Below are positions 1 through 64,000 of a stretch of 64,000 nt of DNA, in pieces. The stretch lies in contig JAFIGV010000030.1 in assembly GCA_017849575.1 (NCBI GenBank), forward strand, positions 1 to 64,000. Reading direction: 5' to 3'. Under the pieces are notes generated by a model. That model ran no database searches and was not told the origin of the DNA. It saw only the letters and a list, made by a program, of their open reading frames with translations. The translations under genes were made by a program, and so were the position numbers. Position 1 is the stretch's first letter. Every line of letters begins with the position of its first letter. Source of the DNA: Flavipsychrobacter sp. GTDB taxonomy: Bacteria > Bacteroidota > Bacteroidia > Chitinophagales > Chitinophagaceae.

Positions 1-3000
1 CGCTACCGTATCATTACAGGCATCCGTATAGCTTACGGTGGTACCTGTGCCCTGTGCATTGCCTACCGTTGTACCGCCTGTTGCCAGACCCGTACCCGAA
101 GCCGCAGGATTGATGGTTGCCGTCACCGGTACGCGGGTGCCGGTACAACCCAGCGAATATCCCATGCTGACTACAGCCTGACCCGCAGTGGTCGTACAGT
201 TAAACAATCCGCTACCACGGTGGCCTGCAATGATCGAGGCATTAGTGTTGCTCGCGGTTGTCGATCCCATTGCGTTGGTAGCATATTGGTGCGTTACACC
301 AGAGCCCGGCGCAATATGGAAGGAATAGGTACTGTTGGGCGGAATCACAAGACCGAGGTTTGTTGCTATCGTAGTGTAAGCATTTGCCCCCTGAGAAGGA
401 ACGTTGGTTACAGAAGAAAGCAGCGTCCAGCCTGTAGATGAGGTATTGGCACCCGAAACTTGTTGATAGTTATTCGGACGATAATAAATATCCCAGGAGG
501 TAGCCGTATTGATCGCCATGTTACACTTAATACCAATAGTGTTTAAAGTAAGTCCGGTGGTAGTACTCATCATAAACATATGATAATACACTCCCGTCGT
601 CGTACCGTTGGCAAGGGGTACCGCTACAGAGTCGTTTCCACCCAGACCCGATGTGGGCTCAGCATAATAAGTGGTAGTAGTACTGATAGAAGGTGAGGTA
701 TAGGCAGCGCCGGTTCCCAGCAGTGTTCCTGCGGTGAGGGCATCATACCATTTTGTAGATATTCCGGCCGGTGCCACTACCGCCAATGTAACCGGACCAG
801 TTCCACAGCGTGAGCCCGGAATGGTGGAAAGGAAACTAGGGTTATTGTAAATAACGGTGTCCGGCACAGACGTACCCACGAGATTGTTGTTACAATAGAG
901 CAAAGCGCGATAGAACGTGGTGGCCGTAACAGGTTCGGTATAAACAGAACTGTTTGCACCGCTGATGCTGCTATAACCCGAGCCTGTATTCTTTTCCCAT
1001 TGTATTCCAATACCACTCATCGGTACAGGAGAGAGATTTACCGTGGTGCTTCCCGTAGCGCAAATGGAGCTCGGACTGGCAACGGCTGTGACATTGGCAG
1101 GTACAGATTTCACGTTTACCGTCACTGAGTCGTAGATCGCACAGTTGTTTCCGTCAATACCCGAAACATAATACTTCGAAGTAGTGGTTGGAGAAACAGA
1201 GAACGAGCTGCCGGAGCCTGTGGGCGTCCATGTGTAGCTATAGTTGTTGGCAGAGCTCACCGAAACCGTGCTTGGACTTCCAACACAAACTGTATCCGGA
1301 GTTGCAGCTACGGCATAGGCAGGTGGAGCGGTAACCGTGGCTACTACAGGCATACGGGTTCCTTCACAACCGGTAGAGATCTGCCAATTGTAGAAATAAT
1401 AGTAATAAGCCGTTGTCGAAGCACCATTCCATGAACTGATAATGCTGGCGATACCAGGTAGGGTATAGGGGAAGTTGAATGGTGTAGCCGTATATTCCCG
1501 ATACAAGCCTGTGATATTGGTACCCGGTGTCAACCAAATCAGACGATATCCGGTACCCGCAGGAACGGTAAAGTTCAGGGAAACCGTTTGTGCCACGGCT
1601 GTTGGGTTTCCGATTACATTTACGGTAGCAGACTGTATGGTAGTACCAGTATTGTTTTGCAGCGCTATGGTAATCGATCCGGAGGTATTGGCTGTGGCTG
1701 CATAAGGATAGACAACTACGGAGTTCAAGGTAAATGGAGCATAAGCATCAAAGTAAATGCCGGTAGAACCTGTATTGTAGCTGTCTCCCGGAGTCATATT
1801 CGATGCACGTCCGATATTGGCAGTAGTACCGCCCGCATTTGCAGCGGCATAGTAAGTGGTCGTAGTTGCTATGGAAGGCGTCACAAATGTATCATTAGCG
1901 GAAACCAAGGGTGTACCGCCGGTAGCATTGGCATACCAGTTTACGATTGCGCCGGGAGCGGCAGTAGCCGTAAGTGTCAAAGGACCATATCCGCACCTTG
2001 TGGCACCGTTGGTAGTTACAATGGAGGGGTTGGTCACGGTTACCGCTTCTACGTTGGTATAAGCAGTACCTCCGCCCGGGTTAGTACAGGTTACGGCCAC
2101 ACGATAGTCTGTGCTGGCACTCAACGGTCCTGATGTATAGCTGAAGCCAGTGGCGCCGACAGGTCCAAAGTTGTTCTGACCGGCAGGAGAAGATTCCCAG
2201 CTATAGGCAATACCCAGTTCGCTCGGGAAGCCGGTCAGATTTAAGGTTGCCGCCATGCCATTACAAAGTGAAGCATTGACTGCGGCAATAATACCGGTTG
2301 TAGATGGTGTACCGCTACAAGGAATTCCCTGTGCAATCGTTATTACATAGTCTTCCGTCTCGCGACCTGCTGTGCTACTAAGGCAAGCGCCGGCATTACC
2401 ATGTGGTGTTGTAACATAGCTTCTCAGGCGCATGCCGGTGAAACCTACCACAGCAGTAACCGGAACGGTGATGCTCACAGTAGCGGGGTTTGCACTGGTC
2501 AGCAGGTAATATTCACCCGTATCAAAGGTTCCGCTCTGATCCCAGTCCACCCACATTTCCACGCCGTACGTAGTGGACTGTGTAGCATTGACCGTATAAG
2601 TCTGACCCTGTGTAAGCGTGGCCGTATTAGAAGGAATGGTAAAATCTGCCTGTGTATATCCACCGGCGCCTATAGCCGCAGTACTGCTGTTGAGCGTAGT
2701 CGTCGGAATAGTTACATTGGTGATATAGTTTGAGGTAGAAGTGTGCAAGGTTACTCCGGTAAGCGGAGAGCAGTAACACTGGTAGAAAGGATTGACGCCA
2801 ATAGACACTGTATTTGAAACGTCAAAGCTGCCTCCGTTCGCACAGGTAACAATGGCATGAAAATCGGTAGCCCCTGTAAGCGTTGTGTTCAGCGTTGAAC
2901 CACCGGTGCCAATAGCACTCCACGAACCGGAGCCTGCCGGAGCTGACTCCCAACTAATGCTGATGCCCGTACCAATGGTGAAACCAGACAGTGATAAGCT

Positions 3001-3211
3001 AATAGGCGCACCGACGCAAGCGGAAGTAATATTGCCTGCAACCACTGCTGTACCAGCAACCGGTGTACCGGCACACGGCGGCACGGCAAACTCAATCGCT
3101 CCGATGTCTGGTGTGGTTACGCTGCGTGTAGCACCGTAAAAATCCGTAGTAACCGTGGTAACCGTACCCAAATCATCCAGCAAGCTATTCGTAGGTGTGA
3201 GATTTCCACCC
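1..3211 (-). CDS. C-terminal continuation of giant secreted Ig-like/GEVED protein (frameshifted, partial)
   Basis: This is the reading frame that continues the 5351-3117 gene after a one-base slip. It is open from about 3211 down to base 1, roughly 1,070 codons, and the C-terminus lies outside the window. It encodes repeated Ig-like units of the type C-x-G-x-P plus 'SWESSPAG', 'TTTYYA' blocks, and a GEVED-type domain around 2300-2700 whose hallmark is 'GRETEDYVI'. Such arrays are typical of cell-surface or secreted Bacteroidota adhesins exported by T9SS; the expected C-terminal sorting domain would be off the left edge. I checked the frame at 1-87, at 2401-2460 and at 3130-3210 and it is the same at all three. 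The product is inferred to be the same protein as the neighbouring N-terminal ORF. Confidence 0.75.
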
Positions 3212-5351
3212 CGATGCTGGCAAACAACGGATCAACGCTCATACTGTTTTGATCGAATGCGGCACTGTTTGCTGTTTTCCAGTTGGCCAGTGTAGCAAAT
3301 GCTGCAGAATAGTAACCGATATTGTTCGTGCCTGCGGTGGAACCCATATAGAGGTCATTATAGTTAGAGGTCTTGCCGGCACCAGAGAAATACAGGCAAT
3401 ATTTTGTTCCTGTTCCTCCACGGGTCACAGAGACAATATTATTTTTCAAATCCACACTGGCGGTTCCGGTAGCATAGATACCATAAACCGTTCCGGTAGT
3501 AGCCAGCGGGTTGTCAATAGAAATGGTATTGTGATACGCCTTTATGTACGTGGCCGACGTAAGGTAAAGTCCGTAATCAGACCCATCGTGGTTGTTGTTG
3601 TAGATAAGATTGTTATAGACCTTATTCTCGTTACCCGAAGATGCAGCAGACGATACGTAGATATTGTAAGCTGTAAGGCTTGTATTGGGAGCAGCTCCGG
3701 CCGTAGCGCGAATCTGGTTTCTTTCAATCAGAGTTTTGTTACACCCGGTAGAAAGCATGATTCCATAGAACGTAGAAATACTCGTACGGGTGGGGCGCTC
3801 AATAATGTTGTCGGTGATTGTATTGCCCGACTGCTGTAAGTTGTAAATACCATAAACGTAAAAGTCCTTTACGTTACAATGCGTAATTGTATTGTTAGTA
3901 TTACCTGTAGTAGAAGCACCATAAAGTACCATCCCCATATATCCGCCCACAACGGTACAATAACTGAAGGTATTGTAACTGCCATTAGCGCCGCTGGTGG
4001 AATACGAAGTACTCGAACCGCTCATCACTACGCCACAGGCAGTAGTTCCGGTGCTGGTCATGTTGGTTTCAAAAGTGCAGCTATCGAAGGTATTGTGGTC
4101 TGCATTGTTTGAAAGATGCAGCGCAAATCCATTAGTTGCTCCCGTAGCACGTACAATCAGGTTATTGATCTCAATGTAGTCAGCACCTGCAATATCAAGC
4201 GTCGCATAGTTGCTACTTGTTCCGGCGCTTTGCAGTACCGCTCCGTTTCCGTTAAATGTCACCGTATTGGTCGCATTCGAACCCACGGTGGAGGGAATAA
4301 CGATCTGCTCGGTAAACGTGTCCGTTGCTACATTGAATACAATAGGACCGGCAATGCCGCAACCGATCGCGGAAATGGCATCGGTGAAACTATTGAAGTT
4401 TGTTCCTCCGGTAGGGAGGGTTTTGTTAATGGTATAGGTTCCGCCCGGGAAAGCGATGGGGACAGTGACCAATACAGAATCCGAATAAGTGGAATCATTA
4501 CCGCATTTTACCTTTGCTCTGTAAAATGAGGTTACAGAAGCCGTAACATTTTGCGAGGTATATAATTTGGCTGTATCAATGTCCATCCACGGACCGCTTG
4601 CACTCGTGGCGCTCTGCCATTGGTAGGTTTGTCCTCCTCCTATAGAATTTCCTGAAAGACTAAGCGTAAAAGGACTGCCAAGACAAGGGTTAGCGTTGGT
4701 GGTCACTGCAGAACCGGGTGTGGGCATTCCGCTGCAAGGCGTTGCCGGGATCAGATCAAATCCAAAGGCGCAGGTATTGGCATCCTGACCAGAATATACG
4801 GGTGTACATGAGCCCCCATTGTTAATATAAGTCCGTGTTGGCGTGGGGCCAGGCGAAAAGTTTGCCGTTTGCATGCTCGTGCTCGATGAGGAACAGTTGA
4901 ACACATAAGAGACCAGTGCCTGCGAAGGATTGTAGAGGAAGGGTGTCTGAAGAGGAATCTCCAGCCATCCTGAACTGTTTGATGTCAACGATACACTGGC
5001 AGCAGTGTACACGGTCAGAAAAGTGATGGTGTTGTCAATTCCTCCCGTCATCAGCGCACTGTTCGAGGTCTGCCCTAATTGAATGACAAGACCTGTATAA
5101 GTCGAAGTGACACTCGGGGTCACTTTGTAATACAGCTTTGTGATCAGACCATTGTAGGATGTGGGAAAAGTGTTTGCAGGAAAATAGTTTTGACAACCTT
5201 TACCCGCAGAAGTGGCCCAGGGAAAAGCGTTACTGGGCGATGCCGTATTGTTGTTGTAGTAGGTCGGCGTTTGTGCAAAGACCTGAAATCCCAACATCAA
5301 CAGCAGAAGAGTACCCAGTTGCCTGAATTTTCTGTGTAAGATTTTGTTCAT
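3117..5351 (-). CDS. N-terminal part of giant secreted beta-helix/Ig-like protein (ends at frameshift)
   Basis: The 744-aa ORF starts with a clear signal peptide (MNKILHRKF, hydrophobic LLLLMLGFQVFA, cleavage near AQ-TP). After an N-terminal beta region comes one Ig-like segment with paired Cys (about residues 205-290). Residues about 310-680 then form a right-handed parallel beta-helix, seen as repeated short turns such as 'NNTITHCNVKDFYVYGIYN' and 'NKVYNNLIYNNNHDG' (NosD/pectate-lyase-like). The last ~35 residues, after 'VDPLFASIG', do not fit. The next frame gives 'GGNLTPTNSLLDD', the usual end of such beta-helices, so a single missing base in the C4 tract (G4 on the coding strand) at 3209-3212 splits the gene. 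The joined protein has at least 1,780 aa in the window. It is probably a secreted or surface adhesin; no catalytic residues are recognisable. Confidence 0.85.
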   Translation of the reverse strand: MNKILHRKFRQLGTLLLLMLGFQVFAQTPTYYNNNTASPSNAFPWATSAGKGCQNYFPANTFPTSYNGLITKLYYKVTPSVTSTYTGLVIQLGQTSNSALMTGGIDNTITFLTVYTAASVSLTSNSSGWLEIPLQTPFLYNPSQALVSYVFNCSSSSTSMQTANFSPGPTPTRTYINNGGSCTPVYSGQDANTCAFGFDLIPATPCSGMPTPGSAVTTNANPCLGSPFTLSLSGNSIGGGQTYQWQSATSASGPWMDIDTAKLYTSQNVTASVTSFYRAKVKCGNDSTYSDSVLVTVPIAFPGGTYTINKTLPTGGTNFNSFTDAISAIGCGIAGPIVFNVATDTFTEQIVIPSTVGSNATNTVTFNGNGAVLQSAGTSSNYATLDIAGADYIEINNLIVRATGATNGFALHLSNNADHNTFDSCTFETNMTSTGTTACGVVMSGSSTSYSTSGANGSYNTFSYCTVVGGYMGMVLYGASTTGNTNNTITHCNVKDFYVYGIYNLQQSGNTITDNIIERPTRTSISTFYGIMLSTGCNKTLIERNQIRATAGAAPNTSLTAYNIYVSSAASSGNENKVYNNLIYNNNHDGSDYGLYLTSATYIKAYHNTISIDNPLATTGTVYGIYATGTASVDLKNNIVSVTRGGTGTKYCLYFSGAGKTSNYNDLYMGSTAGTNNIGYYSAAFATLANWKTANSAAFDQNSMSVDPLFASIGVEISHLRIACWMIWVRLPRLLRIFTVLHAA
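3209..3212 (-). other. Probable one-base frameshift in homopolymer
   Basis: The coding strand reads atc-ggg-gtg-gaa. With one extra G it becomes atc-ggg-ggt-gga-aat, giving I-G-G-G-N-L-T-P-T-N and rejoining the frame that stays open to base 1. It may be a sequencing error in a G tract, a real mutation, or phase variation, although four Gs is short for the last. Confidence 0.7.
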
Positions 5352-5750
5352 GATACGTTCTTGTTAGATGCCTACTCTTTAAGGTTTTCGGCTTCCCCTT
5401 AAAATTTAATAAATCATAACCCCGTGAGGTGTGAGCACTGTTAGAAACAATAGCCAGGTCCAGAGAAGATTTTAGAGTATCCGTTGTTTTGTACAGGAAA
5501 AATCCTGTAATGGTGATGTTCAGAAGGTTTTTAACAGAATGGAATTACATCATAGGCTGCCGCGCGCTTTTAGTTGTGGACAATAAGCCGTGTAACAAAC
5601 TACATCCGGACAGTCCCAAGTTAGGGAATAAATTAACCATACACTAACCTTTCATTTATATTTTTTTATGATAAATCTAATAGTACTTATTGAGGAGATG
5701 CAAGCATCGATTCGAGAATAAGACTTATCCTTCCAAACACGAAGAGAGCC

Positions 5751-5782
5751 GTCTGGGTGGGAAACGAAAAAACAACCCAGAC
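5751..5782. repeat. 8-bp inverted repeat upstream of the PaaK-like gene
   Basis: gtctgggt (5751-5758) and acccagac (5775-5782) form perfect 8-bp arms around a 16-base A-rich loop, ending 6 bases before the TAnnTTTG box of the next gene. It could be an operator or the end of an unrelated transcript. The rest of the 5352-5793 gap shows no gene that I can support. Confidence 0.45.
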
Positions 5783-5788
5783 AAAAAG

Positions 5789-5796
5789 TAAATTTG
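5789..5796 (+). promoter_or_regulatory. Candidate Bacteroidota -7 box (TAAATTTG)
   Basis: An exact TAnnTTTG match lies 6 bases before the ATG at 5803, implying a leaderless or near-leaderless mRNA. No TTTG is seen at the -33 distance, so support is moderate only. Confidence 0.35.
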
Positions 5797-5802
5797 CCTT
5801 TC

Positions 5803-7107
5803 ATGAACAGGCAATCTCAACTGGCGTATCAGCCGTTGCCCGAACAAAATCTCTGGCAAAACCACCAACTTCAAGTTCTCCTTCAATACCTGCAGGACAG
5901 GTCGCCTTACTACAAAAAGTTGCTCGGCAAACATCATGTCGATATTCATAACATCCGTTCGCTCCACGACCTTAGCTTTTTGCCCACCACCTGCAAGGAC
6001 GATATGCAACAACACAATTGGGATTTTCTTTGTGTTCCCGACCATGAGGTGAGGGAATACACTGCTACTTCCGGCACGCTCGGCAAACCCGTGACCATAG
6101 CACTGACGGAAAACGACCTGCGCAGACTTGCTTACAACGAGCAGCAGTCTTTTCTTACTACAGGCGCCAAATCCTCAGATATCTTTCAACTCATGCTCAC
6201 GCTCGACCGTCAGTTTATGGCGGGGATGGCGTACTATCTTGGCTTGCGTGAGCTGGGCGCCGCAGTGGTACGCACCGGTGCGGGCTTTCCTTCGCTGCAG
6301 TGGGATACCATACAAAGGCTGCAGGCAAATAGCCTTGTGGCGGTGCCTTCCTTCCTGCTGAAAATGATTGCCTATGCAAACGAAGCCGGCATTGATCTTA
6401 AAAACAGTCCGGTTGAGAAAGTGCTCTGCATCGGCGAAGGCTTGCGCACTGCCGATTTTGAGCCCAATACCCTCGCCCAGCGCATTACCAGCCAATGGAA
6501 CATCAAACTCTTTGGCACTTATGCTTCTACAGAAATGCAAACCGCATTTACTGAGTGCGAAGCAGGCATGGGCGGGCATCATCTTCCCGAACTCGTAATT
6601 TTTGAAATTTTGGACGATCAAGGAAACCCACTGCGTGAAGGTGAATATGGAGAACTCACCATTACCACGCTTGGTGTAGAAGGCATGCCGCTATTGCGCT
6701 ACCGTACAGGCGATATCTGTTGCTATTACGATGCTCCCTGTAGTTGCGGCAGAAAATCGCGCAGGCTCAGCCCGGTGCTGGGACGCAAGCAACAGATGAT
6801 CAAATACAAAGGCACCACGCTTTATCCGCCCGCTATTTTCGAATTGCTCAACAGTCAGGATTACATAAAAGAATATCAGGTAGAAGTGACTACGGATGCG
6901 CTTGGAATGGATGATCTTCAACTCCATCTTTTCACAGACCTTACTGATGAACAATGCAGCAACAGACTGCGTCCCTTGCTTCAAAGCAGACTGCGTGTGG
7001 CACCGCAACTAAACTATTGCAGTGCCGAACAGATGCAGCTCATGCAATTTCCGCAAGCAAGCAGAAAGCAGGTAAAGTTTGTGGACAACCGAAATGCGGA
7101 TTATTGA
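5803..7107 (+). CDS. Phenylacetate-CoA ligase-like adenylate-forming enzyme (PaaK/COG1541 family)
   Basis: A 434-aa AMP-binding enzyme that would activate a carboxylic acid to acyl-AMP and acyl-CoA in the cytoplasm. It shows the P-loop-like motif YTATSGTLGKPV (about residues 89-100), a LRYRTGDICCY motif, and the C-terminal hinge CGRKSRRLSPVLGRKQQMIK followed by a small ACT-like lid. The length is typical of the PaaK family. I chose ATG 5803; an in-frame TTG at 5794 lies inside the TAnnTTTG promoter box and would add MPF. No other phenylacetate-degradation genes are nearby, so the substrate is uncertain: aryl acetates, or an unrelated acid as in many stand-alone Bacteroidota homologues. Its 3' end overlaps convergent dapB by 7 bases. 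Confidence 0.85.
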   Translation: MNRQSQLAYQPLPEQNLWQNHQLQVLLQYLQDRSPYYKKLLGKHHVDIHNIRSLHDLSFLPTTCKDDMQQHNWDFLCVPDHEVREYTATSGTLGKPVTIALTENDLRRLAYNEQQSFLTTGAKSSDIFQLMLTLDRQFMAGMAYYLGLRELGAAVVRTGAGFPSLQWDTIQRLQANSLVAVPSFLLKMIAYANEAGIDLKNSPVEKVLCIGEGLRTADFEPNTLAQRITSQWNIKLFGTYASTEMQTAFTECEAGMGGHHLPELVIFEILDDQGNPLREGEYGELTITTLGVEGMPLLRYRTGDICCYYDAPCSCGRKSRRLSPVLGRKQQMIKYKGTTLYPPAIFELLNSQDYIKEYQVEVTTDALGMDDLQLHLFTDLTDEQCSNRLRPLLQSRLRVAPQLNYCSAEQMQLMQFPQASRKQVKFVDNRNADY

Positions 7108-7829
7108 CGCTGCCCGATTCCCAGCACATCTTTCATCGTAAATATGCCTTGCCTGCCGGCAAGAAATTCAGCAGCGAGCACAGCGCCTAAGGCAAAGCCA
7201 TCGCGGTTGTGAGCAGTATGGAGAATTTCAATGTCGTCAATAGCTGAACGGTACTTTACACTATGCGTGCCGGGAACATTTTCTACCCTATGCGCCACAA
7301 TGGGCAACTCGTCTGATGACTCCGCCTGCTCTTTCACCCAATGCTTTTTGCGTTCTACATGATCGAGTACCTGCTCGGCTAGGGTAATGGCAGTGCCGCT
7401 TGGGGCGTCCTTTTTTTGGGTGTGATGGGTTTCTTCTATGGAGATTTCGTAGGAGGGTTGGTCATTCATCAATGAGGCAAGCAGCTTGTTGACTTCAAAA
7501 AAAATATTGACGCCGATGCTGAAATTGGACGCCTGCAGCAATGCCGTTTCATGATCTACTGCTACCATTTTGGCATGCTCCAGTTGATGGTTCCAACCGG
7601 TTGTGCCGCAGACCACAGGCACACCCGCTTTCAGACAGGTTACCACGTTTTCATGTGCCGCTTCAGGACGGGTAAATTCTATCACCACATCCACCTGACT
7701 TAATGCCACTGCGTTCAGCTCGTGCCGGTTGGCGGTGCTGATACGTAAGACGATATTATGTCCACGCTGCTGCGCAAGCGCTTCGATGGCATGTCCCATC
7801 TTTCCATAGCCTACAAGTCCTATGTTCAT
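7101..7829 (-). CDS. dapB: 4-hydroxy-tetrahydrodipicolinate reductase
   Basis: A 242-aa NAD(P)H-dependent reductase of the diaminopimelate/lysine pathway, feeding peptidoglycan and lysine synthesis in the cytoplasm. The N-terminal Rossmann motif GYGKMG is at residues 7-12. The family signature around residues 132-147 (E-x-H-H-x-x-K-K-D-A-P-S-G-T-A) carries the catalytic His and Lys. Length is normal for Bacteroidota DapB (about 240 aa; the E. coli enzyme is longer). It sits 3 bases downstream of the UbiA-family gene in the same direction, so the two are probably cotranscribed along with the DUF1573 gene further upstream. The 3' end overlaps the convergent PaaK-like gene by 7 bases. Confidence 0.95.
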   Translation of the reverse strand: MNIGLVGYGKMGHAIEALAQQRGHNIVLRISTANRHELNAVALSQVDVVIEFTRPEAAHENVVTCLKAGVPVVCGTTGWNHQLEHAKMVAVDHETALLQASNFSIGVNIFFEVNKLLASLMNDQPSYEISIEETHHTQKKDAPSGTAITLAEQVLDHVERKKHWVKEQAESSDELPIVAHRVENVPGTHSVKYRSAIDDIEILHTAHNRDGFALGAVLAAEFLAGRQGIFTMKDVLGIGQRQ

Positions 7830-7832
7830 GTG

Positions 7833-8726
7833 CTACAATTGAAGGATAAATGATGTGATGGCAAACAAGGCAAACAGCATGCTGGCAAGCCCGTTGGTAT
7901 TGGCAAATGCCATGTTCACTTTACTAAGATCGTTGGGTTTAACAAGGAGATGCTGATAAATCAGTAAGCCAATAAAGATTACAGAGCCGGTCCAGAATAC
8001 CCAGGAAAAATGTCCGGTAATGCCTGCATAGATAACAAAAGCCGCACTCAGTACATGCAGCAAATTGGAGACCATCAAAGCATTGCTTTTACCCAATGCT
8101 GCAGGTATAGAATGTAATTTCTGCGCCCTGTCAAATTCTTCATCCTGCAAGGCATAAATAATATCGAAACCGGCAACCCAGGTAAGCACAGTAAACGAAA
8201 ACAAGAGCGGCAGAAGCTTGAAATATCCCGTTACGGCAAGATAGGCGCCTATGGGCGATAGTGAAAGTCCTATCCCAAGCACTACATGACAAAGTGCCGT
8301 AACGCGCTTGGTGTAGCTGTAAAAAAGTATAACAAACAGCGCAATAACAGAAAGAAAAAATACCGTACGGTTAATGAATAAGGTGGTAGCAATAAAAAGC
8401 AGCGAACATACGATGGTGAACAACAGCGCATGGTTGGGCGAGATGACTCCCGCGGGTATTTCCCGTTTGGCTGTACGCGGATTCATAGCATCGAAGCGGC
8501 GATCAAGATAACGATTGAAAGCCATGGCTGCACTACGGGCAAACACCATACACAGCAGCACTTTCAAAAACAGACTCCAGTTGTCGGCAAACCACATCCA
8601 GGAAAAATGATCGTTCACTTCGAGGATGCCGAGCGTAAAACCAATGAGCGCAAAGGGGAGTGCAAATACAGTATGGCTGAATTTTACAAGCGAAAGGTAG
8701 TCGTTGATCTTTTTAAACAATCCCAC
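7833..8726 (-). CDS. UbiA-family prenyltransferase (probable menaquinone-pathway 4-hydroxybenzoate polyprenyltransferase-like)
   Basis: A 297-aa integral membrane protein with about eight hydrophobic segments. The two Asp-rich prenyl-diphosphate/Mg2+ sites of the UbiA family are visible: N71-RYL-D75-RRF-D79 and D188-IIYALQ-D195-EEF-D199. Homologues in this phylum are usually annotated as UbiA-like and are thought to act as MqnP in the futalosine menaquinone route; that assignment is from family knowledge because no other mqn gene is in the window. It lies between the DUF1573 gene and dapB with 1-3 base spacers, so it belongs to a three-gene operon. Confidence 0.88.
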   Translation of the reverse strand: MGLFKKINDYLSLVKFSHTVFALPFALIGFTLGILEVNDHFSWMWFADNWSLFLKVLLCMVFARSAAMAFNRYLDRRFDAMNPRTAKREIPAGVISPNHALLFTIVCSLLFIATTLFINRTVFFLSVIALFVILFYSYTKRVTALCHVVLGIGLSLSPIGAYLAVTGYFKLLPLLFSFTVLTWVAGFDIIYALQDEEFDRAQKLHSIPAALGKSNALMVSNLLHVLSAAFVIYAGITGHFSWVFWTGSVIFIGLLIYQHLLVKPNDLSKVNMAFANTNGLASMLFALFAITSFILQL

Positions 8727-8727
8727 T

Positions 8728-9210
8728 TTAATTTTCTTTTACATCCACATCAAACTGAATGGGCATGGCTTCCTGCTGGGCATTGGAATAGATCATCACA
8801 CTTTTTTCCTGATGACCTTTTTTATTCTTACTGTTGAACTCCACTAAAATCTCGCCTTCGCCTCCGGGCGGCACAGGCTCTTTAGGAAAGGAAGGCACGG
8901 TGCAACCACAGGAGGCAACGGCATTGCTGATGACAAGCGGATTGGCGCCTGTGTTCGTGAATTTGTAAGCAAACCGCACCTTGTCTCCTTCGTTGATGGT
9001 GCCAAAGCTGTGCTTCTGCTCCGCAAAGGAAATGGTGGTTTTGGGGAGTTTCGAAATTGCTTCATTGCGCGCACCGGTCTGATGCATTTCTTCGCCGCCA
9101 AATTTGTTGATCAGCGCTGTCTTGCTGACACCGCTTAGTTCTACCAGTGCAATCACAAACACAGAAAGCGTAAGCACGGTAAGCAGAACGGTCTTTAGTT
9201 GTTGGTTCAT
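8728..9210 (-). CDS. DUF1573 domain protein, membrane-anchored/secreted
   Basis: A 160-aa protein with an N-terminal hydrophobic segment (residues 7-25, signal anchor) followed by a DUF1573 beta-sandwich (about residues 60-155). The diagnostic block is 'SFGTINEGDKVRF..FTNTGANPL', then 'SCGCTVPSFPKEPVPPGG' and 'I.V.FNSKNKKGHQ'. The family is common in Bacteroidota and its molecular role is not established; an Ig-like chaperone or adhesion fold is assumed. It is the first gene of the operon with the UbiA-like gene and dapB and starts 26 bases after pepT ends. Confidence 0.88.
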   Translation of the reverse strand: MNQQLKTVLLTVLTLSVFVIALVELSGVSKTALINKFGGEEMHQTGARNEAISKLPKTTISFAEQKHSFGTINEGDKVRFAYKFTNTGANPLVISNAVASCGCTVPSFPKEPVPPGGEGEILVEFNSKNKKGHQEKSVMIYSNAQQEAMPIQFDVDVKEN

Positions 9211-9235
9211 ATTGACTCAGAAAAGTTGATGCAAT

Positions 9236-10489
9236 TTAGTTGGATTGTTCTTCCCATATTCCGGCAAGATGCACGAGCACTTCCACGGCTTTTTCCATAT
9301 CCTGCACACTCACATATTCCTGCTTGCTGTGAATGCCCATCTCTCCGGTAAACAAGTTGGGGCAAGGCAAACCCATAAAGGAAAGCCGCGATCCATCCGT
9401 ACCTCCGCGCACACTCATACGCTGCACTTCAAGTCCCGCACGCTGATAAGCCTGCGCCGCATAGTCCATTACCTGCGGATGCTGATCGAGCACTTCGCGC
9501 ATATTGCGGTATTGTTCTTTGATGATAAACTCGGTGGTAACGCCCGGAAATTCGCGAACGGTTTCATCCACCAAAGCTCTTAATCTTTCTTCGTGCTTTG
9601 CCAGCAAGGCACTATCAAAATCGCGGACAATTAACTGCACACTTGCTTTCTCCAGCACACCCTGAATGCCTACCGGATGCACAAAGCCTTCCATTCCTTC
9701 TGTGGTTTCCGGACACCATTCATTGCGCGGCAGCTTATCCACAAAGGCAGATGCGGCTTTTATTGCACTTACCATCTTGTCTTTTGCATAGCCGGGATGC
9801 GCACTGATGCCATGAAAAACCACGGTTACGCCATCTGCCGAAAAAGTTTCCCCTTCCAGATGACCGCGCTCGCCGCCATCGAGTGTATAACCATACTGCG
9901 CACCAAGTTTTTTCATATCCACAGCATTCACCCCTCTTCCCACTTCCTCATCGGGCGTAAACAGGATGCGGATGGTACCATGTTTTATTTCAGGGTGCTG
10001 TATTAAATATTGCGCGAGGTCCATGATGATGGCAACACCTGCTTTATCGTCGGCGCCCAGCAAAGTTGTACCTGATGCGGTAATGATATCGTCGCCGATT
10101 CTTTCTTTCAGATAGGGATGATCATGTGTGCTGATCACCACAGTAGGATCATCGGGCAGTACGATGTCCTTTCCATCCCAACTCATATGCAGCAGCGGCT
10201 TTACACCCGCGCCGCTACAGTCGGGCGCAGTGTCCACATGCGCACAGTAGCAAAGCACCGGCACATCCTTATCCACGGTAGCCGGAATGGTAGCATACAC
10301 ATAGCCATGCTCATCAAGTTCGGCGTCGGTCACACCTATTGCCCGGAGTTCTTCTACCAGCATCCGGCTCAGGTCTTTCTGCTTTTCGGTAGAAGGTTGA
10401 CTCGGAGAGTTTGGATCGCTTTGCGTATCTATTTGCGCATAACGCATAAAACGGTCAGCTACTGTATGTTGATAATTTTGTAATGCCAT
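9236..10489 (-). CDS. pepT: Peptidase T (tripeptide aminopeptidase)
   Basis: A 417-aa M20B zinc aminopeptidase that releases the N-terminal residue of tripeptides in the cytoplasm. Metal-ligand and catalytic motifs are visible: A-H84-x-D86 (first ligand and activating Asp), L-G-A-D147-D (bridging Asp), P-D-E181-E182-V (general base and ligand), and a C-terminal 'GTDGSRLSFMG..C.N' plus 'GEMGIHSKQEYV' region with the final His. Length fits the family (about 408-420 aa). The start at 10489 gives the usual N-terminal helix with RFMRYAQIDTQSD. Divergent from marC with a 107-base gap. Confidence 0.95.
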   Translation of the reverse strand: MALQNYQHTVADRFMRYAQIDTQSDPNSPSQPSTEKQKDLSRMLVEELRAIGVTDAELDEHGYVYATIPATVDKDVPVLCYCAHVDTAPDCSGAGVKPLLHMSWDGKDIVLPDDPTVVISTHDHPYLKERIGDDIITASGTTLLGADDKAGVAIIMDLAQYLIQHPEIKHGTIRILFTPDEEVGRGVNAVDMKKLGAQYGYTLDGGERGHLEGETFSADGVTVVFHGISAHPGYAKDKMVSAIKAASAFVDKLPRNEWCPETTEGMEGFVHPVGIQGVLEKASVQLIVRDFDSALLAKHEERLRALVDETVREFPGVTTEFIIKEQYRNMREVLDQHPQVMDYAAQAYQRAGLEVQRMSVRGGTDGSRLSFMGLPCPNLFTGEMGIHSKQEYVSVQDMEKAVEVLVHLAGIWEEQSN

Positions 10490-10584
10490 CGTATCCTAAA
10501 ATTTTAGAAAGAAGCACGGATTTGCCTCTTCTGGTATAGAAAAAAAGTGTGTAAAAATAGCATTATGGTATTAATTACTGCCTT

Positions 10585-10592
10585 TACTTTTG
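10585..10592 (+). promoter_or_regulatory. Candidate Bacteroidota -7 box for marC (TACTTTTG)
   Basis: An exact TAnnTTTG match ends 4 bases before the ATG at 10597. No good -33 TTTG is seen. If used, the mRNA would be leaderless. Confidence 0.3.
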
Positions 10593-10596
10593 CCCG

Positions 10597-11178
10597 ATGT
10601 TTGAGCTGTCCAAAATAGATATTACGCAGATTGTAACGCTCAGTTTCACGCTGTTTGCCGTAATAGATGTGCTCGGATCCATTCCGGTCATTATTTCGCT
10701 CAAGAAAAAAATGGGCGAGATCAGCGCCATGCAAGCTACACTGGTATCGGGCGGGCTGATGCTTCTGTTCTTTTTTGTGGGTGAGAAGATGCTCAACTTC
10801 ATGGGGCTCGACGTGCATTCCTTTGCCATTGCGGGCTCCATCGTCATTTTTATTCTTGGTTTAGAAATGGTTTTGGGTATTGAATTTTTCAGGAGTGAGA
10901 AAGACATCAAAAGTGGCAATGTAGTGCCCATCGCCTTTCCGCTCATCGCCGGGTCGGGAACACTCACGACCATCATGTCGCTGAAGGCAGAATACCATGC
11001 TTATAATATTCTTATCGCCATTATGGTCAACCTGATTTTTGTCTATATCACGCTCATCCTGATCAACCCCATTGAGCGGGTGTTAGGACCCTCAGGCATT
11101 TCCGTGATACGGAAGTTTTTCGGCGTGATCCTCCTGGCGATTGCTGTGAAAATTTTCAAGAGTAATGTAGGCTTTTAG
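10597..11178 (+). CDS. MarC-family integral membrane protein
   Basis: A 193-aa polytopic membrane protein with six predicted hydrophobic segments (about residues 9-30, 43-62, 69-91, 111-132, 139-158, 170-188). The N-terminal 'FAVIDVLGSIPVI' and central 'PIAFPLIAGSGTLTTI' match the two MarC half-repeats, which contain the family's conserved Asp-x-x-Gly/P and PL..GPG-like loops. Once linked to multiple antibiotic resistance, MarC is now of unknown function and probably a transporter. It is a monocistronic unit divergent from pepT. The start at ATG 10597 follows a TAnnTTTG box directly. Confidence 0.88.
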   Translation: MFELSKIDITQIVTLSFTLFAVIDVLGSIPVIISLKKKMGEISAMQATLVSGGLMLLFFFVGEKMLNFMGLDVHSFAIAGSIVIFILGLEMVLGIEFFRSEKDIKSGNVVPIAFPLIAGSGTLTTIMSLKAEYHAYNILIAIMVNLIFVYITLILINPIERVLGPSGISVIRKFFGVILLAIAVKIFKSNVGF

Positions 11179-11223
11179 ACTTTGGCGAGCCCGGCAGCAC
11201 TGACCACAATTAGCAAAGCTCCC

Positions 11224-11257
11224 TTTGTTTCCATGACCGGAGCGTTGGATAGTTTTG
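11224..11257 (+). promoter_or_regulatory. Bacteroidota-type promoter for the isocitrate dehydrogenase gene
   Basis: TTTG at 11224-11227 and TAGTTTTG at 11250-11257 are separated by 22 bases, close to the usual -33/-7 spacing in this phylum. Transcription would start near 11264, leaving a 5' leader of about 37 bases. Confidence 0.5.
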
Positions 11258-11300
11258 TAGTTTCGCGCGCGTTATTCACTTTCAAACTACTTCGCGAAAT

Positions 11301-12599
11301 ATGAAATCTCAGAAGATCACAATGGGTTCGAACGGCAGGCTGGATGTTCCTGATTATCCCATCATTCCCTTTATAGAAGGCGACGGTATTGGTCCGGATG
11401 TATGGAGCGCTTCGAAAGCGGTGCTGGATGCAGCGGTAGAAAAATGCTACGGCGGTAAGCGCAAGATAGAATGGATAGAAATGCTGGCAGGCGAAAAAGC
11501 CTTCAACAAAACCGGCGAATGGCTGCCTAAGGAAACGCTGGCTACGGCTACAGAATACATTGTGTCGATCAAGGGACCTTTGACCACACCTGTGGGCGGT
11601 GGCATACGCTCGCTGAACGTTGCTTTGCGGCAAACACTCGATCTCTATGTCTGTCTTCGCCCGGTGCATTGGTTTCATGGCGTGCCTTCGCCGGTGAAGC
11701 ACCCTGAAGATGTGGACATGGTGATCTTTCGCGAAAACACTGAAGATATTTATGCGGGCATTGAATTCAACTACGACGACCCCAAGGCTAAAAAGCTTTT
11801 TGAATTTCTTAAAGAAATCGGCGGAGCAGATAAAGTCCGTTTCCCGGAAACTTCTTCTTTCGGCATCAAACCCGTTTCTAAAGAAGGGTCACAAAGGCTT
11901 ATCCGCGCTGCTATTAAATATGCCATCGAGCATCGCCGCCCGTCAGTGACGTTGGTGCACAAGGGTAACATCATGAAGTTTACTGAAGGTGGATTCAAGA
12001 ACTGGGGTTACGAACTGGCACAGGCGGAATTTGGCGACAGCGTCTATACCTGGGAGCAGTGGGAGCAGACTAAAAAGCAGGAAGGTGAAGAAGCCGCAAA
12101 TGCCGCGATGAAAAAGGCGCAGCTCAGCGGAAAGATCATAGTGAAAGATGTAATTGCCGACAACTTTTTGCAGCAGATATTGCTGGCGCCAAAAGACTAT
12201 TCGGTAGTAGCCACCCTCAACCTCAATGGTGATTATATCAGCGATGCGCTGGCTGCCGCAGTAGGAGGCATAGGCATTGCACCGGGCGCCAACATCAACT
12301 ACCTTACCGGTCATGCCGTATTTGAAGCTACCCACGGCACCGCCCCGCGTTTTGCCAACACCGACACCATGAATCCATCATCGTTGCTGCTGAGCGGGGT
12401 GATGATGCTGGAATACATGGGCTGGAACGAAGCCGCCAATTGCATTCTCGATGCGCTGAAGACAACAATCATGCGCAAACGCGTGACCATAGATTTTTAC
12501 AACCTGATGCATGATGCCACTTTGCTGAAAACAAGTGAATTTGCACAGGAGATCATCAAGAATATGGGTACAGGAGTAATACTCGAAAAAGGAGAATAA
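11301..12599 (+). CDS. icd: NADP-dependent isocitrate dehydrogenase
   Basis: A 432-aa enzyme of the prokaryotic homodimeric Icd type, converting isocitrate to 2-oxoglutarate with CO2 and NADPH in the TCA cycle. Visible family features are '[14 protein letters not shown]', the substrate loop '[13 protein letters not shown]' with the Ser that is the phosphorylation site in E. coli, '[13 protein letters not shown]', '[15 protein letters not shown]', the metal-binding 'VIADNFLQQ', and the coenzyme site '[10 protein letters not shown]'. Length is near the E. coli enzyme (416 aa). deoC follows after 2 bases, so they are probably cotranscribed. A good TTTG/TAGTTTTG promoter lies upstream. Confidence 0.95.
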
Positions 12600-12601
12600 T
12601 T

Positions 12602-13261
12602 ATGAACATCGCCGGCTATATAGACCATACCGTACTAAAACCGACCACTACCGAAGATGATGTAATCAAGCTTTGCAATGAAGCGAGCATCTACGGCTTT
12701 GTAGCTGTGTGTGTGCCGCCGCATTATGTGCGCTTTGCCAAATTGCAATTGCAGGACACCGCGGTGAAAATCGCTACGGTTATCGGATTTCCCTTTGGCT
12801 ATAGCAGCACAAGGTCGAAGATTGAAGAGATAAAAGAAGCAATAGCCGATGGTGCAGACGAACTGGATATGGTCATCAACCTTGCTGCGGTAAAAAATGG
12901 CGACTGGGACTTTCTGGATAATGAAATAGAGCGCTGCACCAGCATCGTGCATGCTTCTCAAAAAGTGATTAAGCTGATCGTTGAAAGCGGAGAACTTACC
13001 GATGCTGAGTTGATCAGTTGTTGCGCGCTGGTGCGTTCCAACAAGGTGGATTTTATCAAAACCTCTACGGGCTATGCTTCTACCGGCGCTACACTTCATG
13101 CGGTGCAGCTCATGCGACAGCATTTACCCACCAGCATTTTTATCAAAGCGTCCGGCGGCATTCGTAGTTTTAGTTTTGCAAAAGAACTGATCGAAGCCGG
13201 AGCTACCCGATTGGGATGCTCGGCAAGCGTGAGCATTCTCGAAGAAAGTAAAAGCCAATAG
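12602..13261 (+). CDS. deoC: Deoxyribose-phosphate aldolase
   Basis: A 219-aa class I aldolase (TIM barrel) that cleaves 2-deoxyribose-5-phosphate to glyceraldehyde-3-phosphate and acetaldehyde in nucleoside salvage. Catalytic residues are readable: the Asp in DELDMVIN (D89), the Schiff-base Lys in FIKTSTGY (K153) and the second Lys in IKASGGIR (K182). The N-terminal 'YIDHTVLKP' is typical. Length matches bacterial DeoC of the short type. It begins 2 bases after icd and is followed 10 bases later by the SPOR-domain gene, forming an operon of at least three to four genes. Confidence 0.95.
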   Translation: MNIAGYIDHTVLKPTTTEDDVIKLCNEASIYGFVAVCVPPHYVRFAKLQLQDTAVKIATVIGFPFGYSSTRSKIEEIKEAIADGADELDMVINLAAVKNGDWDFLDNEIERCTSIVHASQKVIKLIVESGELTDAELISCCALVRSNKVDFIKTSTGYASTGATLHAVQLMRQHLPTSIFIKASGGIRSFSFAKELIEAGATRLGCSASVSILEESKSQ

Positions 13262-13271
13262 CGACTGACCC

Positions 13272-13742
13272 ATGAAAATGTGCACCCACCTCATTTGCCT
13301 GCTTGCCTTGCTTGCCGTCAGCACGGCTGCCCGGGCACAGCAAGATGCTGAAGACACCAACGGCGTGGTGATCCATGCCGATCCGCGACTGGCAATTGTA
13401 ACGGCACCAAAGTCGCGGGTGCCCATCATCAATACCAGCGGTTCGCGCACGGGTCTTATCCGCTCGGGGCGCGGCTTCCGGGTGCAGATCTACAATGGCA
13501 ACGACCGCAATAAAGCCAATGCACTAAAGGTGGATTTTATCCGCCGGTATCCGTCTGTGCGCACCTATATGTCTTACATTCAGCCACAGTTCCGGGTAAA
13601 GGTGGGCGACTTCCGGACCAGAGCCGAAGCACAACATTTTCTGCAGGAAATCAATCGTATCTATTCGCCGGTAATGATTGTTCCGGACATCATTGTCATA
13701 AACACTTTTCGAGATGATCAACAAAATCAAAGAGAAAACTGA
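13272..13742 (+). CDS. Secreted SPOR-domain protein
   Basis: A 156-aa protein with a signal peptide (MKMCTHLICLLALLAVSTAARA-Q). The C-terminal ~75 residues have SPOR character: 'GFRVQIYNGNDRNKANALK', then 'PQFRVKVGDFRTRAEAQHFL'. SPOR domains bind denuded glycan strands of septal peptidoglycan, so a periplasmic or cell-wall role is inferred. The gene lies 10 bases after deoC and its last 29 bases overlap the start of the M20 hydrolase gene in another frame, which suggests translational coupling. Confidence 0.85.
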   Translation: MKMCTHLICLLALLAVSTAARAQQDAEDTNGVVIHADPRLAIVTAPKSRVPIINTSGSRTGLIRSGRGFRVQIYNGNDRNKANALKVDFIRRYPSVRTYMSYIQPQFRVKVGDFRTRAEAQHFLQEINRIYSPVMIVPDIIVINTFRDDQQNQREN

Positions 13743-14898
13743 GCAGTATTTCCCGGACACCCAAGCCATTCGTCATCATATCCACTCCCATCCTGAGCTT
13801 TCGTTTCAGGAGTATGAGACGGCAGCATTCATCTCCGGCAAGCTCAGCGACATGGGCATTGAGCACCAAACCGGTGTGGCTGGTACAGGTATTGTTGCCC
13901 TCATCAAAGGAAAGAATCCCGGCAAAAAATGCATCGCCCTGCGTGCCGATATGGATGCACTCCCTATTCAGGAAGCCAATGATGTAGCTTACCGGTCGCA
14001 AAACGATGGCGTGATGCATGCCTGCGGACACGATGTACATTCCACCTGTCTGCTCGGCGCAGCAAGAATTCTGAATGAACTGAAAGACGAATTTGAAGGA
14101 ACTATTAAACTGATCTTTCAGCCCGGCGAAGAAAAACACCCCGGTGGTGCCAGCCTGATGATTGCTGCCGGTGTGCTGGAACATCCTAAACCCGAAGCCA
14201 TTTTTGCCCTGCATGTTTATCCGCATTTGCCAAGTGGTACAGCCGGTTTCCGTGCGGGTCAATACATGGCAAGCGCCGACGAAATTTACATCACCATAGA
14301 AGGCAAAGGCGGTCATGCTGCCCTGCCCCATCAAACCATAGATCCCATAGCTATAGCGGCACAGGTCATCACAGCCTTGCAGCAAGTCATCTCCAGAAAA
14401 TCGAACCCGCTGATTCCATCGGTGCTCACCTTCGGAAAAATTGCCGGAGGGTTCGCAACAAATGTGATACCCGACAGAGTAGAGATACTCGGCACCTTCC
14501 GTACCATGGACGAGACCTGGCGGTATGAGGCGCACAAATGGATTAAAGACATTACAGAACAGGTTTGTACTTCCTTTGGCGCTACTGCGATGGTGGAAAT
14601 CCCCAAAGGCTATCCTTCATTGTACAACGATCCGCATGTTACCACGCAGGCAGAAAGCTGGGCAAGAGATTTTATCGGTGCTCAAAACATTCATACGCTC
14701 GACCTGCGCATGGCTGCCGAGGATTTTAGCTTTTACACCCATCATGCGCCCGGCTGTTTCTTCCGCATAGGCACCAGCAAAAATGGTGAAGCATTTACAG
14801 CACCCGTACACAATGCAAAGTTTGACATAGACGAAGAAGCACTCAAAACGGGCGTAGGCTTAATGGTTTGGACAGCAGTGAATGCGCTGAAGGCTTAG
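13714..14898 (+). CDS. M20-family amidohydrolase (N-acyl-amino-acid deacylase type)
   Basis: A 394-aa metal-dependent amidohydrolase of the HipO/AbgB/IAA-amino-acid-hydrolase group (M20D), hydrolysing N-acyl amino acids. Visible are 'IRHHIHSHPELSFQEYETA' near the N-terminus, 'ALRADMDALPIQE', the metal site 'HACGHDVHSTCLLGAA', 'FQPGEEKHPGGA', 'GKGGHAALPHQTIDPI' of the dimerisation domain, and the C-terminal 'AAEDFSFYTHHAPGCFFRIG'. No signal peptide is present, so it is cytoplasmic. The start ATG lies 29 bases inside the upstream SPOR gene and gives the standard N-terminus. Substrate is not deducible. Confidence 0.9.
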   Translation: MINKIKEKTEQYFPDTQAIRHHIHSHPELSFQEYETAAFISGKLSDMGIEHQTGVAGTGIVALIKGKNPGKKCIALRADMDALPIQEANDVAYRSQNDGVMHACGHDVHSTCLLGAARILNELKDEFEGTIKLIFQPGEEKHPGGASLMIAAGVLEHPKPEAIFALHVYPHLPSGTAGFRAGQYMASADEIYITIEGKGGHAALPHQTIDPIAIAAQVITALQQVISRKSNPLIPSVLTFGKIAGGFATNVIPDRVEILGTFRTMDETWRYEAHKWIKDITEQVCTSFGATAMVEIPKGYPSLYNDPHVTTQAESWARDFIGAQNIHTLDLRMAAEDFSFYTHHAPGCFFRIGTSKNGEAFTAPVHNAKFDIDEEALKTGVGLMVWTAVNALKA

Positions 14899-15052
14899 TG
14901 ATCTGAGTTCAACAAAGAATTCGTAGTCATCCCCGCGCAGGACTTGGCAACAAGGCAGTGCTGCCAGCGCAACTGGTTGATCCGTCTCAGCTTCGTCTTT
15001 TTATTTCCTGGCTTGTTAGAAAATAAACAAGGAGAAGTTATTTTGAGTTTAA

Positions 15053-15084
15053 GACTGCTGCGCGAGATTTTAACCGGTGAGGAG
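15053..15084 (+). repeat. Short dispersed repeat, copy 1 (CTGCTGC...GTGAG)
   Basis: A ~30-base degenerate unit centred on gactgctgcgcgagatttta-accggtgaggag, resembling units at 16041-16070 and 16842-16874. The copy at 16842 also shares the upstream TGAGTTTAA/TGGGTTTAA, which supports a true repeat rather than chance. Confidence 0.4.
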
Positions 15085-15173
15085 TTTTGATAACATCACC
15101 TTAAACGAATGGAGATCGTTGAAATGTAACCACAGCTTTTTTTCAATTAATTAAACAGTTTAATTTTTACCAT

Positions 15174-15205
15174 TTTGTATTTTATTACGCATTGTAATAA
15201 ATTTA
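15174..15205 (+). promoter_or_regulatory. Candidate promoter for the small T9SS protein gene
   Basis: TTTG at 15174-15177 and TAAATTTA (7 of 8 to TAnnTTTG) at 15198-15205, spaced 20 bases. The predicted leader is about 74 bases to ATG 15286. The rest of the 14899-15285 gap has no supported gene. Confidence 0.4.
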
Positions 15206-15285
15206 GAGTCAGAGGATATGCATAAAACTTCTAAACTGGTGTAAGCCGCGACCCAATTTTGAAAGTCGGCAAAAAAATACAACTT

Positions 15286-15990
15286 ATGAAACTTCTATTA
15301 AAAAAGGCAGTGCTGCTCACCCTATTGTTACTCGGTGGGGTGCAAAGTGGATTCAGCAAACTTTATGTATTTTGGATGGGTCACGTAATGAATGGAACCG
15401 AGCGTCTCAACTGTTACCGCCTCTTTGTTGTTTATACGGAAGAGATTGATGGTAAAGAAGTTTATGTAACATCTGGAGAAGTGAGAGTTGGAATTGATTA
15501 TCCTCTTACAATTGCCCCTTCTAACAATCCATCGTGCCCAGCTCCATATGTATGCCAAAATTCTGATGCTGAGCAAATTTACACCGATCCGTCTGGTCAT
15601 CAATGTCTTGGTCCCATCATCTGTGACAACTATGAAGAGTGGGAGATTGCTAGAAATGCCGCCGTTGGTCAGAATTTAAACAAGGGCGCAGAGCTTTCCG
15701 AAACAACCACAAAGATAAAGGAGTCGAAGCCTGGTTATTTTCGAACCTTTCCAAATCCGGTTACGAAAGACATTCAAAATTTGATTATTGCGCTCGATCT
15801 TAGTAGTCAAGCGCCGTCTGAAAACTGCCAACTTGAAATATTCGATCTTACGGGGCGTAAGGTATTTTCAAGAATGATCAGCACGAATCAGAAATTTATC
15901 GAAATAAGGCTTGATCGCTCTGGTGTATTCAATGTTGTATTGACTTACAACGGAAAAGCTCTTCAAAATCAAAAGATCCTGGTCCAATAA
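15286..15990 (+). CDS. Small secreted T9SS type A sorting-domain protein of unknown function
   Basis: A 234-aa protein with a signal peptide (MKLLLKKAVLLTLLLLGGVQSGFS). The middle ~110 residues contain several Cys (C-P-A-P-Y-V-C, C-L-G-P-I-I-C) and match no domain I know. The last ~75 residues are a typical T9SS type A sorting domain: 'FPNPVTK', 'LEIFDLTGRKVFS', 'VVLTYNGKALQNQKILVQ'. It is therefore predicted to be exported across the outer membrane by T9SS and cleaved. ATG 15286 is preferred to the in-frame TTG at 15259. The region is AT-richer than the genes to the left. Confidence 0.82.
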   Translation: MKLLLKKAVLLTLLLLGGVQSGFSKLYVFWMGHVMNGTERLNCYRLFVVYTEEIDGKEVYVTSGEVRVGIDYPLTIAPSNNPSCPAPYVCQNSDAEQIYTDPSGHQCLGPIICDNYEEWEIARNAAVGQNLNKGAELSETTTKIKESKPGYFRTFPNPVTKDIQNLIIALDLSSQAPSENCQLEIFDLTGRKVFSRMISTNQKFIEIRLDRSGVFNVVLTYNGKALQNQKILVQ

Positions 15991-16040
15991 AGTACCGGAA
16001 CTAACTAAACGGTGCTGCTGATGAAAAAGGCAGTCCCGTT

Positions 16041-16070
16041 CTGCTGCGCAAGACTTACATCGGTAAGGGA
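16041..16070 (+). repeat. Short dispersed repeat, copy 2
   Basis: ctgctgcgca-agacttacat-cggtaaggga aligns with copies at 15053-15084 and 16842-16874. It lies just beyond the 3' end of the toxin gene. Confidence 0.4.
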
Positions 16071-16128
16071 CGATAGAAAATTATTTGAAAAGATTCTTTC
16101 TTGGACGCATAGCGGTGGGATGGACAGC

Positions 16129-16380
16129 CTAAACATTCACCACATCCTCCAAAACCGCATAGACAATGTTGTAGGGAAAAACGCCAACTGTTACGTCTCT
16201 AAGAAGACACTTGCTATCAATAAAACCGAAGTAATGCGGATATTCTGACAAGACGGATAAACGCTCCTCCAATGCAGACAAAAATCGTTCGCCAAGACCT
16301 GCCTGCTGACTTTCGTAATAATCATATCCAGCCTGAATATCTGCAAGCGCTTCCTCCTTAATGGAAACCTGATAGGACAT
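16129..16380 (-). CDS. RelE/ParE-type toxin, truncated by an in-frame stop
   Basis: An 83-aa protein with the ParE/RelE fold pattern: 'YQVSIKEEALADIQAGYDYYE', then 'LGERFLSALEERLSVLSEYPHYFG', and 'RDVTVGVFPYNIVYAV'. The ORF stops at VVNV-TAG (TAG at 16131-16129 on the minus strand), exactly where the last beta-strand should go on. In the same frame the next codons read A-V-H-P-T-A-M-R-P-R-K-N before a TAA at 16083-16081, matching the usual family ending (…V-x-A-V-x-H-x-x-R-x-P). A TTG(Leu)-to-TAG change explains it; read through, the protein would be about 99 aa, the normal length. The toxin is probably inactive or weakened. It lies 6 bases after its antitoxin gene. Confidence 0.8.
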   Translation of the reverse strand: MSYQVSIKEEALADIQAGYDYYESQQAGLGERFLSALEERLSVLSEYPHYFGFIDSKCLLRDVTVGVFPYNIVYAVLEDVVNV

Positions 16381-16386
16381 ATTTTC

Positions 16387-16620
16387 TTATTCAGCTCTAT
16401 TGCGACGAACTATCTCAAGCGCTTCATTGACTGTGTAAGATCTGCTCTGACCCTCAAGATCTGCTTCGACCCGCTTGTATAATACGTCCAAGGTATCTTC
16501 ATCATAGGCAGTTGAAGCCGGCATTTGCTTTTCGAATAGCACGAACATAGCGGTGAGGTGAGCGGTATCTGCCGAATCTATATACTCATGAAGCTGTTGC
16601 CGTATCCACGCTGTGTTCAT
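16387..16620 (-). CDS. Antitoxin of the RelE/ParE-type pair
   Basis: A 77-aa protein starting MNTAWIRQQLHEYIDSAD and ending with a basic 'NEALEIVRRNRAE'. Its mostly helical, acidic centre and position 6 bases upstream of the toxin fit a Bacteroidota addiction-module antitoxin. An open frame continues upstream to 16758 but that stretch runs through a dispersed repeat, so ATG at 16620 is the likely start. It should bind and neutralise the downstream toxin and repress the promoter in the 16621-16760 stretch. Confidence 0.72.
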   Translation of the reverse strand: MNTAWIRQQLHEYIDSADTAHLTAMFVLFEKQMPASTAYDEDTLDVLYKRVEADLEGQSRSYTVNEALEIVRRNRAE

Positions 16621-16670
16621 AACGCCTGATTTTCTACAAAAATACAGATTATCCGCTTCGAGCTTTATGC

Positions 16671-16762
16671 TCCGTCCCGGGCTAGTCACCCGAAAGCAGG
16701 AAGGGGACTCGCCCGCATCAGGTCGCAAATTCGTAAATTGAACCTTGGCAGTTCGCAAACCT
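16671..16762. repeat. ~92-bp dispersed hairpin repeat, copy 1
   Basis: Roughly four-fifths identical in direct orientation to 18185-18276. It begins tccgtcccgggctagtcacc, has a near-palindrome (gggctagt … actcgccc) and ends near …cttggcagttcgcaaac. It sits directly upstream of the antitoxin gene. It could be a REP/MITE-like unit. No ORF is credible in it. Confidence 0.7.
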
Positions 16763-16841
16763 TGTTGGAAGCATGAGCATCGGACCAGCCGACTTAGCTA
16801 TCTGCTTGCCAGTCAAAGACCTGCTTTTATTTTGGGTTTAA

Positions 16842-16874
16842 TGTCTGCTGCAAAAGACTTACACTAGTGAGTAG
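16842..16874 (+). repeat. Short dispersed repeat, copy 3
   Basis: tgtctgctgcaaaagactta-cactagtgagtag; preceded, like copy 1, by a T-G-G/A-G-TTTAA stretch. Confidence 0.38.
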
Positions 16875-16915
16875 TGGTGCCGGCAACACAATAATAAAGT
16901 CAAAAAATAAGAATA

Positions 16916-17488
16916 ATGAACAAAATAGAGTTTCAACTTATTCAAATAGAAGGGTTTACTTATACAAAATGTAACTCGGTTTATAATAGTTTGAATAAGC
17001 CATTGGAAGAGAGCTTACTACATGATATGCTAAAGGAGCATGGTTTATTCGATAAACGTCTAATTGAACTATACCTATGGAAAAATGGCAATCAAAAGGC
17101 TGGCTCTTCTACTCCGTACTTTTGCTCCTGGGGGCATTTTTTCTCTTTGAATCACGCAACAGATATATTTAATAGTAAGGAGTACAAAAGTGTGTTTAAG
17201 GAAAAATCATTTTTTCCGATTATCGGACATGGTGGTGACTTTTTGCTTCTTAATCTTCAGCGTAATAAAAAAGCTGTATATGCTTTTTCCCCCTCGCTAC
17301 TAATCAATACGCCAATCAGTTTTTGCGACAGTTTAGGCTTGCTATTAGAAGGAATTGGGTATTGTTTTGAGCACGGAATATATAGAACTGATAGCGAGAA
17401 TAATTTTGATAGTGATAGTGAGAGGGAGGATTCTTTTTTTAGATCAAAGAGTCCCACCGCTCAGTATTGGAATATCTCATTTTGTTGA
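16916..17488 (+). CDS. Hypothetical protein, possibly SUKH/SMI1-KNR4-like
   Basis: A 190-aa protein without signal peptide. The pattern '…IELYLWKNGNQ…', '…FFPIIGHGGDFLLLNL…' and a late 'SFCDSLGLLLEGI' resembles the order of landmarks in the SMI1/KNR4 (SUKH) family, many of which are immunity proteins of polymorphic toxins. The match is by eye only and weak. The C-terminal ~35 residues are Ser/Asp/Glu-rich and look disordered. The gene is AT-rich compared with the housekeeping genes to the left and lies between two copies of the 92-bp repeat. No partner toxin is visible next to it. Confidence 0.6.
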   Translation: MNKIEFQLIQIEGFTYTKCNSVYNSLNKPLEESLLHDMLKEHGLFDKRLIELYLWKNGNQKAGSSTPYFCSWGHFFSLNHATDIFNSKEYKSVFKEKSFFPIIGHGGDFLLLNLQRNKKAVYAFSPSLLINTPISFCDSLGLLLEGIGYCFEHGIYRTDSENNFDSDSEREDSFFRSKSPTAQYWNISFC

Positions 17489-17653
17489 GCGTAGACCACT
17501 GTCGCGAGAGTTAGCGCAGGGCTCTCGAGTCTAATGGAAGTAGTCAGTTTGCAACTGGCATTTGAAAAGAAGAATCTGAGAATTATCTTCATCAGCACTT
17601 AGCAATGTAGGCTGTTATTAGGGTTACTGCTGCTAATAAAGCTATAGCACTCC

Positions 17654-18133
17654 ATGATGCAGGCACTCTTCAAATTCCGGTCTGAAGACCGGCAGATAAA
17701 ACAGACACGAGACATCCTTCGGAAGTCCCGCGCCAGCGTATGTAGTAATTCCAAAGCCGTAGCTATTTCCTTGATGTTCGTGATCTGTAGTTTTATATCA
17801 TGTGCATTTGACCCCCATGAACCAGAATTGCATTCTCTTGGAGGAAACTACTACGCATCAATAGATCTAAACGCGCAAAATGACGGCGTGACAATAAGAT
17901 ATACAAAGGACAATATCTTTTACCAAACCGTAGCGTCTAACTGCCGAGGTATCTATATCGATAGCAATCAAATTTATTTTAGCTCGATACCTTTTGAGGG
18001 CGACACGTCTAACATTACTTACTTTATGATCAAGGATAATCATGATAATGAATTGAAGAAAATTGATAGGTCGTCATTCGACATCTCTGTCAGAAGACTA
18101 AAAAGAGTTTCAATAAACCGACCGTTAAAATGA
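17654..18133 (+). CDS. Hypothetical lipoprotein-like protein
   Basis: A 159-aa ORF with a hydrophobic segment at residues 36-50 (AVAISLMFVICSFISC-AF) followed by a Cys that could be a lipobox Cys. The N-terminal 35 residues are unusually long and basic for a lipoprotein signal, and the DNA there carries a perfect inverted repeat (ccggtct/agaccgg), so the true start may be further in. The rest, about 110 residues, is polar and beta-rich ('GGNYYASIDLN', 'YTKDNIFYQT') and unrecognised. It sits inside the repeat-bounded accessory patch. Cell-envelope location is inferred. Confidence 0.55.
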   Translation: MMQALFKFRSEDRQIKQTRDILRKSRASVCSNSKAVAISLMFVICSFISCAFDPHEPELHSLGGNYYASIDLNAQNDGVTIRYTKDNIFYQTVASNCRGIYIDSNQIYFSSIPFEGDTSNITYFMIKDNHDNELKKIDRSSFDISVRRLKRVSINRPLK

Positions 18134-18184
18134 CGCGATAACTGCACGGCGTTTCAAAACAGATAAGTGATATTAAAACTGTTT

Positions 18185-18276
18185 TCCGTCCCGGGCGAGT
18201 CACTCGGAAGCATGAAGGGGACTCGCCCGCTTTGGGGCGCAGATTCGTAAATAGAACCATGGCTGTTCGATATCCT
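18185..18276. repeat. ~92-bp dispersed hairpin repeat, copy 2
   Basis: Direct repeat of 16671-16762, here with a better hairpin: gggcgagt (18194-18201) pairs with actcgccc (18221-18228). It bounds the right side of a patch holding two orphan genes. Confidence 0.7.
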
Positions 18277-18313
18277 CATCACTAATTTTCGTTCCTTTAC
18301 AAAAAGCTTTTTT

Positions 18314-18757
18314 ATGCGCCGTTCAGCATCGCTTACGCTTTTCCTTGCTATTCTATCTGTGGTTTGCGGCTATATGTTTTCCAATGCCTCGTGGATAGGA
18401 AAGGTAGGCATGTCCTTATTTTACAAAGAGTACAATTTTCTAAAGATCTGGTGGCAGGGCGCACTGCTCGTCTTTGCTATACTGATGATCTTGTACGCCC
18501 TGCAATCACTCGTGCAACGCAGAGCTCCCGTTTCCACCGCAAGGGTAGTGCACATTTTTGCGCTTGTTGCTGCTATCATCGGTCTTTATCTTACCTACGA
18601 TGATTTCCGGCACACCACTTCGCACCGATGGCTGGGCGAGCGATTTCATATTGGCGGTTATCTTTTCTGGATCGGCTGGATGGTGATCTCGCTATATCTG
18701 CTGGTATCCAAACAAAACAGCAAAGCCCGGAAAAAGAACATCGGTATGGATGTGTGA
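18314..18757 (+). CDS. Small integral membrane protein of unknown function
   Basis: A 147-aa protein with four hydrophobic segments (about residues 5-25, 46-66, 79-100, 114-133) and a basic C-terminal tail (KQNSKARKKN). The first segment with 'MRRSA' could also be a signal anchor. No motif that I recognise. It ends 2 bases before the convergent trmN6 gene. It is a real gene by codon pattern and length; function cannot be stated. Confidence 0.7.
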   Translation: MRRSASLTLFLAILSVVCGYMFSNASWIGKVGMSLFYKEYNFLKIWWQGALLVFAILMILYALQSLVQRRAPVSTARVVHIFALVAAIIGLYLTYDDFRHTTSHRWLGERFHIGGYLFWIGWMVISLYLLVSKQNSKARKKNIGMDV

Positions 18758-18759
18758 CC

Positions 18760-19473
18760 CTACAAATTGAGATAGAAGGGTTGCATAAGCTGCATGAATG
18801 CGGCAGTATAGTTGTTGTTGCTATCGCGAATGATTAATTCTTCCTCCGCCTTCGCCTGTTCACTTAACCGGGAGGCTACACTTACGATGCGGTTGGGTGC
18901 CTGACCCGCTCGCGGCACTACCGAAAGCTGCCGGCAAATGCGCCAGTTATGTTGCCATAACAGACGCTCCCAATGTTGGTGCTCCGCATATGGCAACAGG
19001 ATGCAGAGCTCGCCCGCAGGCTTCAACATCCGCGTGGCGAGGTCGAACAATTCCTGCAAGTTCAGCGACAGATCGTGCCGGGCGGCATTGCGCTGTTCCT
19101 TTGCGCCGAGTAAGCTCTTGCTGAAAAATGGCGGGTTGCAAATGATCAGATCGTAGATTGACGGGGCATCCCATTCACGGGCGTCTTGCTGAAAAATCTT
19201 CAACCTGTTGCTCCAGGGCGATTGCCGAAAGTTTTCCTGCGCCTGTGTGGCTGCACCTTCATCCAATTCTATGGCATCTACGGCAATGCTGCTGTTCCTT
19301 TGTGCCAGCATTAGTGAAAGCAAGCCTGTACCGGCTCCCACATCCAGCACCGATCTGCAAGCGCTGCATATGGGAGTCCATGCGCCTTGTATGCAGGCAT
19401 CGGTTGAAACCTTCATGGCACAGCGATCCTGCTCTATTCTGAATTGCTTGAACTGGAAATAACTGTTGCTCAT
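18760..19473 (-). CDS. trmN6: tRNA1(Val) (adenine(37)-N6)-methyltransferase
   Basis: A 237-aa class I SAM-dependent methyltransferase. The N-terminal 'FQFKQFRIEQDRCAMKVSTDA' is the YfiC/TrmN6 signature; SAM motif I is LDVGAGTGLLS (about residues 43-53) and the catalytic N-P-P-F-F motif is at residues 113-117, typical of N6-adenine methylases. It would methylate A37 of tRNA-Val in the cytoplasm. The start overlaps the end of tsaD by 4 bases, so translation is coupled with another A37-modifying gene. Confidence 0.9.
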   Translation of the reverse strand: MSNSYFQFKQFRIEQDRCAMKVSTDACIQGAWTPICSACRSVLDVGAGTGLLSLMLAQRNSSIAVDAIELDEGAATQAQENFRQSPWSNRLKIFQQDAREWDAPSIYDLIICNPPFFSKSLLGAKEQRNAARHDLSLNLQELFDLATRMLKPAGELCILLPYAEHQHWERLLWQHNWRICRQLSVVPRAGQAPNRIVSVASRLSEQAKAEEELIIRDSNNNYTAAFMQLMQPFYLNL

Positions 19474-20483
19474 TGCCAGGCTGCTCTTGCACTTGGTGTA
19501 GCCGACAAATCAGCAAATTCTCCTTTCAAAAATTTGTGGTAGCCTGTTATCCCTATCATCGCCGCGTTGTCGGTGCAATACTCAAACTTCGGGATATAGA
19601 CGTTCCATCCCTTGCGCTCGCCGGTTTCCTGTAAGGCTTTTCGGAGTCCGCTGTTGGCAGAAACGCCGCCTGCAATTCCCACCTCAGAAATCTTTAGTTC
19701 GTCGGCTGCCTTCTCCAGTTTCTTCATCAGCATGCGGATAATGGTGTATTGCACAGAGGCGCAAATATCCTTCATGTTCTTTTCGGCAAAATCAGGATCA
19801 GTCTTTCGCTCCTTTTGTAGAAAATAAAGTATCGCTGTCTTGATACCGCTAAAACTGAACTTATAATCTTTCATTTCTGAAACCGGAAAGCTAAAGCGGT
19901 ACGGGTCGCCCTGCTGTGCATATTTGTCTATCAAGGGACCGCCCGGATAGGGAAGTCCAAGCATTTTGGCTGTCTTATCAAAAGCCTCACCGGCGGCATC
20001 ATCAATTGTTTCCCCAAGGACCTCCATATCGAGATAGTCGCGGCACAAAACCACCTGCGTATGACCACCCGAAACCGTGAGACATAAAAAGGGAAAAGCA
20101 GGTTTTGGATCTTCAATAAAATGTGCCAGTACATGCGCCTGCATATGATGCACGGCAATGAGTGGCAGATTTCTTGCCTGTGCAAAAGATTTTGCGAAGC
20201 AAGTACCTACCAGTAATGAACCGATGAGTCCCGGCGCCTGTGTGAAAGCCACCGCATTGATTTCTTCCTTGGCTATACCCGCATTTTTCAGCGCTACGTC
20301 CACTACCGGAACAATGTTTTGCATATGCGCCCTCGATGCCATTTCGGGCACTACGCCGCCGTATTGTTCATGCACTTTTTGAGTAGCGATAAGATTGCTC
20401 AGCACTACCCCATCGCGCACTACAGCAGCACTTGTCTCATCGCAGGACGACTCAATGGCGAGTATATTAACCGACTGATTCAT
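19470..20483 (-). CDS. tsaD: tRNA N6-adenosine threonylcarbamoyltransferase
   Basis: A 337-aa ASKHA-fold enzyme that transfers threonylcarbamoyl to A37 of ANN-decoding tRNAs, working with TsaB/TsaE/TsaC. Visible are 'ILAIESSCDETSAAVV' at the N-terminus, the metal-binding H-H-M-Q-A-H block, 'TVSGGHTQ', 'DDAAGEAFDKTAKMLGLPYPGGP', 'GGVSANSGLR' and the C-terminal 'CTDNAAMIG'. Length is standard. It is followed by trmN6 with a 4-base overlap and is divergent from the flavoprotein gene at 20591. Confidence 0.96.
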   Translation of the reverse strand: MNQSVNILAIESSCDETSAAVVRDGVVLSNLIATQKVHEQYGGVVPEMASRAHMQNIVPVVDVALKNAGIAKEEINAVAFTQAPGLIGSLLVGTCFAKSFAQARNLPLIAVHHMQAHVLAHFIEDPKPAFPFLCLTVSGGHTQVVLCRDYLDMEVLGETIDDAAGEAFDKTAKMLGLPYPGGPLIDKYAQQGDPYRFSFPVSEMKDYKFSFSGIKTAILYFLQKERKTDPDFAEKNMKDICASVQYTIIRMLMKKLEKAADELKISEVGIAGGVSANSGLRKALQETGERKGWNVYIPKFEYCTDNAAMIGITGYHKFLKGEFADLSATPSARAAWQ

Positions 20484-20590
20484 TAGCGCGCAAAGATACG
20501 GGAGCCCTGTGGGAGATGATACTTTTTTGCCCGTTCGTAGCCATCAGAAAAATTATTTTCCAAGCCTTCGAAACCATTATCTTAGCCGCG

Positions 20591-21847
20591 ATGAGCGTTC
20601 AAAAAATGAATACGCCGGTTGTGATCATCGGGGCGGGACCCGCAGGTGTGGGCACTTCCATCTATTTGTCCCTGGCGGGAATAAAACACATCATTATAGA
20701 AAAGGAAACTTTTCCGAGGGATAAAGTGTGCGGTGACGCTATAAGTGGCAAATCTGCCTTTGTGCTGCGCAAAGCCAATCCTTCGTGGCTGCACGACATC
20801 TTCAAACAGCCGGAAAATTTCACACCCAGCAACGGGATTATTTTTGTTGCACCCAATGGCAAAGCGCTTGAAATTCCCTACGGCGACAATCTGAAACCCG
20901 GCGAACTTGCCGCAGGCTTTACCACGCCACGAATGGTATTTGATAATTACCTTTTTCAAAAAATCAACCGGGAATATGCTACCGTGTTTGAAGGAAGTTC
21001 ACTGACCTCCATTACACGAAGTGAAGGGAAAGTGCAGGTGCAATTTGAACAGAACGGGAATAGTTATGAGGTGACGAGCCCGGTGATTGTAGGTGCAGAC
21101 GGCGATAAGAGCGCTGTGCGAAAAAACTTCCTCAACGATCATACTTCGCCCAAAGCATACGCAGTGGGATTGCGCGCCTATTACAAAGGTGTGGAAGGCT
21201 TACACGAAAAAAATTACATCGAACTTCATTTTTTGCCTGAAGTTTTGCCCGGCTATTTCTGGATCTTCCCTTTGCCCAATGGTATGGCGAACGTGGGTGT
21301 GGGCATACTGTCAGAAACAATACGCCAGAAAAAGATCAACCTGCGCGAACAGATGCTGAAAGCTATTGAGCACAATCCCACCATCAGCAAACGCTTTAAA
21401 AACGCCACGTTGCAGGGAAAAATCCAGGGCTGGGGTTTGCCTATGGGTATGGAACGGCAACCGGTATCGGGCGATCAGTTTTTGCTCACGGGCGATGCAG
21501 CCAGTCTGATAGACCCATTCAGTGGCGAAGGCGTGGGCAATGCACTGTACAGCGGCATGCTTGCTGCGTATGCCATACAAGCGGCTCAGGAGAAAAACGA
21601 TTATTCCAGCACCTTTTTCAAAACAGCTTACGATGATGTATTGTATCGGCGGCTTGGTGATGAGCTCCGCATCAGTGCTACTTTGCAGCGTCTGTGCAAG
21701 TATCCGTGGTTGTTCAACTTTGTAGTGAATAAGGCGCATAAAAGCCCGTCGCTCAGCAAGACCATCAGTTGTATGTTCACCGATATGGATCTGCGCGATC
21801 AACTGCGAAAGCCATCTTTCTATATAAAAATATTGATGAACCGTTAG
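20591..21847 (+). CDS. Geranylgeranyl-reductase-family FAD-dependent oxidoreductase
   Basis: A 418-aa flavoprotein: N-terminal FAD-binding 'VVIIGAGPAGVGTSIYLS', 'FPRDKVCGDAISGKSA' (GG-reductase CGGxx region), and the distal FAD motif 'FLLTGDAASLIDPFSGEGVGNALYSG'. The family reduces isoprenoid or carotenoid double bonds, or acts as a halogenase-like or menaquinone-modifying oxidoreductase; the substrate is unknown here. I chose ATG 20591; the frame is open further upstream to an ATG at 20516, but that stretch overlaps the tsaD-divergent promoter area and would add a non-family N-terminus. A near-consensus TATCTTAG lies about 10 bases before 20591. Confidence 0.87.
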   Translation: MSVQKMNTPVVIIGAGPAGVGTSIYLSLAGIKHIIIEKETFPRDKVCGDAISGKSAFVLRKANPSWLHDIFKQPENFTPSNGIIFVAPNGKALEIPYGDNLKPGELAAGFTTPRMVFDNYLFQKINREYATVFEGSSLTSITRSEGKVQVQFEQNGNSYEVTSPVIVGADGDKSAVRKNFLNDHTSPKAYAVGLRAYYKGVEGLHEKNYIELHFLPEVLPGYFWIFPLPNGMANVGVGILSETIRQKKINLREQMLKAIEHNPTISKRFKNATLQGKIQGWGLPMGMERQPVSGDQFLLTGDAASLIDPFSGEGVGNALYSGMLAAYAIQAAQEKNDYSSTFFKTAYDDVLYRRLGDELRISATLQRLCKYPWLFNFVVNKAHKSPSLSKTISCMFTDMDLRDQLRKPSFYIKILMNR

Positions 21848-22018
21848 GAAAGTTTTCGTGGAATCAATCGGCTGATTGCAGCGCAATAAAAAGCAGATGT
21901 TCCGGTTTCGCTACGTTCTTTTTTTTTCACGCAATTGCATCTGGAAAAATGATTCTGACTTTCGTGCGTCAACATTGGCACATCGGCTAATTGTCACATT
22001 GCCTAATTGATTAATTGA

Positions 22019-25000
22019 CTAATCTTCCACCACAATCTTAAACGTGCTTACCTCGTCTTTCTGCTGGCAACGAACAGTATAGACCCCGGCAACGAGATCG
22101 GGCAATTGAAATACCGTTTTGTTATCAAAATCGGAGGCGGTCGTCGTTACATCAAAGACCATTCTACCCACCGCATCATAAATCAGAATGCGCAAATCAT
22201 CGCCAGGCGCTGCGCTCCACACTACACTGAGTTGATCATCAAATACCGGATTTGGATAGACGGACAATTTGCTTTTTGCTCTTCCCGGCAAGGAGTTGGT
22301 AAACCAGAACTCAGAAAAACTTTTCACTGTAAACTGTGCATAATAGCCTTTGTCGTACGGCACCCATTTCACCTGCTGATAAGGCATCAGTGTATAAGTA
22401 CCGTTTACATTATCCGTAAGTGAGCCGTTTTCAAATTTTTTATCCTCATCATGATACTGTAAAACGCCAAGACGGTAAGCATCCTGAGCACGAATGCAGG
22501 TGTCACAACTTTTATCGTTGATCAACTGCAGCACTTCGGCATCTGTAATAAACAGCCTTAATTCGGCACTATCAGTTAGCGGCTGTGTGGTATGGATCAC
22601 ATAGTTGCGGGTAAGGCTGTACAATCGCAATATGGGATTGAGCGGACTTGCATGCCGATAAATATCCACCAATGCAGAGCCCGGACCGGAAGAAGTTTTC
22701 AATGCTGCCAGCACAGCTCCGCCGCTGGTAATAAAGCTGAGGTTATTGGCTGTTACCTGTTCTGTAACCTGTGTATTTCCGCCATCATACACGGGATACT
22801 GAGCATCGAAAATATGAATATCATCCACGGCGATGCCATCCCAAGCCGCACCCGCATCCGACTGCAGCGTGAACCGCAGCTTTAGCGAAGGAATATTTTT
22901 GGGCAGCGGAATTGAAGCCACACGCCAGCGAGTATTGGTATCGTTCCAAACATTGAGATCATCATACCAATTGTAGCCTTCACCTTTGTTGCCGAGTTTG
23001 GTCCAGTTGAGACCATCTGCAGAATATTCCACAAAGGCGGCGTCACAAAGCGTGCTTCCGCAATTTTCGATATGCGTGCTCAGACTAAAGCTGAGCATCG
23101 GGTTACTGAGCCCTGCAATTTCAAAGCATGGCGAATAGAGGTACGACTGCTCATTGTCATTATAGTTGCCATCCAGATTGGTTGCCCAGGCTTTTGTGCC
23201 ACTGGCAGCAGTTTTCTGTCGCAGACTGTTGGGTGTGCCATATTCCCAGGAACTATTAAAGCCGCCTGCATACCAGTTGCCATCGCCTGCCTCAAAATCT
23301 TCGAGGTAAGGAAAGGCTGCAATGCTGGGTTGATTGCGGAAATTATAACTCCGAATGCTATCGTTCGCAGCATAACTATCACCGTTTGCGCTGAGCCACA
23401 CATCCACACTATGCTGACCTACAACCGCAACGTAAAGTTTTTGAGGAAAGGTAAAAAGCACCGTGTCTTTGGCGGCAAGCGAAAACAAAGTATCCATTAA
23501 AACAGGTCCGTTATCCAGCCGGTAAAAAAGCAACACAGTATCCTGCGGCAAATTATCGCTATTGTAAATCCTCACGCTCAGTGCAGCCGAATCAATACCA
23601 CAATTAAACTTTAGCGGACTGGTAACGCTCAGCAACTGAACATCGTTTTTCACACTGTACAAACGGAAGTTATCCATGGTCATTCCGTTTCCATACTCAT
23701 TCATGGCAATTACAGACGTATCATGTTGCCCGATCCTAACCTGAATGTCGCTGGAAAAATCTTGTCCGCCCTGCTGCAGCACATGCGTGAGCGACAATGA
23801 TCCGCTATTATTGACGACGCCCGGCGTAACCGTAGTATCTATCTGATAAAGCAAAAGCCAGGGCGCATTAGTACCCTTGCGCACCCACACAGCATTCCCA
23901 TCTTCATATTTCGGCTGACCGTGCAATTTATAGTCAAATTCTACGCGAGCTTCGGTAGTTGCCGTATCGTATGCCTGCAGGTTGAAGGTGCCGGTGAAAT
24001 AATTTTCATTGCCTTCGCGGTTCAGTTGCAAATCAAGACTTACTGAACGGTCTCCGCCTATTAGTACATCTTCACTCACAAAACTGCGGACACGACCGGA
24101 ATCCGTAGTTGCTGAATAGTCCCAGTGATCATTGGGCGAGATGCCTATAGAATCGGTGAGGATGGTAAACTGCGGCAAAGACTCAAAATCGTCGAAGAAG
24201 CCCGAGTTCAGATCTACAGGATCGTTGCTGAGCTGCCTTACAAATTTCCAGAGCGTATCGTTGGCAGATACAGGATCGGGTGCTGAAAGGTTTTCTACGG
24301 CAACCGCAATTTTATAAGTGCCGGGCGCCGCAAGGTTGAGTCCGGAAAAATTGACTGTAGCCAATGCACCAGCAGGTATGGAAGTGCTCATATTCTGGAC
24401 CGTCCACGCACCTCCATTAAGCGAATAAGAAACACGCCAATTGTTGACAGCCACATCGTCGAGATTGCGCACTTGTACCCGCAGCGTATCGCTTGCTTTG
24501 AGTGCAGTGCCCGTAAACATTCTGCCGGAAGAAGGACTGATAATCCGGTCAATTTTAAGGTCGTTATCAGAAATATTACCTGTACAATTTCCATCGTTAG
24601 GAATCCTCTTTACCGAAAAACTTCTCCATCCTCTTACACCATTAATCAAAGGACGAACGCCGGCAAACTGAAGGCTATCGGTACCCACACCGGAGAATAC
24701 AAAATTCAAGGCAGTCACGGTATCAACCGGCTGCAGATCGTCGCCTATTTTGCGCAATACTTCGTAACCTGTAGCATTGGGCACTGCTGTCCATTCTATC
24801 GCCATGTAGCCTGGGCACTGATTTGCGCTCAATTGGATTTGCGGCGCGGGGTTCATTACAAAGTTGCCCGTTACATCCTGCTGCGGACTGTTGTTGCGCG
24901 AAATGCGCACACGACATTGTTCGGAAGAAATATTGGGCGAATGCCAGAAATAATGCCTTTGTGTGGACGGAATATTATTGCTCAGCACATTCCAGCTCGA

Positions 25001-27013
25001 ACCGCCATTGTCCGAAAACTCCACGGTAAAGCCGTTGGCTTCTTCAGAGGCATCCCAATAAAGGTAGATGGAATCGCCGGCAGGAAGCGGAACACCGGCA
25101 ACCGGATTTTTGATCTTGATACCTGTTGGCACAAAGTCATAAACCACCACATAATGTTGTTTTCCGCCCGGGATGTTCGTGCCCTTTACCGCGACGGAAT
25201 AATTACCCGCGGAGGGATTGTTGATGACCACCTGCTCCGAATTGTTTTTAGAATCTATACCTTCCACAGCAACATTGGCAACATTGGCGGGAGAAGGATC
25301 GAGGACAAGCGGATGGTGCAATGTGGCATTGGGCTCTGCAACTTCGAGGTCGAGATTGTTGACCAAAGTACTTGCTGCGAGCGGGTTTGCAGGATCATCG
25401 TGCCAATACAGCATGACCTTAAGCTTAGACGTATTAGGTGGTACGGAGATAGAAATATTTTTTTGTCCGCCGTTGCTGAGCGAGTCGATAGCATAATGCG
25501 AGTTGTCGAGCATCTGAATAGAACGATAGGTATTGAGCAAACCGTATCCGTGCAAAAAATCAGGACCTGGGTTTCCTACGTCCGTTGCGCCGTTCATGGC
25601 AAGTGCTTTCAGCAGATCGGAAGGAATATTTTGCCCGGCATGGAGCTGATGGTACCGCTGCTGAATAAGGGCAAGATTGCCGGTCACTACCGGACAAGAC
25701 ATACTAGTACCGTTGCTGTGACCGTAGTTATCGTTGATGTCGCCGGAGTAAATTCTGAAACCATAGGCTACGATTTCCGGTTTTAGCCGTCCATCCTTCA
25801 CGGGTCCGCGAGACGACTTAGGCCAGATCACATTGTCTTTCGCCAGTGCGCCCACGGTAAGAATATTTTTTGCCGGCTGATACCCGCCGGTTACCGTGGC
25901 GTAGCTCACCGGAAAAGAGCCACACTGGTTGAGCCCATCGTTGCCCGAAGCAAAAACATTCTGTACAAATGGATATGTTTTCTGATAGTCGTCGAGCAAC
26001 TGTGCGTACTGATCGTAGAGCCCTGCATTATTGCAATCGCCTTGTATGGCAGCATAGGAATTGTTGGTGAGCGTCATGTTGTAGGCGCTGTACATATAAG
26101 GTGTTTGCGCCCAAACGATGTCGTACAAATGCCCCAGTACCTTGGCAGCGGGCGCCATACCCACGGTGTGCGGATCAATGATTCCCTTTCCTGCCATGGT
26201 GGTGGTGGTGTGCACACCATGCATGGTAGGTCCGTCAGGGTTGAAGTTGGTCACTCTATCCCTTACGTCTATGTGGTAAATGCCGGCTACATTATCGCCA
26301 ATACCCAAAGTCACGCCGCTGCCGTCAAGATTGTAGCCCGAAGAACTTGCCCCCAGCAGCTTTGCGCCGCTGGAAGATCGTGCATCGAAATTGAGCGGTT
26401 GTATTTTTGCTGCGGGCGTAATGAATTTTACAATTGCTTCCTTTGCCAATGCCATCAACTCATTATCGGCCACTTCAATTTCAAAAACCTTTTTTATTGC
26501 AAACTTTTTATCGGTGACGACCGCAGCATGGGTTTTGAGCAAATGTTCGATTTCCTGAGTACTTATGCTTTTGAAAAAAGATACCAGGACCTTTAGTTTC
26601 GCACTGCTTTTTAGCGAGCTTCTGTTTCGGATTCTTTCATCGAGCTTCCATTCCCATTTTATGGGGACTACCGCACGTATATTCAACGCAGCAGCATCCA
26701 TTGCGATAGAAGGATTTTCTATCAATGCCGTAAAAGCGTTTTCGGGTAAGTATTCTGCTAAAAAAATTCCTTTTGCCTGAAGCTCCACTTTTTGTGAGGT
26801 TGTGGGCAAATGAGAAAACTGAAGGATGACCTGCACCGGAGCCTTTTCCTTTGCCTGCTTCATACTATCCCACCACACCTGGGCATTTGCAACGGGTAAC
26901 TGATTTCCCGATTTTAGCCGGAGCGCATAAGATGATGAAGAGGCCGGTGACTGTGCTTTGAGGGCAACAGAAAATAAAGTAAGTACTACCAGACAAAATA
27001 TTCGTAAACGCAT
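22019..27013 (-). CDS. Giant secreted subtilisin-like serine protease with T9SS sorting domain
   Basis: A 1664-aa protein with signal peptide (to about residue 20), a ~190-residue propeptide-like region, and an S8 peptidase domain (about 220-510). The triad is readable: D240 (GIGDNVAG), H265 (MHGVHTTTTMAG) and S437 (NGTSMSCP), plus the oxyanion Asn region 'FASGNDG'. After it come a P-domain-like region, fibronectin-III/Ig-like repeats, a carbohydrate-binding or MAM-like jelly roll ('CFEIAGLSNPMLSFSLSTHIE', 'DGIAVDDIHIFD'), and the T9SS type A sorting domain ('SVYPNPVFDDQLSVVW', 'LVAGVYTVRC', 'TFKIVVED'). It is predicted to be secreted or attached at the cell surface for protein degradation. 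It stands alone, with 170 bases to the gene on its 3' side. Confidence 0.93.
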   Translation of the reverse strand: MRLRIFCLVVLTLFSVALKAQSPASSSSYALRLKSGNQLPVANAQVWWDSMKQAKEKAPVQVILQFSHLPTTSQKVELQAKGIFLAEYLPENAFTALIENPSIAMDAAALNIRAVVPIKWEWKLDERIRNRSSLKSSAKLKVLVSFFKSISTQEIEHLLKTHAAVVTDKKFAIKKVFEIEVADNELMALAKEAIVKFITPAAKIQPLNFDARSSSGAKLLGASSSGYNLDGSGVTLGIGDNVAGIYHIDVRDRVTNFNPDGPTMHGVHTTTTMAGKGIIDPHTVGMAPAAKVLGHLYDIVWAQTPYMYSAYNMTLTNNSYAAIQGDCNNAGLYDQYAQLLDDYQKTYPFVQNVFASGNDGLNQCGSFPVSYATVTGGYQPAKNILTVGALAKDNVIWPKSSRGPVKDGRLKPEIVAYGFRIYSGDINDNYGHSNGTSMSCPVVTGNLALIQQRYHQLHAGQNIPSDLLKALAMNGATDVGNPGPDFLHGYGLLNTYRSIQMLDNSHYAIDSLSNGGQKNISISVPPNTSKLKVMLYWHDDPANPLAASTLVNNLDLEVAEPNATLHHPLVLDPSPANVANVAVEGIDSKNNSEQVVINNPSAGNYSVAVKGTNIPGGKQHYVVVYDFVPTGIKIKNPVAGVPLPAGDSIYLYWDASEEANGFTVEFSDNGGSSWNVLSNNIPSTQRHYFWHSPNISSEQCRVRISRNNSPQQDVTGNFVMNPAPQIQLSANQCPGYMAIEWTAVPNATGYEVLRKIGDDLQPVDTVTALNFVFSGVGTDSLQFAGVRPLINGVRGWRSFSVKRIPNDGNCTGNISDNDLKIDRIISPSSGRMFTGTALKASDTLRVQVRNLDDVAVNNWRVSYSLNGGAWTVQNMSTSIPAGALATVNFSGLNLAAPGTYKIAVAVENLSAPDPVSANDTLWKFVRQLSNDPVDLNSGFFDDFESLPQFTILTDSIGISPNDHWDYSATTDSGRVRSFVSEDVLIGGDRSVSLDLQLNREGNENYFTGTFNLQAYDTATTEARVEFDYKLHGQPKYEDGNAVWVRKGTNAPWLLLYQIDTTVTPGVVNNSGSLSLTHVLQQGGQDFSSDIQVRIGQHDTSVIAMNEYGNGMTMDNFRLYSVKNDVQLLSVTSPLKFNCGIDSAALSVRIYNSDNLPQDTVLLFYRLDNGPVLMDTLFSLAAKDTVLFTFPQKLYVAVVGQHSVDVWLSANGDSYAANDSIRSYNFRNQPSIAAFPYLEDFEAGDGNWYAGGFNSSWEYGTPNSLRQKTAASGTKAWATNLDGNYNDNEQSYLYSPCFEIAGLSNPMLSFSLSTHIENCGSTLCDAAFVEYSADGLNWTKLGNKGEGYNWYDDLNVWNDTNTRWRVASIPLPKNIPSLKLRFTLQSDAGAAWDGIAVDDIHIFDAQYPVYDGGNTQVTEQVTANNLSFITSGGAVLAALKTSSGPGSALVDIYRHASPLNPILRLYSLTRNYVIHTTQPLTDSAELRLFITDAEVLQLINDKSCDTCIRAQDAYRLGVLQYHDEDKKFENGSLTDNVNGTYTLMPYQQVKWVPYDKGYYAQFTVKSFSEFWFTNSLPGRAKSKLSVYPNPVFDDQLSVVWSAAPGDDLRILIYDAVGRMVFDVTTTASDFDNKTVFQLPDLVAGVYTVRCQQKDEVSTFKIVVED

Positions 27014-27088
27014 AAGATTCGTATCGCATTGCTGCGGTTCCCTATTACAATTTAAGTATAAAATAGCAGCTTCTGCCGTCGATAACCA

Positions 27089-28114
27089 CTAAATGAACGC
27101 AAGCTGACCGAAGGTCTTGCCGAGTATCGGAGCAGACTCCATGCGAAGCCAGCGACTAAGAAGGGTCGCATATACCTCCCGGAAATCCACGGTATGCTTC
27201 AGGTCGCCGTTATCCAATCGGTCAAGATCGGGCAAGGGATTATAGAAACCTGGGCTGGAAAGTTCGCCGCCCACAATCAATAAATTGTTGGCCGCACCAT
27301 GATCCGTTCCCCCAAACTGGTTTTCTGCCACTCTTCTCCCGAATTCTGAAACCACCACCAGCAAAGTATTTTTCCACTCATCTGTCTTTTTCAATACCGT
27401 GGCAAAAACATTCAATCCCTCATTCAGCTCAGTTAAAAGCTGTCTATGACTTTGTCTCTGATGAACATGCGTATCATAGCCTCCCTGTTCCAGATAATAG
27501 ATGGAGGGCGCAGCGCCGTTAGCGATCGACTGAGCCGTAATCAAAAGTTTCCGGCATAGCTCGTTTGCCTTTGCTGCACCCGGTACAAAGGCCGTGGCAT
27601 CCTCCTCAAGCACGACGCCATTTGTCCGGACGCCCTGCAAAATTTCCCGTTGCACAGATCCTACCGCGCAAACGGTTTGCTGTCCATACTCATCGGCGAC
27701 TCGTCCAAGCCAACCTGTGGGTACGTTCCTGTCAACATGTGCTCTATTCCATGTAAGTGCACTCTGGAAATGCGACCGTTCAGGATGGGCATATCCTACC
27801 GAATGAATCATGCACATTTCGCCCTGCTCATAAATCGCTCTGAGCGCTGTAAGTGCGGGATGCAGGCCGGCTTCGTCATTGAGCCTCAACAATTCCTTTG
27901 GGGTGAGGGAAAGACGCGGACGAAGGCGATAATAAACATCGTTTCGATAGGGCACCACCGTATTCAATCCATCGTTGCCCCCGGAGAGATAAAGCAAAAC
28001 GATTTTTTTACCCGACAATTTTGGGGAAAGGGCGGCAACCCGAAGGAATGGCGGCACCAAAAACGCAGCACCGGCAAGGCTACCCAATTGTAAAAACCGT
28101 CGTCTGTTGATCAT
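27089..28114 (-). CDS. DUF1501 domain protein with Tat-type signal
   Basis: A 341-aa protein starting MINRRRFLQLGSLAGAAFLVPPF, a twin-arginine signal (R-R-R-F-L). The DUF1501 body belongs to the alkaline-phosphatase/sulfatase superfamily: 'YLSGGNDGLNTVVPYRND' with the conserved Asp, 'VSEFGRRVAENQFGGTDHGAANN' with the metal-ligand Asp-His. Exported and probably periplasmic. The frame is open to 28231 but the Tat signal fixes ATG 28114. In most Bacteroidota this gene is paired with a DUF1800 gene; none is adjacent here. It is 76 bases downstream of the subtilase start, in the same direction. Confidence 0.88.
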   Translation of the reverse strand: MINRRRFLQLGSLAGAAFLVPPFLRVAALSPKLSGKKIVLLYLSGGNDGLNTVVPYRNDVYYRLRPRLSLTPKELLRLNDEAGLHPALTALRAIYEQGEMCMIHSVGYAHPERSHFQSALTWNRAHVDRNVPTGWLGRVADEYGQQTVCAVGSVQREILQGVRTNGVVLEEDATAFVPGAAKANELCRKLLITAQSIANGAAPSIYYLEQGGYDTHVHQRQSHRQLLTELNEGLNVFATVLKKTDEWKNTLLVVVSEFGRRVAENQFGGTDHGAANNLLIVGGELSSPGFYNPLPDLDRLDNGDLKHTVDFREVYATLLSRWLRMESAPILGKTFGQLAFI

Positions 28115-28261
28115 ACAATCATTTTCTATGTCCGGAAGCCCGGCTACGCGTTTGCGGCGATCTGCTGTAAAATTATACCAGCCTCCGCTACAGGGCACTC
28201 TGATGAGACAATAGTAAAAAAACGATCCCAATTTCGCAGCGTTCGGCTATGGCGCTGGCAC

Positions 28262-28292
28262 AAAAAAAACCGCCCCTTTGCGGAGCGGTTCT
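28262..28292 (-). terminator. Rho-independent terminator of rpsA
   Basis: On the minus strand an 8-9 bp GC-rich stem (aaccgctcc / ggggcggtt) with a gcaaa-type loop is followed by a run of eight T. It lies 20-50 bases after the rpsA stop. Confidence 0.85.
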
Positions 28293-28312
28293 ATGTGTTC
28301 GGGAAGCGGCGG

Positions 28313-30217
28313 TTATTGTTTACCGGCTTCGTCTTCTGCTTTCTTCAGCTTGTCCTTCAGAGCAGCCAGTGCGCCCAGATCGCCCAACGTTGGTTTTTCT
28401 ACCTTGCTTTGAACGTTCTTAACCGCTTTCTTGGTGTTCTCATCTTCAGCTCTTGCAGCCTTACGCGCAGCATCTTTTTCTTCTGCCTTGCTTTGCTCCC
28501 ATACGCGGGTATGAGAAACCAGGATGCGTTTGTCGTTACGATCGAATTCGATGATCATGAATGGCAAGGTCTCATCATTTTCTACATTACCGCCATCTTC
28601 CTTGCGGAGGTGACGTGCCGGAGCGTATGCTTCCAGACCGTATTGCAGTTGTACCGTTGCACCCTTTTCATCTTTCTTCGTCACATGACCTTCATGCATA
28701 GATCCGATCGGGAATACAGTTTCAAAAGTATTCCAGGGATCTTCTTCCAGTTGTTTATGACCCAGCGCCAGTTTGCGGTTTTCCTTATCAATAGAGAGGA
28801 TCATCACTTCGATGTCTTCACCTACTTTGGTAAACTCGCTCGGGTGGTTAAAGCGCTTGATCCAGCTCAGGTCGCTGATGTGGATCATACCGCCAATACC
28901 CGTTTCCAGCTCTACGAATACGCCATAAGGAGTGATGTTTTTCACTACGCCTTTGTGACGGCTGTCCACAGGGAATCTTGTTTCGATGGTCTCCCATGGA
29001 TCTTCAGTAAGCTGTTTGATAGACAGGCTCATCTTGCGCTCGTCTTTATCCAGTGTTACCACTACAGCTTCGTACTCGTCGCCCATCTTGAAGAATTCCT
29101 TCGCATTGATAGGCTGTGAAGACCATGTGATCTCTGATACGTGTACCAGACCTTCTACACCCGGAAGTATTTCGAGGAATGCACCATAATCTTCAATGTT
29201 CACCACCTTACCTTTCACCTTAGAGCCTTCTTTTATTTCTTCAGGAAGGTTGTCCCATGGATGGGCGGTAAGTTGTTTCAGACCGAGGCTGATACGCTTC
29301 TTCTCATCGTCGAAGTCAAGTACCACCACATTCAGTTTCTGACCATTTTCCAGTACTTCAGTTGGGTGGTTGATACGTCCCCAGCTAATGTCTGTGATAT
29401 ACAGCAGACCATCTACGCCGCCCAGGTCAATGAACGCACCGAAGTCGGTAACATTCTTCACCGTACCTTCCAGTACCTGACCTTTTTCGAGCTGACCGAT
29501 GATCACGCTGCGTTGTTGTTCGATATCGCTTTCAATAAGTGCTTTGTGCGACACAACGGCGTTGCGGATAGCTTCGTTGATTTTCACCACCTTGAAGTCC
29601 ATTGTTTTACCCACATACTGATCGTAGTCGGTAACAGGCTTCACATCAATTTGTGAACCCGGCAGGAAGGTTTCAAGACCATGTACATCCACAATAAGAC
29701 CACCTTTAGTCTTGGATGTGATGGTACCGGTAACCACTTCGCCGGTTTTGTAAAACTCAACGATTTGCTGCCATGCACGCGTAGCACGCGCCATTTTGCG
29801 GCTCAGGTGGAGATGACCGTTTTTGTCTTCTTTTTCCACCACCATTACTTCCACTTCGTCGCCGATCTTAATCGTGCCGGACAAGTCGCGGAATTCGTTC
29901 ATGGAAATCAGACCATCAGATTTGAACCCGATGTTGACAATTACATCTGTCTTTGTCATGCCCACGATGGTACCCATCAGCAGTTCTGAATCCGACACCT
30001 GTTTGAAGGTAGTATCGTACTCGTTTTCCAGTTGTGCACGCTTATCTTGCGAATAAGTGGCTACATTGCGTTTGTCAACGCTCCAGTCGAAATCATCATG
30101 AGCTGTTGATTCGATCTTGTAATCGTTCTGAGGCGCGGTAGCCGTCTGAACGTCCTGCATTTGTTCTTCAGTTTCAGGATTCTGATTTTGATTGTTAATG
30201 GATTGATTTTCTTCCAA
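28313..30217 (-). CDS. rpsA: 30S ribosomal protein S1
   Basis: A 634-aa protein with six S1 OB-fold repeats (roughly residues 60-130, 145-215, 230-300, 318-390, 405-475, 490-560), each with 'G..V.G.V..I...GAFV.L..G..GL.H.SD.SW' landmarks such as 'VTDFGAFIDLGGVDGLLYITDISW'. It binds mRNA on the small subunit and helps initiation. The N-terminal extension of ~55 acidic/Gln-rich residues and the C-terminal Lys-rich tail are typical of this phylum. The start is TTG at 30217 with a strong Shine-Dalgarno (aggagg, plus-strand cctcct 30227-30232), unusual in Bacteroidota. A TATCTTTG promoter box and a terminator bracket the gene. Confidence 0.95.
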   Translation of the reverse strand: MEENQSINNQNQNPETEEQMQDVQTATAPQNDYKIESTAHDDFDWSVDKRNVATYSQDKRAQLENEYDTTFKQVSDSELLMGTIVGMTKTDVIVNIGFKSDGLISMNEFRDLSGTIKIGDEVEVMVVEKEDKNGHLHLSRKMARATRAWQQIVEFYKTGEVVTGTITSKTKGGLIVDVHGLETFLPGSQIDVKPVTDYDQYVGKTMDFKVVKINEAIRNAVVSHKALIESDIEQQRSVIIGQLEKGQVLEGTVKNVTDFGAFIDLGGVDGLLYITDISWGRINHPTEVLENGQKLNVVVLDFDDEKKRISLGLKQLTAHPWDNLPEEIKEGSKVKGKVVNIEDYGAFLEILPGVEGLVHVSEITWSSQPINAKEFFKMGDEYEAVVVTLDKDERKMSLSIKQLTEDPWETIETRFPVDSRHKGVVKNITPYGVFVELETGIGGMIHISDLSWIKRFNHPSEFTKVGEDIEVMILSIDKENRKLALGHKQLEEDPWNTFETVFPIGSMHEGHVTKKDEKGATVQLQYGLEAYAPARHLRKEDGGNVENDETLPFMIIEFDRNDKRILVSHTRVWEQSKAEEKDAARKAARAEDENTKKAVKNVQSKVEKPTLGDLGALAALKDKLKKAEDEAGKQ

Positions 30218-30255
30218 AATTTTGGTCCTCCTTTTAAATGAAATTTTTTGGTCGG

Positions 30256-30263
30256 CAAAGATA
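30256..30263 (-). promoter_or_regulatory. Candidate -7 box for rpsA (TATCTTTG)
   Basis: An exact TAnnTTTG on the minus strand, 38 bases before the TTG start and 24 bases before the Shine-Dalgarno. The -33 region has no clear TTTG. Confidence 0.45.
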
Positions 30264-30396
30264 AGGATATAGCATTGAAATGATGAAAATAAAATTTGAC
30301 TAGAAAAATGGACGGGAGCGGATATTTTTTAAGAACGCTTAAGTGCAAAAGCACAATAAGACCACAAAGAATGCAGCGATGATTTTTGGAAAAACC

Positions 30397-30478
30397 AGGC
30401 GCGGCGCTTGTGAAGGATAAGGCTGAAAAAACAAGCGAGACGCTTGTGAATGATGGGTTTGAGCGGGACGCTCAGACC
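30397..30478. repeat. Twin-hairpin repeat, copy 1
   Basis: Two small palindromes in tandem: caagcg-aga-cgcttg (30432-30446) and gagcg-gga-cgctc (30461-30473), joined by tgaatgatgggttt. A partial extra unit (ggcgcggcgcttgtgaaggataaggctga) precedes it. It recurs at 33015-33074 and 35142-35202. The remaining 30218-30564 gap holds divergent promoter sequence only. Confidence 0.8.
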
Positions 30479-30564
30479 AACGTAAGCTTTCTTCTTAAAA
30501 AATTTGATATATCGTTTTTTTTTTTGAACTTGTAGCATCTTTTAACCTTTTAAACATTTCTTTT

Positions 30565-30963
30565 ATGAGAAAGCTATTATTGATGCTCATCCTGACTATT
30601 GGTTTCGGTACTATCGCGAAATCGCAGACTTACACAGTAAAAAATGGTACGAATTGCCCGATTGTTATGGAACGAATCTGCTTAACTCCAAACTGCCTTC
30701 CACCTTTTGGAGTTACAACCTACCCTGTAATTAATCCTGGAGGGACGGGGACTTTTCCAGCTTGCCCTGGTGGACCAAGCGCAACAGTGGTACACCTTTA
30801 TTTCGCACCTGTTGGCGGAGTTAATTGTTCAGTTTACGACCCACATGTAGGCGCACCAGGTGTTAACTGTGGATATACTACAAATGCTGTTATTAGGGGA
30901 AGCTGCGAATGTGGCACCAATAATGTAACATATCAAGGAAATTACACGTGGGAAGTTAACTAA
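30565..30963 (+). CDS. Small secreted Cys-rich protein of unknown function
   Basis: A 132-aa protein with a signal peptide (MRKLLLMLILTIGFGTIAKS-Q). The mature ~110 residues contain eight Cys (…NGTNCPIVMERICLTPNC…, …GSCECG…) that could form four disulfides, and a Gly/Pro-rich centre. No T9SS sorting domain. The fold is not recognised; the pattern resembles small extracellular beta proteins. It is followed at 30972-31011 by a stem that may end its transcript, and is the first gene of a block of secreted proteins. Confidence 0.75.
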   Translation: MRKLLLMLILTIGFGTIAKSQTYTVKNGTNCPIVMERICLTPNCLPPFGVTTYPVINPGGTGTFPACPGGPSATVVHLYFAPVGGVNCSVYDPHVGAPGVNCGYTTNAVIRGSCECGTNNVTYQGNYTWEVN

Positions 30964-30971
30964 TCGAAATC

Positions 30972-31018
30972 AAGCCCGTTTGACCCTTCATCCAGAGAAT
31001 CATTCGGGCTTATCTTGT
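30972..31018 (+). terminator. Possible terminator hairpin
   Basis: aagcccg (30972-30978) pairs with cgggctt (31005-31011); the following sequence is T-rich but broken (atcttgttgt). The long loop makes it weaker than the similar stem at 33099. Confidence 0.45.
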
Positions 31019-31056
31019 TGTAATTTCAATACCGCACAACATAAACAATCAAACCC

Positions 31057-33015
31057 ATGAAAAAACTCTTTCCTTTATTTTCCTTGCTCACTATTCTTTC
31101 AACCTTGCCAGATTTGCTGAACGCGCAGACGCTCAGCGAAAGCTGGGCAAAAACGTTTACCGGCACAAAACAGACTACTTTCTTTTGGTCACAAACTGCT
31201 GTGGATCATAATGGAAATATCTACGCGCTTTCGCATGTGCGTGGGGTAGCGAATGCCGACGGGCAGGTCTCTACCGATACTTCAGCCCATATTGTGCTCT
31301 CAAGCTGGACCTGCAATGGAAGTTTCCGATGGATGAAAACTTTTGGAGCGGCTTCACCGGCAACTTCTTCCAACACCCTCTCAGGAATGCAACTCGAAAC
31401 CGATAGTTTGGATGGAGTCTATGTTTTGGGCTACTGCGAAACCTCACAATCCGCAGATAGCTTTTATTGGAGTACCGATACTTCTTTGAAAATAGCTGCG
31501 GGGATTCACCAGAAATACATTTTGAAATACGATACCCTCGGGCAGTTTCAATGGTTGAAAACGCCGCTCATTAAAGCCGTCCCATTTGGTCATGATGGGT
31601 ACAACTGGCTTTCTGTAAGCCCTTCGGGAAAGGTATTCTGGTTCTCCATGCTCGATACCGGCAGCTATGCAGGTGGCAACCTTTTGGTTACTGCTCCGGC
31701 ATACTACGCGGTCAGGTACAATGCTGCCGGCAACTTTCAGAGTGCTACAGTGATGGATATAACGACACCAAGTTCTACATGGTTTTCAAAATCAGTCAGA
31801 TGGGAATTTGATCCGGTTAATGACCGTTTTTACGGATGGCTGCAACTCGACACAAGTTATGGTCCGCTTAGCATAGGCAATACAGCTATCAATCCGCCTG
31901 CAGGAAATAATTACAAGACTGTTTTAGCAGCATTTAATAAACAGGGCAAAAGCATATGGATACGCGAATCGGAAAGCTACTTTCCTATTTATATGTTGAA
32001 GACAGGAGGTGACGGCACGCTCTACATGGCAGGATTCGCCGTACCCGGGGCGATCTTTTGCGGTGATACTGCAAAGAATGCTTTAGGATCATCGTCTATT
32101 GACTATCTAATATCGCTTGATACAAATGGTATAATGAAATGGTCACAGTATGCTGCAATGTCGGTCTCAGCATCGGGAATTTCATATTCATTTCGACAAA
32201 AGGGAAATAAAGTCCTTTTTTCCGGAATGTTTATTGGCACTTTGAACTGGGGGTCCTATGGTGTTTCAAACAATACACAATATTATCGCGATTACCTATT
32301 AAGCGTCGATGCCTCTACGGGGAATGTCCAGCAACTTTTAAGTTTTGGTGCAAGCCTAAACACTGATTTGACAAAAATGGCGGTGGACCAAAATGGCAAT
32401 GTATATATTAGCGCAAGTTACCAAGGAAGCATGAGCTTTGGAGGCACTGCGCTACCGACTACCACCCTTGGGGATTATCAGCAAGTTCTGCTCAAATACC
32501 AAAACGTACCCTGCAACTGCAATTTGCTGCAGCCTGCCTTTACAGCGAATGGTATCGGTTCTAAAACCTTTCAGTATTCTTATACCGGCAGTGGTCCTTA
32601 TTCGTCCATCAGTTGGAATTTTGGCGATGGTACACCGTCCGTCAATGCCGCAAATCCTACACATACTTTTGCCAGCTATGGGGTTTATACCGTTTGCGTT
32701 ACTACTACCAATGCCTGTGGCAGCAACACGGCCTGCAAAACCTTGTACGTCACACCAACGGGCATTGAAGACCTGACAAATGTTGCTGCTTTCGCCATCT
32801 ATCCTAATCCTGCCAGCGACAAACTCACCATTGATGGAAATCTCCGTGCTGCACAATTGGAAATTATTGATGTGGCCGGACGCCGATTGCAGCAACAACG
32901 ACTGAATGCAGATCAAACAACAATAGACATTGGCAATTGGGCGCCGGGTATGTACTACATCCGGGTCATCCAAAAAGACGGAAAAATCAGCAGCCACAGT
33001 TTTATGAAGCGGTAG
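31057..33015 (+). CDS. Secreted PKD-domain T9SS protein, tandem paralogue A
   Basis: A 652-aa protein: signal peptide (MKKLFPLFSLLTILSTLPDLLNA-Q), a ~450-residue beta-propeller-like region with SBBP-type repeats ('AVDHNGNIYALSHV', 'ISLDTNGIMKWS', 'AVDQNGNVYISA'), a PKD domain (about 525-575; 'SWNFGDGTPSVNAANPTHTF'), and a T9SS type A sorting domain (about 580-652; 'IYPNPASDKLTI', 'GMYYIRVIQKDG'). Secreted or surface protein, probable adhesion or scaffold role; no catalytic site seen. It is paralogous over its whole length with the next gene and both are 652 aa. Confidence 0.9.
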   Translation: MKKLFPLFSLLTILSTLPDLLNAQTLSESWAKTFTGTKQTTFFWSQTAVDHNGNIYALSHVRGVANADGQVSTDTSAHIVLSSWTCNGSFRWMKTFGAASPATSSNTLSGMQLETDSLDGVYVLGYCETSQSADSFYWSTDTSLKIAAGIHQKYILKYDTLGQFQWLKTPLIKAVPFGHDGYNWLSVSPSGKVFWFSMLDTGSYAGGNLLVTAPAYYAVRYNAAGNFQSATVMDITTPSSTWFSKSVRWEFDPVNDRFYGWLQLDTSYGPLSIGNTAINPPAGNNYKTVLAAFNKQGKSIWIRESESYFPIYMLKTGGDGTLYMAGFAVPGAIFCGDTAKNALGSSSIDYLISLDTNGIMKWSQYAAMSVSASGISYSFRQKGNKVLFSGMFIGTLNWGSYGVSNNTQYYRDYLLSVDASTGNVQQLLSFGASLNTDLTKMAVDQNGNVYISASYQGSMSFGGTALPTTTLGDYQQVLLKYQNVPCNCNLLQPAFTANGIGSKTFQYSYTGSGPYSSISWNFGDGTPSVNAANPTHTFASYGVYTVCVTTTNACGSNTACKTLYVTPTGIEDLTNVAAFAIYPNPASDKLTIDGNLRAAQLEIIDVAGRRLQQQRLNADQTTIDIGNWAPGMYYIRVIQKDGKISSHSFMKR

Positions 33016-33074
33016 GCTGAAATTATCAAGCGCGACGCTTGAAAATGATGGGTCTGAGCGGGACGCTCAGACCC
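33015..33074. repeat. Twin-hairpin repeat, copy 2
   Basis: ggctga, then caagcg-cga-cgcttg, then gagcg-gga-cgctc, beginning at the last base of the upstream stop codon. Same layout as at 35142. Confidence 0.8.
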
Positions 33075-33098
33075 GTGCAGTTACCTAAGTGAGAGGAG

Positions 33099-33142
33099 AG
33101 CCCGATTCTCCGACCCCTCACACGAGCAATCGGGCTTTTTTT
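33099..33142 (+). terminator. Rho-independent terminator between the two paralogues
   Basis: agcccgatt (33099-33107) pairs with aatcgggct (33128-33136), followed by seven T (33136-33142). It separates the tandem genes into independent transcripts. Confidence 0.75.
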
Positions 33143-33183
33143 GCTATATATTTAAGTCATCATCACCCTAAACATTCAAACCC

Positions 33184-35142
33184 ATGAAAAAACTCTTTCC
33201 TTTCTTTTTCCTCTTCAACTTGCTTTCTAGCTTGCCGGGGCTTATCAGGTCACAAAGCCTAACTGAATCCTGGGCTAAAACAATTACCGGCTCTAAACAA
33301 ACACTCGTTGCCTGGTCACAAACTGCTGTGGATCATAATGGAAATATCTACGCGCTTTCTCATGTGCGTGGATTAGCGAATGTCGGCGGGCAGGTATCCA
33401 CTGATACTACAGTCCATATAGTCCTCTCAAGTTGGACCTGCGATGGCAGTTTTCGCTGGATGAAAACTTTTGGAACGGCTACACCGGCGCCTTCTTCGAA
33501 CGCCTTAGTAGGAATGCAACTTGAAACGGATAGTTTGGATGGCATTTACGTATTTGGGTATTTCGAAACCTCACAATCCGCTGATAGCTTTTATTGGAGT
33601 ACCGATACTTCATTGAAAATAGCTGCGGGGATTCACCAGAAATACATTTTAAAATACGATACACTCGGACAGTTTCAATGGCTGAAAACCCCACTTATTA
33701 AGGCGCTACCGTATGTTAACAACCAATATAACTCGCTGTCTGTAAGTCCTTCGGGAAAAATATTCTGGTTCTCCATGCTCGATACCGGCAGCTATGCCGG
33801 TGGCAACCTTTCGGTTACTGCTCCGGCATACTATGCGGTCAACTACAATGCTGCAGGCAATTTTCAGAGTGCTACAGTGATGGATATGACGGCGCCAAGT
33901 CCTTCATGGTTTTCAAAATCAGTCAGATGGGAATTCGATCCGGTTAATGACCGTTTTTACGGATGGCTGCAACTTGACACGAGTTATGGTCCGCTTAGCA
34001 TTGGCAATGCAGCTATCAATCCGCCTTCAGGAAATAATTACAAATCTGTATTAGCGGCATTTAGCAACCAGGGACAAAAAATATGGATACGCGAATCGGA
34101 TAGCTTGAATGCTCTTGTTTCTTTGATACCAGGAAACGATGGCAACCTCTTTCTATTGGGTTCAACAACGCCTGGGGCGATATTTTGCGGTGATACAGCT
34201 AAAAATTTAATGGGTTCATTTCCAACTGACTATCTTATGTCCCTAGACACAAACGGATTGTTTAGATGGTCCCGGTATGCTACTACTGCTTTTTCAACCG
34301 CCGGTGGTTCGTCGTCGTTTGTGTTGAAGGGAAATCATCTAGTACTAGCTGCGCTCTATAACGGGAGCCTAGGCTGGGGCGCATATAGTGTTTCAAATAC
34401 TACACAATATAATAAGGCCTACTTATTGAGTGTGGATGCAGCCACAGGGAATATACACCAGCTATTAAGCTTTGGTGCAAGCCTGATTACTAACCCGACT
34501 AAATTGACAATGGACAAAAACGGCAACGTATATATAGGGGCAATTTATCAGGGAAGCATGAGCTTTGGAGGCACTGCGCTACCGACTACCACGCTTGGGG
34601 ATTATCAGCAAGTTTTGCTCAAATACCAAAACGTATCCTGCAACTGCAATTTGCTGCAGCCTGCCTTTACAGCGAATAGTCTCGGCTCTAAAACCTTTCA
34701 GTATTCCTACACCGGCAATGGTCCTTATTCTACAATCAGTTGGAATTTTGGCGATGGTACGCCTTCCGTCAATGCCGCAAATCCTACACATACTTTTTCC
34801 AGCTATGGGGTTTACACCGTTTGCGTTACCACTACCAATGCCTGTGGCAGCAACACGGCCTGCAAAACCTTGTACGTCACGCCAACGGGCATCGAAGATA
34901 TTAATCAAGGTAGTGCTTTCGTCATCTATCCCAATCCTGCCAGCGACAAACTCAGCATTAAAGGAAATCTTCCTGATGCGCAATTGGAAATTATTGATGT
35001 GGCCGGACGCAGATTGCAGCAACAACGACTTAATGCGGATCAAACAACAATAGACATTGGCAATTGGGCGCCGGGGATGTACTACATCCGGGTCATCCAA
35101 AAAGACGGAAAGATCAACAGCCACAGTTTTATGAAGCGGTAG
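33184..35142 (+). CDS. Secreted PKD-domain T9SS protein, tandem paralogue B
   Basis: A 652-aa protein with the same order of parts as its neighbour: signal peptide (MKKLFPFFFLFNLLSSLPGLIRS-Q), propeller-like repeats, PKD domain and T9SS type A sorting domain. By eye, residues about 40-305 and about 455-652 are very close to paralogue A (most positions identical), while residues about 310-450 differ at around half of the positions. The 5' region (ATTCGGGCTT-like stem to …CAAACCCATG) and 3' twin-hairpin repeat are duplicated too. Likely function is the same as A, with a diversified central surface. Confidence 0.9.
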   Translation: MKKLFPFFFLFNLLSSLPGLIRSQSLTESWAKTITGSKQTLVAWSQTAVDHNGNIYALSHVRGLANVGGQVSTDTTVHIVLSSWTCDGSFRWMKTFGTATPAPSSNALVGMQLETDSLDGIYVFGYFETSQSADSFYWSTDTSLKIAAGIHQKYILKYDTLGQFQWLKTPLIKALPYVNNQYNSLSVSPSGKIFWFSMLDTGSYAGGNLSVTAPAYYAVNYNAAGNFQSATVMDMTAPSPSWFSKSVRWEFDPVNDRFYGWLQLDTSYGPLSIGNAAINPPSGNNYKSVLAAFSNQGQKIWIRESDSLNALVSLIPGNDGNLFLLGSTTPGAIFCGDTAKNLMGSFPTDYLMSLDTNGLFRWSRYATTAFSTAGGSSSFVLKGNHLVLAALYNGSLGWGAYSVSNTTQYNKAYLLSVDAATGNIHQLLSFGASLITNPTKLTMDKNGNVYIGAIYQGSMSFGGTALPTTTLGDYQQVLLKYQNVSCNCNLLQPAFTANSLGSKTFQYSYTGNGPYSTISWNFGDGTPSVNAANPTHTFSSYGVYTVCVTTTNACGSNTACKTLYVTPTGIEDINQGSAFVIYPNPASDKLSIKGNLPDAQLEIIDVAGRRLQQQRLNADQTTIDIGNWAPGMYYIRVIQKDGKINSHSFMKR

Positions 35143-35202
35143 GCTGAAATTATCAAGCGAGACGCTTGTAAATGATGGGTCTGAGCGGGACGCTCAGACC
35201 CG
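35142..35202. repeat. Twin-hairpin repeat, copy 3
   Basis: Matches copy 2 closely (caagcg-aga-cgcttg and gagcg-gga-cgctc) and again starts at the stop codon of the upstream gene. Confidence 0.8.
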
Positions 35203-35372
35203 TGTTGCTTGACGCTATGACCAATAAATTTATACAAGGCTTTGTGTCGGACTCAACTGTCTTCTTCAAATTTCCAAACCATATGTAACCTTCGGATAAA
35301 CAATAAAATCTGTAGGTAAATTGTAAAAGAAGTCTTAAATTAGGCTATTATTAATTTAAAAACCATTAGCTT

Positions 35373-37430
35373 ATGAACTTCAATCTTTACTCAAAATTCC
35401 TGTTTGTCCTTTCTATTCTTTTTTCTTTTGTCAAAAACATAGAGGCGCAAACCTATTGCACGCCGTCGTTTCCGGGCGGTGTCAGTGCAATTACAAAGGT
35501 GCAGTGGGGCACGATGTCCAATACAAGTTCCGGAGCAAGTTTACTGGGCTTTGAAGATTTTACCGCCAATGCAGACACAATTACGGGAGGTGATCTTGTG
35601 ATGGCGATAGAGGGGTTAACTAACGCCAATGCAACCGATTCACTCTATGCCTATTTTGACTGGAAAGGCGACGGCAGCTTTGCTGACTCAATTGATTCTT
35701 ATTTTTTGGGGGTTGTTCACAATACGGGCAATACACCGGCACCGTTTACCGTAAGTTTGATCATTGCAGCCCCGGCAGATTCGTTGCCACAAAGTGCCTA
35801 TTCCCTGCGTTTTCGGGTGATGAAGAAGCAAGGGATGGCGCCTTCGTCATGTAACGCCTCCGGCATTGGACAGGCCGAAGACTATAGCATTTTATATCTA
35901 CCTGGAACAAAGTGTGACAGCTTGATGAACGCAGGTACCCTCACGCTGATACCACCGTCTCAAAATTCCGCTTGTGATATAAACATAGTAAATATTGGGT
36001 ATAGTACCAGCTATGGCATGAGATGGCAGTGGGAATCGAGCCCTTTTGGCGTCAATTTGTTTCAACCCATCATTGGAGCCAATTTCCCTAACTACTATGC
36101 ACCCGCAGATGTTTATAGTTACAAGGACTATCGTGTTATTGCGACCTGCACCGACACTGGGAGCTTCATTGTATCTGCTCCCGTTTCGGTTAATGGTCCG
36201 ACATTGTATTACAGCTCAACGCTACTTTGCCTCGGAGAAACTTTGCTTGTCAATTTTGGCGATCCAAGTTGCGTCAGTACAATAGTAGGACCAAACAACC
36301 TTTCAACCACACTAAGCTTTTCCATACCTAATATATCGTTCGCAAACGAAGGTTGGTACGTGCGCACTACGGTCATGAGTCAATGTGTTAACACCTTCAT
36401 AGATTCTTTTTACGTGGATGTATCCAACTGCGCAGACTCTGTATGGCCGGGAGATGCCAACAACGACCTGATTGTAGATAATGCAGACATCTTGCAGCTC
36501 GGGTTGGCTATGGGAAATACGGGGTACCCAAGATTGATTCACGATACCGCATACTACGCACAACACGCATACGACTGGGCAACCTCGTATAATGGTGTAA
36601 ACGCAAAACATGCTGACTGCGATGGTAATGGCACTGTCTTGCTGACTGATACGATGGCTATACATTCCCACTATGGGATGCCCCACCCAAAAACCACACC
36701 CGCGCCGCACGCCAAAGTGAGCAGCTTCCCGGATTTGTACTTCGACATAGCCAACGCTCCTATTGTCACCGGACAAAACACTATTCCCCTAATGCTGGGA
36801 AGCGCTACACTGCCCATGAATAATTTTTATGGCATTGCCGCCAAAATAAAAATCTCCGGCCTTACGCTGAATACCCAGGCAACAGTTACTCCGGTCAGCT
36901 CCTGGATCAACTTCCCGCTTACCTTCCAAAGAAACGTAGGAAATGAGCAGGACGATATTGCCCTTTGCAAAACAGATCATCAAAACAGCTCCGGCTACGG
37001 ACAGCTTTGCCTGCTCCATTTTAACCTTCCCTCCGGGCATTCCGGCGACTCGATAAAACTGCAACTGGATGATGTACGCCTTGTAGATGCTTCCGGAAAT
37101 GTTTTGACAGACTACAACATAATAGACCTGAGTGCGATGATTGATGACCCTACCTCTGTTCGTTCACTCAGCACGCTGTCTTATGCAGCAGTCATTCCCA
37201 ATCCATCGGGTCGGGACGCCACACTGCAGATCAATACTAACGAACCTGCCAGTGTGCACCTAACCCTTGCGGATGCCACCGGAAAGCAACTTTGGGAAAA
37301 CACTTTGCCGAAAGCGCAGGGCTTACAAAACGTAAACCTGCCCGGACACCCGACACCAGGAATGTATTTTATCAGGCTGGATGTGGACGGTGCAAGAGGG
37401 CAGACCCTGAAGTGGGTGAAACAACAGTAG
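35373..37430 (+). CDS. Secreted GEVED/dockerin-like T9SS protein, paralogue C
   Basis: A 685-aa protein. Signal peptide to about residue 25 (…FSFVKNIEA-Q), then a GEVED domain ('YCTPSFPGGVSAITKV', 'YAYFDWKGDGSFAD', 'GIGQAEDYSI'), an Ig-like section with paired Cys (about 190-350), a dockerin-type pair of Ca2+-binding loops (about 355-440; 'GDANNDLIVDNADIL' and 'HADCDGNGTVLLTDT'), a cohesin-like or beta-sandwich stretch, and a T9SS type A sorting domain ('VIPNPSGRDATLQI', 'GMYFIRLDVDG'). Predicted extracellular adhesin. It is followed 101 bases later by a close relative of the same size. Confidence 0.9.
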   Translation: MNFNLYSKFLFVLSILFSFVKNIEAQTYCTPSFPGGVSAITKVQWGTMSNTSSGASLLGFEDFTANADTITGGDLVMAIEGLTNANATDSLYAYFDWKGDGSFADSIDSYFLGVVHNTGNTPAPFTVSLIIAAPADSLPQSAYSLRFRVMKKQGMAPSSCNASGIGQAEDYSILYLPGTKCDSLMNAGTLTLIPPSQNSACDINIVNIGYSTSYGMRWQWESSPFGVNLFQPIIGANFPNYYAPADVYSYKDYRVIATCTDTGSFIVSAPVSVNGPTLYYSSTLLCLGETLLVNFGDPSCVSTIVGPNNLSTTLSFSIPNISFANEGWYVRTTVMSQCVNTFIDSFYVDVSNCADSVWPGDANNDLIVDNADILQLGLAMGNTGYPRLIHDTAYYAQHAYDWATSYNGVNAKHADCDGNGTVLLTDTMAIHSHYGMPHPKTTPAPHAKVSSFPDLYFDIANAPIVTGQNTIPLMLGSATLPMNNFYGIAAKIKISGLTLNTQATVTPVSSWINFPLTFQRNVGNEQDDIALCKTDHQNSSGYGQLCLLHFNLPSGHSGDSIKLQLDDVRLVDASGNVLTDYNIIDLSAMIDDPTSVRSLSTLSYAAVIPNPSGRDATLQINTNEPASVHLTLADATGKQLWENTLPKAQGLQNVNLPGHPTPGMYFIRLDVDGARGQTLKWVKQQ

Positions 37431-37531
37431 CGGAGCATCCGTTGCGTAAGACCGGCAGTGCGTACTTTCAAAAGTGCTGCTGCCGGCCTTAAAACATACA
37501 CTATCTTTATCATACCAAAATCTTATGATTC

Positions 37532-39586
37532 ATGAAATCGAAATTTTACCTCACAGCAGTTCATACTCTTTTACTCATGCTTGCCTATTCGATGACGCAG
37601 GCACAAACCTATTGTACACCATCATTTCCGGGTGGCGTAAGCGCGATTACCACAGTAAAGTTTGGCACATTGTACCATACGAGTGCGGCGACAAGCAGCA
37701 CAGACTATGAAGATTTCAGTGCGCTGGCGGACACGGTTATGAGTGGCAATATTGAATTGATGGTATTGGGCAACACAGGCGGCAACTACACCGATTCGGT
37801 ATATGCTTATTTCGACTGGAATGATAATGGAAGTTTTGCTGACCCTGGAGAAGCTTATACGGTGGGGGCAATCACAAACTCAGCGGGCAACAATATTGCA
37901 GAGGGTGCTTATAAGTTGATTGTTCCTCCTGCAGCAAGTTTACCGATAACGGGCTTCAACCTGCGCATCCGGATTGAAAAAAAGAGAAATGGTGGTGGAT
38001 CGGCTTGCAACAGTACAGGCATCGGTCAGGCCGAAGATTACGACGTGTTTTTTACCCCTATTTATCCTTGCGCCGGCTGGCCTCTTGCAGGGACGATTAC
38101 ACTAATTTCGTCCAATCCCTGCGGAAACGCTCCTTTTATGATCGTTGACAGTGGCTACACCTATCAGTACGGTATTAGTTGGCAATGGGAAGCCAGCCCT
38201 ACTGGTAGTATTTTTTGGTCTCCGATACCAGGTGCAACGCAGCCAACTTATATATCTGCGGGCGTAGTTGGGCCTGAGGACTATAGTATTGTAGCAACCT
38301 GCGCTAATGCCGGCGGATTCGATTTATCAAATGTTGTCACAGTGGGCAGTTTACAAACCACTCTTACCAGCAATTCACCGGTGTGCACGGGTTCCCCGAT
38401 CATCGTCCAGATGAGCACATGTGCGAACTGTGTGGTAACGATTAACGGACCGACTAATTTTACGGCCGCTCAGGGCTTCACCATTCCCAACGCATCACTG
38501 GCCAATGATGGATATTATTATTTCACCGTTACCAACCCAAATTGCAACAGCAGCAATCTCGATTCGATTTATGTGGATGTCTCTAATTGCCAGGATTCGG
38601 TTTGGCCGGGCGATGTCAATCATGACTACATTGTAAACAATCTCGACGCCCTCGATCTTGCCTTGCAATACGGTAAAACGGGGTACGCTCGGCCCTTTGC
38701 CAGCTCCAACTATGTAGGACAATACTGCGCAGACTGGTCCAGCTCAGTGAATGGCGTGAACGGTAAGCATGCCGACTGCAATGGAGATGGCACGGTGAAT
38801 CTGAACGACACCTTACCAATCAGCCAGTACTATAACCTGCCTCATCCTAAACAGACACCGGTGCCCGGAGCCAAAATAAGCAGCCTTCCCGATCTGTACT
38901 TTGACATTTCCAACGCACCGATAAAAACCAGAGCTAATAGTGTCCCCGTGGTTTTCGCGAGTTCCTGGCAGCCGGTCAGCAACTTTTACGGAATGGCCGC
39001 AGAGGTAAAGTTAACCGGAGTGAGCCTGAATACACCGTTAACCATCACCCCAACCAGCAATTGGATCAACTACGGATTGAAATTTCAAAAAAGCATCGGC
39101 AACGAACAAGACGACATAGCGCTATCCAAAACAAACGGAATGAACAGTTTTGGCTGGGGTACTATGTTTACCGTCAATTTCGACATACCTGCAGGCTTTA
39201 GTGGCGACTCCGTAAAACTGTATCTTGATCATGTAACCCTTGTGGACGCTTCCGGAACGGTCCTGACTGACTACAACCTGCTGGAACTCGATGCCATGAT
39301 TGATGACCCGACCGCCATCACAGACATTACCCGGTACGGAAACGCGGCAATTCTTCCCAATCCTTCAGCACAGGAAGCCACGCTGCGATTCACGGTTACA
39401 GAACCTGAAAATCTTGAAATAACGCTTACGGACGCAGCAGGAAAGGTGCAATGGAAAGAAATGCTAAGCCAGGCAAAAGGTTTACAGCACGTTGCCCTTC
39501 CACAACACCTTGCCTCCGGAATTTATTTCTTAAAAATTACCAACGAAGGCAAGGCTACACAGACGCTGAAATGGATAAAACAATAA
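37532..39586 (+). CDS. Secreted GEVED/dockerin-like T9SS protein, paralogue D
   Basis: A 684-aa protein colinear with the previous gene: signal peptide (…MLAYSMTQA-Q), GEVED domain ('YAYFDWNDNGSFADPGE', 'GIGQAEDYDVF'), Ig-like section, dockerin-like loops ('GDVNHDYIVNNLDAL', 'HADCNGDGTVNLNDT'), beta-sandwich, and T9SS sorting domain ('ILPNPSAQEATLRF', 'ASGIYFLKITNEG'). Similarity to paralogue C is clear over the full length but lower than between A and B, so this duplication is older. Extracellular structural or adhesive function is inferred. Confidence 0.9.
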   Translation: MKSKFYLTAVHTLLLMLAYSMTQAQTYCTPSFPGGVSAITTVKFGTLYHTSAATSSTDYEDFSALADTVMSGNIELMVLGNTGGNYTDSVYAYFDWNDNGSFADPGEAYTVGAITNSAGNNIAEGAYKLIVPPAASLPITGFNLRIRIEKKRNGGGSACNSTGIGQAEDYDVFFTPIYPCAGWPLAGTITLISSNPCGNAPFMIVDSGYTYQYGISWQWEASPTGSIFWSPIPGATQPTYISAGVVGPEDYSIVATCANAGGFDLSNVVTVGSLQTTLTSNSPVCTGSPIIVQMSTCANCVVTINGPTNFTAAQGFTIPNASLANDGYYYFTVTNPNCNSSNLDSIYVDVSNCQDSVWPGDVNHDYIVNNLDALDLALQYGKTGYARPFASSNYVGQYCADWSSSVNGVNGKHADCNGDGTVNLNDTLPISQYYNLPHPKQTPVPGAKISSLPDLYFDISNAPIKTRANSVPVVFASSWQPVSNFYGMAAEVKLTGVSLNTPLTITPTSNWINYGLKFQKSIGNEQDDIALSKTNGMNSFGWGTMFTVNFDIPAGFSGDSVKLYLDHVTLVDASGTVLTDYNLLELDAMIDDPTAITDITRYGNAAILPNPSAQEATLRFTVTEPENLEITLTDAAGKVQWKEMLSQAKGLQHVALPQHLASGIYFLKITNEGKATQTLKWIKQ

Positions 39587-39648
39587 AGACAGAGCCTTCA
39601 GATCCGTTTGCTTAACAAATCCTTCCATGATAAATTAATATCTGGAAG

Positions 39649-39656
39649 TATTTTTG
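39649..39656 (+). promoter_or_regulatory. Candidate -7 box for tamB (TATTTTTG)
   Basis: An exact TAnnTTTG, 25 bases before the first codon of the open tamB frame (39674). No -33 match is obvious. Confidence 0.3.
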
Positions 39657-39730
39657 TAGCTAACGCTTGGTAAATATTTCTGGCACTGGCTCGACTCCTT
39701 AAAATACTGCGCAATCTTGTCCTGATAATT

Positions 39731-42700
39731 TTGGGCGTTTTTTTGCTGCTGGTGCTGCTGGTAAACCTGACGCCGGTACAAAACTATCTGGCCAAAAAGG
39801 CTACAGAAATGCTGGCAGATAAGCTAAAAACCAAAGTGAGCCTGCAACATGTGCGGATTGACTTCCTCAATCATGTGCTCATTCAGGGGCTTTATATCGA
39901 AGACCATGCAGGAGATACACTTCTGTATGCAGGAGAGGCAAGGGTGCGCATTACAGACTGGTTTGTACTCAGGAAAGACAAGCCTGTACTCCACTATATC
40001 GGACTGCACCATGCCTATGGACATCTTTACCGCACGGCAAAATCGGGCGACTGGAATTATCAGTTCATCATTGATGCTTTTGATAACGGCAAGAAATCCA
40101 CAAAAAAGCAGCAAAATGAATTTGAGCTTGACCTGGAGAAAGTAGATATCGGGAATGCGCGCTTCCATATGGACGATGCCTGGGTGGGCAGCGATTTTGA
40201 TATTGACCTGGGAAATGTTCAGATCAGCGCCGACGATATTGACCTTAAAAAGAAAAGAGCAGAACTCAATTCAATACTGATTGAAAATGCGCAGGTAGCC
40301 CTTCGCGATTATGATGGCGGAAGGCCGCCGCGCCCACGAAAGAAAACCACCGGAATTGACACCACTGCATTCAATACTGAAAACTGGTTTATTGCGGCAA
40401 AAAAACTGACCCTGCACAACGGCGGTTTTCGGCTCGATGCTACGGAACGTGCTGCCTATCCTGATGAATTTGACCCCGCGCACATCGACATCACGGACAT
40501 CAACATTGAAGTAAAAAACGTGAGCATTGTAAAAGATACGATCAAAGGAAAAATAGAAAGACTTGCTGCAAAAGAGCGCTCCGGCATCCGTATCAAAAAA
40601 TTCAGCGCCGACGTAACGGTGTCGCCCAATGCATCCATTTGCGACCATCTTTACCTGGAAACCAACAACAGCAAGCTGCACAATTATTACGCGATGCATT
40701 ACGATCGCTTTCCTGATTTCACGGATTATATCCATAAGGTTGTGATGACAGGTCGGTTGCAAAACAGTACGGTGGACGCCCGCGATGTGGCTTATTTTGC
40801 CCCCGTACTGAAGGAGTATCCGACTATCGTGCATTTATCCGGAAATGTAGAAGGCACGGTGGACCGGCTGGTGGGGAAGGACCTGCATGTTACCAATGGA
40901 AGCACCTTTGTAAAAGGCGATCTTAGTATGACCGGACTACCGGACATCTACAGCACCTTTATCAGTTTCCAGAACGGCGAAATCTTCACGACGAACCATG
41001 ACATTCTGAAATATGCGCCGCAACTCCGTGACAACCCCTCAGTAGCTGTAGAAAAGTTGAACTACCTCCACTACACAGGGGACTATATGGGATACATCGG
41101 GAATTTTGCGGCAAACGGTACGCTGGAAACCAACCTCGGCAAGCTGCTCTCGAACATTACGCTTCAGGTGCCGGATATGAACAGCAACCGGGCGGTATAT
41201 TCCGGCAAGGTTTCTACAGAGGGTTTCAGCATCGGCGAACTCCTGAGACAACCCCTGCTGGGTGAAATTGCCTTCAATGCAAACGTGAGCGGCACCGCAT
41301 TCGACCCCGAGCATGCCGCTGTAAAGATCAAAAGCTTTATCAACTACTTCGACATTAACGACTACAGGTATCATAACATCACGGCTGAAGGCACGCTTGA
41401 AAAAAAGAAATTTGACGGCGACCTGATTGTGGATGACCCGAACCTGGCGCTGGCCTTTTATGGAAGCATCGATTATAACGACAAGGAGCTCGATATCAAT
41501 GCCAAGGCCAACCTGCTGAAGAGCGATCTGAAAGCGCTCAACATTACCCGCGACTCTATGCTGGCCAATGCTGACTTCGACCTGAACTTTGTAGGCAACA
41601 GTATTGACAGCTTTCTCGGTTATGCAAAATTTTACAACATCAACCTTATCCGGAATGCCCACCGCCTTGATGTTGATTCGATAGACATTCAAGCATCGAG
41701 AGAAGACGGTCAAAAATTACTGGTCATAGAAAGCAATGATATTTCCGGTCGTATCAAAGGAAACTATCAGCTTTCCACGCTGGCCCGATCCGTGCAGTTT
41801 TACATTTCCGGCTATCTGCCCAATTACATACAAGCCCCTACCCGCTATTCGCCCGATCAGGATCTTCGGTTCAACATTACTACACGCGGCATCGACAGCT
41901 TGTTTGCCGTATTGCTTCCATCGGTGCGCGGCTTCAGCAACGCCACGCTTAGCGGCTCGCTCAACACGGCATCCCAGCAGCTTTCCCTAAATCTGAATGT
42001 CCCCTACGGAGGGATTTCGGGTATTAACCTGCATCATCTTCGGCTTGATGGCACGGGAAACTTCAATGCGCTCCGGCTACGGGCAGATGTGGAAGATTTT
42101 GAAGTCGGGAACGACATTCTGCATGCGGCGATGTCTGTACAGACACAGGTAGGTAATGATTCCATGCGGTTTAATGTAACCACTACTTCGCCCAATGCAT
42201 TCGGCACGGTGAACATCAGCGGTAGCGCTGTGGCCAGCGGCGATTCGCTATACCTGAGTCTGCGGCCCTCAGAGTTTTACCTCAATCAGTACCGTTGGGA
42301 AATTCCGGAAGGCAATCGCTTTGTATTCAGCAAAGACTATCTGCTGATCCGCAACCTTTATCTACAATCAGGACAACAACAAATAACCGCGTACACCGCC
42401 GACGAATACAACAGCCAGTCGCTGACGGTAAAAGTGAAAGACCTCGACGTAGCCATGCTGGGCAATCTTGCCGGAATAGCCAGTTATCAGCCTTCAGGTA
42501 AAATCAATGGCACCGTATCGTTCGAACAGCTTTTTAAAGGCATGATGATGGACGGCAGCCTGCAGGCCACACAGGTGGTACTGGGTAAGGACACGCTGGG
42601 CACGATAAAACTTGCCGGACGTTACGATGGCAAGAAAAAGATCATTAGTCTCGATCCACAGACCGTTGTGTTTTATCAGGGGTCAATGATTCGCGCCGCG

Positions 42701-44458
42701 GGCAGCATGTCGTTCGACAGCACCAATGATCAGCGCCTCGACGGATATCTGCAATTTACAGATGCAAATCTGGGTTGGCTTAGCCCGCTTACCACGGGTT
42801 TTTTGAGCAATATGAGCGGCACCGTAAATGGCGCTATCAACATTGGAGGATCGGCGGCAAGCCCGGATGTAAACGGCGAAATCGCACTGGCAAGGGTGGG
42901 AACAAAAGTAGATATCATCGGCACCTATTACCGGATACCTTCAGCCCGGCTGAAAGTAACCAACAAATCCATTGAGTTTGGCCGCATCACCATTTATGAT
43001 ATTGACGACCGTACGGCGTTGCTCACCGGTGGAATTGCCCACGACCGCTTCCGGAATATGCGGTTCAATCGCGTTAACCTACAGTCGAACGAGTTTCAGG
43101 TATTGAATCTGAAAGACTATGAAAACAGCAGCTTCTATGGCAACCTCGTAGCCAATGTGGAAGGCATGACCATCAGCGGACCTTTCGACGATATCAGAAT
43201 GACGATAACAGCAGCACCGGCGCAACGATCGCACATTTTTATACCCGTAAAAACCACCTCCGACATTGGATCCTACAGCTATGTAAGTTTCAAAACCCTC
43301 GATACGACTCAGGTCCTCACAAAAAAGAACAAAAACAAATTTTCGCTTACGCTCATCGGCAAGATGAACCCGCTTGCAGAAATGACCCTTGTCCTCGATC
43401 CTTCTACCGGCGACAGGATCAATGCCCGGGGGAATGGGGTCATCACGCTCAATGTACCTTCTGATGATGACATAAAAATGTATGGGAACTATGAGATAGA
43501 CGAAGGAGATTACACCTTTACACTCAAACAGCTCTACTTCCGCAGAAACTTTGTGATTACCTCAGGCAGCAAAATCGGTTTCAACGGACTGATGTCAGCG
43601 ACCAACCTGAACATCAATGCGATTTATTCTACCCGCGCCCGCCTTATAGACCTGCTGCAGGAAAATGAAAAACTGCTGATGCCAGACAATGAACTGCGCG
43701 ATGCCAAAACGCAACAGGCGGTCAATGTGCTGCTCACCATGACAGGTTCTTTGAACGAACCCCACTTTAATTATAAAATAGACCTTCCGGAAAAACGATC
43801 CGAAGGAACCTATGCCTACAGCAAACTGAAGCGCATCAATCAGAGCGATCGTGAGTTGCTCGATCAGGTAGCCTCGCTGCTCATTATCAATACCTTCATT
43901 CCGCCCGAAGGAATAGGGGGAGCAACGGCGGCTACCGGTGCTGTAAACAACATTAGCGAAATCGTTTCGACCACAGCCTCCACTCAGCTAACGAATATTG
44001 TAAACAAATTGCTGGGCGATCCTAACCTATCGATCGAACTGAAGTATAAGAATTACAATCTCAGCGATCCTTCAATTTCGGGAGGAGTAAACCGAAACGA
44101 ACTGACTTTTGGCATCCGGAAAAATCTCTTCAACGACAGGCTTATTGTAGAAGTCGGCAGCGCGTATGATTGGGGAAGGCCCACGTCATCCAATTCCAGC
44201 ACCAGCAACCTGAACCTTGCGGGCGATTTCAGAGTGCAATACCTACTCACCACTGATGGCCGTGTTCGCTTCAATGCCTTCCGCACCAGCAATTACGACG
44301 TGCTTGTGGATAGAAATATCTGGCGGGGTGGTATTGGTTTGTCGTACCGAAAAACCTTCAATAATCTCGGAGAACTTTTTAGTGGAAAAAGGAACCTGAA
44401 ACTTAATGAAGAACCGGCGGTAACCGACACGACAACACAGAGTCGCGGTACCTGGTAG
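39731..44458 (+). CDS. tamB: TamB-like translocation/assembly module protein (DUF490)
   Basis: A protein of at least 1575 aa: N-terminal membrane anchor, long AsmA/TamB-like beta-taco repeats and a C-terminal DUF490 domain (about residues 1150-1500; 'GNYEIDEGDYTFTLKQLYFRRNFVI', 'LNINAIYSTRA'). TamB spans the periplasm and moves phospholipids or helps outer-membrane protein assembly. The start is uncertain: the first usable codon in the given frame is TTG 39731, which cuts the anchor in half. The frame is open back to 39674 (stop TAA at 39671), adding a basic, hydrophobic stretch ending …ARLLKILRNLVLIIL that fits the usual family N-terminus but offers no ATG, only CTG at 39680 or 39686, or ATA. 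Confidence 0.88.
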   Translation: MGVFLLLVLLVNLTPVQNYLAKKATEMLADKLKTKVSLQHVRIDFLNHVLIQGLYIEDHAGDTLLYAGEARVRITDWFVLRKDKPVLHYIGLHHAYGHLYRTAKSGDWNYQFIIDAFDNGKKSTKKQQNEFELDLEKVDIGNARFHMDDAWVGSDFDIDLGNVQISADDIDLKKKRAELNSILIENAQVALRDYDGGRPPRPRKKTTGIDTTAFNTENWFIAAKKLTLHNGGFRLDATERAAYPDEFDPAHIDITDINIEVKNVSIVKDTIKGKIERLAAKERSGIRIKKFSADVTVSPNASICDHLYLETNNSKLHNYYAMHYDRFPDFTDYIHKVVMTGRLQNSTVDARDVAYFAPVLKEYPTIVHLSGNVEGTVDRLVGKDLHVTNGSTFVKGDLSMTGLPDIYSTFISFQNGEIFTTNHDILKYAPQLRDNPSVAVEKLNYLHYTGDYMGYIGNFAANGTLETNLGKLLSNITLQVPDMNSNRAVYSGKVSTEGFSIGELLRQPLLGEIAFNANVSGTAFDPEHAAVKIKSFINYFDINDYRYHNITAEGTLEKKKFDGDLIVDDPNLALAFYGSIDYNDKELDINAKANLLKSDLKALNITRDSMLANADFDLNFVGNSIDSFLGYAKFYNINLIRNAHRLDVDSIDIQASREDGQKLLVIESNDISGRIKGNYQLSTLARSVQFYISGYLPNYIQAPTRYSPDQDLRFNITTRGIDSLFAVLLPSVRGFSNATLSGSLNTASQQLSLNLNVPYGGISGINLHHLRLDGTGNFNALRLRADVEDFEVGNDILHAAMSVQTQVGNDSMRFNVTTTSPNAFGTVNISGSAVASGDSLYLSLRPSEFYLNQYRWEIPEGNRFVFSKDYLLIRNLYLQSGQQQITAYTADEYNSQSLTVKVKDLDVAMLGNLAGIASYQPSGKINGTVSFEQLFKGMMMDGSLQATQVVLGKDTLGTIKLAGRYDGKKKIISLDPQTVVFYQGSMIRAAGSMSFDSTNDQRLDGYLQFTDANLGWLSPLTTGFLSNMSGTVNGAINIGGSAASPDVNGEIALARVGTKVDIIGTYYRIPSARLKVTNKSIEFGRITIYDIDDRTALLTGGIAHDRFRNMRFNRVNLQSNEFQVLNLKDYENSSFYGNLVANVEGMTISGPFDDIRMTITAAPAQRSHIFIPVKTTSDIGSYSYVSFKTLDTTQVLTKKNKNKFSLTLIGKMNPLAEMTLVLDPSTGDRINARGNGVITLNVPSDDDIKMYGNYEIDEGDYTFTLKQLYFRRNFVITSGSKIGFNGLMSATNLNINAIYSTRARLIDLLQENEKLLMPDNELRDAKTQQAVNVLLTMTGSLNEPHFNYKIDLPEKRSEGTYAYSKLKRINQSDRELLDQVASLLIINTFIPPEGIGGATAATGAVNNISEIVSTTASTQLTNIVNKLLGDPNLSIELKYKNYNLSDPSISGGVNRNELTFGIRKNLFNDRLIVEVGSAYDWGRPTSSNSSTSNLNLAGDFRVQYLLTTDGRVRFNAFRTSNYDVLVDRNIWRGGIGLSYRKTFNNLGELFSGKRNLKLNEEPAVTDTTTQSRGTW

Positions 44459-44461
44459 CCC

Positions 44462-45643
44462 TTATTCCACCACACCGAAATACCCTTCAAGCCGGCGTGC
44501 AATAACGTTCCAGTCGAAGCGAGTGCGCACTACCTCCCGACCTTTTTCTCCCACTGTTCGGCGGAGCTCTTCAGAGGCAAGCAACGAAATGACCGATGCG
44601 GCGAAAGCTTGTTTGTCCGTTTGCATGATCGCTCCTTCGCCACTCTCAATGCCGAGCCCGCCAAAACCTATGTGAGAACACACCACAGGTACGCCCATGG
44701 CCATGGCTTCGAGCACTTTGTTTTGAGTACCGGCCCCAAACCGAAGCGGAGCCACTACCACACTGGCATCTGCATATACTGCTGCCAGATCTTTTACGAA
44801 CCCTGTCACCACCACCGATTCACTGGCCAGAGCCGTCACTTTTTCTACGGGTCGCTGACCTGCTATCACGAATCTTACGTCCGGGAAACGTGCCCGTATC
44901 AACGGCAATATTTCTTCCACAAAATATACTACCGCATCTACGTTGGGTGCGTAGTCCATATTGCCTGTAAACAACATCGTATGACGGTGCGTATAGTCGT
45001 GCAACGATGCATTGAAGGTCTCCAGATCTACACCGTTGGGCAGCAAAGCCACATGCTGCACCTTGTGTGTAGTCCTCAGGTAGTCCATGTCTTCCTGCGA
45101 GCAGACCAACGACAGCGGATAGGCCCTGAGCATCTTGCCTTCGAACCGAAGCAATCTTTTCTGCTCCATATTTTCGAAGGCCGCTCTTATCCAGCCTCGC
45201 TTAATCTGCTTGCGTCGTTCCCAGTAAAGAGAAAAGGCATCGGGAAGATCAAGAATCCTGCGCGCATCAACCGGCCTGTCGAGGTATGGAGCCATGCGGA
45301 GATGCTGCACATGTATGCCGTCGAAATGATGTTGTGCCAGCAAGCCTTCCAGTTTGCGCCTCATGGCTGCGCTCCGAAAGTAAAGCACCTGTACGGGTTC
45401 CGGATTCCAGAGTGCCTGCAGGCAGCTCAGGGCCGAGAGCCATTTGGGGCGGTGTACCAGATGGACGGTAGTGAAAATTTCCCGGAGGGCATCGCCATAG
45501 GCCTTGTCTTCCTCTGTTTCGGTAAATGTGAGCAGATGAAGTTCATGATGTTTGCAGAGCCTTTTGGCCAGATTATAAATCTTCAGTTTGTCGCCACGAT
45601 AGGGAGGGAAGGGGATTCTGTTTGCGAGAAAAAGAAGTTTCAA
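44462..45643 (-). CDS. Glycosyltransferase family 4 protein
   Basis: A 393-aa GT-B glycosyltransferase. The N-terminal 'LFLANRIPFPPYRGDKLKIYNLAKRL' is the nucleotide-free half; the C-terminal half has 'LLFTGNMDYAPNVDAV' and the donor-binding 'LRFGAGTQNKVLEAMAMGVPVVCS' with the Glu of the E-x7-E motif. It resembles the sugar transferases seen in exopolysaccharide (EpsH/XrtA-type) clusters. The sugar and acceptor are unknown. It converges on tamB with a 3-base gap and starts 62 bases downstream of ribBA in the same direction. Confidence 0.9.
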   Translation of the reverse strand: MKLLFLANRIPFPPYRGDKLKIYNLAKRLCKHHELHLLTFTETEEDKAYGDALREIFTTVHLVHRPKWLSALSCLQALWNPEPVQVLYFRSAAMRRKLEGLLAQHHFDGIHVQHLRMAPYLDRPVDARRILDLPDAFSLYWERRKQIKRGWIRAAFENMEQKRLLRFEGKMLRAYPLSLVCSQEDMDYLRTTHKVQHVALLPNGVDLETFNASLHDYTHRHTMLFTGNMDYAPNVDAVVYFVEEILPLIRARFPDVRFVIAGQRPVEKVTALASESVVVTGFVKDLAAVYADASVVVAPLRFGAGTQNKVLEAMAMGVPVVCSHIGFGGLGIESGEGAIMQTDKQAFAASVISLLASEELRRTVGEKGREVVRTRFDWNVIARRLEGYFGVVE

Positions 45644-45705
45644 GGCAATTTGATTTTAATTACGACGGGTATAAGCCCGCCGGGCAAATATCCTTCGAAA
45701 TAGGG

Positions 45706-46905
45706 TTACTTCAGTATTTCGTGCCCCAATTTATCGCGCTTGGTCTGCAGATAAAATTCATTGAAAGGATTAGGCTTGATTTCAATGGGCACATTATCTA
45801 CGATCTCCAGCCCATACCCCAGCAGTCCGGCGCGTTTCCGGGGATTGTTGGTCATCAGCCTTATCTTAGAAACACCCAGATGGCGAAGTATCTGAGCGCC
45901 AACGCCATAGTCGCGCTGATCGTTTTTGAAGCCCAGTGCCAGGTTGGCCTCTACAGTATCTTTCCCTTCTTCCTGAAGTTTGTAGGCTTTTAGCTTGTTG
46001 AGCAAGCCTATTCCGCGGCCCTCCTGATTCATGTACAGCACCACACCTTTGCCTGCTTCTTCAACCATTTCCATGGCCCGCTGTAGTTGCTCGCCACAGT
46101 CGCAGCGCAGGGAGTGCAAGATGTCGCCGGTAAAGCAGGAGCTGTGTACCCGCACCAATACCGGTTCATCTTTTTCCCAATCACCCTTTTTCAGAGCCAG
46201 ATGATTTTGGCCGGTGTTGGTTTGACGAAAGGCGATTAATTCGAAGGTTCCGTGTTTGGTAGGCATCTGCACCCGTACTTCTTCTTCAATAAGGCTTTCT
46301 GTGCGGAGGCGGTAAGCGATCAGGTCTTTTATCGAAATGATCTTGAGATCGAAACGGGTTGCTATTTCGCGCAACTGCGGGAGCCGCGCCATAGTGCCGT
46401 CGTCATTCATGATCTCTACCAATACACCGGCCGGAGCAAAACCCGCCAGCCGGGCCAGATCCACGGTGGCTTCGGTATGGCCTGCGCGGCGCAGTACGCC
46501 TTCGTTTTTTGCGCGCAATGGAAAAATATGGCCTGGCCGCCCAAGGTCTTCGGGCCTTGTTTGTGCTTCAATCAGGGCCTGCACCGTTTTGGCACGGTCG
46601 TGGGCAGAGATACCTGTGGTGCAGCCATTACCGATGAGATCGACGGAAACGGTAAAAGGTGTCTGATGAAGCACGGTATTGTTCTCCACCATCAGGTTGA
46701 GTTTCAGTTCTTCACAGCGTTGTTCTGTAAGCGGTGCGCAAATCAGGCCGCGCCCATGTTTCGACATGAAGTTGATAATCTCCGGAGTAACATTTGCAGC
46801 GGCAGTTACAAAGTCGCCCTCATTTTCACGATCTTCATCATCCACTACGATCAGCAGTTTACCTTTTCTGAGATCGTCCAGCGCAGACTCTATGGTATCC
46901 AGCAT
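45706..46905 (-). CDS. ribBA: Bifunctional 3,4-dihydroxy-2-butanone-4-phosphate synthase / GTP cyclohydrolase II
   Basis: A 399-aa fusion of RibB (about 1-200: '[14 protein letters not shown]', '[10 protein letters not shown]', 'HDRAKT', '[14 protein letters not shown]') and RibA (about 205-399: '[24 protein letters not shown]' with Zn-binding Cys, '[18 protein letters not shown]', '[18 protein letters not shown]'). It starts riboflavin synthesis from both ribulose-5-phosphate and GTP in the cytoplasm. Both catalytic halves look intact, unlike many RibBA fusions with a dead RibA or RibB. It sits between glycosyltransferase genes without obvious functional link. No FMN riboswitch is recognisable in the ~100-base leader. 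Confidence 0.95.
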
Positions 46906-47006
46906 AAAAAAGCCTATGACTAAATTTTGAACGGCAAAGGTACTACCAATTCAATGTAAAATGAGGACGAACGACTTACAATTACCAATTATTAAAAAGA
47001 AATTCC

Positions 47007-48218
47007 TTATTGCGTAAGCAACCGGTTCATAAAAGCGGTGAGGCGCGACATGATGCGGTTTTGATCGTACTCTGCCGCTACCATCTCTGCAGCACGGTCG
47101 CTCATGGCAGATGCTTCGTCGCGGTGCGTCAGCGCCCATTCCACCTGCCGGACAAAGTCAGCTTCGGTCTCTGCCAGCAAATAGTGTACGCCCGGCACGG
47201 CTTCATCAATACCCTGCATACCCACGGCTGTACTCAACACCAACTTTCCCGCGCCCATGGCTTCCAGTATTTTTATTCTTATGCCGCCTCCGGAGCGAAG
47301 TGGCACGATCAGTATCTTCTTATCTGCTATAAAAGCCCCTGCATCTTCTACTTCACCGGCACAGGTTACCCCGTCGCGCTCATATTTCTCGAAAGAGCCG
47401 GGCATATTTCTGCCGGCAAAATGAAACTGAAAATCGGGCAGTGCTTTATGTAGCGAAGGCCACACCGACTCGAGAAACCAATGGATAGCCTCTGCATTGG
47501 GCATCCAATCCATAGCGCCAATATGATATCCTACCCATTGTTCCTGTTCTGATCTTCGCTTTTTACCGGGCTTCAGTTCTATGCCAAAGGGAGCTACCAA
47601 AATCTCCTTTTCCGGGGTCAGGCTACGCACAATCGAGGCATCCGTCTGCGTAATGGCCAGCAACACGTCAGCCTGTCGCCACGCGTTTACTTCAAACTTT
47701 TTTACTCTGGAGCAAAGGTCGCGGAGATAATATTTTTTAAAGGAAGTAGCTTCATTTGCCAGCCTTTCCCAAATCTGATATTCGATGTTGTGCAGCCGCA
47801 GGGCAATTTTTGCCTGCGTATGTTCGAGCACAGCCGGCAGGTAGGTGGTCAGGTACACACTTTCAAACTGAACGACCTCAGGTTCGAAATCGTCAATTAC
47901 TTTTTGCAGCCTCCTGGCAAATCCCTTATCATAGAATCGGTCTGCATGGTTCGGCTTTCGGCTCAATACAAAGTTTTTCAGCGTAGGGACGAGCCGCAAA
48001 TCGGTGTTAATATCGAAGGTATCAAAGTGTATCTGTTTATAGAAAGGCGGCAATGTTTCGAGGCCAACATAGTGGCGCGAGGTATTCATAGAGAAAAGAA
48101 AAACCTCCCAGCCCGCTTTGAAATAACCCTCCATCATGGCATGCATGGCAAGCGAGCCACCGTCATTCAGCGGATAGGGTACCCTGTTCGTAACAATAAG
48201 TATTCGATGGCTGCTCAT
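47007..48218 (-). CDS. Glycosyltransferase, GT4-like
   Basis: A 403-aa GT-B protein starting MSSHRILIVTNRVPYPLNDGG, with 'MDWMPNAEAIHWFLE' at the start of the second Rossmann half and 'PLRSGGGIRIKILEAMGAGKLVLSTAVGMQGI' as the donor-site block (E-x7-E region). The frame is open to 48254 but ATG 48218 fits the family start and lies 9 bases after a TAnnTTTG box. It is divergent from the next glycosyltransferase gene. Substrate unknown; probably exopolysaccharide or glycan decoration. Confidence 0.88.
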   Translation of the reverse strand: MSSHRILIVTNRVPYPLNDGGSLAMHAMMEGYFKAGWEVFLFSMNTSRHYVGLETLPPFYKQIHFDTFDINTDLRLVPTLKNFVLSRKPNHADRFYDKGFARRLQKVIDDFEPEVVQFESVYLTTYLPAVLEHTQAKIALRLHNIEYQIWERLANEATSFKKYYLRDLCSRVKKFEVNAWRQADVLLAITQTDASIVRSLTPEKEILVAPFGIELKPGKKRRSEQEQWVGYHIGAMDWMPNAEAIHWFLESVWPSLHKALPDFQFHFAGRNMPGSFEKYERDGVTCAGEVEDAGAFIADKKILIVPLRSGGGIRIKILEAMGAGKLVLSTAVGMQGIDEAVPGVHYLLAETEADFVRQVEWALTHRDEASAMSDRAAEMVAAEYDQNRIMSRLTAFMNRLLTQ

Positions 48219-48226
48219 AAGGAAGG

Positions 48227-48234
48227 CAAAAATA
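48227..48234 (-). promoter_or_regulatory. Candidate -7 box (TATTTTTG) for the 48218 glycosyltransferase
   Basis: An exact TAnnTTTG on the minus strand whose end is 9 bases from the ATG, implying a leaderless or near-leaderless transcript. Confidence 0.35.
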
Positions 48235-48301
48235 TTAACGCTTATGCGAAACACTTATTTTTACGCAGTTTTAAAAGTACATTTTTTAGACGGCAAAGCG
48301 G

Positions 48302-49402
48302 ATGACAAAAAAGCTCAGGATTGTATGCACGGTAACGAACGATCTTAATTTCGATCAACGAATGATACGCATCTGCACGTCTCTGCAACAGGCGGGTCAT
48401 CAGGTTACCATCATCGGCTTCAGAAGAAAAGCCAGCCTTCCGCTTACGCCCCGTCCCTACCGGCAAATTAGACTTCCCATTATTGCCGAACAAGGCAAAC
48501 TGTTGTATATAGACTTCTGGCTCAAATTATTCTTTCGGCTGCTGTTCATTAAGGCCGATGTTTTTTGCGCCATCGATCTGGATACTATTATGCCTGTTTT
48601 CTATGCCAGCAAAATCAGGAGAAAGAAAAGAGCCTATGATGCGCATGAACTGTTTACTGAACTGCAGGAGGTGGTGACTCGCCCGGGGGTTTACAAGATG
48701 TGGCGATGGATAGAAGGGCATACCGTACCACATTTCCCGGCCGGATACACAGTCGGGGCTTACATTGCTGACGTGTTTTTTGAACGCTACGGCGTGCGGT
48801 ACGCATTGGTGCGGAACATGACCGTGCTCAGGCCGCTTAAAATTCCCCCAAAGCCCGTGCGCTACATTCTATACCAGGGGGCGGTAAATGTGGGCCGGTG
48901 CTTCGAATATCTGATACCGGCCATGAAGCAAGTATCAGCACAACTGATCATTTGCGGCGAAGGAAACTTTTTTAAAGAGGCAAAGGAAATTTGCACCCGG
49001 CACGGACTTGAGGACAAAGTAATCTTCAAAGGATATGTGGATCCCGAAGCTTTGCGCAGCTATACGATCAACGCCTACATCGGCATTACGCTTTTCGAAG
49101 CGATAGCACACTCCAACAAGATGTCGCTGGCCAACCGCTTTTTCGACTATATGCATTGTGGAGTGCCGCAGCTATGTGTGCAATATCCGGAGTATGTTCG
49201 CATCAATGCAGAGTACGAAGTGGCGCATCTGATTGAGGAGCCAACAGTGGACCAAATTGCCGCAGGATTAAACTTCCTGCTTAGTGATGAAGGTGCTTAC
49301 CAGGCCTTGCAACAAAATTGTCTGAAAGCCAGAGAAAAATACTGCTGGCAGGAAGAAGAGAAAACACTTCTAAACGTTTACGATCAGCTTGTCCACACTT
49401 AA
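48302..49402 (+). CDS. Glycosyltransferase, GT-B fold
   Basis: A 366-aa protein: 'TVTNDLNFDQRMIRICTSLQQAGHQVTIIGF' at the N-terminus, 'AYDAHELFTE' in the acceptor half, 'ILYQGAVNVGRCFEYLIPAM' and 'VIFKGYVDPEALRSY' plus 'NKMSLANRFFDYMHCGVPQLC' in the donor half, where the Asn-Lys/Asp pair replaces the more usual Glu motif. Such enzymes build capsule or O-antigen glycans in Bacteroidota. Its last 14 bases overlap the next glycosyltransferase gene, so the two are translationally coupled. Confidence 0.88.
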   Translation: MTKKLRIVCTVTNDLNFDQRMIRICTSLQQAGHQVTIIGFRRKASLPLTPRPYRQIRLPIIAEQGKLLYIDFWLKLFFRLLFIKADVFCAIDLDTIMPVFYASKIRRKKRAYDAHELFTELQEVVTRPGVYKMWRWIEGHTVPHFPAGYTVGAYIADVFFERYGVRYALVRNMTVLRPLKIPPKPVRYILYQGAVNVGRCFEYLIPAMKQVSAQLIICGEGNFFKEAKEICTRHGLEDKVIFKGYVDPEALRSYTINAYIGITLFEAIAHSNKMSLANRFFDYMHCGVPQLCVQYPEYVRINAEYEVAHLIEEPTVDQIAAGLNFLLSDEGAYQALQQNCLKAREKYCWQEEEKTLLNVYDQLVHT

Positions 49403-50528
49403 ACTACATATTGTTGCCTTCGATGTGCCTTTTCCGCCCGACTATGGTGGTGCGATCGATGTATTCTACAAAGTGAAAAAACTTTCGGAAGCGGGTGTGG
49501 ATATCTATCTGCATTGCCCTGTATATGGCGATCGGAAACCCGCTGCGGCTCTCGAAGCCCTCTGCAAGCAGGTTTGGTATTACCCACGCAGAACCGGTAT
49601 CCGCGGGCTCTCGCTCACGTGGCCCTACATGGTATATTCGCGAAAACATCCGGATCTGCTGCGCAATCTGCTGAAGGTGGATGCTCCGGTCTTTTTCGAT
49701 GGCCTGAGCACTACAGGCTTTTTGTCGGCACCGGCCTTGCAAGACCGGCTTAAAATTCTTCGTCCGCAAAATGTGGAACAGGATTATTACCGACAGCTCG
49801 CCAAACGAGAAAAACACCTGCTGAAAAGGATCTACTATGAATTGGAGGCGCTGTTGATCCGTCGGTATGAGTCCCGTCTTTCTGCAGCCAACGCCTTCTT
49901 TACCGTTGCGCAGCACGATCATGAGTTTTTCAAGAAGATGTATCCTGCGGCCGAGCATGAATACCTTCCTTCCTTTCAACCCTACGATGAAATAGCAACC
50001 CTGCAGGGAAACGGTGATTTTATCTTGTACCACGGCAATCTGGCGTTGGCCGAGAACCGTGAAGCAGCACTGTTTTTATTGCAAAAGGTATTCCCCTTTA
50101 TTGATTTTCCCTGTGTTGTTGCTGGCCGGCATCCTGATGAGGAATTGATAAAAATAGCCGGAGCGCTGCCGCATTGCCGCCTGGTTGCAAACCCCGGCAT
50201 GGAAGAAATGGAACAACTCATTGCAGGTGCACAGATACACGTTCTTCCTACTTTTCAAAACACGGGGCTGAAACTTAAATTGCTTCACGCTCTTTTCAAG
50301 GGAAGGCATATCGTTGTCAATCCGGAAATGGTACACGGCACGGGGCTGGAGGAAGCATGCAGGGTGTGTGAGCATGCCGACTCATTTATTGCAACCATAC
50401 AATCACTGGCCAGACTGCCAGTGAACAAAGACTTGCTGGAGAAAAGGAAGTCGGTGCTGATGCGGGATTATGACAACAGACGTAATGCCAACCGCATCGT
50501 TACATACCTGCGGCAGAAATCTCTCTGA
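49389..50528 (+). CDS. Glycosyltransferase, GT4-like
   Basis: A 379-aa protein with 'LHIVAFDVPFPPDYGGAIDVFYKVKKL' near the N-terminus and a donor-site block 'NTGLKLKLLHALFKGRHIVVNPEMV' in the C-terminal half. The likely start is TTG 49389 inside the upstream gene (MSTLKLHIV…); no ATG is available near the N-terminus. It forms an operon with the 48302 gene. Its 3' end overlaps the convergent ftsE-like gene by 29 bases. Acceptor and sugar unknown. Confidence 0.86.
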   Translation: MSTLKLHIVAFDVPFPPDYGGAIDVFYKVKKLSEAGVDIYLHCPVYGDRKPAAALEALCKQVWYYPRRTGIRGLSLTWPYMVYSRKHPDLLRNLLKVDAPVFFDGLSTTGFLSAPALQDRLKILRPQNVEQDYYRQLAKREKHLLKRIYYELEALLIRRYESRLSAANAFFTVAQHDHEFFKKMYPAAEHEYLPSFQPYDEIATLQGNGDFILYHGNLALAENREAALFLLQKVFPFIDFPCVVAGRHPDEELIKIAGALPHCRLVANPGMEEMEQLIAGAQIHVLPTFQNTGLKLKLLHALFKGRHIVVNPEMVHGTGLEEACRVCEHADSFIATIQSLARLPVNKDLLEKRKSVLMRDYDNRRNANRIVTYLRQKSL

Positions 50529-51189
50529 CACTCCCCTGTTCTATGCGCACCACTCGAGCCGGATATTTGTGAATGATACCATAGTCGTGTGTCGCCATGA
50601 TAAACGCTGTGTGATAATCGCGGCAAATGTTGAACAACAACTGCATGATCTCGTCTGTGGTATCGGGGTCAAGATTGCCGGTGGGCTCATCCGCCAGAAT
50701 CAGTTTGGGATTATTCAGTAACGCTCGTGCTATATCTACGCGTTGCTGTTCTCCGCCCGACATTTCATAAGGCATTTTAAATCCTTTATTTTTTAGCCCT
50801 ACCTTACTCAGCACGTTTTCGATCTTTTCCTTCATTAGTGCTCTGTCTTTCCATCCGGTGGCTTTCAGCACAAATTCGAGGTTGTCATAAATGTTCCTGT
50901 CCGTAAGCAATCTGAAATCCTGAAAAACGATTCCTAGATTTCTACGGAGCAGGGGCACGGTTTGCCACTTCAGTGTTTTGAGATCAAAGCCAGCCACCTG
51001 ACCTTCGCCTTGCTTTAGATAAATGTCTCCATAAAGTGTTTTCAGGAGGCTCGATTTTCCCGATCCGGTTTTACCGATCATATAGACAAACTCACCTTTC
51101 TGCACCTGAAAATTCACCTGGGAAAGGATTAGGGTCTTTCCTTGAAAGATATTTGCGTTCTGTAGGGATACTATGCTTCTATCGCTCAT
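50500..51189 (-). CDS. ftsE: FtsE-like ABC transporter ATPase
   Basis: A 229-aa ATP-binding subunit: Walker A G-K-T-G-S-G-K-S (residues 39-46), Q-loop 'IVFQDFRLL', signature '[19 protein letters not shown]', Walker B '[13 protein letters not shown]', and the H-loop '[11 protein letters not shown]'. The '[20 protein letters not shown]' stretch is typical of FtsE, which with FtsX controls septal peptidoglycan hydrolases at the inner membrane. No ftsX is adjacent; in Bacteroidota it is often elsewhere. A LolD/MacB-type ATPase is the alternative. The 3' end overlaps a glycosyltransferase gene by 29 bases. Confidence 0.85.
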
Positions 51190-51242
51190 CTTTTGGCTAT
51201 GGATTAAGACAAATATAGCAGGATAATTCTGTAACCGGCATA

Positions 51243-51272
51243 AAAAACGCCCCGTTTTCCGGGGCGCTTTTC
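51243..51272. terminator. Bidirectional-looking Rho-independent terminator
   Basis: aaaaacgccccg-tttt-cggggcgctttt: a 7-8 bp GC stem with A-run on one side and T-run on the other. It serves the metalloprotease gene (minus strand) ending at 51294. Confidence 0.8.
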
Positions 51273-51293
51273 ATTTGTATGTTTCAAAGCTGT

Positions 51294-54200
51294 TTAATAA
51301 ACCACCAGCTTTTCTGTTTGCTTCTGAGTACCTGTTACCACAGTTACCAGATACATACCTTTCACAGCAATTGCATTTGCCGGAATTTCGATGCGGCTGA
51401 TGTTAGCATTAAGCGATGCCTCCGTACGGTAAACCAGTTTACCCGTTACATCAGTTACAGAAACCTCAGCAGTTTTGCTGCCTGCATCCTTCAGGATGAT
51501 GGTTGTCGCACCGCTCGTAGGGTTGGGAGCAAGGGTAAAGCCAGCAGCCTTATTCTGAAGATCCTGAACATCGGTAGTCCACTTTCCTACATGGATTCTG
51601 TCAAGGTAGAAGTTGTTACCTGTTCCGATAAAGTAAGGACTTGACATTTCAGTTCCGGGTCTGTAGCGGAAGCGGAAGAAAACTTTGTTCTTCGTTGCTA
51701 AAGCTGTAGGCAGTTTTATATTCTGCGCTTGCCAATCCCACATACCTGCCGGAGTCCAGTCGTTGATCTGAATACCGGAATTTCCGATATCACCATTGGA
51801 GAGACTCTTGAGGTTAGACCAGGTACCACCACAATCCGAAGAGTAGAAGATATCCAATGTATCATTCATCTCACTGAGTTTGCTGGTCCTAAACGCGCCA
51901 GAAGTAAAGAAGGTAAGATAAAGATTACTTGTACCGAAGGTTGAAAAATCGTAAGCCGGTGTCATGAAATCATCGTAGTCCCCGCGAGGTGTACCCACAT
52001 AAACTGCGGTACCCGTACGATTATCCATTTGACGGTAAGACATGCTGGTATTGTCATAATAACCTGCATTGGTAACCGGCTGCCACTTGGTGAAGTTATT
52101 GAAGTAGTTGAAGGTAGGATATTTGTCGAGGTCACTACCTTGTGTAAACTCACCAAAATAGCTCTGAGCATCAATGGCATTGGGATCGGCGATGTAAACA
52201 CGGTCGCTGCTCACGAGGGTATCGCTACCTGCATTAGAATTAGCTATCATGGTCACCGTCACCCATCCCGGTTGTGTGAATCTTGTGTTCACTGTAGATG
52301 TATTGAAGCCAGGATTATTCACCGTCTGCGTAGGATTGGAAGCGCCGTTGGAGAATGTCCAGTTAATGGAAGATAATGTATCTCTCCAGGACCTATTGGT
52401 AAAGAATACGGGGTTCCCATCAGGTCCGGCACAGGTAAATCCTTCGTTCACCTTGGAAAGGTCATTGTTGGTGACATTACCGGCACGGGTAGAGAAGTCC
52501 GCTACAGGAGGAAGATCCGCTCTTGCAGCAATTGTTCCGTTTGCATTCATTACTCCGGTGGCGATCAGATTCGCCGTATCAATCAGATTATTTCTCAGAG
52601 CGATATTGCTACGCAATGCGGCGCGCATACGCACACCCTGAAGGTAGGTGAACATTTTGGAGCAATAAGTATAATCCATCACATTCTGAGCATTTACCGT
52701 ATCGGGATAGTCAATAATCCACGGACTGGTAGCGCCTACATTAAACAGGTTGTTGGCTGTTGCAGCAGGATATTGCACAAAGTAGTCGCCATAACGAAGC
52801 TGCCATTTGTAGAAATAGTTATAGTAACCATCAGGAGCGACATCATGGGTCAGATAAAGCACATTTCCAATGATACCTTGATTCTGAATTCCAGATACGG
52901 AACCCAGATCGCGACCAGCGCCCGGGTTGTTGGTAAATTCGATGGAATACGCTTGTGCCTGTGTATCTATCGGCATCAGGAACATTACCGGAACTTCCTG
53001 TGAAAAATCGAAAGTGTAAACGTTCCAGCTATAGAAGTAATTATACCGTCCCTGCGCAGTGTCTGAAACAAATCTGATCACTCCGGGAATGTTACGGTAG
53101 CTTGTGTTGGGGTCAGGACGACGCTTTACGCCAGGGTTGTGTGCAAACTCCAAACTATAAACCGCGTTCGTGTCCACATAATGAATCGGGAAGTTCAGGT
53201 TCGCTTTCTCCGGGAAGCTGCTCACCGCACCGGTATAACTGTCTATGATAACGCCGTTTCTTTTCAGAACGATCTCATAAGATTTGTTGTGGTTTACTGC
53301 GGCAGTATCGGGGAAGAACCTTACCGAGCGTAGGACCAGAGTGTCGCGGAGACGGAACGTAATGCCGAGTCCGTTCAAAGTATCACTTACTGCGGCTGCG
53401 TCATCAACAAAGTCAATAACCTGAAGACCGAGAGAAGTAGAATCCGTACGCTTATTGTTCAGCGTCGTACCTGTGTAGCTTTTTACGGTCACATAGTTTC
53501 CGCTTGCATTTTTATGTTTCAAAGCAATAGTAAATTGCTTGCCGCTATCTGCAGGATAAATGCTTACGCGATCAAGATTCACTTTTTCAAGTGTCTTAAA
53601 ACGAATACCTCTGCCATTCACATTATCATAGGCTTTAAAGGCCTGATCTTCGATCTTGAACTTGCCGGCAATGGCATCCGTATAAATACATTTAGTATCG
53701 TAATTGTCGGCTGCGTTACATCCGGCAGGATCGTGACCATCTGTTGGGGGTGTGTCATCTACATCGTCATCGCCGCAGGTAACTTCGGGACTATTAGTTC
53801 CGCCCCAGGGATGATCGAGATTAAGACTGTGACCGATTTCGTGACCGATCGTATTATCGTTATTCAGGGGTGCTTGCGATGAAGTAATGGGGCCGTCATA
53901 CCAGGGAGTAGCATTACCAGACGGTGGCTTAAGAGCATAAGCTGCTGCACCCGTATGATTATTATCAAAAAGCGCGACAATCCAGATATTCAGGTAAGAT
54001 GCCGGTTGCCAAACGTCAAACTTTGCATGATCGCCAGCAGACCGGGTGGTGAAATCGCGCCGACGGGTGATGCCGTTAGTGGGATTACCCATTGGGTCTT
54101 TTTGCGCCAGATGAAATTGAATATGTGTGTTGGCTATATACTTAATATTGGTGCCGGGGATATTTCCCTTGTAGGTAGAGATCACCTGATTGGTATCGCT

Positions 54201-54560
54201 ATTGGCACCGCGGTACAAACGATTGATATTATCAAGCTCCTGATAAATAACATCATCAGAAATGTACTCCATACTTCCGTTGTAATTATGGATTACGTGG
54301 AATACAATAGGCACATGCAGGGTCACCGTGTCGTCCCAGGCTCCTTGCGATGTCACCTTAAATCCCGCCAGATTCATCTTCCCAAGCGCCGCATCAATCT
54401 GAGCTTTCAACTGTGCTTCCGTTACCGCTATCTCGGGGTGTGCCGCCTTCGCCCTTGCCGTCACCTCGTCTGTGAAGCAATGCGGCACCGTCTGCGCTTT
54501 AAGCAACCCGGTTCCGAGGCATGCAGCCGCCGTGAATAGTAAAAATGCTTTTTTCACCAT
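51294..54560 (-). CDS. Secreted M43-family (pappalysin-like) metalloprotease with T9SS sorting domain
   Basis: A 1088-aa protein: signal peptide (MVKKAFLLFTAAACLGTGLLKA-Q), propeptide, and an M43 zinc peptidase domain with the metzincin motif H240-E241-I-G-H244-S-L-N-L-D-H250 and nearby Ca2+/Cys region ('CGDDDVDDTPPTDG'). Downstream is a Met-turn-like 'QNVMDYTYCSKMFT' (about 620-635), a PKD-like stretch ('INWTFSNGASNPTQTV'), a jelly-roll or MAM-like domain, and a T9SS type A sorting domain ('LAPNPTSGATTI', 'GMYLVTVVTGTQ'). An inserted block of ~300 residues of beta repeats lies between the HExxH helix and the Met-turn, longer than in a minimal M43 enzyme. Extracellular protein degradation is inferred. 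Confidence 0.93.
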   Translation of the reverse strand: MVKKAFLLFTAAACLGTGLLKAQTVPHCFTDEVTARAKAAHPEIAVTEAQLKAQIDAALGKMNLAGFKVTSQGAWDDTVTLHVPIVFHVIHNYNGSMEYISDDVIYQELDNINRLYRGANSDTNQVISTYKGNIPGTNIKYIANTHIQFHLAQKDPMGNPTNGITRRRDFTTRSAGDHAKFDVWQPASYLNIWIVALFDNNHTGAAAYALKPPSGNATPWYDGPITSSQAPLNNDNTIGHEIGHSLNLDHPWGGTNSPEVTCGDDDVDDTPPTDGHDPAGCNAADNYDTKCIYTDAIAGKFKIEDQAFKAYDNVNGRGIRFKTLEKVNLDRVSIYPADSGKQFTIALKHKNASGNYVTVKSYTGTTLNNKRTDSTSLGLQVIDFVDDAAAVSDTLNGLGITFRLRDTLVLRSVRFFPDTAAVNHNKSYEIVLKRNGVIIDSYTGAVSSFPEKANLNFPIHYVDTNAVYSLEFAHNPGVKRRPDPNTSYRNIPGVIRFVSDTAQGRYNYFYSWNVYTFDFSQEVPVMFLMPIDTQAQAYSIEFTNNPGAGRDLGSVSGIQNQGIIGNVLYLTHDVAPDGYYNYFYKWQLRYGDYFVQYPAATANNLFNVGATSPWIIDYPDTVNAQNVMDYTYCSKMFTYLQGVRMRAALRSNIALRNNLIDTANLIATGVMNANGTIAARADLPPVADFSTRAGNVTNNDLSKVNEGFTCAGPDGNPVFFTNRSWRDTLSSINWTFSNGASNPTQTVNNPGFNTSTVNTRFTQPGWVTVTMIANSNAGSDTLVSSDRVYIADPNAIDAQSYFGEFTQGSDLDKYPTFNYFNNFTKWQPVTNAGYYDNTSMSYRQMDNRTGTAVYVGTPRGDYDDFMTPAYDFSTFGTSNLYLTFFTSGAFRTSKLSEMNDTLDIFYSSDCGGTWSNLKSLSNGDIGNSGIQINDWTPAGMWDWQAQNIKLPTALATKNKVFFRFRYRPGTEMSSPYFIGTGNNFYLDRIHVGKWTTDVQDLQNKAAGFTLAPNPTSGATTIILKDAGSKTAEVSVTDVTGKLVYRTEASLNANISRIEIPANAIAVKGMYLVTVVTGTQKQTEKLVVY

Positions 54561-54599
54561 TTCTATTTTTTGAAAAAATTTTTAAATTTCAAGTGATTT

Positions 54600-54632
54600 C
54601 AAAGATAGATATTCCTGTTAAGAATTTGCAAA
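54600..54632 (-). promoter_or_regulatory. Bacteroidota-type promoter for the M43 protease gene
   Basis: On the minus strand TTTG (54632-54629) and TATCTTTG (54607-54600) are spaced 21 bases. Transcription would begin near 54593, giving a leader of ~30 bases. The rest of 54633-54990 is AT-rich with no gene that I can support. Confidence 0.55.
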
Positions 54633-54997
54633 CTAATTTGTCATAGTAGATTAATATTACGCCCGTTAGAAAAGGCTTTCCACGACATTTCCATGACGCA
54701 AAGTCGTCTGTGCCTACTACTAAAGCGAACGCTCATTTTCAAAATTTTTTCCGGCACTTTGAAGAGATCACGAGCGGCAGTAAATGAAATTTTAGACTAC
54801 TGAATACCGGGTTTTGAAAAAAGAGACTTTCCGAAAATTTATGCTGCGGCAAAACTATTTATACATCGTACCCACAATATCCACGAAACACTCCAATTTA
54901 TAGCTCTGGTGTGTAAAAAGACGTGGCAATAGTTGGCACAATAAATACCCAACATAATAGCCGACTCTCGGGCGGTATTATATTTCGGTTGAAGTTG

Positions 54998-55080
54998 TGC
55001 GGCGAATAAGCACCTTATTCACCGCATAATGTGCGGCAATAATGGAGTTTGCGGCAAATAACCGCTATATTTACCGCAAA
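54998..55080. promoter_or_regulatory. Cluster of TGCGGyrAATA palindromes, candidate operator of the Fic gene
   Basis: Two near-perfect inverted repeats: tgcggcgaataag (54998-55010) with cttattcaccgca (55014-55026), and tttgcggcaaata (55048-55060) with tatttaccgcaaa (55068-55080). A half-site tgcggcaataa lies between them at 55032-55042. A further half-site (ttgccgcatattat) lies just after the gene near 56215-56228. The cluster ends 16 bases before ATG 55096, the place expected for an operator; the Fic protein itself ends in a winged-helix-like domain. Confidence 0.65.
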
Positions 55081-55095
55081 CGCTGCGGAGAAAAC

Positions 55096-56211
55096 ATGGT
55101 TTACATACATCAACGTCCTGAATGGCCCAATTTCACTTGGAACGAAAAACTGTTGCTTCAGAGGCTTGTCCAGATAGGCAATAAGCAAGGCCGCCTCATT
55201 GGGCGAATGGAGGGATTGGGATTCTCATTGCAAAACGAAGCGACACTTTTGAACATGACTTCAGAAGTGATAAAGTCGAGTGAAATCGAAGGAGAGATAC
55301 TAGATCATGACCAGGTCAGATCATCAATCGCCAGACGACTTGGCATGGACATAGCTGGTTTAGTTCCATCAGACCGATCAGTTGATGGAGTCGTAGAAAT
55401 CATGATTGATGCGGTTCAGAACTATAAGGAGCCGTTGACCGAAGAGCGATTGTTTAATTGGCACGCAGCATTGTTTCCCACCGGGCGAAGCGGTATGCAA
55501 CGCATCGTAGTTGGAGGATGGCGCCTCAACGATCCAGAGAGCCCCATGCAAGTCGTATCGGGACCTATGGGAAAAGAAAAAGTACATTTCGAAGCGCCCT
55601 CCGCTGACCGACTGAAAGAAGAAATGAAACGATTTCTTGATTGGTTCAACGCTGAAGATGAACTACCTCCGGTATTAAAGGCTGGCATCGCACATTTTTG
55701 GTTTGTTACCATCCATCCATTTGATGACGGTAACGGAAGATTGACCCGCACCATAACAGACTTGCAACTGTCAAGAGCTGATGGAACAAACCAACGCTTC
55801 TACAGCATGTCAACACAAATAAGGCAGGACCGCAATTCTTATTATAGCATTTTAGAACAATCCCAGAAAGGCGAGCTTGACATTACAGCGTGGTTAGCGT
55901 GGTTTATGGACTGTCTGGAAAGGTCGTTGGATGCTGCAGATCAGATTTCTGGCATTGTGCTGAGAAAAGCGAAATACTGGGAATGGCTGTCGGCAAAAAA
56001 ATTGAACGACCGCCAGCAACGCATCATAAACAAGCTGCTTGATCAAGAGTTTTTTGGAAAGCTTACGTCCTCCAAATGGGCTAAAATGAACAAATGCTCA
56101 GCCGATACGGCACTCAGAGACATCAATGACTTAATAGCACAGGGAGTATTGGAGAAAGACGGCTCTGGCGGACGAAGCACAGGATACCACTTAATCGGTC
56201 AACACCGATAA
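55096..56211 (+). CDS. Fic-family protein (class II, N-terminal DUF4172-type) with C-terminal HTH
   Basis: A 371-aa Fic enzyme that would transfer AMP (or another nucleotide part) to a target protein. The catalytic motif HPFDDGNGRLTR is at residues 207-218. The autoinhibitory helix S-S-E-I-E-G (residues 61-66; pattern [S/T]xxxE[G/N]) lies N-terminal, making it class II. The C-terminal ~80 residues ('DRQQRIINKLLDQEF…', 'KCSADTALRDINDLIAQGVLEKD') form a winged-helix HTH. The frame is open to 55042 but palindromes cover that stretch, so ATG 55096 (MVYIHQRPEWPNFTW) is preferred. It probably self-inhibits and may regulate its own promoter. Confidence 0.9.
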   Translation: MVYIHQRPEWPNFTWNEKLLLQRLVQIGNKQGRLIGRMEGLGFSLQNEATLLNMTSEVIKSSEIEGEILDHDQVRSSIARRLGMDIAGLVPSDRSVDGVVEIMIDAVQNYKEPLTEERLFNWHAALFPTGRSGMQRIVVGGWRLNDPESPMQVVSGPMGKEKVHFEAPSADRLKEEMKRFLDWFNAEDELPPVLKAGIAHFWFVTIHPFDDGNGRLTRTITDLQLSRADGTNQRFYSMSTQIRQDRNSYYSILEQSQKGELDITAWLAWFMDCLERSLDAADQISGIVLRKAKYWEWLSAKKLNDRQQRIINKLLDQEFFGKLTSSKWAKMNKCSADTALRDINDLIAQGVLEKDGSGGRSTGYHLIGQHR

Positions 56212-56352
56212 AGCATTTGCCGCATATTATGATAAAAGCAGCCTTTTATACATTCAAGCAGAAAAAGGAAGCTTAGAAACGGATACTCATGTTGGTTGTT
56301 CAAAAGTTGCACGCAACAAAAAAGCCGACTCTCCCGAACCGGCTGTAATCTG

Positions 56353-56410
56353 TGCCCCAGGCGGGACTTGAACCCGCACTCCCATTGCTGGGAACAGGAT
56401 TTTAAGTCCA
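56353..56410 (-). tRNA. tRNA-Leu(UAA) 3' fragment, probable attachment site
   Basis: The minus strand reads ggacttaaaatcc (anticodon stem-loop, anticodon TAA), a long variable arm (tcccagcaatggga), the T-arm gcgggttcaagtcccgc and acceptor strand ctggggc-A. The 5' half (D-arm and acceptor 5' strand) is missing: upstream bases are atttgagat and unrelated DNA. It is therefore a partial gene. With the integrase 160 bases away, it is best read as the duplicated 3' end left at one junction of an element inserted in tRNA-Leu; the intact copy should be at the other end, off the window. Confidence 0.82.
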
Positions 56411-56480
56411 TCTCAAATCATATTGATCTGTAGTGATATGGTTGATTATAGAGGGTTTCAAAGTTTGATGGTGACATACC

Positions 56481-56530
56481 AAACCATAAAAAACCCCACA
56501 AAACCATATAATGTTGTCCAAATGTTGTCC
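56481..56530. repeat. Direct repeats next to the integrase, candidate arm-type sites
   Basis: aaaccata at 56481-56488 and 56501-56508 (20-base period), and atgttgtcc at 56511-56519 and 56522-56530 (11-base period). Such short direct repeats between att core and int are typical integrase arm-binding sites. Confidence 0.45.
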
Positions 56531-56576
56531 TGATTTGTATCAGTCAATGGTTAATTTCACAACATGAGTCGGCGTT

Positions 56577-57782
56577 ATGAGTTCAGTAAAGATCGTCCTT
56601 AGAAAAAACAAAACATCTGACGGCAAATATCCGCTTGTTATCCGAGTCACCAAAGATCGAAAGACCTCTTACATCGGGCTAGGTGTCCATGTGCGCGAAC
56701 AAGATTGGGACAAAGCGAATCAACGCGTAAAGAAGTCCCATGCGAATTCTAAACGGCTAAATAATCTGCTTATCCAGCGTTTGGCGGAAGCGACAGATAG
56801 CGCACTTGAATTGGAAGCAAATGCTCCGAATGTATCTGTAACCGCAGTGCGACAAAAAATAAAGCCGAGCGCCGGCAGCACAGTTTTTCCGCAGGCAGAC
56901 CTGTATCTTACCCGTTTAAAAGATGAAGGAAAGTTCAACCAATATTCGGCGAACAAATCACGCGTCAAACACCTGAAAACGTTCCTGAAAAATGATGTTA
57001 ACTTCTCTGAACTGACGATTGGTACGCTCGAACGATTTAAAGCACATCTCAAGTTTGCATACTCCATGTCAGAGAGGTCAGCAGTCAACCATCTTGTCTT
57101 GGTCCGTTCAATCTTCAGCCAGGCAATTAAGGATGGCGTGTGCGATCCAAAATATTACCCATTTGGTAAAGGCAAGCTCAAGATAAAGTTTCCGGATTCT
57201 GTAAAGGTTGGATTGACACTTGAAGAAGTTCAAAAGATCGAAGATGCTGAACTAAGCCACGAAGCAGATCATGCTCGAAATCTTTGGTTGATTTCTTTCT
57301 ATTTTGCAGGGATGAGAGTCTCTGATGTGTTCCGGTTGAAATGGTCGGATTTTTCGGATGGGCGGTTGAATTATAAAATGGGGAAAAACGAAAAAGCAGG
57401 ATCACTGAAAGTGCCTGCTAAAGCGCAGGTGATTCTAGATCATTATGAGAAATTCAAAGTAAATGCAAACGGCTTGGTGTTTCCCGAATTGCAGAAAACG
57501 GACTTAAGCAATAAGTTCGAGACACAACGATTGATAGCAGTAAAAACGAAAAATGTTGATGAATTACTGAAGAATCAGGTCGCTACAAAATGCGACATAC
57601 AGAAGAAGCTGACTATGCACATTGCTAGGCATACGTTTGCTCAGATTGCTGGCGACAGAATTCCCATTCAGTTGCTCCAAAAGCTTTATCGACATAGCAG
57701 TATTACTACGACAATGGGCTATCAATCAAACTTCACACATAAAGATACCGACAGTGCGCTTGAACTTGTAATTGGTAACTGA
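56577..57782 (+). CDS. Tyrosine recombinase (site-specific integrase)
   Basis: A 401-aa integrase. N-terminal ~90 residues form an Arm-DNA-bind_5-type domain ('LRKNKTSDGKYPLVIRVTKDRKTSYIGLG'), residues about 105-200 a SAM-like core-binding domain, and the C-terminal ~200 the catalytic domain. Catalytic residues are readable: R247 (FAGMRVSD), H348-x-x-R351 (HIARHTFA), H373 (LYRHSSI) and Y382 (TTMGYQ). It resembles integrases of Bacteroidota islands and conjugative elements. It is transcribed away from the tRNA-Leu fragment. ATG 56577. Confidence 0.92.
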   Translation: MSSVKIVLRKNKTSDGKYPLVIRVTKDRKTSYIGLGVHVREQDWDKANQRVKKSHANSKRLNNLLIQRLAEATDSALELEANAPNVSVTAVRQKIKPSAGSTVFPQADLYLTRLKDEGKFNQYSANKSRVKHLKTFLKNDVNFSELTIGTLERFKAHLKFAYSMSERSAVNHLVLVRSIFSQAIKDGVCDPKYYPFGKGKLKIKFPDSVKVGLTLEEVQKIEDAELSHEADHARNLWLISFYFAGMRVSDVFRLKWSDFSDGRLNYKMGKNEKAGSLKVPAKAQVILDHYEKFKVNANGLVFPELQKTDLSNKFETQRLIAVKTKNVDELLKNQVATKCDIQKKLTMHIARHTFAQIAGDRIPIQLLQKLYRHSSITTTMGYQSNFTHKDTDSALELVIGN

Positions 57783-57953
57783 CAATGAAAACCTATAACC
57801 AGTAAATCAAGAGTCTTTTTTATGAACTCAAACATGTCACCAACTATTTGTTAGGAATAAGTCTGATACTTTTTTATCTTGACGTCTCATGTTTGTTCGC
57901 CGCGGAGGGAATTGCAGCTATGCTTTTTTCGCTTATCATAAACACAAAACGAC

Positions 57954-58382
57954 ATGCTCAAACGATTACTTGTTTCTGCACTTACACTTCTATTTCTTGC
58001 TTCTTGTGGTGATCTTGTACAAGTTGTCTACACGGCTCCAATCGACAATTCAATAAAGAAAGAGAAAGGATTTTACGTCTATGAAAATGATGACGTTCGT
58101 ATCGTCTATTCCTTTTGGCATGACAACGGTATCATGTCTTTCTCTCTGTATAACAAATTAAACAAGCCGATTTATATTGACTGGAAAAAATCCTCCTTTG
58201 TCAATAAACAACAGCGTTTCCCATACTATTCCAACTCGACAAAACACGACTTTGTTGTAACAAGCGATGCTTGGGCAACTGTCTTTGCTAATTATGGGTA
58301 TACTACCGGCATCAAGAACGTTTCGGGAGCATCGTTAAGAGTGAACGAATCTCATTCATTCCACCGAAATCCTACGTTATGA
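57954..58382 (+). CDS. Lipoprotein, N-terminal part (probable frameshift)
   Basis: A 142-aa ORF with a lipoprotein signal (MLKRLLVSALTLLFLASC-G, lipobox L-A-S-C), so anchored in the membrane. The body is beta-rich ('VYENDDVRIVYSFWHDNGIMSFSLYNKLNKPIYIDWKKS'). After 'GASLRVNE' the frame goes wrong: the shifted frame reads I-S-F-I-P-P-K-S-Y-V-M-K, which matches the usual continuation of such Bacteroidota lipoproteins and joins the next ORF. A one-base loss near 58347-58350 would account for it. Joined length would be about 248 aa. Function unknown. Confidence 0.72.
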   Translation: MLKRLLVSALTLLFLASCGDLVQVVYTAPIDNSIKKEKGFYVYENDDVRIVYSFWHDNGIMSFSLYNKLNKPIYIDWKKSSFVNKQQRFPYYSNSTKHDFVVTSDAWATVFANYGYTTGIKNVSGASLRVNESHSFHRNPTL

Positions 58383-58705
58383 AGGCTTTTAACAACTTAG
58401 TTAGCCATATCTATTTTGACATACGGGGTGCCAACACAGAAGAGAAGAACGTCGATGGGAAAAGATTTTATGTTACAAAGCCCTCGAATAACCAGGTGTA
58501 TTTTAGAAACTTCCTGACGTATTCCACCAGTGAAAGCTTCGATCAAGAAAACTTCGTGGATAACGGCTTTCATGTGACAAAAGTGCTCAGCCTCGAAAAA
58601 AATGATTTCGAGCAGGAAGACATTGAAGGAAAGCTTACCTCCGAATATTATGCGAATACCAGGTTCTATATATCAAACCTAAAGAAAAGTGACCTGCTTT
58701 ATTAA
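58379..58705 (+). CDS. Lipoprotein, C-terminal part after frameshift
   Basis: A 108-aa ORF (MKAFNNLVSHIYF…) in the frame reached by restoring one base near 58347-58350. It overlaps the previous ORF by 4 bases, has no signal of its own and ends '…ANTRFYISNLKKSDLLY'. It is more likely the second half of the upstream lipoprotein than an independent gene. Confidence 0.55.
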   Translation: MKAFNNLVSHIYFDIRGANTEEKNVDGKRFYVTKPSNNQVYFRNFLTYSTSESFDQENFVDNGFHVTKVLSLEKNDFEQEDIEGKLTSEYYANTRFYISNLKKSDLLY

Positions 58706-58897
58706 AAGTCGATTTATAGGAATTCATCCTTTTAATTATCCGGTTTGGGCATCGATAGTCATCTGTGAGACGTAACAGAACATGCAGGGATGCACACAGC
58801 AAAAAACTAACGTCAATGGCACGAGTTTATATGAAGATTTATACCTTCGTTTGCAAAATCGACCTCATGATTCGGGAATCGATAACAAAGCGCAAGG

Positions 58898-58905
58898 TAA
58901 TTTTG
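58898..58905 (+). promoter_or_regulatory. Candidate -7 box (TAATTTTG)
   Basis: An exact TAnnTTTG, 10 bases before ATG 58916; no clear -33 partner. Confidence 0.35.
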
Positions 58906-58915
58906 TGAAGAAGTG

Positions 58916-59851
58916 ATGGTGAGTAGCGAAAGATTTGAAGTCAAAAAAGTTAAAGAGATTGGCGAGATCCAAGTGATAAAGCCAATTTCTACTGGCATAT
59001 CGCTTCCCTCTAGAACCCCGAGAAGTCCTTTCAGCTTTTTGACGGAGACGCTACGTAGTATTTCCAAACTTTTCATTAGTCAACCCAAGGAAAAACCTGT
59101 TGAATTCCATGACTTCGTTTCTGCTAAACTTATCCCTGAGTTGAATTCAACACACCGAAAAAATGGAATTGCTTCTTTATTAATGCAGAGCTTGTCTGAT
59201 TACAGAAGAACAAACAAAAAATATTTTGGGAGTTACTCTAGCCAGAAAGAGCCCTTATTTCTTCTGCAGTATAAGTATGCCGACTTCGATTTATCCATGA
59301 TTACCTGGAACACGCTCACATCAAATTATTACCTGGAAAAAGTTATTTTGAACGGCTTTGGCACAAATTACTTAAAGACCCGAAAGCTTATATTCGAAGA
59401 TTATGTCGGGATGCACTTTGCTGATCTGGAAAGAGAAAAATTAGTGATAGAAAGGGACATTAAGGGAGTTAAGTTCTATTGTTTATTATCTGCCCATCAC
59501 GAAGCAGATAAGGCTAGGTCTTTTTACAGGAAACAGAAAAAAACACTTGATCGGCTTCTTGTTATCAATTACTGTCCTTATGAAATGTCTCATGCAATTG
59601 AACACTATGGTCCACAGGAGAAATTGATGTCTACAGAGACTAATGATTTATCTGAGAAGGACATTCTTGCAGTTAGAAAGAGCATTGTTGATTCGATCAT
59701 TCGCAATGGGTTTGATGTTGCAAAGCGCAAATACACTCATCCTTTTGCGTTGGAGATTTTGAATGAATTGGAGTCAATGAACGACGATCAACTGTTCAAC
59801 TACAGCATTGAGCTAAGCGAGCAAACTCTTCCTTATTACAAGATTAATTGA
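58916..59851 (+). CDS. Hypothetical cytoplasmic protein
   Basis: A 311-aa protein with no signal peptide or membrane segment. The N-terminal ~60 residues are basic and low in structure; the rest has mixed alpha/beta character ('YCLLSAHHEADKARSFYRKQKKTLDRLLVINYC', 'EKDILAVRKSIVDSIIRNGFDVAKRKYTHP'). I do not recognise a family. It ends with an 8-base convergent overlap with the GNAT-like gene, which suggests compact element organisation. GTG 58913 is an alternative start. Confidence 0.7.
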   Translation: MVSSERFEVKKVKEIGEIQVIKPISTGISLPSRTPRSPFSFLTETLRSISKLFISQPKEKPVEFHDFVSAKLIPELNSTHRKNGIASLLMQSLSDYRRTNKKYFGSYSSQKEPLFLLQYKYADFDLSMITWNTLTSNYYLEKVILNGFGTNYLKTRKLIFEDYVGMHFADLEREKLVIERDIKGVKFYCLLSAHHEADKARSFYRKQKKTLDRLLVINYCPYEMSHAIEHYGPQEKLMSTETNDLSEKDILAVRKSIVDSIIRNGFDVAKRKYTHPFALEILNELESMNDDQLFNYSIELSEQTLPYYKIN

Positions 59852-60506
59852 CTCTTTCTTTCATGCATCTGCATTTACGGGACCGATAATAGTAGAATAT
59901 AAGTTCATTCTCTGAATTCGCTGTCAAGTCGTACCTACCTCTCCAAGTTTTCCCGTTTGTAGCCCAGAAGTTTTCAGCTTCTATGTCTTTTGTAATAAGG
60001 TCAAATATATTTGTTACTGAACTTGCATATTTCGTGCCTATTAGAAGCTTACTAAAATCCTCCCTTGATTTTTCAGTCATTGTAAATCCAAGCTTTGCCC
60101 AGACAATATGACCAACATGGCTCGTCTGACCATTTATGTATGCTTTTTGTGCTGTCAACTCAATAACCTTGAATCCCATTTGGCGAGCGTGATTTATCTG
60201 AGACAAAAGTACGGAAGTGCCTATACCTGTTCTGCACATGCTTTCCTTAACCTGAAATGATTCGTTGCGAATTACAAGCGCCTTTAGATGAACCGTACGG
60301 TACAAACGAAAAAACTTACATTCGATGTCAATGTGCACCTCATCATAGTCAGTCTCGTAAAAATATGCCTCAATGAAACGGACATGCGTGTCAAAATTTG
60401 CGTACCCTTCAATACCAGTTAAACTTATTAGTTCATGGAATTCTAAGTCGGTGTAGCCCTTACTGTTATCTTGATCAATCTTTATTTTACGGGGAAACGG
60501 CATCAA
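59844..60506 (-). CDS. GNAT-like N-acyltransferase domain protein
   Basis: A 220-aa protein. Residues about 75-165 fit the GNAT fold: a beta-strand 'HLKALVIR', then the acetyl-CoA loop R-T-G-I-G-T followed by helix 'SVLLSQINHARQMG', strand 'KVIELTAQ', and a late 'GHIVWAKLGFTM' at the place of the usual Y/W-x-x-x-G-F. The N-terminal segment ('SLTGIEGYANFDTHVRFIEAYFY') is not typical. It has the look of N-acyltransferases acting on small molecules or peptides, but the substrate is unknown. Alternative start ATG at 60503. Convergent overlap of 8 bases with the gene on its 3' side. Confidence 0.6.
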   Translation of the reverse strand: MMPFPRKIKIDQDNSKGYTDLEFHELISLTGIEGYANFDTHVRFIEAYFYETDYDEVHIDIECKFFRLYRTVHLKALVIRNESFQVKESMCRTGIGTSVLLSQINHARQMGFKVIELTAQKAYINGQTSHVGHIVWAKLGFTMTEKSREDFSKLLIGTKYASSVTNIFDLITKDIEAENFWATNGKTWRGRYDLTANSENELIFYYYRSRKCRCMKERVN

Positions 60507-60622
60507 TAAGCAAGCGATTTGGGACGGAGCTTTGTGCCCGACCGAAAAATTACGAAATTAAACGAAGACTTTTTCTTTAACAACTTGCAGCAGTTTAGTA
60601 ATTAATGACTCTATAGAAAACT

Positions 60623-61225
60623 TCAAGTGAGTCCGTTTTCCACCGCAAACAAGGCAAGACCAGTTCTAGTCTTTTTTCCAAGTTTTCGACAAAGTGCGTT
60701 TTTGAAATTTTCAGCACTCCTTATGCCGACTTTCATGATTGCCGCAATCTCCTTTATGGAGTACTCTGATGCACACAGTTGTAAGAAAGAAATTTCAGAT
60801 GGAGTAAGATTTGATTTAGGGGCATGGGCAAGATTATCAAAAATCTTTTCACCTTTGTAAATACTTAGAAGTGACTCATGTAATATTTCTGGATCAACTG
60901 TTTTGCTTAGGAAGCCGTCAACACGAATGGAAGAAGCATTTGCAGCAAGGAATTGTGTGTCGAACATAGAGAGAAACAAAATTTTCATGTACTTCCACCG
61001 CTTGATTATTTCTTCTGCGGTTTCGTAACCATTCATCGGCTTCATCCGAAGATCGAGAATACATATATCCGGTAGGAAGGTTGCCTCTGACAATTTCCTA
61101 ATCAACTCAGTTCCATCTGATGCATCAATAACCACCTTAAGGTCAGGGAAATCATTGAGCATAGAAATGAGACCTCCTCTGAATAATGTGTGGTCGTCAG
61201 CTACAGCTAGATAGACAGATGGCAT
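60623..61225 (-). CDS. Orphan NarL/FixJ-type response regulator
   Basis: A 200-aa two-domain regulator. Receiver domain (1-120): acidic pocket D10-D11, phosphoacceptor D58 (ICILDLRMKPMNG), S86 and K108 (FLSKTVD). The C-terminal LuxR-type HTH covers about 140-200 ('LTPSEISFLQLCASEYSIKEIAAIMKVGIRSAENFKNALCRKLGKKTRT'). It is transcribed away from the three-domain operon at 61366; no histidine kinase gene is nearby. A perfect 16-base palindrome lies in the shared 140-base intergenic space and may be its binding site. Confidence 0.9.
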   Translation of the reverse strand: MPSVYLAVADDHTLFRGGLISMLNDFPDLKVVIDASDGTELIRKLSEATFLPDICILDLRMKPMNGYETAEEIIKRWKYMKILFLSMFDTQFLAANASSIRVDGFLSKTVDPEILHESLLSIYKGEKIFDNLAHAPKSNLTPSEISFLQLCASEYSIKEIAAIMKVGIRSAENFKNALCRKLGKKTRTGLALFAVENGLT

Positions 61226-61334
61226 ACAGAAAATTTCCCCATTTTAAAGAAAACATTTGTTAACCGAGCTCAGCAGAAAACTGTATTAATACTGCAATAT
61301 ACAACCACTTATTAACTCTTTTCGAAATTCTCCC

Positions 61335-61350
61335 ACAATAATTTTATTGT
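61335..61350. promoter_or_regulatory. Perfect palindrome in the regulator/operon intergenic space
   Basis: acaataa-tt-ttattgt, 16 bases before ATG 61366. LuxR-type response regulators bind such sites; AT-only content means chance cannot be excluded. Confidence 0.45.
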
Positions 61351-61365
61351 CTAAATCAGCGATTT

Positions 61366-61755
61366 ATGTGTTGCATAAACAGTTCTTTAACATCAAAACT
61401 CGGCAGCGGAATAGTGGACACAGCCAACTCCTTTTTAGATGGTAGTGGTGTTTTGGTCCCAGTATTCACTTCGGGTGCAAATGGCTCCGTAATAAAGTCA
61501 ATAACAGTTAAGGCTACAGGAAGTACGAGCCAGGGTATGGTGCGATTATTCGTTGGGAACGGCGAACTTAATTTCCTGTATCGAGAAATTATGATACCTG
61601 CAAACGTCCAAACCGGAGTTGTACCAGCATTTTCTCTGGTATTACCTGGCATCTTCCGGCTTCAACCAGGCTGGAGTTTGCTTGCATCGACTGAACTTAG
61701 CGAGACATTCAATGTTTTTGCAGATTATGGCGAGTGGGAAAATTGTTCATGCTAA
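61366..61755 (+). CDS. Single-copy version of a beta-rich domain ending in C-x-C
   Basis: A 129-aa protein with no signal peptide (MCCINSSLTSKLGSGIVDTANSFLDGSG…). It holds one ~110-residue domain with landmarks D-T-A-N, D-G-S-G, 'KATGSTSQGMVRLFVGN', 'REIMIPANVQTGVVPAF', 'LLASTELSETFNVFADYG' and a final N-C-S-C. The same domain occurs twice in the next gene. The pattern recalls small structural beta domains seen in phage-related hypothetical proteins, but I cannot name a family. It is the first gene downstream of the palindrome and divergent from the response regulator. Confidence 0.7.
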   Translation: MCCINSSLTSKLGSGIVDTANSFLDGSGVLVPVFTSGANGSVIKSITVKATGSTSQGMVRLFVGNGELNFLYREIMIPANVQTGVVPAFSLVLPGIFRLQPGWSLLASTELSETFNVFADYGEWENCSC

Positions 61756-61770
61756 CTTAAACAATGTTAT

Positions 61771-62586
61771 ATGTGTACCAAACTAATATCGTATGCCAAA
61801 ACAGGGATTGCTCAAGTAGATACAGCAAATCCCAACTTAAATGGAACCGGAAGCGTAGTTACCGTCCTCACAGGAACTAATAAAGGAACGAGCATCTCGT
61901 CAATATTCATAAAAGCCATCGAGAACACGACCGAAGGAATGGTAAGGCTTTTCGTATTCAACGCATCTACAGGATATACGATGCTTTTTCGTGAAATCTA
62001 CATTCCAGCTACTACCACGACAGCTGTTGAGAAAGCATTTGAAACAACTGTTCTTGGAGAGTTAACTTTATCCAATGGAGATATTCTTTATGCCTCAACC
62101 CAGAATTCGGAAAAGTTCAATGTTGTAGCTAATGGTGTCGCTTTTGACTACTGTCCATGCGGGTCTTCGGACTCGGTTTGTTGTTCTGACACGCAAGCGG
62201 AAGCCTTAATTGGAGCCGTACGAATCTCAGAAGGAAATGAGTTTTTGGATGGAAGCGGTACAACCTATGTTGTGATATCCGTGCCGCCTACATACGATGG
62301 AGGGATTGAAATAACGAATGTCGCCATCAAATCGATTCAGTCAACAAGCCAAGGCATGGTAAGGCTGTTTATTCAAAACGGGGCTGGGATATTTTTGATA
62401 AAGGAGTGCGAAGTTAATGCTCAGGTTCAAACGAGTGTTGAACCTGCATTCAGGTCCGTAGTATCGTTAAACATTCGGTTAGAACCCAACTGCCTTTTAT
62501 TGGCGTCAACACAATACCCTGAAAGTTTCAACGTAATAGTTGACGGAATTGGCTTGGCTAATTGCCCTTGCCCTGAAGTCGGTTAA
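61771..62586 (+). CDS. Two-copy version of the same beta-rich C-x-C domain
   Basis: A 271-aa protein with two copies of the domain in the 129-aa neighbour. Copy 1 (about 8-130): 'DTANPNLNGTGS', 'ENTTEGMVRLFVFN', 'FREIYIPATTTTAVEKAF', 'LYASTQNSEKFNVVANG', then Y-C-P-C. Copy 2 (about 145-268): 'EFLDGSGT', 'QSTSQGMVRLFIQN', 'AQVQTSVEPAF', 'LLASTQYPESFNVIVDG', then N-C-P-C. The two copies are joined by a Cys-rich linker (SVCCSDT). No signal peptide. It starts 16 bases after the first gene, clearly in one operon. It is followed after 34 bases by the 100-aa Gly-rich gene. Confidence 0.72.
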   Translation: MCTKLISYAKTGIAQVDTANPNLNGTGSVVTVLTGTNKGTSISSIFIKAIENTTEGMVRLFVFNASTGYTMLFREIYIPATTTTAVEKAFETTVLGELTLSNGDILYASTQNSEKFNVVANGVAFDYCPCGSSDSVCCSDTQAEALIGAVRISEGNEFLDGSGTTYVVISVPPTYDGGIEITNVAIKSIQSTSQGMVRLFIQNGAGIFLIKECEVNAQVQTSVEPAFRSVVSLNIRLEPNCLLLASTQYPESFNVIVDGIGLANCPCPEVG

Positions 62587-62619
62587 AATTCCATATTTGT
62601 TTACACCTAAATATTTTAT

Positions 62620-62922
62620 ATGAAGTTTGAAGAAGTTAATATGCAGAAGTTTCAATTGGATTTTGTGTGGGGCGCTGAAAATCCTACCGATGCAAGAGAT
62701 GCTGAATCACATTTTAACCCTGCAATAAGACCAACGGGACCAGGCGGCGGGAATCCCGGCATACCTCTGGGAAAATTCGTAGTGGTTTATGGCGATCAAA
62801 AATGGGGCTCTGATGGCGGTTCAGGTAATCCTTGTTACACAGGAGTGTATGGACATGATTCCTTCTTAGGAATACGATTAAATGCTGACCATTTGGTGCG
62901 AACCGACATGGGAAGAGATTAG
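62620..62922 (+). CDS. Small Gly-rich protein, candidate RiPP precursor
   Basis: A 100-aa protein: an amphipathic N-terminus (MKFEEVNMQKFQLDFVWGAE) that looks leader-like, then a Gly/Pro-rich centre (PTGPGGGNPGIPLG) and a C-terminal part rich in Asp, Gly, Ser and Lys. It lies immediately before the CarboxypepD_reg gene and two genes before an ATP-grasp gene whose N-terminus resembles grasp-with-spasm maturases. Position and composition suggest a peptide to be modified (inference); no known precursor motif is visible. An alternative start is ATG 62641. It could equally be an unrelated small protein. Confidence 0.5.
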   Translation: MKFEEVNMQKFQLDFVWGAENPTDARDAESHFNPAIRPTGPGGGNPGIPLGKFVVVYGDQKWGSDGGSGNPCYTGVYGHDSFLGIRLNADHLVRTDMGRD

Positions 62923-62941
62923 TTTTTATCTTGTCAAAGCG

Positions 62942-63838
62942 ATGAGATGGATAATATTTTTTCTGCAATTAGTCTTTGTACCTTGCTTATCAGCACAAAC
63001 AGTTCATTTTTACGGAAAAGTACTTGATGACAAAGGGGCAGGTATTCCCTTTGCAACGGTAGGCATAAAAGATAAGAATCAGGGTGTCTACTGCGATGAA
63101 CTTGGAAATTTTTCCTTTAGCGCACCTCTTGATTCAATAAAGGGAATTGTCTTTCATTGCGTAGGCTACAAGGAAAAAGTCGTAGAAGTTTCATCGAAAC
63201 CTACTGATCCGATCATCGTTAAGCTTGAAAGGAATGAGGTAATACTTGGTGGAGTACTTGTCAAAGGGGAAAAGAATGCGAAATACCGGGTGGGATATTT
63301 AGGAAAGAAGACAAAACACTACGGAGACTGTTATTACCGATCCGGGGACGAAATTGCTATTTTTTTACCACCTCAAAATCGAAACAAAGGTTTTGTAAAA
63401 GAAGTCTACGTCTATATTACCAACGAGGGCATCTTCACCAATAAATTTAGAGTGCATATCTATGAAATTGATACGACAAGGAATTCGCCAGGGAGAGACA
63501 TTTCTGACGGAAACATCATCGTTGCCGCCATCAAGGGTAATGAATGGGTAAAAGTGGACGTAAGTGAAAAGAATATTCCTGTCGGTCAAGGAGTTTTCGT
63601 TTCTATGGAATGGATCTCCGGGTATGGAAACAACATATCGCTTTTGCAATCTAAAAAGAACCCAGTGGTTGAAAAATACCATAGCCCCGTGTTGGGACTA
63701 AGCAAAACACACATTGTGAGGCTAGATATATTTTGGAGAGACGTGTTTAAGGACGATTGGCACCAACAAGTGGGGACTTTCGGAAATTTTGGTTTAGTAC
63801 CCATGATTTACGGAACCTATACATACAAGAGGAAATGA
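62942..63838 (+). CDS. Secreted CarboxypepD_reg-like domain protein
   Basis: A 298-aa protein with a signal peptide (MRWIIFFLQLVFVPCLSA-Q). Residues about 22-95 form a CarboxypepD_reg-like (TonB N-terminal-type) beta-sandwich: 'FYGKVLDDKGAGIPFATVGIKDKNQGVYCDELGNFSF'. The rest (~200 aa) is a beta-rich extracellular-looking region with no catalytic motif that I recognise. The frame is open to 62882 but the signal peptide fixes ATG 62942, 20 bases after the small gene. Its stop overlaps the ATP-grasp start (ATGA), so the two are coupled. Confidence 0.8.
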   Translation: MRWIIFFLQLVFVPCLSAQTVHFYGKVLDDKGAGIPFATVGIKDKNQGVYCDELGNFSFSAPLDSIKGIVFHCVGYKEKVVEVSSKPTDPIIVKLERNEVILGGVLVKGEKNAKYRVGYLGKKTKHYGDCYYRSGDEIAIFLPPQNRNKGFVKEVYVYITNEGIFTNKFRVHIYEIDTTRNSPGRDISDGNIIVAAIKGNEWVKVDVSEKNIPVGQGVFVSMEWISGYGNNISLLQSKKNPVVEKYHSPVLGLSKTHIVRLDIFWRDVFKDDWHQQVGTFGNFGLVPMIYGTYTYKRK

Positions 63839-64000
63839 TTCTTTTGTTAAGCTCGCATCTCGAAAGCTCAACAGATAAAATTGAAGATTGGCTATGCTAT
63901 TATGGTCACAAGTACCTAAGATTGAATACTACGTCTTTGATTCCTAATATCGTCAGTATTAATCTGAGGAACAGTTTATTTTATTTGCAAGACGGGACTA
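63835..64000 (+). CDS. N-terminus of ATP-grasp peptide maturase (grasp-with-spasm type), partial
   Basis: The gene begins at ATG 63835, overlapping the stop of the previous gene (ATGA), and runs off the window; only 55 residues are visible. They read M-I-L-L-L-S-S, then 'STDKIEDWLCYYGHKYLRLN' and '…IVSINLRNSLFYLQDG'. The arrangement MIL-x-S-x(n)-ST-x(3)-x-WL-x-Y-x-G-x(3)-R-I/L-N is what I know from the N-terminus of GwsG, the ATP-grasp ligase of grasp-with-spasm RiPP systems, which makes ester or amide cross-links in precursor peptides. The ATP-grasp core is outside the window, so this is a recognition by N-terminus only. Confidence 0.55.
   Translation, partial: MILLLSSHLESSTDKIEDWLCYYGHKYLRLNTTSLIPNIVSINLRNSLFYLQDGT

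Follow-up and report, generated by a model that had tools for sequence, protein, structure and literature searches.

What does the operon at the right edge of the window, the 64,000-nucleotide stretch of Flavipsychrobacter sp. DNA analysed here, produce, and what do the genes at its front contribute? A RiPP cluster is usually read as a precursor, enzymes, a protease, and an exporter. An earlier note had proposed a regulated grasp-with-spasm RiPP locus on a mobile element here, with a divergent response regulator and a three-copy C-x-C family in front of the maturation genes.

Gene organization of the locus

The last 166 bases of the window (63835-64000) are the start of an ORF, which overlaps the preceding gene by ATGA. 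The contig runs on beyond the right edge of the window, and the operon ends at contig position 66081. Its seven genes are separated by 15, 33, 19, -4, -26, and -4 nt (Table 1); with no gap longer than 33 nt, the genes that the earlier note had supposed to be one unit form one operon. The expected ATGA coupling to a secreted CarboxypepD_reg protein was likewise observed, in the form of E298, which has a hydrophobic N-terminus and takes the place held by a secreted protein in other clusters. The orphan response regulator was also found as described, on the minus strand and divergent from the C-x-C genes. The mobile-element setting was confirmed by a tyrosine integrase, a TraG-type coupling protein, and a TrwC relaxase distributed over both sides of the operon, and by the lower GC content of the operon (0.40 versus 0.476 for window positions 1-50000). 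A divergent response regulator also accompanies the jelly-roll genes of loci L137 and L141.

No capsid or tail gene was recognised in the operon by NCBIfam, Pfam, and PHROG profile comparisons. A role of the jelly-roll genes in anti-phage defence was considered and set aside, as PADLOC gave no match among 10 proteins of the region.

Table 1 Genes of the operon and selected genes to its left. Positions are those of the window or, where stated, of the contig.
Feature	Position	Strand	Profile match (E-value) or remark
Tyrosine recombinase (integrase) of the mobile element, to the left of the operon	56577..57782	+	PF17293, PF13102, PF00589
NarL/LuxR-type response regulator, transcribed divergently	60623..61225	-	PF00072 (6.7e-19), PF00196 (9.2e-6)
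B129, single jelly-roll protein (predicted)	61366..61755	+	MCC... start, CSC end
C271, double jelly-roll protein (predicted)	61771..62586	+	same family as B129
D100, probable graspetide precursor, 100 aa	62620..62922	+	immediately before E298-GwsG, a position shared with related clusters
E298, hydrophobic N-terminal segment and CarboxypepD_reg-like domain	62942..63838	+	PF13715 (CarbopepD_reg_2; 1.9e-12); N-terminal hydropathy 2.57
GwsG, graspetide ATP-grasp ligase (by sequence)	63835..64000 in the window, on to contig 64809	+	TIGR04192 (6.5e-59)
LPL-position small protein, 65 aa, after GwsG	contig 64784-64981		
GwsS, SPASM protein, last operon gene	contig 64978-66081		TIGR04193 (4.6e-25)

Maturation enzymes

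GwsG matched TIGR04192 over the entire model (1-318 of 318; 199.8 bits), which was the best of 15 families, and its relatives among PDB sequences included the graspetide ligases AMdnB (1.5e-30) and CdnC (6.9e-21). Judged from these comparisons, GwsG belongs to the graspetide-type ATP-grasp maturases, and the ORF at the edge, from whose first residues such a maturase had been predicted, continues into a full ligase. The positions invariant among nine aligned GwsG sequences include K161, E209, R211, D275, E288, and N290, which we take to be catalytic.

The SPASM partner that the earlier note had suggested looking for does follow GwsG, as a nearly full-length match to TIGR04193; at 88.8 bits this match is below the curated NCBI cut-off of 175 bits, and GwsG likewise falls short of its own (199.8 versus 230 bits). 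We therefore name the operon a variant, not an equivalog. Of eight C-terminal Cys residues shared by 12 or more of the 13 proteins aligned, four are absent from GwsS, and the SPASM step may therefore be lost.

Candidate precursor

D100 corresponds to the 100-aa protein of the earlier note. By its position, it is probably the graspetide precursor, and no homologue confirmed this identity. It contains WGSD in its C-terminal half and lacks a typical GG leader; WG[SD] is present in four of the six precursors of grasp-with-spasm clusters linked to jelly-roll genes. D100 matched no NCBIfam, Pfam, or PHROG profile at E-values up to 1 and had no relatives in the phages, plasmids, and viral contigs searched. 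Its likeness to other precursors was weak (19 of 500 shuffles against that of L093 and 5 of 500 against that of L044, out of 16 comparisons).

The sole match to D100 among 119 genomes was marginal (genome G081, E 0.006 per genome) and lies on the minus strand of locus L034, where it runs antisense to an ORF of the plus strand with a tandem look-alike. This frame outscored 500 of 500 shuffles, yet it is also the top match from a search of 119 genomes, and we think that the resemblance probably arose by chance. Homologues far from any maturase would, according to the earlier note, speak against its proposal; the one marginal match, should it be genuine, has no maturase nearby, as no maturase match was seen on the 12-kb contig of L034.

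Fold and relatives of B129 and C271

A domain of about 125 aa occurs in three copies by alignment, one in B129 and two in C271, and each copy ends in C-x-C (Cys 127/129 of B129; Cys 128/130 and 265/267 of C271). The three copies and their endings agree with the earlier description of a C-x-C family, but the motif itself is not family-wide: only some of the aligned members have it, and it was dropped as the defining motif. In Bacteroidota, the module often consists of one single and one or two double jelly-roll proteins.

The AF2 model of B129 (pLDDT 90.2) predicted an eight-strand sandwich, and that of C271 had a pLDDT of 88.6 and a pTM of 0.86. The first fold match of B129 was the cement protein of phage KHP40 (111 of 124 aligned with Z 10.6 and rmsd 3.1), followed by KHP30 (Z 9.9, rmsd 3.8, 116 aligned; also given as 9.2, tied with plant HDT domains), and the first for C271 was 7dou_4 (Z 10.6, rmsd 4.5, 115 aligned). 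The family had no sequence relatives in the PDB. B129 shared 25-38% identity with 12 single-domain proteins encoded on viral contigs (alignment A4), and family members were present at 46 viral loci, some of which are near-identical. Genes adjoining the jelly-roll gene matched tail or virion PHROGs at six of the eight viral loci tested, with a weak match at one of the six, and the homologue in phage Pam2 adjoins an annotated tail fibre gene. No RiPP enzyme match was found beside the jelly-roll gene across the 46 viral loci, and no relatives of C271 were found in plasmids. From the alignments and predicted models, we conclude that the C-x-C genes encode jelly-roll proteins homologous to phage proteins.

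The N-terminal hydropathy of 13 jelly-roll proteins ranged from 0.31 to 1.59 compared with 2.57 and 1.92 in two secreted-type controls; by this crude measure, no signal-peptide-like N-terminus was seen.

Recurrence beside RiPP enzymes

There were 26 genomic jelly-roll sites, of which G403:C212, at a contig edge, was left out. Duplicate loci were counted once (L093/L140, L100/L041, L101/L138, and L102/L042), and loci at contig ends (L094 and L143) or with gene fragments (L145 and L147) were not counted as assessable. Of the 21 Bacteroidota loci that could be assessed, 13 had a RiPP enzyme within 2.3 kb of the jelly-roll genes (12 of 20 when the window is set aside), comprising six grasp-with-spasm, six class I lanthipeptide, and one radical-SAM locus; no RiPP enzyme was recognised at the other eight. 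The window excepted, these RiPP-linked loci came from jelly-roll searches. Among the clusters examined from enzyme searches, jelly-roll genes were rare, with the window alone among 31 grasp-with-spasm clusters and L044 alone among 15 lanthipeptide clusters. Their distribution was patchy (15 of 394 genomes of the family, the window's own included). As the background frequency of RiPP genes, we obtained 33 GwsS matches in 244 genomes, including three partial ones that were left out (G006:C140, G286:C24, and G141:C24), and 15 LanB loci in 119 genomes. A narrow literature check found no published account of an association of jelly-roll genes with RiPP clusters.

In the tree, C271 was the sister of a protein in the lanthipeptide locus L141 (support 97/93) and grouped with this protein and that of the grasp-with-spasm locus L093 (97/93 and 100/98). 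GwsG proteins linked to jelly-rolls did not form one clade (AU p 0.034) in a GwsG tree that was poorly resolved. One jelly-roll lineage thus switches between RiPP chemistries, seen here as module swapping. That B129 and C271 are phage-virion-type jelly-rolls common to several RiPP classes is the more surprising part of the result; the earlier note, right in outline about a RiPP locus, had missed the phage-type nature of these genes.

An L-N-S-x-x-D motif within the first 18 residues was found in seven of 1897 ORFs, all seven directly after a jelly-roll gene. It starts the next gene in five of the eight loci without known RiPP enzymes, as well as one graspetide precursor; L144 is a sixth such non-RiPP locus as judged by eye. 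The motif had no clear presence in D100 or the lanthipeptide precursors.

Export genes

A C39 exporter was found in none of the 13 jelly-roll RiPP clusters versus 17 of 44 other clusters, which exclude the window and L044 (also returned by the enzyme searches, and both counted among the 13). For grasp-with-spasm clusters alone, the counts were 0 of 6 versus 13 of 30 controls, a difference that was not significant (p 0.068). These controls exclude L034 and also L031-L033, which lack GwsS or are microviridin-like; 11 of the 30 stem from two genomes (G307 and G153), and two of their 13 C39 genes are partial. Some jelly-roll loci have short flanks (408 nt at L098, 1600 nt at L096, and 1764 nt at L044 on one side). 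When full-length exporters served as queries, short or distant ABC-type ORFs were hit as well, in L099, in L137, and in the window (50500-51189); those of L099 and L137 had no match with peptidase-domain queries. Exporter replacement as a firm claim is weakened, since 17 of 30 grasp-with-spasm and 10 of 14 lanthipeptide controls also lacked a nearby C39 gene.

Proposed function and alternatives

Taken together, these findings make it fairly likely that the locus is a regulated grasp-with-spasm graspetide-type RiPP operon on an integrative element, functionally tied to a phage-derived jelly-roll module. We read it as a new form of graspetide cluster with a swappable phage-type module, and the operon probably makes a crosslinked peptide. 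The response regulator would switch the operon on, and GwsG, with the LPL-position protein and the reduced form of the SPASM protein as helpers, would link the C-terminal half of D100, its putative substrate, into rings closed by ester or amide bonds. B129 and C271 are presumed to act on the peptide: they could assemble into an oligomer or fibre, possibly cross-bridged via the N-terminal Cys residues and the C-terminal C-x-C, which would hold or present the finished peptide and replace the usual GG-leader/C39 export route, while E298 would work at the envelope. The carrier step, taken alone, is doubtful. The recurrence of jelly-rolls beside unrelated RiPP chemistries suggests an undescribed partner for such peptides. 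In its widest and equally tentative form, the proposal is that Bacteroidota domesticated a phage virion jelly-roll into a general carrier that loads, protects, and delivers peptides of unrelated RiPP chemistries in place of dedicated ABC export, a sister branch doing likewise for other proteins with the L-N-S-x-x-D start.

The jelly-rolls might instead be soluble proteins for self-protection or storage that sequester the mature peptide in the producer cytoplasm, with no exporter needed until lysis. Their low N-terminal hydropathy, crude as the measure is, the lack of a C39 exporter in the 13 clusters, and the presence of the module with several peptide chemistries are consistent with this; we nevertheless consider it unlikely, as a virion surface protein ranks first by fold and one jelly-roll lineage serves both graspetide and lanthipeptide clusters, whereas immunity proteins usually track one peptide type. 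A phage-derived gene set that moves together with a response regulator and inserts in front of various operons, as a mobile or regulatory neighbour without a functional tie to the peptide, would account for the eight of 21 loci without a RiPP enzyme, the recurrence of response regulators with and without RiPP genes, and the patchy distribution. It appears improbable in view of the 12 of 20 loci with a nearby RiPP enzyme, far above the expectation from the rarity of RiPP clusters, the gaps of 15-33 nt in the window, and the L-N-S-x-x-D start shared by the next genes of five of the eight non-RiPP loci.

It is quite unlikely that this is an ordinary divergent grasp-with-spasm cluster with its exporter elsewhere in the genome and with the jelly-rolls as surface adhesins. 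Nearby C39 genes are indeed missing from many control clusters, as given above, and the precursors of this branch are very diverse according to PMC8939145; adhesins, however, would need export, for which no signal-peptide-like N-terminus was seen, and the module is also present at LanB/LanC and radical-SAM clusters.

If the operon is tied to the jelly-roll module as we propose, this phage-type structural protein would be a component, so far undescribed, that is shared by the graspetide, lanthipeptide, and radical-SAM clusters among which it recurs and moves, and it could help to explain the function of some Bacteroidota clusters without a nearby exporter, and the family would provide a sequence handle for locating such RiPP clusters.

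Comparison with known systems

With D100 taken as the precursor, the operon has the same order of precursor, secreted protein, ATP-grasp, LPL-position protein, and SPASM protein as grasp-with-spasm clusters (TIGR04192/TIGR04193; 'branch 5' in PMC8939145). Unlike them, it has no GG leader, and no C39 exporter was found nearby; a CarboxypepD_reg protein takes the place of the TPR-like protein, the SPASM protein is reduced, and two genes for phage-type jelly-rolls stand in front. Among the class I lanthipeptide clusters of Bacteroidota (LanB/LanC), L141 has the same jelly-roll pair and divergent regulator; its chemistry is different, and no LanB/LanC match was found in 20 kb around the operon of the window.

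Bacillus endospore appendage (Ena) pilins are jelly rolls in which an N-terminal Cys-Cys and further Cys residues bridge subunits, as described in PMC8619143, and the Cys arrangement of B129 resembles theirs by position only. An Ena-type identity is not supported: the fold score was at background level (Z 7.2-8.0), there was no PDB sequence match, and Cys residues are few or absent in several relatives. B129 is alike in predicted fold to the KHP40 and KHP30 capsid cement (decoration) proteins and homologous in sequence to single-domain proteins of viral contigs, and several phage members of the family are encoded near tail genes; in contrast to these, the jelly-roll gene of Bacteroidota is often doubled and located beside RiPP enzymes.

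Operon structure and genomic setting

The contig carrying the operon (160,385 bases, from a genome of 3.6 Mb) extends beyond the window, and the gene cut off at the right edge could therefore be read to its end. All the features named in the earlier note were found in the sequence, and the named relatives of the window's genes were from Bacteroidota. Seven co-directional genes encode a single jelly-roll protein (B129), a double jelly-roll protein (C271), a 100-aa protein (D100), a CarboxypepD_reg-like protein (E298), the ATP-grasp protein GwsG, a 65-aa protein, and the SPASM protein GwsS, with gaps of 15, 33, 19, -4, -26, and -4 nt, respectively. Regulator genes lie on both sides. The proposed location on a mobile element was borne out by genes for an integrase, a TraG-type coupling protein, and a TrwC relaxase, and by the GC content of the operon (0.40 versus 0.476 in the first 50 kb). 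A probable histidine kinase, assigned from its sequence only and encoded approximately 10 kb downstream, might supply the partner that the orphan regulator lacks. Two Fic-family proteins were also observed.

Coordinates of features around the operon and at compared loci (L numbers are locus labels; L002 covers the operon and its right flank)
Feature	Position	Strand	Remark
Response regulator	61225 to 60623		divergent from operon
Second regulator, receiver-only	L002:6178-6558	minus	closes operon at other side
Integrase	56577-57782
TraG-type coupling protein	starts at contig 78491
TrwC relaxase	contig 81361-84096
Probable histidine kinase and its response regulator	L002:15638-17255 (contig 75637-77254)
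Fic-family protein	55042-56211		left of integrase
Fic-family protein	L045:17011-18198		~40 kb to right of integrase
375-aa protein	L137:9643-10770		between GwsG and GwsS
D100-like frame	L034:4135-4332	minus	antisense to plus-strand ORF
877-1095 aa protein family	L041:7648-10281; L043:7294-10410; L136:6347-9634
XRE-type helix-turn-helix genes	L044:5996-6238; L093:6854-7117; L138:3820-4083		directly upstream of jelly-roll genes

Maturation enzymes

The ATP-grasp maturase predicted from the start of the truncated gene was confirmed: GwsG matched TIGR04192 over the whole model (6.5e-59), with a score of 199.8 bits that is below the curated cut-off of 230. Its relatives in the PDB were AMdnB (1.5e-30), the ATP-grasp ligases 5ig8 and 5ig9, and CdnC (6.9e-21). 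Lys161, Glu209, Arg211, Asp275, Glu288, and Asn290, catalytic positions in ATP-grasp enzymes in general, were invariant in nine aligned GwsG proteins. The expected SPASM partner was also present, GwsS matching TIGR04193 (4.6e-25) at 88.8 bits, below the cut-off of 175. The CX3CX2C radical-SAM motif was absent from all nine GwsS proteins examined. Among 13 aligned GwsS proteins, only that of the window lacked four C-terminal cysteines, having F208, Y232, D248, and N298 instead, and it retained four others (C286, C289, C295, and C315); this pattern would fit the loss of one of two metal clusters. The 65-aa protein sits at the position of the "LPL family" protein of PMC8939145; in other genomes, a number of the corresponding small proteins have a FYKPIS-like C-terminal end. 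At L137, the usual place of this small protein is occupied by a 375-aa protein matching DUF4886 (PF16227, 27.1 bits; cut-off 26.7).

Jelly-roll proteins and their phage relatives

B129 and both halves of C271 belong to one domain family, and AlphaFold2 predicted jelly-rolls for both proteins (pLDDT 90.2 and 88.6, respectively). Among solved structures, the top fold match of B129 was the KHP40 phage cement protein (Z 10.6, rmsd 3.1, 111 of 124 residues aligned), followed by that of KHP30 (Z 9.9, rmsd 3.8, 116 aligned); plant HDT domains tie with the KHP30 protein at 9.2. Among predicted viral proteins, the nearest showed a TM of 0.92 and 41% identity. A profile-guided scan of viral contigs detected the family at 46 loci, some near-identical, and in phage Pam2 a member adjoins an annotated tail fibre. 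When ten neighbouring proteins hand-picked from eight of the 46 loci were compared with PHROGs, seven (one weakly), spanning six loci, matched tail or virion families, two had no match, and one matched an unknown family. Some genes by the Pam2 tail fibre bear annotations that seem implausible for a phage, and the depositor's names need caution.

All jelly-rolls of the window, L093, L141, and L044 end in C-x-C, and Cys occupies position 2 in five of these seven proteins. By analogy with Ena fibres, these cysteines would allow bridged assembly.

Linkage of the jelly-roll module to RiPP clusters

Genomes carrying the family numbered 15 of 394 within the same taxonomic family, 3 of 396 in an order-level sample, and 1 of 395 in a phylum-level sample, each count including the window's genome. 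Among 26 distinct genomic sites, 25 were read and 21 were assessable. RiPP enzymes lay within 2.3 kb of a jelly-roll gene at 13 of these 21 loci, or at 12 of 20 without the window, which was the starting point; every one of the 12 was found via jelly-roll searches. GwsG and GwsS accompanied the module six times (window, L093, L097, L099, L137, and L139), LanB and LanC of class I lanthipeptide clusters six times (L044, L095, L096, L098, L141, and L146), and a radical-SAM protein once (L138; PF04055, 3.2e-19). Since RiPP clusters are rare (244 genomes gave 33 GwsS matches, and 119 gave 15 LanB loci), we estimate chance adjacency at well below 1% per site. In the reverse view, among the examined clusters that enzyme searches had returned, the module occurred only in the window (1 of 31 grasp-with-spasm clusters) and L044 (1 of 15 lanthipeptide clusters), the other 44 being without it. 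Small XRE-type genes, similar by eye, precede jelly-roll genes at three loci.

A tree of the double jelly-roll proteins (25 sequences) placed C271 as sister to the protein of the lanthipeptide locus L141 (97/93), with the grasp-with-spasm locus L093 next (100/98). The grasp-with-spasm label required seven changes, at least four of them forced by well-supported branches, and was unclustered (500 of 500 shuffles needed as few); the lanthipeptide label required four and showed some clustering (equally low in 40 of 500 shuffles). A single clade of the six jelly-roll-linked GwsG proteins was rejected (AU p 0.034) on a poorly resolved tree (good support for 2 of 16 inner branches). These trees indicate that jelly-roll module and RiPP chemistry have been recombined.

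An exporter with a C39 peptidase was near none of the 13 jelly-roll RiPP clusters, some with short flanks, versus 13 of 30 grasp-with-spasm (two partial) and 4 of 14 lanthipeptide controls. With these non-independent controls, Fisher p was 0.006 pooled and 0.068 for grasp-with-spasm alone, which is suggestive of jelly-roll RiPP clusters going without this exporter.

Candidate precursor and genes following the jelly-rolls

Related clusters follow the order precursor, secreted protein, GwsG, small protein, and GwsS, often with a C39 exporter close by, and D100 occupies the precursor position. It lacks a GG leader, and searches of family profiles, 119 genomes, phages, plasmids, and viral contigs confirmed no homologue. 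Its alignment scores with the precursors of L093 and L044, reached in 19 and 5 of 500 shuffles, respectively, are weak and each one of 16 comparisons. WG[SD] occurs in four of the six jelly-roll-linked grasp-with-spasm precursors (D100, L093, L137, and L097), a frequency reached by none of 20,000 composition shuffles, for a motif picked post hoc; by comparison, 6 small ORFs carry it among 636 from all loci, a count that may overlap with the precursors. A minus-strand frame at L034 resembled D100 (E 0.006 per genome; 0 of 500 shuffles), probably by chance.

The jelly-roll tree has a sister branch in which L-N-S-x-x-D frequently opens the next gene. The pattern [LM][NH]S..D, drawn by eye from earlier cases including L144 (its ORF taken from a more upstream start), occurred within the first 18 residues of 7 among 1897 different ORFs at 125 loci of at least 6 kb. 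In all seven cases, the ORF was the first substantial one to follow a jelly-roll gene (L042, L043, L134, L136, L137, L142, and L145), and L145, left out of the derivation, is an independent confirmation. These proteins (87 to 395 aa) are mutually dissimilar, one being the L137 precursor; D100 has only a loose ENPTDARDA. In three genomes, a member of a family of 877-1095 aa proteins comes after the jelly-roll gene and a small protein containing Cys; of two members scanned, one had no Pfam match and the other a weak PD40 match.

Proposed function and comparison with known systems

The best reading is that of a regulated graspetide operon in which an oligomer of phage-type jelly-rolls, possibly assembled by Ena-like Cys bridging, would hold or present the product. 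As an idea only, single and double jelly-rolls would together give three, the number in a cement trimer. In Ena fibres, Cys10/11 are bridged to Cys109/24 (PMC8619143); this bridging is comparable by position to the jelly-roll cysteines, whereas fold scores against Ena were at background level. No relevant paper linking RiPPs with tail fibres or jelly-rolls appeared among the listed results of literature searches, and section 7 of PMC8939145, which names 18 families commonly found next to ATP-grasp loci, describes none of them as a jelly-roll or phage-type protein. We call the locus a variant of the known grasp-with-spasm graspetide cluster, in which the jelly-roll module is the part worth following up.
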